From an uncultured Rhizobiaceae group bacterium (lineage in GTDB: Bacteria; Pseudomonadota; Alphaproteobacteria; Rhizobiales; Rhizobiaceae), in the NCBI GenBank assembly GCA_937951645.1, contig CALFBM010000167.1, positions 1 through 33,136 of the forward strand: DNA of 33,136 bases. The letters run 5' to 3'. This document shows, piece after piece, positions 1 through 33,136 of this stretch. How positions within the stretch are numbered: position 1 is the first letter of the stretch; each line of letters begins with the position of its first letter. The notes beneath the pieces were generated by a model. It was not told the origin of the DNA, searched no databases, and saw only the letters and a program-made list of their open reading frames with translations. The translations under genes were made by a program, and so were the position numbers.

Positions 1-1
1 G

Positions 2-64
2 TGGATCAATATCATCTCTAACCAGACCATGACGCGCCTGCTGGCCTGTTTCAACGCCAGATAA
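2..64 (+). CDS. C-terminal fragment of a CDS entering from the left edge (tail WINIISNQTMTRLLACFNAR*); product unknown
   Basis: Open reading frame from the window edge to TAA at 62-64 with plausible protein-like composition; too short to identify. Confidence 0.3.
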   Translation, partial: WINIISNQTMTRLLACFNAR

Positions 65-547
65 GCTATGTTGTAAATTGTCAAAGTCTTCCTGCTGCCT
101 TGCTATCTGCAAGCCATCGGAATGCCTGTTAAAACTGTCTGAGTAACTACCCACAAAACCTCATTTTATTAGAGTCTTATTATAACAGACTTAGGTGGTG
201 TGGTTCAAATTTGCGTCACTTTGAAACGAACTTGAATCAGAGGGATGAAACGGGAGAACATAGTATCTCCCTTTCCAAGTCAGTTTTTGTAATACAAAAA
301 CACAGCTTGCTACCGTTGCTTAATTTTGTTTCTAAAAGGAAAGATGCGAACCTATCGAACTTGACTTGGACTTTTGGTGTTTCAGCACACAGTTGACCAA
401 TCTAATTTGGCATTTGCTAACAGTAGCATCTTTTGCAGCTCAAAATTTTATTGAAAACCTAGGCCGTTGACCGACAAATAATTAACAGATATTCAAATTA
501 ATCCAGATATGAAAAATAATCATGTAATCCAGTTTTTATAAAGATTT

Positions 548-3500
548 TCAAGTGCATCGAGGAACATCCAAAAACACCACCCTGCCATCTGATAAACCAA
601 CTACCAGTGAATTTTTCCATGCCACTGCTCTCGTGGGAAAAGCGTCCAAATAAAGTGAGCTTATGAAATTTTCATTTTCAATATTCCAAAAAGATACTTC
701 ATTGTCATATGACAAGATCACTAGAACTCCGGCACCATCAAAAATTAAAAAGTCATTTGCAGTATGGTGCGTTCTGTTCGGGGGAATCAGATTTTTTCCG
801 TTGATGAATACTTCTCCTTTTAGGTTCAAACAAACGGTCTTGTCGCTTCTGACATCTAGTTGTTCTTTGGGGGCATGGAGAGTGCGACCGAGCAAATTTC
901 GATAATTCTCAAAATTCATTCCATTTAGATAAAATGCACAATCGATATATCTGCAAAACATAAACATGCTGCTTTTTGATGTTCGTACATCAGATTTCCT
1001 ATATGCACGAATAAAGCGACCGTTGACTCCATCATGCAGATTGAAGCAACCGTCCTCCAGAGCAATCAAAAAATATTCTGATTTGAGTGTAAAGCATACT
1101 TCAATCACTCTTTTTTCACCGGTATCCAATTCAGTAATATGACTACCCGTATGGCCATTCCATAAGTGATTTTCTGGAAAGCTTGTCCTTGTATAGGTGA
1201 TTAAGCGTTCGGCTTGTGGAGAGAATCTGCCTCTCGGGTACTGATTGTGATATCCTAGGCATTTGACATACCTTCCGGTGTTTCCATTCCACAACGTTAC
1301 CTTTCTGTCAGTAGAAATTGTTAATCTACTGCCATCCATCGAAAATGCTGAATTCATAACCGGACTATCTTGAGCCCTAAAAGTTTTGATAGGAGAATAA
1401 GTTTTTCTATCCCATAAAACAGCGGTGCCATCACTAGAACCAGACCAAACACGTTTACCGCTCGTAGAACAATTCACATGGAAAACGTAATTTTTATGAG
1501 GTTTTGTTTCTTTTAGTCTGTTCCCATCAAGTTTCCAAACCCTAACTACATCATCTAGGGACGAAGTTATAAAATATCTGGAGTCTGATGAAAAACATCC
1601 AGAAACAACCATACGCTTATCGGATTTGAAAGTTTTTCGGATAACCCCTGTATCAGCATCCCAGATACAAGCAGTCTTATCATGAGAAGCTGTAGCGAAA
1701 AATTGCCCATTTGGTGAAAAACTAATGGAATTTATATGCTTACTGTGAAAATTACTAGAGTTTATTAGTGTTCCATTTCGTGCACATAATAGATGAATTT
1801 TGTGCGTGTAATAATATGGTGCGACAATTCTCTTAGAGTCTGGTGAAAAAATAATGTCATCTATTCTGATATTGCTATCAGATAATTCTTTTATTTTTGC
1901 ATAATCTGTGGTGCTCCAGAGAAAAACGCTTCCGTCTTCAGTTTGAGTGATTATACGACTGCCATCTGGTGAGATGATAGCTCGAGTAACCGAAGCTGAG
2001 TGTTTCAACCGAGCCAGCAGGGGTTCTTTGGAATTTACATCACAAACTATTGTTGTTTTGTCAGATGACGCGGTGATAATGGTATTGTCACTTGGAGATA
2101 TAGTTATGCTATTTATTTGACCATTATGATTATTAAACAGTCTAAGCGTCTTGCCGGTAACAGCGCTCCAAAGGGTTACTGTATTTTTTGTTAATGCTAT
2201 TGCAAGAAACCAACTATCAGCAGAGAAGCAAAATGGTGCAAATTTATTGCCCCTGATTTTGGCCGATGAAATTAATTCTGCACTTTCGCTATCCCATAAA
2301 CAAAAACTCTTATTTTCTGATATTGTGACAAAGCGACTACTATCTGGCGAGAAATAAACCCTGCTTTTATCAACATAGATATTCTTTGATACATTAAAGT
2401 CTGGCGCTCTACGGATTTCAATATAGCTGTCATTATACGAACATCTTAAAAGTATTTTTTTGTTGGGTGAAAAAACCACATCGTCAAATTTACCACAAAT
2501 AGTTTGTATAGGATTGCCTGTCTCACTATCCCAAATTCGTACTACTTTGTTCGTTTGGATAGTTAGAATTTTCTCCTGTTTCGGTGAAAAAAAAGCATTG
2601 TAAACCGAATTGCCTGGGATAATTCTTAGAAACTCATCACCTATCGGATTGAGGTGAGGTGTCCTAATTACTGGCAGAAAACTCTCATCATTCTTTGCAT
2701 CTTCAAGAAAAGTTTTCAGCCTATCATAAGTCGGTCCGTGCCCTAATATTCCGAACATCTGATGAGCAAATGCCTTAGTCTGTTTCTGCAATGCGGGTAA
2801 AGATAGCTGGATTGTACGCCCGATATCCCTTGCATCGGAGCGTTTTGGAAATGGGATGTATGAACGGTGCAGCTGAGTGATACCAACGACATGAAGTTTT
2901 GCTTTCAGCCATTGAAAGTCGGTCCGAAGATCATCCGCTTCATCTTGTAGGCCTTGCGCCTCAAGATGATACAGTAGATGTTTCCAACCATATTGATGCG
3001 ACCGAGAAAGGGTCTCCCATCCGTCAGTACAATGAATCTTAATTGAATCCGTCAGCTTTACATGCAGAAATTTCAATCCATCTGGTCTGTGATTTTTTCT
3101 GAAATAGGACAAAAAGACATCATGAATTCTGATTGTTTTGTTTTCCAGATTGCATTCTCGGAAGAAGGATAGATCATTTAGCCTATTGCGAATTGTAACC
3201 GCACGGTTTTGGTCTATTCTGGCTTCTCCAGTCTCGTCCTTGGTGAGTTCAATCCAATAGTCCGATAAAACATCAAACGGAATATCTGTATCCTCTGGAA
3301 ACACACCCATTGAAAGTAGTGCTTCTTCGTAGATAGGCCTTGGATTTCCTGAAACACGAGGTTTAGGCAATGCCGATAAACCGATACGAACGCAATGTCC
3401 GACAAACTTTCGGCGCAACTCATCCTGCTTTTCACCAACTTCTTCGTCATCCCAACTAGTGAAGTTTTTTTCCTCCACTAATATTTCAAAATCAGAAATG

Positions 3501-4831
3501 GTTTCTTCGAGTCCTTCCCCCGATTTCTGACGATCACGAAAGGTGGCATTTGCTAAGTTTAGCACCAAAGGCCAGCCATCAAACTTTGAAGCGATCTTTA
3601 TTATGCGGTCTTGTTTCTCATGGGGAATATCTTCTAAACCGTAAAGCAGTATTTTTTCTGATAGTCCGTCGGATAGTTCTTTAATTTTGATAGGATGATC
3701 AAATAAACTTCGAAGGCTTTTTTTTCTAGTTGTAGCAACAAGTGCAGCATTTGGAGGAAGATAGTCAATCCATTTAGCTTGATGATGTGCCCATAGGTCA
3801 TCGGCAACAATAAGCATAGGTTTATCTACTGGAAGATAGTTGAACAGGCTTTTTATAGCATCTTCATCATCTCGATAGTCGATTTCAACTTTTGATTTTT
3901 TGCCATCAGTTGACTTGTCGCTAATGTTATATTGCGAACTGAGCATGTTTTGGATTGCGTCACGAACTGAGTTTGTGTTTGTAGCTTGGTCCCCATTGTC
4001 GCTGTCTGGCACCCCAAATTGAAACCAGTAAATTCCGCCAGTAAAGATTTCACGGACACTTGTGTCCTGACAAAATTCTTCAACAAGTGATGTTTTACCA
4101 TAGCCACCTGTGCCATGAACAATTGCTGTTATTCCAACAAAGTTTGAATCTTTATGTGGAAGCAAGCTCTTAAGCTCTCCATATTCTTCACGGTCGGATT
4201 GGTGAGCATCAGTTAGCTTAACTTTTCGAGGATATGTTGGAGTGAGTGTTTCGGAGTGTATTTGGTCGGGTTGAAAAATCGATTCGACGTTGAATAACTT
4301 GTAGAGTTTCTCCTGGCTGCCAAAAGCAGCCTCATCTACGAGTTCCGCGTGGCTAAGGTCATCAACATTATAATGAAGTCGATAATAGAATGCGGCGGCT
4401 AACTTCTTACTACCTGAACCATTTGTTTTTAGTTTTGAGACAAAGTTTGCCAGATCTCGGCGTTCGCCACTTTTTGCATGAAAATCACAATCAGAAGTGG
4501 CGGTCGCTAACTCGTCAATATCAAAAAGCCAAGCTGCCCATAGATCGCTTACACTTTCGTCTTCTTGGGTTGATCTGTGTGAAACTTTGCTTAATGCTTG
4601 GCCAAGTGCTTCTCTGACATCGCAAGCGACACTACCGACCATTTTGCGAACAACGAAGTCCCTAAATGATTCAAAATCAATATTGGCTTTGTATTTCAAA
4701 AGTAGTTTCCAGTTTTCTTTTATAAGATCACTGAAACTTTGGCATAAACTACATGCTTGGCTCAATAGGCGGAATGTTTTGCCAGTGTTTTTCCGTGCCA
4801 TATTCAAAATATCGTGCAGTGATGATTGCAC
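548..4831 (-). CDS. STAND-family protein: uncharacterised N-terminal region, NB-ARC-like P-loop NTPase core, C-terminal WD40 repeat array; candidate defence protein
   Basis: 1,427-aa ORF. Walker A-like GTGGYGKTSL, Walker B-like PMLIVADDLW, ATTR motif after it, then many WD40-type repeats (e.g. INSISFSPNGQFFATASHDKTACIWDADTG). Start may be ATG 4831 or the internal Met (MARKNTGK) at 4801. Confidence 0.9.
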   Translation of the reverse strand: MQSSLHDILNMARKNTGKTFRLLSQACSLCQSFSDLIKENWKLLLKYKANIDFESFRDFVVRKMVGSVACDVREALGQALSKVSHRSTQEDESVSDLWAAWLFDIDELATATSDCDFHAKSGERRDLANFVSKLKTNGSGSKKLAAAFYYRLHYNVDDLSHAELVDEAAFGSQEKLYKLFNVESIFQPDQIHSETLTPTYPRKVKLTDAHQSDREEYGELKSLLPHKDSNFVGITAIVHGTGGYGKTSLVEEFCQDTSVREIFTGGIYWFQFGVPDSDNGDQATNTNSVRDAIQNMLSSQYNISDKSTDGKKSKVEIDYRDDEDAIKSLFNYLPVDKPMLIVADDLWAHHQAKWIDYLPPNAALVATTRKKSLRSLFDHPIKIKELSDGLSEKILLYGLEDIPHEKQDRIIKIASKFDGWPLVLNLANATFRDRQKSGEGLEETISDFEILVEEKNFTSWDDEEVGEKQDELRRKFVGHCVRIGLSALPKPRVSGNPRPIYEEALLSMGVFPEDTDIPFDVLSDYWIELTKDETGEARIDQNRAVTIRNRLNDLSFFRECNLENKTIRIHDVFLSYFRKNHRPDGLKFLHVKLTDSIKIHCTDGWETLSRSHQYGWKHLLYHLEAQGLQDEADDLRTDFQWLKAKLHVVGITQLHRSYIPFPKRSDARDIGRTIQLSLPALQKQTKAFAHQMFGILGHGPTYDRLKTFLEDAKNDESFLPVIRTPHLNPIGDEFLRIIPGNSVYNAFFSPKQEKILTIQTNKVVRIWDSETGNPIQTICGKFDDVVFSPNKKILLRCSYNDSYIEIRRAPDFNVSKNIYVDKSRVYFSPDSSRFVTISENKSFCLWDSESAELISSAKIRGNKFAPFCFSADSWFLAIALTKNTVTLWSAVTGKTLRLFNNHNGQINSITISPSDNTIITASSDKTTIVCDVNSKEPLLARLKHSASVTRAIISPDGSRIITQTEDGSVFLWSTTDYAKIKELSDSNIRIDDIIFSPDSKRIVAPYYYTHKIHLLCARNGTLINSSNFHSKHINSISFSPNGQFFATASHDKTACIWDADTGVIRKTFKSDKRMVVSGCFSSDSRYFITSSLDDVVRVWKLDGNRLKETKPHKNYVFHVNCSTSGKRVWSGSSDGTAVLWDRKTYSPIKTFRAQDSPVMNSAFSMDGSRLTISTDRKVTLWNGNTGRYVKCLGYHNQYPRGRFSPQAERLITYTRTSFPENHLWNGHTGSHITELDTGEKRVIEVCFTLKSEYFLIALEDGCFNLHDGVNGRFIRAYRKSDVRTSKSSMFMFCRYIDCAFYLNGMNFENYRNLLGRTLHAPKEQLDVRSDKTVCLNLKGEVFINGKNLIPPNRTHHTANDFLIFDGAGVLVILSYDNEVSFWNIENENFISSLYLDAFPTRAVAWKNSLVVGLSDGRVVFLDVPRCT

Positions 4832-5156
4832 CAGATGTAGGATTGCGCTCTATAATTGCTGGCTGTCGATTGCCGCGATGACATTTCCCGTGTTCAAAAT
4901 AATTTTCTTCCACATGGATATTATTGGTAGTATTGATTTCTATCAGCGCGGGTTTTCCCACTCGGTGAAACTTACCTTCTTTCCGCCAATAAAGGGACTC
5001 TATGTTGCCCTGTTCATCATAGTGGATTGATGCAGGGCGATCACCAGGTGGTCCTTCACTTTTACCATTTTTCAGCCAGTGTTCTGCTTGAACAAGCCCA
5101 GAGGTGGCGTTGCGAACAAATTTAACTTCAAAACTCTCCTCGATTTCATCATTCAT
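4749..5156 (-). CDS. Small repeat protein (about 3-4 degenerate repeats of the type GxxxxxxYxxxGKxHRxGxPAxIE), overlapping the 5' end of the STAND gene
   Basis: 135-aa ORF on the same strand as and overlapping the STAND gene; internal repeats RPASIHYDEQGNIESLYWRKEGKFHRVGKPALIEI / NNIHVEENYFEHGKCHRGNRQPAIIERNPTSGAIITARYFEYG. Confidence 0.75.
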   Translation of the reverse strand: MNDEIEESFEVKFVRNATSGLVQAEHWLKNGKSEGPPGDRPASIHYDEQGNIESLYWRKEGKFHRVGKPALIEINTTNNIHVEENYFEHGKCHRGNRQPAIIERNPTSGAIITARYFEYGTEKHWQNIPPIEPSM

Positions 5157-5178
5157 ATGTTTTCAGAATATCAGAAGC

Positions 5179-5215
5179 AAGCTATTTAGGTCAACATTGT
5201 TGACCTAAATAGCTT
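5179..5215. promoter_or_regulatory. Perfect 17-bp inverted repeat with 3-nt spacer, upstream of the 135-aa ORF; candidate operator
   Basis: AAGCTATTTAGGTCAAC-ATT-GTTGACCTAAATAGCTT read directly; 23-59 nt upstream of the 5156 start; no adjacent T-tract. Confidence 0.75.
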
Positions 5216-5385
5216 CTAACATTCAGAATCTTAAGGGCAGGATGTTTGTCAGAATCCTGTCAGAGCGCTCTGGTCGATCTATTCCTCGATGCATGATTTT
5301 CTATGTGTAGGCCCGAGTGTTGAGGAATGTACCTCACATTCATTCTAATAGGATCACCGGTGTTTCCGCATTGTCGGAGACTAAA

Positions 5386-5910
5386 ATGACAATAGACTAC
5401 ATAAAGGAACTAGAACGTAATGCAGGCAAGATTTATCTGCCTAATCGGGAATGGAGGAAGCCAAATGGTGAGTTGTTGCCATTCATCAACAACGACATTT
5501 TGTCGTATGATGAAGATGAATTGCGCAGCCCCAGATTTGAGCAGGAGTTTGCTGTGATGGTCATGTCTGCAATTAATAGAAAAGACTGCGTTGATACTGA
5601 TGAAGGCATTGCCGCCTTTATTCGTAAACATCTTACGAAACGCATCAATGGCAAACTTGTCGATTGGAAGGATGATGAATTCAATCCTAAGAAGGTTTCC
5701 CTTCGCTGGGATGTTAAAAACCCTGCGGAAGAATTCCTTGGCAGTGATCCCGGCAGGACAGCCACACGCCTAATCCGAGCAATCGAACACCCTCGCAAGA
5801 GGCGTGCACCAAAACGGCTTCGCTTCCGTCTTTGTTGTTATGCTTGGGTTTGGAAGGCCTACGCGGGACGTGCGGGACGGACTGAGTTCTGCAAACTAAC
5901 TGAACGTTAA
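5386..5910 (+). CDS. Hypothetical protein (174 aa from the internal ATG MTIDYIKELERN)
   Basis: ORF 5317-5910; preferred start at 5386 because GGAGA precedes ATG at good spacing. Charged, protein-like N-terminal two thirds; no family recognised. Confidence 0.55.
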   Translation: MTIDYIKELERNAGKIYLPNREWRKPNGELLPFINNDILSYDEDELRSPRFEQEFAVMVMSAINRKDCVDTDEGIAAFIRKHLTKRINGKLVDWKDDEFNPKKVSLRWDVKNPAEEFLGSDPGRTATRLIRAIEHPRKRRAPKRLRFRLCCYAWVWKAYAGRAGRTEFCKLTER

Positions 5911-5938
5911 TCCGCCCGTTTCTGGTTTGAATAAGATG

Positions 5939-5973
5939 CCCGTTCCCTGCATTATGTGGGGGACGGGTTTTTT
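5939..5973 (+). terminator. Rho-independent terminator
   Basis: Stem CCCGTTCCC / GGGGACGGG (one G-U) followed by TTTTTT. Confidence 0.8.
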
Positions 5974-6090
5974 GTGTCAGATGCTAAAGCGCCCGTGAAG
6001 CGCGGTTATTTGGCTCGTCAATGCCCCGCGTATTTGTCGCAAACTTTCTAAGCTTCTTTTGTTTTGTCTTGAAAACGAAAGGAAAAGTTC

Positions 6091-6384
6091 ATGACTGAAA
6101 CTATCACAACGCTACCAGAACCTACAAAGGCAGGTTATTTAAAGGTAGCACTGCTACTCACCCCAGTATTTTCTGTATTGCTTCTAATCTTTGCGTTCAA
6201 GAACTTGGGTCTTGTCTCCAATGATGGTTATGGATATGTGCGACTGGCTGTTCTGGCACTTGCCTCATATACGGTTGCTTATGCGATCTTCAGAATGGCC
6301 ATTGAAAAAGGTGCGGTCTTGGCCGCCGCTGGAATAAGTCAGCTGCAGCACTTAGTCTTGCTTCAACGGCGTTGGTGGGGCTAG
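6091..6384 (+). CDS. Membrane protein, N-terminal part; apparently frameshifted relative to the 6372-7346 ORF
   Basis: 97-aa ORF with two hydrophobic segments (YLKVALLLTPVFSVLLLIFAF, LAVLALASYTVAYAIF); the frame changes near 6335-6340, where the other frame continues SAAALSLASTALVGLAFFAATLPGM. Confidence 0.6.
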   Translation: MTETITTLPEPTKAGYLKVALLLTPVFSVLLLIFAFKNLGLVSNDGYGYVRLAVLALASYTVAYAIFRMAIEKGAVLAAAGISQLQHLVLLQRRWWG

Positions 6385-7346
6385 CATTTTTTGCAGCTAC
6401 GTTGCCAGGTATGATCGTGAGTGAAGTTGAAACCCTTCGCTTGCAGCAATATACTGGGCATCTGGTTAAATACAGCAATCAACGTATTGCAAACTCAGCT
6501 CAGGATGCACGTATTGTGCCTGTCATCAATGCAATTGCCAGTGATCTTCAATCCAAGGCAGTTTGTGAGCGTGAAGAAAGCTGTGTGTCCTTGAGCGAAG
6601 AGATTGGTCTTGGTTCAACGGCACGCACACTTAATACGTTGGTGTCACGCACAAGTTCGATTGCTACGATTGCCCGACAAGGTTTCCAGAACCGTAACAA
6701 TGCCATCGGTCAAGCAAACGCGAGTTTAGCTGCAATTGAAGCTGCCGTTTCTGATGAAGAGACGGTCGCCTCAGACAAACGCAGCATTTTGCGTAAGCAT
6801 AATGCAGAGCTGTCGCAATTACTTGATCAGTTGGATGAAACCATTCCAGTATCAACGCTTGCAGCCTTTGCGCAGGAATTGCGTGGTGGCGTTACCATTC
6901 CAGGCAAGGAAGATGTGTCTTTACGAATTGGACATTTCCTGAATGGTTATGCAGCTGCGCTGGATAAGGTCTTGAGTGAACGTGGCAGCGATGCAGTTGA
7001 ACGCCCTGCATTTCCGTCCAGAACTGCTGTGCCTGAGGCATTGTCACATATGTTGACCTTTGCTCCGGTCGCTTTGTTAACATTCACAATTGATGTGATG
7101 TTTCCATTGACGCTTTGGGCTTTTACATATTGGCAGCAAATCTACGCGCGTTTTGAAGCCAATCCTCGTGCAGGAACCAAGCGTAAAGTCCCTACGGATT
7201 TGGAGCGCTTGACGGAAACCAGCCTTTTGAAACCACAGGCTCCTTCTGGTTCAAGTGAACGTAAGGCTAGCACTCAGAAAACTGCATCATCACGCAGAAC
7301 CAATCGTTCTTCCAAGCGTAGAACCAATAAGGGAGGTCGTTCATGA
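6339..7346 (+). CDS. Membrane protein, C-terminal part (soluble coiled-coil-like domain, further TM segment, strongly basic C-terminal tail)
   Basis: ORF 6372-7346 (annotated start is TTG); hydrophobic segment MLTFAPVALLTFTIDVMFPLTLWAFTYW; tail SERKASTQKTASSRRTNRSSKRRTNKGGRS. Confidence 0.65.
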   Translation, partial: SAAALSLASTALVGLAFFAATLPGMIVSEVETLRLQQYTGHLVKYSNQRIANSAQDARIVPVINAIASDLQSKAVCEREESCVSLSEEIGLGSTARTLNTLVSRTSSIATIARQGFQNRNNAIGQANASLAAIEAAVSDEETVASDKRSILRKHNAELSQLLDQLDETIPVSTLAAFAQELRGGVTIPGKEDVSLRIGHFLNGYAAALDKVLSERGSDAVERPAFPSRTAVPEALSHMLTFAPVALLTFTIDVMFPLTLWAFTYWQQIYARFEANPRAGTKRKVPTDLERLTETSLLKPQAPSGSSERKASTQKTASSRRTNRSSKRRTNKGGRS

Positions 7347-7888
7347 TTGACATGACCTCTTTACCAGTTTCCGGCGGCGTTATCGTCGCCGGGGCTTTGT
7401 GGGTAGGATTATCTGCCTTTGTTCTTGGTCCAGTCGTTGTGGAGCGCAGTGCCGATAAGATGGATTGGTGCGAAACCTGCGAACAGCAGCTTGTTGCAGA
7501 AATCAAGGCACGACAGCCCCTGCCGAGTGCCAAACCAAACCTTGGTTGCGATGATGTAATGAAGCACTTGCCAAAAGAGTATGGTAAAATACTCAATCTC
7601 TTTGGTATGGATGCGGCTTGCAAGATCGTTGACCAGAAAAATGCACAACTCAAGCAAATTGAAGCAATCAAACGCGAGCGTGTGATGCAAGCTGCAGAAC
7701 ATGCAAACTCTCAATGTGAATGTGCGGTTGCACATCTGATTGAGATCAAGCGCTGGTCATTTGCAATGCATGCAGGATCGGCTCGGTTGATTACACCATC
7801 TGGCGTTAGTTACTTGAGTGCTGCTCTTATGGCATCTGCAAAAAGTCCTGAATGCGCACGTCTTACCAGACAAGGAGGTGTGCAATGA
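7343..7888 (+). CDS. Cys-rich hypothetical protein with one N-terminal hydrophobic segment
   Basis: ATGA overlap with the upstream ORF; 181 aa; N-terminal VSGGVIVAGALWVGLSAFVLGPVVV followed by a WCETC motif and five further cysteines. Confidence 0.7.
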   Translation: MIDMTSLPVSGGVIVAGALWVGLSAFVLGPVVVERSADKMDWCETCEQQLVAEIKARQPLPSAKPNLGCDDVMKHLPKEYGKILNLFGMDAACKIVDQKNAQLKQIEAIKRERVMQAAEHANSQCECAVAHLIEIKRWSFAMHAGSARLITPSGVSYLSAALMASAKSPECARLTRQGGVQ

Positions 7889-8265
7889 TCTTTGGCTCTC
7901 TGAATGTCGATAAGGATGCAGTTTACACCCATCGAGATACATATCTGCTTGAAAACGTAAGCGTGATCTCTGTTCGCCGTCCGTTTTTACCAATGGGCAT
8001 TGTTATGACCATTGGCGTTGGTGGCTTCGGGTTTGGGTTTGCTGATCTGCTTTGGTCACATGAAAAACTGCTGATCGCAGGCTTTTGTTGTTTAGGCCTC
8101 GCAATAGGATGGTTCATTGGTCAACTACAGCTTCTAAGTCGCGATCTGCGTGGGTCTGAACTTATGGGCGCAGTTTATGGTTCCTATAGAGAACTAAATC
8201 AAAAACGCTCGGAGATTGCTTCTGCAAAGCGAGCGAATGTACTTGCTGTCTCAAACTCTGGTTGA
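7885..8265 (+). CDS. Small membrane protein (MIFGSLNVDKDAVYTHRDTYLLENVSVISVRR...), resembling DUF6232-type proteins
   Basis: ORF 7852-8265 with likely ATG at 7885 (AGGAGG upstream, ATGA overlap with the preceding gene); two hydrophobic segments. DUF assignment is a weak recollection. Confidence 0.65.
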   Translation: MIFGSLNVDKDAVYTHRDTYLLENVSVISVRRPFLPMGIVMTIGVGGFGFGFADLLWSHEKLLIAGFCCLGLAIGWFIGQLQLLSRDLRGSELMGAVYGSYRELNQKRSEIASAKRANVLAVSNSG

Positions 8266-8320
8266 CTCTTAAACCGCCCAGCATGTGCCTTACAGGTGCA
8301 TGACAATCCGACAAACAGAA

Positions 8321-8360
8321 GAGGCATCCTGCATGACGCAGGATGCCTCTAGCTTTTTTA
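8321..8360 (+). terminator. Rho-independent terminator
   Basis: Perfect 13-bp stem AGAGGCATCCTGC-ATGAC-GCAGGATGCCTCT followed by AGCTTTTTT. Confidence 0.85.
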
Positions 8361-8375
8361 GATCGGAGACTATCT

Positions 8376-8681
8376 ATGACAGAAACCTCATCCGTTAAAC
8401 CCAAGTTGCAGATGGTGGTCCATTTTGCCTTTTCTGGCGTGGCATTCGGACTTGCGTGGTGGCTTTGGCATTTGGGCGGCCATAATCCATGGGCTACCAA
8501 GTTTTTAGGCGGCACACTCGCGATAGGTGGTGTTATCCGCATGGGCAATGGCCTGTTCATCTCAACTGAACTTCTTCTTAAATCCTTGTCCAACCGTAAG
8601 TACAAATCAAAGGTCAAGACGCAAAAGGCAGATTCAACTGTGAGTAGTGCGGAACTCAAAGCGAAGGGATTGATCGAATGA
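8376..8681 (+). CDS. Small membrane protein, probable membrane partner of the downstream VirD4/TraG-like ATPase
   Basis: MTETSSVKPKLQ...; two hydrophobic segments; stop TGA (8679-8681) overlaps ATG (8678) of the ATPase. Confidence 0.65.
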   Translation: MTETSSVKPKLQMVVHFAFSGVAFGLAWWLWHLGGHNPWATKFLGGTLAIGGVIRMGNGLFISTELLLKSLSNRKYKSKVKTQKADSTVSSAELKAKGLIE

Positions 8682-10084
8682 AGCGTTTCTTCAGAAAACA
8701 AAACCGGAAAGTAATTGATCCCAAAGGTCGTCGGATTATTGGTCGTACCAAGGATACGGGTGAAGCCATTTGGGCACCGAAGGGTCATTCGCTAATCCTG
8801 GGCGGAACAGGGGCGGGTAAGTCAACCTGTGTGGGGGCTCCAGCTATTATGTCTTTCATAGCATCTGAGCCAGATAAAGCGGTTTTGGTGCTTGATAATA
8901 AAGATGGTGAATATGCCATTCAGATGGCACGCATGATCGCGGCTAGTGGGCGGAAAGTAGCTATTATCGATGATTTTGTCATATGGGCTGTTTTAGCTCC
9001 GCACAAGATATCACTCAATCCATTTGGCTCGGTTGTGGAAGCTTACAAGAGAGATACGCGCGATGTTATCTTCGCCATGGAGAGTGTGACGCACTCTTTG
9101 ATTGAAGAGCCGAACAATGATGCCAAGAATAAATACTTCCGTGCATGGCCTCGCAATATCATTGAATTTGCCACTATCGCTTTGCTGAAGCGCAATGCTG
9201 ATTTGGCAACGCCGGGTGGGGTTGCAGCACTCGTATCAGACCCGGACATGTTCCGTGGGTTTGCACAGATCGAAGCGGAGGAAGGCGATAAAATCCTGAA
9301 ACCCAGAGCGAAAGCTGTCTTCGACATGATTGGCCATGAACATTGGCCTCAGCATTTAGAGGAATCTACTCGTTCAATGAGGCTCTATAGCCCAGGTATG
9401 AGATTGCATGAGGTTGGGCGCAATGCGAAAATCACGCATCGTGAGTTGATTGAGCAAGGCTATGTGGTGTTCTTGACGGGGCAGCAATCCAAGATGCAAG
9501 CCCTTGGTCCTTATTACGCTAATCATATATTGAGCTTTACCAATGCCATGTTGGAGGGCGCCGGGCCTCTCAGAATACTGGCAGATGAAGTAACTAGTTG
9601 TCCGATTAAACCTCTCATTGAAAAGATTACAATTGTTAGATCATATGGCGGGGAATTTACTCTCATATCTCAATCGATCTCTGACTTCGAACGTAAGTTC
9701 AGCAAAGACCTGACACGCACATTGGTCGATAACTGCACAACGAAACAATGGCTGGGTTTCTCTGAAGAAACAGCGAAACGTGCGAGTGAAGCCATGGGTG
9801 AGGAATATGCTCTTTCCTCATCACTTGGAAGCAATAGCGGGGATACGAAAACTCAAACTAACCTGAGCCTCACCAAGCAACGTGTGATGACTGCCTCGGA
9901 ACTCATGGCTATGCCTAAGGATGAACAACTGGTTCATATTATGGGGGTTGGCTTCTTTGTTTGTAAGAAGATTGGGCAGCAGAATATAGCACCATACTGC
10001 TTTGATATGGATGAGAACCCATTGGAGGGCGGCAAGCTTACACCCGACCCAATGATCACATTGACCAAGCCTGAGGTGCTGTAA
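8678..10084 (+). CDS. VirD4/TraG/TraD-type conjugative coupling ATPase (soluble form)
   Basis: 468 aa; Walker A GGTGAGKST; Walker B-like LRILADEVTS; downstream SQSISDFERKF; conserved layout of type IV coupling proteins; no N-terminal transmembrane segment. Confidence 0.85.
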   Translation: MKRFFRKQNRKVIDPKGRRIIGRTKDTGEAIWAPKGHSLILGGTGAGKSTCVGAPAIMSFIASEPDKAVLVLDNKDGEYAIQMARMIAASGRKVAIIDDFVIWAVLAPHKISLNPFGSVVEAYKRDTRDVIFAMESVTHSLIEEPNNDAKNKYFRAWPRNIIEFATIALLKRNADLATPGGVAALVSDPDMFRGFAQIEAEEGDKILKPRAKAVFDMIGHEHWPQHLEESTRSMRLYSPGMRLHEVGRNAKITHRELIEQGYVVFLTGQQSKMQALGPYYANHILSFTNAMLEGAGPLRILADEVTSCPIKPLIEKITIVRSYGGEFTLISQSISDFERKFSKDLTRTLVDNCTTKQWLGFSEETAKRASEAMGEEYALSSSLGSNSGDTKTQTNLSLTKQRVMTASELMAMPKDEQLVHIMGVGFFVCKKIGQQNIAPYCFDMDENPLEGGKLTPDPMITLTKPEVL

Positions 10085-10109
10085 TGGTTTGCGGTGCTCT
10101 AAATCTAAA

Positions 10110-10150
10110 AGACAAAATCTGCGTGCATTATGGGTACGCAGATTTTGTCT
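10110..10150. terminator. Perfect inverted repeat between the ATPase gene and a convergent minus-strand ORF; probable bidirectional terminator
   Basis: AGACAAAATCTGCGT (10110-10124) / ACGCAGATTTTGTCT (10136-10150); on the minus strand it is followed by TTTTAGATTT. Confidence 0.65.
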
Positions 10151-10152
10151 CC

Positions 10153-10527
10153 TCAGTGTGTGGTTCGCAGATACTGGCGATCAACCGGATCATAAATGCG
10201 GTTGTTGAGGTTGAACATCTCTGTGAATGCCAACCTTGCCATGGTTTTGATACCCTCAAGGATTTTGGCTTGGGGAACTTTGCCGCTCGTAATCAGCCCG
10301 TCGCAATGCTCACGTTCATCCATACTGAAGACATCGTATGGCGCAACTGCATTCCAGAAGGCAAGATAATTGAGCGGCTCCAGCCACTCAACCACGTCAT
10401 TAATGTTTTCGAAAATCATACCCACGTCACAAGCATACCAGAAGCAGACGTAGTCTGCCAGTTTTGGGAGGTTTACACATGAGCTTAGACACCACGCAAG
10501 CCATTCATGAAGAGTTTCGCAAGGCAA
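10153..10527 (-). CDS. Hypothetical protein convergent to the ATPase gene; start uncertain (TTG 10527 or ATG 10419)
   Basis: ...DVVEWLEPLNYLAFWNAVAPYDVFSMDEREHCDGLITSGKVPQAKILEGIKTMARLAFTEMFNLNNRIYDPVDRQYLRTTH is more protein-like than the opposite-strand ORF; its stop abuts the inverted repeat at 10110-10150. Confidence 0.45.
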   Translation of the reverse strand: MPCETLHEWLAWCLSSCVNLPKLADYVCFWYACDVGMIFENINDVVEWLEPLNYLAFWNAVAPYDVFSMDEREHCDGLITSGKVPQAKILEGIKTMARLAFTEMFNLNNRIYDPVDRQYLRTTH

Positions 10528-10940
10528 CGTGGGAACACCTGATGAAGCAACTGAAGCACGATGGTGATTGGGATCGCTTCAACCAGATCGCATGGGAAGC
10601 GGTGCAACGCAATGAGCAGGAAAAAGCCGAATGGCAGCAAAGTTATCATATGCGGCTTGCGGAAGCGAAGCAGATCATCTTGCGGGAAACCCATGGCAAT
10701 ATTCTGGAACCTCCCAAGCCCAAGGGTGTTGAGAGCATTCCCGATAAGGATGCACTTAATTTTAAAGCTGACAGCCGTATCCGGGCAGATCATGAACAAC
10801 GTCTGGCAGTGATCAAACAAGATGAACTTGATCAGTACGAGGAGTTGAAAACGCTCGTCGATAACAGAAGCCACTTCAAGGGCTACGCCAAATCAGAGTT
10901 TGAACTGTCCAAGACCCGTTCAGGTCCAAGCCGTTCCTGA
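10479..10940 (+). CDS. Hypothetical helical, charged protein
   Basis: ORF 10464-10940; preferred ATG 10479 (MSLDTTQAIHEEF) with GGAGG upstream. Confidence 0.65.
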   Translation: MSLDTTQAIHEEFRKATWEHLMKQLKHDGDWDRFNQIAWEAVQRNEQEKAEWQQSYHMRLAEAKQIILRETHGNILEPPKPKGVESIPDKDALNFKADSRIRADHEQRLAVIKQDELDQYEELKTLVDNRSHFKGYAKSEFELSKTRSGPSRS

Positions 10941-10974
10941 AAACTAAACCACCACCACAAAGGAGAAAACAATC

Positions 10975-11625
10975 ATGTCAAATGAAACCGTCAACAAATC
11001 ACCCAGCTTTAAGGATAGAGTCATTGAAGCCAGAGAAAGCTTCTCAGGCAAGTCTCTGACACAGAGTCAATTCCAGGAAGCCTGGGCAATCTCTGGCATC
11101 ATTCATCAGGAAATCCAGAAGAACGGGTCATTCCGCGATCCTTTGACAGACTATTCTCATACCTATGCCAGAACGAAGAAATTTGATGCGATGCGCGGTG
11201 AAGCAATCCTGCGAGATATTTATACAGGCCGTTATGGTCAGTCTATGAACCAGACACGTGAAGCACTGATGGATCAGGAAAAAGCACTTATCGCTTCACC
11301 TGAGAAACAAACAGAAACGCAGGCTCATGCTTTGAATGCAGCTGAATCAGTTGAGAGCATGATCAAAGAAGGCTCAACTCAGCCCTTCTACAAGGCGTAT
11401 GATACGGCGTCTGTTCAACTCGCTTCCGACCTTAAGATTACACAGATTGGGGCCAAAGCCCTGATGAAAGATGCATACAAGAACACGCATGATCGTGAAC
11501 TTTATGACCATGGCAAAAAAGTCGAAGAAGCTTATCACAAGCCTGTTCGTGAAGCAGAAATTGCTTCCCGCAAGGTTGAAAAGCTTGAGACGCAATCTCG
11601 GACTCAAAACAGAAGCATGGCGTAA
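10975..11625 (+). CDS. Hypothetical helical protein
   Basis: 216-aa ORF preceded by AAAGGAG; polar/charged, helix-like composition throughout; no family recognised. Confidence 0.7.
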   Translation: MSNETVNKSPSFKDRVIEARESFSGKSLTQSQFQEAWAISGIIHQEIQKNGSFRDPLTDYSHTYARTKKFDAMRGEAILRDIYTGRYGQSMNQTREALMDQEKALIASPEKQTETQAHALNAAESVESMIKEGSTQPFYKAYDTASVQLASDLKITQIGAKALMKDAYKNTHDRELYDHGKKVEEAYHKPVREAEIASRKVEKLETQSRTQNRSMA

Positions 11626-11828
11626 CGGTTATCTCTAAAACGCTGCTTTGGCGCACTCAGCCTGCTTAAGCTTGCGAAACATACGCCTGTAACCAGTGGT
11701 TGAATTATCTTGGCGATATGGCTTTGTTTGCTGTATCAAGTTCGCTTTTTGTTCCAAGGTGATAATAACTGCTAGAGCAAGATGACCATGGGGTTCAGGC
11801 AAAACCCACCAAACGAATAGGAGTAACT

Positions 11829-12311
11829 ATGCCTAAATATAAACCACCGCCACTTAAACAGACGCAGTCTGAACACGACCGATCATTACCTGAGCAATCG
11901 TTGTCTGAACCGGATTTACTGGCTGCTCCTGCCAATGACCATCCTCTCCCCGTAAAGCTCGATTGTTCCAGACCACGTAGCCAACAACCATTCGAGTGGC
12001 AGGACTGGCTTGTCCATCTGGAAGATATCGACGTCACTATGGAGCAGAAGAAAGAACTGATTGAAACCTGGTGGAAGATCATTCTTGTTCTGATTGATCT
12101 TCAATGGGAATGCGAGAGGTCTCTAAAAGACATTACACCTGCATCATCACCATCCATGGAAACAGAGCTGCCAGTGGATAACTCAGCAGAAATATCTGAG
12201 CTTTCCATTGCTCTCCGAGCTGCTGTGATACAATCAGAGTACCGCAACAATCTTAAAATCGAATATCAATCAGCATCTCAAAAGGAGAAGGCCGAAGAGG
12301 AGTCCACATGA
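11829..12311 (+). CDS. Hypothetical protein translationally coupled to the recombinase
   Basis: 160 aa; TAGGAG upstream; ATGA overlap with the recombinase start at 12308. Confidence 0.65.
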   Translation: MPKYKPPPLKQTQSEHDRSLPEQSLSEPDLLAAPANDHPLPVKLDCSRPRSQQPFEWQDWLVHLEDIDVTMEQKKELIETWWKIILVLIDLQWECERSLKDITPASSPSMETELPVDNSAEISELSIALRAAVIQSEYRNNLKIEYQSASQKEKAEEEST

Positions 12312-13857
12312 ACCAGACAAAATTAAAACAGGCTGAACCAGAACACCTGAAGAAGGCGGTTATTTACTGCCGCGTCTCTTCAAAATCCCAGGAGACTGAA
12401 GGCCATGGGCTTGAAAGTCAGGAAACACGCTGCCGTCAACATGCAGTTGCCAAAGGCTATGAAGTAGCTGCTGTCTTTCCTGATACGATTACAGGTGGCG
12501 GAGATTTCATGAAACGTCCTGGCATGGTGGCGCTGCTATCCTTTCTGGATGCGCAACCACATGAGAGTTTTGTCGTCATCTTTGATGATCTTAAACGCTT
12601 TGCCCGTGATCGTGATTTCCATTTTGCCCTGAGAAACGCCTTCCGCGCTCGTGAAGCGGAAATCGAATGCTTGAACTTCAAGTTTGATGACACACCAGAA
12701 GGTGAGTTCATCGAAACCATCATGGCGGCACAAGGACAACTAGAGCGCAAACAAAACGGGAGACAAGTTGCCCAGAAGATGCGCGCCCGCATGGAAAACG
12801 GATACTGGATACACGATGCACCCGTTGGTTACCGTTATGAGACCATCAAAGGCAGAGGAAAACTTCTTGTGTTTGATCCGCCATTTGATGGAATTGTCCG
12901 AGAAGGCATTGAAGGCTATGCCAATGGCCGCTTCCAGTCTCAGGCAGAAGTGAAACGCTTCTTTGAAAGCTTCCCTGACTTTCCGCTTAAACGAACAAAA
13001 CGCGGTGAACTAAGACAGCAACGCATCACCAAGATACTTACCAGTCCAATCTATGCCGGATACATCTGCTCTGAGACATACGACCTTAACTGGCTGGAAG
13101 GCCAGCATGAGGCTCTTATCTCCCTTGAGACCTTTGAAAAAGTACAAGCCCGCCGCAGTGGCATTACCAAGGCACCCAAGCGCAAGAATATAGGTGAACA
13201 CTTTGCCTTACGTGGCATGGTTACCTGCGCTTGTTGTGATACACCGCTATATTCGTCGATCACCAAAGGCAATGGTGGGCATTACCACTATTACCTCTGC
13301 CAGACTAAAACCTGTGATCACTACGGCAAGTCCATCAAGAGAGATAAAATCGAGGGAGATGTGGGTGAACTGATCAAACAATTGCAGCCGACTAGGCATC
13401 ATATAAAGTTCATCACTGCCTTGTTCCGATATGCGTGGGATCATAAACACAATCAGGCAAAGGAAATCATTCAGTCAGGCAAAAGCCAAATAAAGCAGCT
13501 TGAAAAGCAGATTGAAGCCATTCTTACCCGTATCATGGCTACTAGTAATGAAAAGATCATCCAAACATACGAGAATAAGATCGGTGAATTGGAAAAAGAA
13601 AAGCTTCTCATCATTGAAAAACTGCAGAATCAGGTTGAGCCAAAGGGTAGCTTCGAGGAAAAACTAGAACCAGTTCTTCAATTCCTAGCAAACCCTTGGA
13701 AACTATGGGAAAATGGCAACATCCACCTACGCCGTACAGTCCTAAAACTGGCCTTTATGACCCACATTCAATATGATCGTTTTGAAGGTCCTAGAACCCC
13801 ACAAATAGCCTTGCCATTCAAGGCTTTAAGTGCAATTCCACAGGGGCAAGTCTTTAC

Positions 13858-13879
<22 letters not shown>
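12308..13879 (+). CDS. Large serine recombinase/integrase
   Basis: N-terminal resolvase motif AVIYCRVSSKSQETEGHGLESQE; recombinase domain (GYWIHDAPVGYRYE..., ILTSPIYAGYI); zinc-ribbon CACCDTPLYSS...YLCQTKTCDHYG; C-terminal coiled-coil (QIKQLEKQIEAIL...). Confidence 0.95.
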
Positions 13880-13942
<63 letters not shown>

Positions 13943-14228
13943 TGGTCTGGAGCTGCTATTAACAACAGCTTGGTGATGGGGTTATAGGGGGCTTCGCCGA
14001 GAAATCCAAGTGAAAAAATTACCTTTTTCAATGAATTTTGCAACTTTTCAAAAAAACAGAAAAGCAAATAATGATTGCGTAAATAATAACCTTAGTGCCT
14101 AAAATATAGGCGTATTTAATGCTTTGCACGGCTATTTGGCTAGAAAAAGCCTTTATATTCATTCATGAACAATCGAAATTACTTGTTGAAACTCAGTTAT
14201 CATTGCACAAATTACACAAAATTTCTGA

Positions 14229-14579
<351 letters not shown>

Positions 14580-14645
14580 ATTTTAAGAATAATCAATCTG
14601 CAGGCATGCCTGCAATTCAAGAGTAAACCTAGAAAGGCAATTGAC

Positions 14646-16055
14646 ATGAGCTCAGCCAGCGAAATTATTAAACGCATTAAAGATGAGGACATCAAATATC
14701 TTGATGTTCGTTTCACAGATCCAAAAGGTAAAATGCAGCATGTAACAATGGATGCTGATCTTGTTGATGAAGATATGTTTGCTGATGGTATCATGTTTGA
14801 CGGTTCGTCAATTGCAGGTTGGAAAGCAATTAATGAGTCAGATATGTGTCTCATACTGGACCCTGCATCTGCGCACATGGACCCTTTCTTTGCGCAATCT
14901 ACCATGGCAATCTTCTGTGATGTTGTTGATCCGGTAACGGGTGAACCATACAACCGTGACCCACGTGGCACTGCGAAAAAAGCTGAAGCCTATCTCAAGT
15001 CTACCGGGATTGGCGACACATGCTTTATCGGACCGGAAGCCGAGTTCTTTGTATTTGATGACGTACGTTTCTCATCTGATCCTTACAACACAGGCTTTAA
15101 GCTTGATTGTTCTGAACTCCCATCAAACATGGATTCAGAATATGAGAGCGGAAACATGGGTCACCGTCCACGTACCAAGGGTGGTTATTTCCCGGTTCCT
15201 CCAATTGACTCAGGCCAGGATTACCGTGGAGAAATGCTTTCGGTAATCAAGGAAATGGGTGTTACAGTTGAAAAGCATCACCACGAGGTTGCTGCTGCCC
15301 AGCATGAGCTTGGTATTATGTTTGATTCACTTTCAAACAATGCAGATAAAATGCAAATATACAAATATGCGGTGCATCAGGTAGCGCATGCATATGGCAA
15401 GACAGCAACATTTATGCCGAAACCGGTATTTGGCGACAATGGTACTGGCATGCACGTTCACCTTTCTATCTGGAAAGACGGCAAGCCAACTTTTGCTGGT
15501 AATGAATATGCGGGCCTTTCTGAAAGCTGCCTGCACTTCATTGGCGGTATTATTAAACACGCTAAAGCACTAAACGCTTTCTCTAATCCGTCAACAAACT
15601 CTTACAAACGTTTGGTGCCAGGTTATGAAGCACCGGTTCTTCTTGCCTACTCAGCGCGTAACCGTTCAGCTTCTTGTCGTATTCCTTTTGGTTCTTCGCC
15701 AAAATCAAAACGTGTTGAAGTTCGTTTTCCTGATCCAATGGCGAACCCATACCTTTGCTTCGCTGCATTGATGATGGCTGGTCTTGACGGCATCAAAAAT
15801 AAAATTCACCCAGGTGAAGCGATGGATAAGGATCTATACGATCTTCCTCCAAGCCAGTTGAAGCGCATTCCGACAGTTTGTGGTTCATTGCGAGAGGCAA
15901 TGGAAAGTCTTGCAAAAGACCACAAGTTCCTTCTTGAAGGTGATGTATTCGATAAAGATCAGATTGAGGCTTATATTGAACTGAAAATGGAAGAAGTGTT
16001 GCGTTATGAAATGACACCTCATCCGGTTGAGTTTGATATGTATTACTCCGCATAA
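14646..16055 (+). CDS. glnA: Glutamine synthetase type I
   Basis: [76 protein letters not shown]. Confidence 0.97.
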
Positions 16056-16080
16056 AACTTTCTCCCAAGAGTAAAACTCT

Positions 16081-16108
16081 ACCCCGGCACTGTGTGTCGG
16101 GGTTTTTT
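16081..16108 (+). terminator. Rho-independent terminator of glnA
   Basis: ACCCCGGCAC-TGT-GTGTCGGGGT (one G-U) followed by a T run. Confidence 0.85.
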
Positions 16109-16165
16109 GTTGCAAAATGGTGATGAAGAAAGTTAGATAATTTCTCCATACTTCAGGAGAGTTAA

Positions 16166-17416
16166 TTGTCTGCAAATCAAGAAACAGTTGCGGTTATTGG
16201 TGCAGGAATGGTTGGTGTTTCAACAGCTATTTGGCTGCAACGTACTGGCTTTAAGGTAATCTTGATTGACCGTGTAGGGGTAGCTGGTGGAACTTCATAT
16301 GGTAACGCAGGCATTCTTGCTTGCTCAGCTATCATTCCGGTTACAACACCTGGATTTATATTTAAAATCCCCAAGATGTTGTTTGATCCTGACCAGCCCT
16401 TGTTTTTACGATGGTCATATTTACCAAAAATATTGCCTTGGCTTGTAAAGTTTCTAAGCAAGGCAAATCTAAAAGACATGCAACAAATTACGGCTGACTT
16501 GCACCAGATTATGTATGATAGTGTGGATCAACATAAACAATTAGCACAAGGCACTGGTGCTGAGGATTTTATAAAATCAAACCAGTACATTCATGGTTAT
16601 GACAATCGAGATGCTTTTCTTGAAGATTTATCAAGTTGGGAAACGCGTAAGAAAGTTGGACTAACTTATGATGAACTAAGCCAGCAAGAACTTGCAGAAC
16701 ATGACCCCGCGTTGGCAGGCAAGTTCGGGTTTGCAATCCGCAGCCTAACGGATGGCCATGTTACCGATCCAGGTGAATATATTAAAACTTTGGCATCGCA
16801 TTTTAAAAACCAAGGCGGTGAAATTATAATTGATGAGGCCGTAGATGTCCCTACGCATGAAGGGTGGGCAATTGGCGTACAAACTGCTAATGGCAGAACC
16901 ATTGATGCAAACCATGTAGTGATTGCATCGGGCGCATGGTCAGGGCTTCTGGCAAATAAGTTAGGGCTAAAAGTACCCTTGGAAACTGAGCGTGGTTACC
17001 ATGTGGAATTTGTAAATCCCAATATAGAATTAAAGTCACCTGTTATGGTTTCTGCTGGTAAATTTGGCATAAATTCAATGAACGGGCGCATGCGTTGCGC
17101 AGGGATTGTGGAATTAGGTGGGCTTGAAGCAGCGCCAAGTCAGGCACCATTTGAATTATTGAAACGTCAAGCCCATACACTTTTCCCTGAACTAGAATAT
17201 GATGAAGTGCGAGAGTGGATGGGGCATCGTCCTTCTACACCGGACTCTCTTCCGCTTATAGGTGCTTTGGAAAACGTGCCGAATGTTTGGGCAGGATTTG
17301 GACATCAGCATTTAGGCCTCACAGGTGGGCCCAAAACAGGGCTTTGGCTTGCTCAATTGATTTCCGGCAAAACGCCTAATGAAGATTTATCTGCTTACAG
17401 GCCCAATAGGTTTTAA
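16166..17416 (+). CDS. FAD-dependent oxidoreductase, D-amino acid dehydrogenase (DadA)-like, TTG start
   Basis: VAVIGAGMVGVSTAIWLQRTGFKVILIDR dinucleotide-binding motif; C-terminal WMGHRPSTPDSLPLIG...GFGHQHLGLTGGPKTG; AGGAGA upstream of TTG. Confidence 0.9.
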   Translation: MSANQETVAVIGAGMVGVSTAIWLQRTGFKVILIDRVGVAGGTSYGNAGILACSAIIPVTTPGFIFKIPKMLFDPDQPLFLRWSYLPKILPWLVKFLSKANLKDMQQITADLHQIMYDSVDQHKQLAQGTGAEDFIKSNQYIHGYDNRDAFLEDLSSWETRKKVGLTYDELSQQELAEHDPALAGKFGFAIRSLTDGHVTDPGEYIKTLASHFKNQGGEIIIDEAVDVPTHEGWAIGVQTANGRTIDANHVVIASGAWSGLLANKLGLKVPLETERGYHVEFVNPNIELKSPVMVSAGKFGINSMNGRMRCAGIVELGGLEAAPSQAPFELLKRQAHTLFPELEYDEVREWMGHRPSTPDSLPLIGALENVPNVWAGFGHQHLGLTGGPKTGLWLAQLISGKTPNEDLSAYRPNRF

Positions 17417-17426
17417 AGGAAGTTCT

Positions 17427-18218
17427 ATGCAACAAGCGTCAGATTTTCTTGAAGAAAGCAAATCCCTCCTCAACCTGCTGGAAGGATTGGATGAAAGTGA
17501 GTTTGAAAAGAAAACTCTTTTTAAACAATGGACTATAAATGATATTCTTGTTCATTTGCATTTCTGGAATATGAACGTCGATTCTTCAGTCAATAAACCA
17601 GATCAATTTGATAAAATGATGGAGCAATTTTTCTCTGCCATTCAAACTGGCAAGCTACGCCCTTATGAAAACAGTATTGTCCCGGAACGAGGGCATGAAC
17701 TCTTAAAGTCCTGGTATGCGTTATCTAAAAAGCTTGCAAAAGACTTTACCTCTATTGACCCCAAATTGCGTGTGAAATGGGCTGGCCCAACCATGTCAGC
17801 TCGAACATGTATCAGTGCTCGACAAATGGAAGTATGGGCACATGGACAAGCCGTTTTTGATTTACTTGGAAAAGACAGGCCAGAGAGCGACCGAATAAGG
17901 AATGTTGTTGTATTGGGCATAAATGCTTTTTGCTGGAGCCATCAGGTACATGGATTGGAAGTTCCTGAAAAAATGCCGTTCCTTAAATTAAAATCACCTT
18001 CTTCTGAAGTATGGGAATTTGGTGAATGTCAAAATACGAATATGATTGAAGGGGATGCAGTAGAGTTTAGCCAGATTGTTACGCAAACCAGAAATATTGC
18101 AGACACATCCTTGGAAGTTACGGGTAATATAGCAAAAACCTGGATGGCAAATGCGCAGTGTTTTGCAGGCCCGCCAGAAAATCCGCCAGAACCAGGTGTG
18201 CGCAAGAAAACACACTAA
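17427..18218 (+). CDS. TIGR03084-like / DinB-maleylpyruvate isomerase-type metal-binding protein
   Basis: ORF 17379-18218; start preferred at ATG 17427 (GGAAG upstream). LFKQWTINDILVHLHFWNM and MSARTCISARQMEVWAHGQAVFD typical of the family. Confidence 0.75.
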   Translation: MQQASDFLEESKSLLNLLEGLDESEFEKKTLFKQWTINDILVHLHFWNMNVDSSVNKPDQFDKMMEQFFSAIQTGKLRPYENSIVPERGHELLKSWYALSKKLAKDFTSIDPKLRVKWAGPTMSARTCISARQMEVWAHGQAVFDLLGKDRPESDRIRNVVVLGINAFCWSHQVHGLEVPEKMPFLKLKSPSSEVWEFGECQNTNMIEGDAVEFSQIVTQTRNIADTSLEVTGNIAKTWMANAQCFAGPPENPPEPGVRKKTH

Positions 18219-18279
18219 GTTTAAAGCTGGTATTTACATTTTTATCTTGTGACATACTTCTATGGAAGATTTAGGAGAA

Positions 18280-18684
18280 ATGAATATGCAGTATGTAACA
18301 GCCTATATTTCCGGTTTAATTGCCTTTTTGATAATAGACTTCATTTGGCTTAAATACGTGGCTTTGAGTTTTTATAGAGGTCATATAGGCCACTTGATGC
18401 TGGATAAGCCTAATCTCGGTATCGCGTTATTATTTTATCTTGTTTATGTCGTGGGTGTAGTGGTTTTGGCTGTTAATCCTGCCTTGGAAAAAGGCCAATG
18501 GACGATTGCAGTTTTCTATGGCGGGTTACTGGGGCTTGTAGCTTATGGAACTTATGACATAACCAATCTTGCAACCTTAAAGACATGGCCGCCGATTGTT
18601 TCAATCATTGATATGATATGGGGTACTGTGCTGACAGCAAGTGTTGCAGTTATTGCTTATTTTGTAACTTCTGCCCTAAAATAA
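18280..18684 (+). CDS. DUF2177-family membrane protein
   Basis: ISGLIAFLIIDFIWLKYVALSFYRGHIGHLM, four hydrophobic segments, GLVAYGTYDITNLATLK. Confidence 0.8.
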   Translation: MNMQYVTAYISGLIAFLIIDFIWLKYVALSFYRGHIGHLMLDKPNLGIALLFYLVYVVGVVVLAVNPALEKGQWTIAVFYGGLLGLVAYGTYDITNLATLKTWPPIVSIIDMIWGTVLTASVAVIAYFVTSALK

Positions 18685-18730
18685 AAAAGTACGTTTGCGG
18701 ATTTATTATTATCAGTTTTACAGGTGAGAA

Positions 18731-19345
18731 ATGGTCAAGAGCTCGAAGCTTAAAAATGTCTATGGCAATAAAACTGTAGAAGACCAGAAGCAAATTTATC
18801 GAGATTGGGCGAAAACTTATGACATCGAAACAACTGGTGAATTTGGCTGGATAGGATTTACGCCTGCCGCTGCAGAGTTTTCAAAAAGGGTTATAAAAAA
18901 GGACGCCAGAATATTGGATGCAGGCTGTGGAACAGGCCTTTCAGGAGTAGCCTTGAATAAAGAAGGTTTTACCAACATCCATGGCAAGGACTTGTCACCA
19001 GAAATGCTGGAACAGGCAGAAAAAACAGGCGTGTACTCATCATTATCAGAGGTTGATCTAACACAGCCTGTTCAAACGTTTGATCCCTATGATGCCATTT
19101 TTAGTTGCGGTGTTTTTGGTTTTGGCCCTCCTTACCCGGAACACCTACATCACATAATAAACATGCTAAAGTCTGGCGGTTATGCTGTGATTACTGTTAA
19201 TGGCAAGGGATGGGTTGAAAAAAATTGGCCTGAGAGTCTCTTAACAGCCGTTGAAGAACACTCTCTTAAACTTGAAGAGCAATTGGATATTGAATATCTC
19301 GAAAACGAGGAAATAGATGGTAAGCTTCTAATTTTTAGAGGCTAG
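18731..19345 (+). CDS. Class I SAM-dependent methyltransferase
   Basis: ARILDAGCGTGLSGVAL (motif I) and downstream DLSPEMLEQAEKTGVY. Confidence 0.85.
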   Translation: MVKSSKLKNVYGNKTVEDQKQIYRDWAKTYDIETTGEFGWIGFTPAAAEFSKRVIKKDARILDAGCGTGLSGVALNKEGFTNIHGKDLSPEMLEQAEKTGVYSSLSEVDLTQPVQTFDPYDAIFSCGVFGFGPPYPEHLHHIINMLKSGGYAVITVNGKGWVEKNWPESLLTAVEEHSLKLEEQLDIEYLENEEIDGKLLIFRG

Positions 19346-19575
19346 ATCTAAATGTTCAATGTAAGAAGCGGGCACGCTTTATTCCCTGTTTTGGCTATTA
19401 AAAAGACCTATTGCTTTGACAATGCTCTAATGTAGTTTCCAAAATTTGGTTTTTTTAGTATCTCATTCCAATAATTTGCCATAATAAAAAATTCTATCCT
19501 TTGAAAAAGAATGATAAACTGCTCATATTGGAAAATAATCGCGTTAGCGGTGTTGAATAGAAGGTATTAATTGCG

Positions 19576-20985
19576 ATGCGTCACTTTCCGGTTTTCCTAA
19601 ATGTGCAGAACAAGCGTATCCTTGTGACTGGTGCAGGTGAATGCGCCATTGCTAAACTTCGTCTGTTATTAAAGACAGAAGCTGATGTGGTAGTTTTCGC
19701 CACAGATATAGACGCGCAAGTCGAAAGTTGGGCGAAAGCAGGGCTGTTGGAAATCGTTCGGCGTAAAATTCAAATGGATGACTTTTACAACACTGCCATG
19801 ATTTATGCGGCTGAAGATGATGAAGAATTGGATTCTGTTACTGCGGCAAAAGCCAAAATGGCCAATGTGCTTTTTAATATCGTAGATAACCTTAAAGAGA
19901 GCGAATTTATTACACCTGCCTTGGTTGACCGGGACCCTGTAACAATTGCGATTGGTACAGAAGGTACGGCTCCCATTCTTGCACGTAAAATCAAGGCGCA
20001 AATTGAGGATAGTCTGCCTAACGAAATAGGGCTCCTTGCAAAGCTGGCTGAATATTTCAGGCCAAAAGCATCGCGTTTGCAAAAAGGTCAAACACGTAGA
20101 AAATTCTGGTCGCGTTTCTTTTATGACCTTGGGCCAGCAGCTTTACGTGAAGGGGGTAAACGTGGTGTTGCACGTACACTCAATACACTTTTTGATGAAG
20201 CGCAAAATGATAGTCAAGAAGTTGGTAAAGTATTTTTGGTGGGAAGTGGGCCAGGCGATCCTGATTTGCTAACGCGTAAGGCGCTCAAGGTTCTGCATGA
20301 AGCAGATGTTGTTATTCATGATCGTTTGGTCAGTCCTCAAATTTTGGAACTTGCCCGCCGTGAAGCCGAGATTATTCAAACAGGGAAACAGGGCTTTGGT
20401 CCTTCATGGAAGCAGGAAGACATAAATGCTTTGATGGTCAAACATGCAAAAAAAGGTGCACAAATTGTTCGTTTGAAATCAGGTGATCCAGCTGTATTCG
20501 GGCGCTTGGACGAAGAAATGGACGCGCTTGATGAGGCTGATATTTATTTTGAAATTATTCCTGGCATCACAACTGCATCAGCGGCTGCTGCAAGCCTCAA
20601 TGTTTCACTGACCAAGCGAAAAAGAAATTCTGCTCTTCAAATAATGACAGCCCAAGACATCAAGGGGTTTGCTGAACAAGACTGGCGCAAGCTTGCACAG
20701 GATGGAAGCGTTGCTGCAATTTATATGGGCTTTAAATCAGCGCACCTTTTGAGTGGTCGCTTGTTAATGCATGGTGCAAGCCCAAGCGCACCAGTTACAA
20801 TTATGGAAAATGTTTCAAGAGCTAACCAAAAAACAATTTTAACTACAATTGGTGAACTGCCAAAAATGGCAGATCAGACAGGCCATGATGGCCCTGTAAT
20901 TTTAATGCTGGGTCTTGAACCTCGTCAGGCAAGTAAGGCAATGGAAAATAATGAAGCGCAATTGATTAAAGCAGGAGTCCTGTAA
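19576..20985 (+). CDS. cysG: Siroheme synthase (precorrin-2 dehydrogenase/ferrochelatase + uroporphyrinogen-III C-methyltransferase)
   Basis: N-terminal FPVFLNVQNKRILVTGAGECAIAKLRLL; C-terminal KVFLVGSGPGDPDLLTRKALKVLHEADVVIHDRLVSP and RLKSGDPAVFGRLDEE. Confidence 0.93.
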   Translation: MRHFPVFLNVQNKRILVTGAGECAIAKLRLLLKTEADVVVFATDIDAQVESWAKAGLLEIVRRKIQMDDFYNTAMIYAAEDDEELDSVTAAKAKMANVLFNIVDNLKESEFITPALVDRDPVTIAIGTEGTAPILARKIKAQIEDSLPNEIGLLAKLAEYFRPKASRLQKGQTRRKFWSRFFYDLGPAALREGGKRGVARTLNTLFDEAQNDSQEVGKVFLVGSGPGDPDLLTRKALKVLHEADVVIHDRLVSPQILELARREAEIIQTGKQGFGPSWKQEDINALMVKHAKKGAQIVRLKSGDPAVFGRLDEEMDALDEADIYFEIIPGITTASAAAASLNVSLTKRKRNSALQIMTAQDIKGFAEQDWRKLAQDGSVAAIYMGFKSAHLLSGRLLMHGASPSAPVTIMENVSRANQKTILTTIGELPKMADQTGHDGPVILMLGLEPRQASKAMENNEAQLIKAGVL

Positions 20986-21290
20986 TGGCCCGTGTTGTCT
21001 ACCCAAAGATTGTAACTGCAAACCATCTTCTTGAAGGGGATGTTATTTACATGACAGCATCAGGTGACTGGTCGCGCAAACACGAAGATGCAAAACTTTA
21101 CGAAGACAGGCATGAAGCAGAAGATGCTTTGAAATTTGCACAGGAACAAGCACACATGCTGGCTGGTGCATATCTGGCAGATGCGCAAATTGGTAAAAAT
21201 GGCAAACCAGAGCCGGTACATTTTAGAGAAGCATTCCGCACACGTGGCCCATCAAATTATCCCAATCACGGCAAACAGGCTGAGGTCTAA
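20985..21290 (+). CDS. DUF2849-family protein
   Basis: TAATG coupling to cysG; position between cysG and sulfite reductase is typical of DUF2849 genes in alphaproteobacteria. Confidence 0.8.
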   Translation: MARVVYPKIVTANHLLEGDVIYMTASGDWSRKHEDAKLYEDRHEAEDALKFAQEQAHMLAGAYLADAQIGKNGKPEPVHFREAFRTRGPSNYPNHGKQAEV

Positions 21291-21293
21291 GCA

Positions 21294-22964
21294 ATGTATA
21301 ATTATAATCAATTCGATCATGATTTTGTTCGCAACCGTGTAAAGGAATTTCGCGGTCAAGTTGAGCGTCGCCTCGATGGTTCGCTCACAGAAGACGAGTT
21401 CAAGCCGCTTCGTCTTATGAACGGTCTTTATCTCCAGTTACACGCATATATGCTACGTGTTGCCATCCCCTATGGCACCTTGAACAGTCGCCAAATGAAG
21501 CAACTCGCCATGATTTCTGAAAAGTGGGACAAAGGTTATGGCCATTTCACCACGCGCCAAAACATTCAATATAATTGGCCAAAGTTAAAAGACACGCCTG
21601 ATATTCTGGATGCTCTGGCTGATGTTGAAATGCACGCAATTCAAACTTCGGGTAACTGCGTTCGTAATGTCACTGCGGATCACTTTGCAGGTGCAGCCGC
21701 AGACGAAATTGAAGACCCGCGCCCAACTGCAGAATTGCTTCGTCAGTGGTCAATGGATCATCCTGAATTTCAGTTCTTGCCGCGCAAGTTCAAGATTGCA
21801 ATGACAGGTAGCCCAAATGATCGTGCAGTTACCAAAGCCCATGATATTGGTATTCGGATGGTGCGTAATGATAAGGGCGAGCCTGGCTACGAAATCCTGA
21901 TTGGTGGTGGTCTAGGCCGCACACCAATGATTGGCAAGGTTGTCCGTGAGTTCCTGCCAAAAGCAGATTTGCTGCCTTATGTCGAAGCGATCTTGCAAGT
22001 TTATAACTTGAATGGCCGTCGTGATAATAAATATAAGGCACGCATCAAAATTCTGGTTCATGAAACAGGCATTGATACTCTGCGTGAATGGATTGAAGAG
22101 GTTTTTGAAACTCAAAAAATTCATCACCAGACACCTCCTGCAGAAATGATTGAGGCTATCGAAGCACAGTTCCAGCCACCAAAATTTGATAATGCCAAAG
22201 TTGATGAAGACAAGCTTTCAAAAATTATTGCAGCAGATCCGCTTCTACGTTCTTTTGTCGAAACAAATATCTCTGAGCATTTTGATAGCAACCATGCAAT
22301 CGTTACGATTTCGCTCAAGCCAATTGGCGGGACGCCAGGTGACGCAACTGCTAAGCAAATGAGAATTATGGCAGGGCTTGCTGAAGCCTATGGCTATGAC
22401 GAACTTCGGGTAAGTCATGAGCAGAATATTATTCTACCGCATGTTCGTCGCGATGATTTGCCTGAGATCTATAAAGTCCTTAAAGATGCAGGTCTTGCAA
22501 CAGCAAATGTTGGGCTTTTGTCAGACATGATCGCTTGCCCAGGCATGGATTATTGTGCGCTGGCAACAGCACGTTCAATTCCCGTCGCGCAAGAATTATC
22601 AATTGCTTTTGAGGATTTGAAGCTTCAACAGGATATCGGCCCACTAAAGATTAAGATATCTGGTTGTATTAATGCATGTGGGCATCATCACGTTGGACAT
22701 ATTGGAATTTTGGGTCTCGATAAAGCTGGTGTGGAAAGCTATCAAATCACACTGGGTGGCGATGGTACGCAAACGGCTTCAATCGGTGAGCGGGCAGGGC
22801 CTGGGTTTTCTTATGAGGAAATTGTTCCAGCTGTTAGTCGTATTATAGATTGTTACATGAATATACGCGAAGGCAAGAACGATACCTTCCTTGATGTTTA
22901 TCGCAGGGTTGGCGCTGACCCATTCAAGGAAGCGCTTTACCCTGAAGAAACAGCAACCGCGTAA
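21294..22964 (+). CDS. cysI: Ferredoxin-type nitrite/sulfite reductase
   Basis: GHFTTRQNIQYNWPKL; TSGNCVRNVTADHFAG; siroheme/4Fe-4S motif CPGMDYCALATARS...KISGCINACGHHHVGHIG. Confidence 0.93.
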   Translation: MYNYNQFDHDFVRNRVKEFRGQVERRLDGSLTEDEFKPLRLMNGLYLQLHAYMLRVAIPYGTLNSRQMKQLAMISEKWDKGYGHFTTRQNIQYNWPKLKDTPDILDALADVEMHAIQTSGNCVRNVTADHFAGAAADEIEDPRPTAELLRQWSMDHPEFQFLPRKFKIAMTGSPNDRAVTKAHDIGIRMVRNDKGEPGYEILIGGGLGRTPMIGKVVREFLPKADLLPYVEAILQVYNLNGRRDNKYKARIKILVHETGIDTLREWIEEVFETQKIHHQTPPAEMIEAIEAQFQPPKFDNAKVDEDKLSKIIAADPLLRSFVETNISEHFDSNHAIVTISLKPIGGTPGDATAKQMRIMAGLAEAYGYDELRVSHEQNIILPHVRRDDLPEIYKVLKDAGLATANVGLLSDMIACPGMDYCALATARSIPVAQELSIAFEDLKLQQDIGPLKIKISGCINACGHHHVGHIGILGLDKAGVESYQITLGGDGTQTASIGERAGPGFSYEEIVPAVSRIIDCYMNIREGKNDTFLDVYRRVGADPFKEALYPEETATA

Positions 22965-22975
22965 GGAAATATGGT

Positions 22976-23434
22976 ATGCCAGTAATTGTACGCGATAGTG
23001 GTTTTGAACAAGATACCTGGGAAGCAGAAGGTGGCTTGTTTATAGATCTTGAAAAATATGGACAGGATGTTGCAGATCGCGATCCGTCAAAGACCGCAAT
23101 TGATATTCCAAATAATGTGACAGTTGAAAGCCTAAAAGGCTTATTCGTAAATGCAAGCATGATCCGTATTCCTTTTCCCTCTTTCGCAGATGGGCGAGGG
23201 TTTAGTTTGGCTAAACAATTGCGCCAACAAGGTTATGAAGGAAAGCTTCGGGCAATAGGTCATTTGATTGCAGATCAATATGGTTTTGCGCGTGTCTGCG
23301 GTTTTGATGAAATTGAAATCGATGATGAGATGGCAAAACGCCAGCCTGAAGAACAATGGCTTGCCCGTATTCCTAAACAGGATTTATCCTACCAAAATCT
23401 CTTGATGGGCGAGCGCCCATTACGCAACGCATAA
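22976..23434 (+). CDS. DUF934-family protein of the sulfite reduction cluster
   Basis: IRIPFPSFADGRGFSLAKQLRQQGYEGKLRAIGHLIADQYGFARVCGFDEIEI. Confidence 0.88.
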   Translation: MPVIVRDSGFEQDTWEAEGGLFIDLEKYGQDVADRDPSKTAIDIPNNVTVESLKGLFVNASMIRIPFPSFADGRGFSLAKQLRQQGYEGKLRAIGHLIADQYGFARVCGFDEIEIDDEMAKRQPEEQWLARIPKQDLSYQNLLMGERPLRNA

Positions 23435-23485
23435 AAGAATTTCATGCTATTCTCATAAACATTCATACCAGATGAAGGTATCACC

Positions 23486-24295
23486 ATGACTATACTTGCC
23501 GCAGAAAATCAAACACAAGAACGTCATCCAGACGCGCAAACGATTACAAAAGTAACACATTTTACGGATCGTCTTTTTTCATTCCGTGTAACACGCCCAC
23601 AGTCTTTACGATTCCGTTCAGGTGAATTCGTAATGATTGGTCTCTTGGGTGATAATGGAAAACCATTACTGCGTGCCTATTCAATTGCATCACCCTCATG
23701 GGATGATGAGTTGGAATTTTACTCAATCAAAGTACCCGATGGTCCACTGACTTCCAGACTTCAAAATATAAAAGTTGGTGATGATATTATTCTTAAAACC
23801 AAGCCTGTTGGGACATTGGTTGTAGATGCACTTATTCCGGGTAAACGTTTGTTCATGCTTTCAACCGGGACAGGATTTGCCCCCTTTGCTTCCTTGACAC
23901 GGGACCCAGAGGTTTATGACAAGTTTGAAGAGATTATCGTGACACATACTTGCCGCGATGTTGCTGAACTTGATTACAGTAAGCAACTCACAGAAAATCT
24001 GGCAAATGATCCATTGATTGGTGAGATGGTAGAAGGAAAACTTAAATACTATCCAACAACAACCCGTGAACTTTCTGGCTATCAAGGCAGAATTACCAAT
24101 CTGATTGAGTCTGGGAAGGTTTTTGACGATCTGGGTATTGAATCATTAAATCCGGAAACAGATCGCGTCATGTTGTGTGGATCAATGGATTTTAATACGG
24201 ATGTGCGCAAGATATTGGAAGAACGCGGCTTTGAAGAAGGCGCAAACTCCAAACCTGCAACATTCGTCCTCGAAAAAGCATTTGTTGGTGAATAA
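23486..24295 (+). CDS. fpr: Ferredoxin-NADP reductase
   Basis: FRSGEFVMIGLLGDNGKPLLRAYSIASPSWDDELEFYSIKVPDGPLTSRLQ; LFMLSTGTGFAPFASLTRDPEVY; C-terminal KPATFVLEKAFVGE. Confidence 0.93.
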   Translation: MTILAAENQTQERHPDAQTITKVTHFTDRLFSFRVTRPQSLRFRSGEFVMIGLLGDNGKPLLRAYSIASPSWDDELEFYSIKVPDGPLTSRLQNIKVGDDIILKTKPVGTLVVDALIPGKRLFMLSTGTGFAPFASLTRDPEVYDKFEEIIVTHTCRDVAELDYSKQLTENLANDPLIGEMVEGKLKYYPTTTRELSGYQGRITNLIESGKVFDDLGIESLNPETDRVMLCGSMDFNTDVRKILEERGFEEGANSKPATFVLEKAFVGE

Positions 24296-24386
24296 AACTA
24301 ATTTTTTTAAGAGTTTTCCGTGACTTAATTGACCTGTTTGTGGCAAATTGAGATAACTCTCTTTTTTGCCCAAATAGGAAAAATTA

Positions 24387-27164
24387 ATGAACATTGCTTC
24401 CAACGATCTTGATACAAGCCCATCAAAAGATGAACCCTTAAAAGAAGATATACGCTTTCTTGGGCGGTTACTTGGTGATGTTGTTCGTGAGCAAGAGGGG
24501 GATGATGTTTTTAATTTGGTTGAGACAGTTCGGCAAAAATCGGTTGCCTACGTAAGAGGTGATGATGAGAACGCCAAGCAGGAACTGGAAGAAATTCTTA
24601 ATGCATTAACGCCCGCACAAACTGTTGAAGTCGTCCGTGCCTATAGCTATTTTTCTCATCTTGCCAATATGGCTGAAGATCAACATCATATCAGAAGAAC
24701 ACGTGCGCATGAGCTTGCAGAATCACCTCCACGCAATGGCTCAATTGCAAAGGCCTTTGAACGCGCAATTGCAGAAGGTGCAACGCCCGAAAGTCTTACA
24801 AGGTTTTTTGATGAGGCCAGTATTGGGGCTGTATTAACAGCACATCCAACTGAAGTTCGCAGGCAGTCAACGATGAAGCGGGAAATTGCGATGACTGATC
24901 TGCTTTCCCGTCGTGACCAAGGTGGAATGACGAAGCAGGAACAAACTGACATCAATGACAAGTTAAAACGCGCTGTAATGATTTTGTGGCAGACAAATAT
25001 GTTGCGCCAAACAAAGCTGACAGTATTGGATGAAGTCTCTAATGGCTTGAGTTATTATGATCATACTTTTTTTAAGGAATTGCCAAAGCTTTATACTGCG
25101 ATTGAAGATGATCTGGCAGAGATGTCAGGTGGTAATCATAAGGGCATCAATTCGTTCCTGAAAACAGGTGCCTGGATTGGTGGTGACAGAGACGGTAATC
25201 CATTTGTTAATGCCAATATCATGTGCGATGCCATGCGCAGGCAAAGCGTTAAGGTTATAGAGTTTTATCTTGAGCAACTCCATAAGCTTGGGGATGAACT
25301 CTCGCTTTCAATTCGTATCGTTGATGTTTCAGATGAATTAAAAAGTCTGGCTGCCAAGTCAGGTGATAAATCCCCCCACCGTGATACTGAATTATATCGC
25401 CGCTGTATCGTTGGCATGTATAACAGACTAGCTGCGACCTTAAAAAAAACAGACAAGACCAAGCTGGCCAGAGCACCGCTTGCCAAGGCTGATCCATACG
25501 AAAGCAACACGCAAGTTATTACTGATTTGGACATCATCAGAAATTCTCTTATCCAAAATGGTTCTGAGTTTCTTACTCTTGGACGCTTGCGCCATTTAAG
25601 ACGAGCGCTGGATGTTTTTGGATTTTATCTTGCAAGCCTGGATATGCGCCAAAACTCTGATGTTCACGAACGTCTTGCTGGAGAACTGTTTGAAGGTGTC
25701 ATGCCTGATCTGGATTATTCAAAACTTGATGAAGAAGAACGTATTGAATTGCTAGTTGCGGAACTTGAAAACCATCGTCCATTACTTCGCCGCGATATGA
25801 CCTACTCTGAAGAAGCTGAAAAGGAACTTGGCATCTTCAAAATGGCCGCCAAATTGAAGAAACGCTATGGCGAAGGTGCCATTCGAAACTCAATCATTTC
25901 AAATGCTCAAAGCGCATCAGACTTGTTAGAGCTTGCTGTTATTTTAAAACAGGCAAGCCTGGTCTCTCCAGAGGGTGAGACAACAATGCATCTTATCCCG
26001 CTGTTTGAAACAATTGCAGATTTGCAGGCATGCCCTGAAATTATGGACAGGCTTTTATCCATTCCACAATACCGCAAGTTGGTGGATAATATGGGTGGCG
26101 TACAGGAAATCATGCTGGGTTATTCAGACAGCAATAAAGATGGAGGGTTCATTACATCAAGTTGGGAGCTTTACAAGGCTGAGATTAAACTCATTGAGCT
26201 GTTCAAAAAACATGATGTAAAACTTCGTTTGTTCCATGGCCGTGGGGGAACCGTTGGTCGCGGAGGAGGGCCAAGTTATGATGCTATTCTTGCTCAGCCT
26301 AATGGTGCAGTAAATGGTCAATTACGTTTAACCGAACAAGGTGAGATTATTTCAAGCAAATATACAAATCCTGAGTTAGGGCGCCGTAATTTGGAAATTC
26401 TTGCTGCTGCAACATTGGAAGCTTCACTGCTGCAAGACGCTCGTCCGGAACCTGATGACAGCTATTTAAGTGCAATGAATGATATTTCACTTGCTGCATT
26501 CAATAAATATCGTGATCTTGTTTATGATGATCCTGAGTTTGTAGAATATTTCTGGAACGCAACGGTCATCAATGAGATTGCGGGTTTGAATATTGGTTCA
26601 CGCCCGGCTTCTCGCAAGAAAACACGAGCCGTTGAAGACTTGAGGGCTATTCCGTGGGTATTCAGCTGGTCACAGTCCCGCTTGATGGTGCCAGGCTGGT
26701 ATGGGTTCGGCACTGCGGTTAAAGCCTATATTGAAAAACATGGAGATGAGGGGCTGCCAAAGCTTCAGGAAATGTTCAAGACGTGGCAGTTTTTCCAGGC
26801 TCAACTCTCAAACATGGATATGGTGCTTGCAAAAACCAATATGAGTATCGCAGAGCGGTATGCAGACCTGGTTCCTGACAAGGGGCTTGGGTGTCGCATT
26901 TTCAGAAAGATTCGTGATGAGTGGCAGTTAACCATTGATATGCTGTTTGTAATTACTGGTCAGACCAGACTGCTAGAATCAAATCCATTGCTTGAGCGCT
27001 CTATTCAAAACCGCTTCCCATATCTTGATCCGATAAATCATTTACAGGTTGAGCTAATGCGCAAATATCGTGCCGAACCAAAAGACCAACAAGATGAGAA
27101 AATTCTTCGGGGTCTTCAATTGACGATTAATGGTATTTCAGCAGGCCTAAGAAACAGTGGCTAA
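24387..27164 (+). CDS. ppc: Phosphoenolpyruvate carboxylase
   Basis: VLTAHPTEVRRQST; WIGGDRDGNPFV; GYSDSNKDGGF; LFHGRGGTVGRGGGP; IPWVFSWSQSRLMVPGWYGFG; C-terminal LTINGISAGLRNSG. Confidence 0.97.
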   Translation: MNIASNDLDTSPSKDEPLKEDIRFLGRLLGDVVREQEGDDVFNLVETVRQKSVAYVRGDDENAKQELEEILNALTPAQTVEVVRAYSYFSHLANMAEDQHHIRRTRAHELAESPPRNGSIAKAFERAIAEGATPESLTRFFDEASIGAVLTAHPTEVRRQSTMKREIAMTDLLSRRDQGGMTKQEQTDINDKLKRAVMILWQTNMLRQTKLTVLDEVSNGLSYYDHTFFKELPKLYTAIEDDLAEMSGGNHKGINSFLKTGAWIGGDRDGNPFVNANIMCDAMRRQSVKVIEFYLEQLHKLGDELSLSIRIVDVSDELKSLAAKSGDKSPHRDTELYRRCIVGMYNRLAATLKKTDKTKLARAPLAKADPYESNTQVITDLDIIRNSLIQNGSEFLTLGRLRHLRRALDVFGFYLASLDMRQNSDVHERLAGELFEGVMPDLDYSKLDEEERIELLVAELENHRPLLRRDMTYSEEAEKELGIFKMAAKLKKRYGEGAIRNSIISNAQSASDLLELAVILKQASLVSPEGETTMHLIPLFETIADLQACPEIMDRLLSIPQYRKLVDNMGGVQEIMLGYSDSNKDGGFITSSWELYKAEIKLIELFKKHDVKLRLFHGRGGTVGRGGGPSYDAILAQPNGAVNGQLRLTEQGEIISSKYTNPELGRRNLEILAAATLEASLLQDARPEPDDSYLSAMNDISLAAFNKYRDLVYDDPEFVEYFWNATVINEIAGLNIGSRPASRKKTRAVEDLRAIPWVFSWSQSRLMVPGWYGFGTAVKAYIEKHGDEGLPKLQEMFKTWQFFQAQLSNMDMVLAKTNMSIAERYADLVPDKGLGCRIFRKIRDEWQLTIDMLFVITGQTRLLESNPLLERSIQNRFPYLDPINHLQVELMRKYRAEPKDQQDEKILRGLQLTINGISAGLRNSG

Positions 27165-27246
27165 GAAGTTGTTTGTCGTTTTCAGAACTTGGCTTTAAGT
27201 ATTTGGTGATGAAATACATATTCATCATCATTTAAGAGTAAAACAG

Positions 27247-29244
27247 ATGTCTGAAAAACAAATTTTACTGGGTATTGATACGGGCGGCACATATACGGAT
27301 GCCGTCCTTTTTAGTGATGATGAAGGCGTTCTGGCAAAAGCGAAATCACTTACGACAAAGCATGATTTGGTAATTGGTATTTCAGGTGCAGTTGATGCTG
27401 TTCTGGCCAGGTTTGATGGTGATATCTCGGATATTGCGCTGACTTCAATTTCTACAACACTTGCAACCAATGCATTGGTCGAAAGCAAGGGAGGTAGCAT
27501 CGCGCTTGTGATGATTGGCTTTGAAGAGCAGGACATGGATAAGTCTGGCCTAAAGGAAGCCCTTGCGGGAGACCCAGTTGTGTTTATTCCCGGTGGCCAT
27601 GATGTCAGTGGCAATGAGCGCAAGCTTGATATGGCAGCACTTGATGAATTTGTTTCACTCCATGGTAACAATGTTTCAGGCTTTGCAATTGCCGGATATT
27701 TTGCAGTTCGAAACGCATCACATGAATTAAAAGTTCGTGATTATCTGATGGAAAAAACCGGTTTGGCCACAACCTGCAGCCATGAACTTTCATCAAAACT
27801 TGGCGGGCCAAAACGAGCTGTTACGACGGTATTAAATGCTAGATTGATACCGGTGATCCAGGATCTGATTCTGGCTTGTCGCTCGCATCTTGAAAAAACA
27901 GGTATACAATCACCGCTCATGGTAGTTCGCGGTGATGGTGCCCTGGTAAGTGCTGATTTTGCATTAAAACGCCCAATCGAAACCATATTGTCTGGCCCTG
28001 CCGCAAGTCTGGTTGGTGCAAAGTTTTTGCTGGGTACCAAGGATGCAATTGTTTCTGATATTGGTGGAACAACCACTGACGTTGCTATTCTTGAAAAAGG
28101 TTGGCCACGAATTGAGCCCCAAGGTGCAAGTGTGGGTGGTTTCACAACCATGGTTGAAGCTGTCGCCATGCACACTTTTGGTTTGGGCGGGGATTCTGTC
28201 GTAGAGGTGGATGACACCAATAAGACAAAAATCAAACTTGGTCCAAGAAGGCAAATACCGATTAGCCTGTTGGCATTGGAATATGAAAACGCTGTGATGT
28301 CCGCATTGAAACGGCAGACACAAATGGAGTACCCCAATCACCTGTGTGTTAAATTTGCTTACCGTGTTGCGGGCGCAGAAAAACGTATTGGAGAACTTAA
28401 AGCGACTGAGCTCAAACTATTTCAAAAACTGGCTAATGAACCTCAACCGCTGGATATGATCTTAAAAGGTGCCTCGGAAGGAGGCACACTTACAAACCTT
28501 GTGTCGCGTGGATTAGTGCAGGTTTCTGGCTTTACGCCGTCGGATGCGATGCACATGCTGGGACTTCAAAATAATTGGAACGGCGAAGCTGCCATATTGG
28601 GCGCTAGCATATTATGCAGGGTTAGGGACAGGTTTGCCCAACCAGTTGCAAATTCTGCTGAAGAGTTATGCAAGAACATTAAACAACAACTAACTGTGCA
28701 AAGCAGCGCTGTCATCCTTAAAACCTGTATGACAGAAGACGGCGTGACAATCGGGCCCGGTGCAGCAGAACTGATTACACGCTCACTGGATAAAGAGCGT
28801 GGTTTTGTTAATTTTTCTCTTGGTCTTGATCGGCCTTTGGTAGGGTTAGGTGCATCTGCAAAGGTATATTATCCAGCCATTGGCGAGCGCTTATCTGCAG
28901 AGTGCCTGATTCCTGAGCATGCTGATGTTGCCAATGCAATTGGTGCTGTGGCAGGTGAAGTTCGTGTTCAAAAAACAATTACTGTCACAAGTTCAGATGG
29001 CGGGAGTTCATTTCAATTCATGTCAGGTGGAAGTCTGATAAATATGGCTGACGAAAAGGCAGCACTTGAAAAAGTCTGTGCAGATTTGGAAATTGAGCTT
29101 GCCCAAATGGCAGAAGATGCAGGTGCGCAATCTCCTGTATTTGAAACAAACATACAGATTAATGCCCCGATTATTGATGGTTCCAGACACTTTGTTGAAG
29201 CTGTAATTTATATGTCCGCAACAGGCCGTCCCAAGTTTGATTAA
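27247..29244 (+). CDS. Hydantoinase/oxoprolinase-family (HyuA-like) protein
   Basis: LLGIDTGGTYTDAVLF; SISTTLATNALVESKGG; ILSGPAASLVGAKFL; VSDIGGTTTDVAIL. Confidence 0.9.
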   Translation: MSEKQILLGIDTGGTYTDAVLFSDDEGVLAKAKSLTTKHDLVIGISGAVDAVLARFDGDISDIALTSISTTLATNALVESKGGSIALVMIGFEEQDMDKSGLKEALAGDPVVFIPGGHDVSGNERKLDMAALDEFVSLHGNNVSGFAIAGYFAVRNASHELKVRDYLMEKTGLATTCSHELSSKLGGPKRAVTTVLNARLIPVIQDLILACRSHLEKTGIQSPLMVVRGDGALVSADFALKRPIETILSGPAASLVGAKFLLGTKDAIVSDIGGTTTDVAILEKGWPRIEPQGASVGGFTTMVEAVAMHTFGLGGDSVVEVDDTNKTKIKLGPRRQIPISLLALEYENAVMSALKRQTQMEYPNHLCVKFAYRVAGAEKRIGELKATELKLFQKLANEPQPLDMILKGASEGGTLTNLVSRGLVQVSGFTPSDAMHMLGLQNNWNGEAAILGASILCRVRDRFAQPVANSAEELCKNIKQQLTVQSSAVILKTCMTEDGVTIGPGAAELITRSLDKERGFVNFSLGLDRPLVGLGASAKVYYPAIGERLSAECLIPEHADVANAIGAVAGEVRVQKTITVTSSDGGSSFQFMSGGSLINMADEKAALEKVCADLEIELAQMAEDAGAQSPVFETNIQINAPIIDGSRHFVEAVIYMSATGRPKFD

Positions 29245-29373
29245 GATCACGATTCTTGGTCAACATTTTGTTACAAAAAGTGCGACGAAAAAGCAGTTTG
29301 GTTTATTGTTAAAGAGTCGCCAGTTGTGATCTAAAGGTGTATTAAAAGTAAAAAATAATTGTTGGGTAGTAAA

Positions 29374-30588
29374 ATGGATTTCCAATCTTTCTTTCAGTCG
29401 CGTTTAGATGAACTAAAGGATGAAGGACGCTACCGCGTTTTTGCTGATCTTGAGCGTCATGCGGGAAGCTTTCCAAAAGCAACACGTTATGTTGATGGAG
29501 AAACCCAGGAGGTTACTGTTTGGTGCTCAAACGATTATTTGGGCATGGGACAACACCCCTCGGTTTTATCAGCAATGCAAAATGCAGTTCAATCGTGTGG
29601 AGCAGGTGCTGGTGGTACGCGCAATATCTCCGGAACAAACCATTTTCATGTAAAGCTTGAAGAGGAATTAGCTGATCTTCATGATAAAGAAGCAGCACTT
29701 CTTTTTACATCTGGATATAATTCCAATTGGGCAACGCTAGGCACATTAGGTGCTCAAATTCCTGGCTGCGTGATTTTTTCTGATGCCAATAATCATGCCT
29801 CCATGATTGAAGGTATTCGTCATTCCAAAGCAGAAAAAAGAATTTGGAAGCATAATGATGTTGAAGACCTTGATCGTATTCTTTCTGAATATGGTCCAGA
29901 GGTACCAAAGATTATTGCATTCGAATCTATCTATTCGATGGATGGCGATATTGCACCTATCGAAGCGATTTGTGATGTAGCTGACAAGCATAGTGCCATG
30001 ACGTATATTGATGAAGTGCATGCGGTAGGCATGTACGGAACACGCGGAGGTGGCGTTGCCGAACAAGAAGGTATTGCTCATCGTCTAACCGTCATTGAAG
30101 GAACATTAGGAAAAGCATTCGGCGTAATGGGTGGGTATATTACGGCTTCTGCAGAACTGGTGGATTTTGTCCGAAGCTTTGCATCGGGTTTTATTTTTAC
30201 AACTGCATTGCCACCTGCCTTGGCGGCTGGCGCATTGGCAAGCATTCAACATTTAAAACAGAGCCAGATGGAACGAGCGCGTCACAAGGAACGTGTTCAA
30301 AAGGTGCGTGCACGGCTTGATGCAGAGGGTATTCCACATACTCCTAATCCGGGCCACATCATTCCGGTTATGGTAAAAGATCCGGTTAAATGCAAATGGA
30401 TCTCAGACCTGCTACTTAACAATCATGGTATTTACGTGCAGCCGATTAACTATCCAACAGTTCCAAAAGGGACTGAAAGATTGCGCATTACACCATCGCC
30501 ACTACACACGGATGCAGATATTGAAAGTCTTGTAAATGCACTTACTGAGCTTTGGTCGCAATGCGCATTGTCGCGTGCAGTCGCTTGA
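29374..30588 (+). CDS. hemA: 5-aminolevulinate synthase
   Basis: ORF 29359-30588, start preferred at ATG 29374 ([34 protein letters not shown]); [58 protein letters not shown]. Confidence 0.96.
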
Positions 30589-30619
30589 TTCAATTTTCTT
30601 AAGATGTTGAATCAAGTTT
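30584..30619 (+). terminator. Possible terminator hairpin of hemA
   Basis: CTTGATTCAA / TTGAATCAAG perfect 10-bp stem overlapping the hemA stop, followed by TTTATTAT; T-tract is weak. Confidence 0.5.
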
Positions 30620-30671
30620 ATTATAGTCATCTGTAACTTACTGAAGCTAAATATTTAATTCTGAGTAATTT

Positions 30672-32024
30672 TTATGAAAGCCTATTGCCCACTATTGATA
30701 GGTTAGGGTATTTGTGAGTGCCTTCTTTAACAAGGTCACCAGTTACGGCATCTTGCCAGCGGTGCCCTATTATGCCACGTGAGACTTTTGCGATAATATT
30801 ATTAGTGATTGAAACTTGCCCGGTTCCCCCAACAACGCTTACATAAAAACCGGTTTTAGTATCGCGAATGATATTGCTGCTTGCAGTTACATTGCGAAGA
30901 TATTCACCCCATCCGAGCAACATACCAAATCGCGAAGTGCGCTCAATCACATTACCCGTAATTGCAATGTCCGCTTCTGCTAAAATGCCAGTACCAAAAA
31001 TATGTTGCTTGTCGGCATATGGGACATTTTCATGAATGTTGCGTACAAGATTGTTGGAACAAACCGTAAGGCGTCCGCCTTCATCAAGATTTGCAATTGA
31101 AATACCACGCGCAGCACCATCAACAATATTGCCAGAGATAAGAGCACCTTGGAATGCGAACTCGGAATAGACAGACGTTTCTCCAGCACGCAGACAAGTA
31201 TTATTTGTAATTTGTATGTTGCTACAGGAATTGGAACGAATGGTTGAATAGGCGCAATCGGAAACATGGTTGTTGGCGATCATCACACCATCAGCTTGCC
31301 ATGTATTGATACCATTCCCGTATTGACCAGTCCCGCCTTTTACGGCTGATATAAACTTCACACGATTATTTGTGATCATTGTGTTGTCTTCACCACGATC
31401 ACGTCGATAAACGAGAATGCCAGCGTTGGCACATTCTGAAACCACGTTGTCTGAAATCATCATGCCCTTATTGGCTTGACCAACAATTCCTGCGGTACCA
31501 ACAGCGGTATCAATTTGGTTTTTTGAAATACGACCAGCTGATTTTGATACTTCAATGCCTGATTGTGCTGCATTTGTAATCTTGCAATTTTCAATGTTCA
31601 CATGCTTGGAGTTGACGATACCCAGGTTGGCTTGTGCATAATCTTTAACAGGCAAGAGCCCACCATCCAGACTTATGCCTTCAAGCTCAATATGATTTGA
31701 ATTTTCTGCATAGATAAAATGATCTCCGCCAGCATATTCCAAAATGGAAGCGCCATTGATTCCATATAATCTGGTATTCTTAGGGAGGATCAGGTTTGAA
31801 ACCTTGTATCTACCAGGCTCAACGAATACGGCCTGACTGTTTTTTGATGCAGCATCAATAATCTTTTGTAAAAGTTTCCCCTGATCGCTTGATGCACCTG
31901 CGCGAAGTCCCTCGGAATTAGCATTAATTCCGCCTCCAACTGCGCGCGCATATGCTGAAGAGGCTGACAAGGCAATTATGCTTGTGCCAACACTAGACAA
32001 AAAATTCCTGCGATTTATCATCAT
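30672..32024 (-). CDS. Tat-signal right-handed parallel beta-helix-like repetitive protein (TIGR03808-like)
   Basis: N-terminal NRRNFLSSVGTSIIALSASSAYA twin-arginine signal; many ~22-residue N-rich repeats (ITNNRVKFI..., ISGNIVDGA, ITGNVIERT, ITNNIIAKV). Confidence 0.85.
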   Translation of the reverse strand: MMINRRNFLSSVGTSIIALSASSAYARAVGGGINANSEGLRAGASSDQGKLLQKIIDAASKNSQAVFVEPGRYKVSNLILPKNTRLYGINGASILEYAGGDHFIYAENSNHIELEGISLDGGLLPVKDYAQANLGIVNSKHVNIENCKITNAAQSGIEVSKSAGRISKNQIDTAVGTAGIVGQANKGMMISDNVVSECANAGILVYRRDRGEDNTMITNNRVKFISAVKGGTGQYGNGINTWQADGVMIANNHVSDCAYSTIRSNSCSNIQITNNTCLRAGETSVYSEFAFQGALISGNIVDGAARGISIANLDEGGRLTVCSNNLVRNIHENVPYADKQHIFGTGILAEADIAITGNVIERTSRFGMLLGWGEYLRNVTASSNIIRDTKTGFYVSVVGGTGQVSITNNIIAKVSRGIIGHRWQDAVTGDLVKEGTHKYPNLSIVGNRLS

Positions 32025-32154
32025 TTAATGAACCTCTTGTCCGGTTTATGCAGGAAACGTGCCATTTTCTTTAAATCTTCCTTTGCGATTATCTCAATTA
32101 GTAAATATGAATGAGGAATGATATTTGCCAATGATTAGGCCGAGGGAGCAGATT

Positions 32155-33136
32155 ATGATCAAAGATGATGCATTGTATATTGGCACAAGCCGTAACCCGG
32201 ACGACAGTCTCAACAAGGGTGAGTATCTGAACCTGAAACTTGCTAACAGACATGGTTTGATCACGGGTGCAACAGGGACTGGTAAGACAGTCTCCTTGCA
32301 AATTCTGACTGAGGGTTTTTCAAATGCCGGTGTTCCTGTTTTTTGTGCGGACGTAAAAGGGGATTTGTCTGGCCTTGCAGCAAAGGGAGATCCAAAAGAC
32401 TTCCTGCTAAAACGCGCAGATGATATTGGGCTTGAAGATTACCAGTTTCAGGAATTTCCTGTAATTTTTTGGGATTTGTTCGGAAAACAAGGCCACCAGG
32501 TTCGTACAACACTTTCTGAAATGGGGCCGCTTTTATTAGCGCGCCTTTTAAATTTGAATGATACGCAAGAAGGTGTCTTGAATATTGCTTTCAAACTAGC
32601 AGATGATGAAGGCATGTTATTGCTGGATTTGAAGGATCTGCGAGCGCTACTTATATCAATGGGAGAACGCGCTTCAGAACTGACATCTTCATATGGCTAT
32701 GTTTCAAAACCCTCAATTGGGGCCATACAACGTCAATTGCTGGTTTTGGAACAACAAGGCGGGGAGGGGTTCTTTGCCGAACCTGCTCTGAAAATTTCTG
32801 ATTTAATGCGCACTACCCGGGATGGTCGTGGGGCAATAAGCATCCTTGCAGCGGACGAACTTATGCGTTCGCCACGTTTATATTCTACTTTCCTGCTTTG
32901 GTTATTATCAGAGCTTTTTGAAGAACTTCCAGAAGTTGGCGACATGGATAAACCAAAGCTTGTTTTCTTCTTCGATGAGGCTCATCTCATGTTTGATGAA
33001 GCGCCGAAAATTCTGGTGGAAAAAATCGAACAAATGGTAAAGCTAATCCGTTCAAAAGGCGTTGGTGTTTATTTTGTAACTCAAAACCCTGTTGATATTC
33101 CAGATGGTGTTTTATCCCAATTGGGTAACAGGGTTC
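32155..33136 (+). CDS. HerA-like/DUF853 ATPase, truncated by the right edge
   Basis: Manual translation from ATG 32155 (GGGAG upstream): [49 protein letters not shown]...[14 protein letters not shown]...[17 protein letters not shown]...; no stop before the edge, so absent from the supplied ORF list. Confidence 0.92.

Follow-up and report, generated by a model that had tools for sequence, protein, structure and literature searches.

Avs (AVAST) systems are built around a STAND NTPase whose C-terminal repeats have been proposed to act as the invader sensor. More widely, cell-death and defence-like systems make use of STAND proteins that bear WD40 or TPR repeats (PMC13174449, PMC13236601). A two-gene layout is found in the EACC1 conflict system, in which a constant small 5' gene is followed by a gene for a protein with a constant N-terminus and a highly variable C-terminus (Kaur et al. 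2020, PMC7159879). We analyzed a stretch of 33,136 nucleotides from an uncultured Rhizobiaceae group bacterium (contig CALFBM010000167.1; hereafter the window) that carries a STAND gene together with a small gene, and compared this locus with related elements in other genomes and with the systems named above.

Architecture of the locus and its carrier element

The initial annotation had described two overlapping minus-strand ORFs, the larger one with a P-loop (GTGGYGKTSL), a Walker B-like LIVADDLW and a long WD40 array, and all of these features were recovered (Table 1). The larger ORF encodes a STAND protein in which an N-terminal domain is followed by an NB-ARC NTPase and then by the WD40 array; the ATG at 4801 is likely its start in preference to the GTG. 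When the N-terminal part of the protein was scanned alone against Pfam, the NTPase matched NB-ARC (PF00931) with an E-value of 2.7e-8 and 33.8 bits against a cut-off of 23.5, and it scored higher than NACHT, which at 15.9 bits was below its cut-off of 26.7. The C-terminal half matched Pfam WD40 with an E-value of 1.8e-34, and we estimate that the array probably has ~14 blades arranged in two propellers. Among solved structures the best relatives were WD40 proteins, including APAF-1 (E 3.8e-35), which was matched via the WD40 part. The only PADLOC match of the STAND protein was HEAT-ARM_XIII, through the repeats, and no NCBIfam model scored above its cut-off. For the first ~215 residues no Pfam family was matched, and the predicted structure of this domain was too poor to use (pLDDT 37.6). 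Pfam recognized neither an effector fold nor a DNA-binding domain in the STAND protein, and gave no match to a caspase or cyclase domain at its N-terminus.

The small ORF is a real gene since it has homologues in other genomes, among them Stappia indica (E 7.8e-16), and since its AlphaFold model reached a pLDDT of 92.8. The model is all beta, without helices. A Foldseek search of BFVD returned a viral MORN repeat protein as the top match (E 6.3e-8, TM 0.68), and the structural matches there were MORN or MORN-variant proteins of giant viruses and tailed phages, while the PDB gave no match at E <1e-3. Pfam (E 0.1), NCBIfam and PADLOC also gave no match, including none to a MORN-type profile. Based on the model, a MORN-like beta repeat fold is predicted confidently; no catalytic motif, transmembrane segment or known toxic fold was recognized in the protein. 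Its length is ~135 aa in the window and in Stappia as compared to 180-235 aa in other loci. The small ORF and the STAND ORF overlap by 53 nt when the latter is read from the ATG and by 83 nt when it is read from the GTG. This overlap is not conserved, because gaps of ~10-76 nt separate the small gene from its partner in the other co-directional loci.

The mobile element that carries the pair spans at least 13.86 kb, and its left border is beyond the contig. The initial annotation had placed the two genes in a mobile element next to a recombinase; the element was confirmed, but the serine recombinase belongs to the same element at a distance of ~7 kb and is not adjacent. The recombinase gene terminates inside the 3' end of a tRNA-Leu gene. 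In same-genus genomes homology resumes at 13858, and in one of them (G919, L053) 56 bp of the tRNA-Leu 3' end are repeated 1.1 kb apart around a short insert; therefore the tRNA-Leu is very probably an attachment site. The carrier thus shows site-specific integration with a recombinase at its border, as an integrative element does. No relaxase was recognized in the window, and the left end of the element lies outside the contig. That the carriers are integrative, mobilizable-type elements of Alphaproteobacteria is part of the explanation we consider best, which as a whole we hold with about even confidence.

Upstream of the small gene lies a divergent gene. Since a related element devoid of the pair has a homologue of this gene, the gene appears from sequence comparison to be associated with the element rather than to be part of the pair. 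Between the two genes sits a perfect palindrome that overlaps the -35 boxes of the small gene's promoter-like site and of a second, divergent one. The genome has no second copy of it, even with up to 2 mismatches allowed, and it is possibly an operator; a conserved regulatory palindrome was rejected, however, since it occurred in the window only and none was present upstream of other small genes. The interval 6091-8681, next to the coupling protein, holds small membrane or unknown genes (6091, 6372, 7343, 7852, 8343), several of which recur in related elements, and those that were scanned had no Pfam match.

Table 1. Positions of the gene pair, its predicted domains and the features of its carrier in the window
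Feature	Position	Strand	Basis or remarks
Small protein, predicted MORN-variant beta-repeat, 135 aa	4749..5156	-	ORF, homologues, AlphaFold, Foldseek
STAND protein gene	548..4831	-	ORF; 1427 aa from GTG, 1417 aa from ATG 4801
N-terminal domain of STAND protein	4160..4801	-	~215 aa; without Pfam match; GSGSKKxAAAxYYRLHY motif
NB-ARC-type NTPase	3480..4160	-	PF00931; Walker A GTGGYGKT, Walker B-like LIVADD
WD40 array	551..2530	-	Pfam WD40 and motif listing
Perfect 37-nt palindrome, 18-nt arms, 1-nt centre	5179..5215	.	Over -35 of two divergent promoter-like sites
Divergent element gene, 197 aa	5317..5910	+	Homologue at L105:14003-14614, E 1.3e-30
VirD4/TraG-like coupling protein of carrier	8678..10084	+	Pfam TraG-D_C, E 6.3e-21
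Large serine recombinase of carrier	12308..13879	+	Pfam Resolvase, E 1.1e-22
tRNA-Leu; 3' end is right border and very probable attachment site	13858..13942	-	Comparison with relatives

Recurrence of the pair on mobile elements

We searched 298 genomes belonging to the same order, using the small protein as query, and obtained matches in five other genomes; in all five the small gene was on a coupling-protein element and adjoined a large gene. In four of them the partner was a STAND protein, whose repeats were Sel1 in Stappia indica, TPR in G021 and ankyrin in both G033 and G145. In the fifth genome (G151, L014:7393-10318) the adjacent partner was a 395-aa gene with no detectable P-loop, followed by a 600-aa ankyrin gene, which is possibly an NTPase-less variant of the module. 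A family profile of the small protein added G444, G300 and G403 in a class-level search and G848 from a phylum sample, all four with the small gene on a coupling-protein element beside a P-loop partner. The reading frame of the partner was split in G444 and G300; in G444 (L032:10466-10509) the STAND frame ends after a T-rich stretch and ankyrin coding resumes at 10509, which could reflect decay, a sequencing slip or a slippery tract. The small gene of G403 was apparently cut between two contigs. Altogether, nine further Alphaproteobacteria mobile elements carried the small gene with the large gene adjacent in nine of nine, a count that refers to element-borne homologues as defined here, with the membership line drawn after the neighbourhoods had been read. 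Eight of the nine partners had a STAND-type P-loop, and their C-termini were Sel1, ankyrin or TPR repeats. The small gene preceded the large gene with an overlap or short gaps in most loci, while in G145 the two genes were divergent rather than co-directional.

Weaker profile or tblastn matches to the small gene that had no STAND neighbour (G489, G581, G790 and plasmids of Frigidibacter and Miltoncostaea) were kept out of the member set, being repeat proteins of a more regular or an unrelated kind. With the exception of the small mobilizable plasmid of Frigidibacter they were not on this kind of coupling-protein element, and the chromosomal and phage-like ones had a different, more regular repeat. 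For these reasons, a generic repeat-protein coincidence as the source of the pairing was rejected. Phage records searched with the small protein of G848 gave no match, and on a Rhizobium plasmid bearing an NB-ARC relative there was no annotated small gene directly upstream. Because the two genes recur together on several mobile-element lineages, the comparisons indicate that the small gene is a genuine conserved partner of the STAND gene and that the pair probably represents two parts of one unnamed immunity-like system. This agrees with the partner role that the initial annotation had suggested for the small repeat gene, and the examination of neighbourhoods for conserved linkage left that suggestion standing.

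We also assembled a control set. The coupling-protein profile found many related elements, and 17 neighbourhoods without the small gene (L090-L106) were read. None of the 17 contained the small gene or a partner NTPase at HMM E 1e-3, and the co-occurrence of small gene and partner had a Fisher P of 2.1e-6, with the elements not fully independent and two of the controls on short contigs. The coupling proteins of the pair-bearing elements fall into four groups, and the pair crosses all four lineages. The G+C content of the pair was 0.40 as compared to 0.47 for the remainder of the element. Sister elements carried other accessory genes: a caspase-like peptidase in the accessory region of the G134 element (L105:14733-15791; Pfam C14, E 6.5e-13) and a complete type I restriction-modification system (hsdR, hsdS, hsdM) in the G098 element (L098:1513-6700). 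Since the controls lack the pair, four coupling-protein lineages are crossed and the sister elements hold other accessory genes, the pair is, as judged from sequence, cargo and not element core, on elements that also bear other defence-type cargo.

Constant and exchanged parts and the proposed mechanism

Pairwise scores showed that the small proteins are mutually similar in all loci. The N-terminal domains of the window and Stappia STAND proteins were 48% identical over the core and shared the GSGSKKxAAAxYYRLHY motif, while their NTPases scored at noise level and their sensors differed (WD40 vs Sel1). G021 and G033, which belong to different coupling-protein groups, were mutual nearest neighbours by small protein as well as by N-terminal domain, and across groups the nearest small gene agreed with the nearest N-terminal domain where the latter was resolved (G021/G033; window/Stappia). 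A two-sequence N-terminal-domain profile built from the window and Stappia gave G021 (E 2e-4) and G403 (E 0.28) as the next-best among 1126 ORFs. The N-terminal domains were recognizably related only among the window, Stappia, G021, G403 and G033, and were near noise elsewhere; over all loci the correlation between small protein and N-terminal domain was not significant (Mantel P 0.22). Scanning with the N-terminal motif found Stappia indica only in the genome collection and no match in the viral contigs. These comparisons suggest, most strongly for part of the set, that the small protein and the N-terminal domain remained linked through exchanges of NTPase and sensor. Since changes of switch and sensor leave the small protein together with the N-terminal domain, it is probably at this output end that the small protein acts.

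What is established for STAND proteins (APAF-1 in PMC13174449, the CARD-NLR-like LypABC in PMC13236601) leads us to regard the repeat array as the probable sensor and the NTPase as the probable switch. The WD40 array would fold over the NB-ARC domain and hold it off until an invader molecule binds the array. Nucleotide exchange would then allow the NB-ARC domains to assemble into a ring, and ring assembly would cluster the N-terminal domains. The small MORN-like protein, probably translated shortly ahead of the STAND protein from a shared transcript, would act at the N-terminal end; most likely it would be a regulator that binds the N-terminal domain and either holds or licenses it. The assembled complex may then harm the cell or the invader, and phages might be among its targets. 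As to the effector and the direction in which the small protein acts, we infer a regulator as the first choice and an effector as the second. We therefore favour, at roughly even chances, a two-gene NLR-like (STAND) conflict module that is exchangeable cargo on Alphaproteobacteria elements, with the small protein at the N-terminal end.

A wider reading, which we advance tentatively and would rate somewhat below an even chance, is that the module exemplifies a so far unnamed class of bacterial NLR systems with a modular build. In this class the MORN-like protein would be the constant partner of an unrecognized conserved N-terminal domain, STAND NTPases (NB-ARC or nSTAND) and sensors (WD40, Sel1, ankyrin, TPR) would be swapped between elements, and the role of the small protein would be that of an NLR output adaptor, guard or bait of a new type. 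If true, the system would be NLR-like and compact, keeping a single small partner fixed while its NTPase and sensor are exchanged freely, and it would raise the testable question of how one small protein serves many switch proteins. A small MORN-variant gene on a coupling-protein element would also be a sequence handle for further unrecognized defence or conflict modules in Alphaproteobacteria.

The absence of a recognized effector domain in the STAND protein led us to consider whether the small protein itself, the part recognizably related in all loci, might be the effector, recruited or released by the assembled STAND N-terminal domains and acting, for example, on membranes. Its MORN-like fold would suit such a role, and some eukaryotic MORN proteins bind lipids. 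This role is nevertheless rather unlikely for a protein that has no recognized catalytic motif, transmembrane segment or known toxic fold. The pair could also be a toxin-antitoxin-like addiction pair that stabilizes the element, the STAND protein being toxic and the small protein silencing it, and the small-then-large order, the overlap or short gaps in most loci and the strict co-occurrence of both genes fit this arrangement. A large protein whose sensor repeats are exchanged does not resemble an ordinary toxin, however, and the divergent arrangement in G145 also speaks against a pair of this kind, which we consider improbable. Still more doubtful is that the STAND protein is an ordinary regulator of element transfer or gene expression, a MalT-like STAND switch with no part in immunity. 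The pair is always on coupling-protein elements, symmetric divergent promoter-like sites and the palindrome lie between it and an element gene, and a CARD-NLR-like system of Caulobacter controls gene transfer agent release (PMC13236601); yet the pair is absent from the 17 related elements, Pfam recognized no DNA-binding domain, and sensor swapping would be expected more of a protein that meets changing targets than of a fixed regulator. Lastly, that the small gene is an element core gene that just adjoins the cargo slot is hardly credible and is largely refuted: its close homologues were indeed confined to these elements in the genomes searched, but it was missing, always together with the partner, from the 17 control elements, whose coupling proteins belong to the same lineages.

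Comparison with described systems

The STAND protein of the favoured two-gene conflict module shows two features of this class, an NB-ARC domain above the curated cut-off with Walker A and B, and C-terminal superstructure-forming repeats. Its domain order (N-terminal domain, NB-ARC, WD40 array) is that of APAF-1, a cell-death sensor of human cells, and other NB-ARC-WD40 STAND proteins, while it differs from APAF-1 in being bacterial, in having an N-terminal domain that is not a recognized CARD or death domain, and in the addition of a small beta-repeat partner gene. LypABC of Caulobacter (PMC13236601) likewise has an NLR-like STAND protein with a repeat C-terminus, encoded in an operon with partner genes in Alphaproteobacteria, but it consists of three genes with other partners, and MORN is absent from the text of that paper. 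Protease or nuclease partner genes of the CARD-NLR type were not recognized as neighbours in the window, where the N-terminal domain model was of low pLDDT. EACC1 (PMC7159879) resembles the module in having a small constant gene on the 5' side and, after it, a gene whose product varies at the C-terminus, but it features a conserved transmembrane helix and a second protein that frequently has a caspase domain, neither of which is present in the module; for the small gene, there was no Pfam match to the EACC1 domain with its transmembrane helix, and the all-beta model has no helices.

C-terminal repeats on a STAND NTPase are common to Avs and the module, and the initial annotation had drawn this likeness. 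PADLOC gave no match to an Avs model, so the comparison holds as analogy only; unlike Avs, the module also has no recognized nuclease or other effector domain and has an extra constant partner gene. It is set apart from bNACHT by the NACHT score, which was below the cut-off. The small protein shares an all-beta repeat fold with MORN-variant and YwqK-like repeat proteins but differs from them in having no Pfam or NCBIfam match and in being the partner of a STAND gene. No paper on a MORN-like partner of a STAND protein was found in the literature searched, which is weak evidence, and no searched library names the pairing. By the features tested, the module appears to be built like an NLR and is distinct from Avs, bNACHT and EACC1, and what is new here is the constant small partner of a STAND protein.
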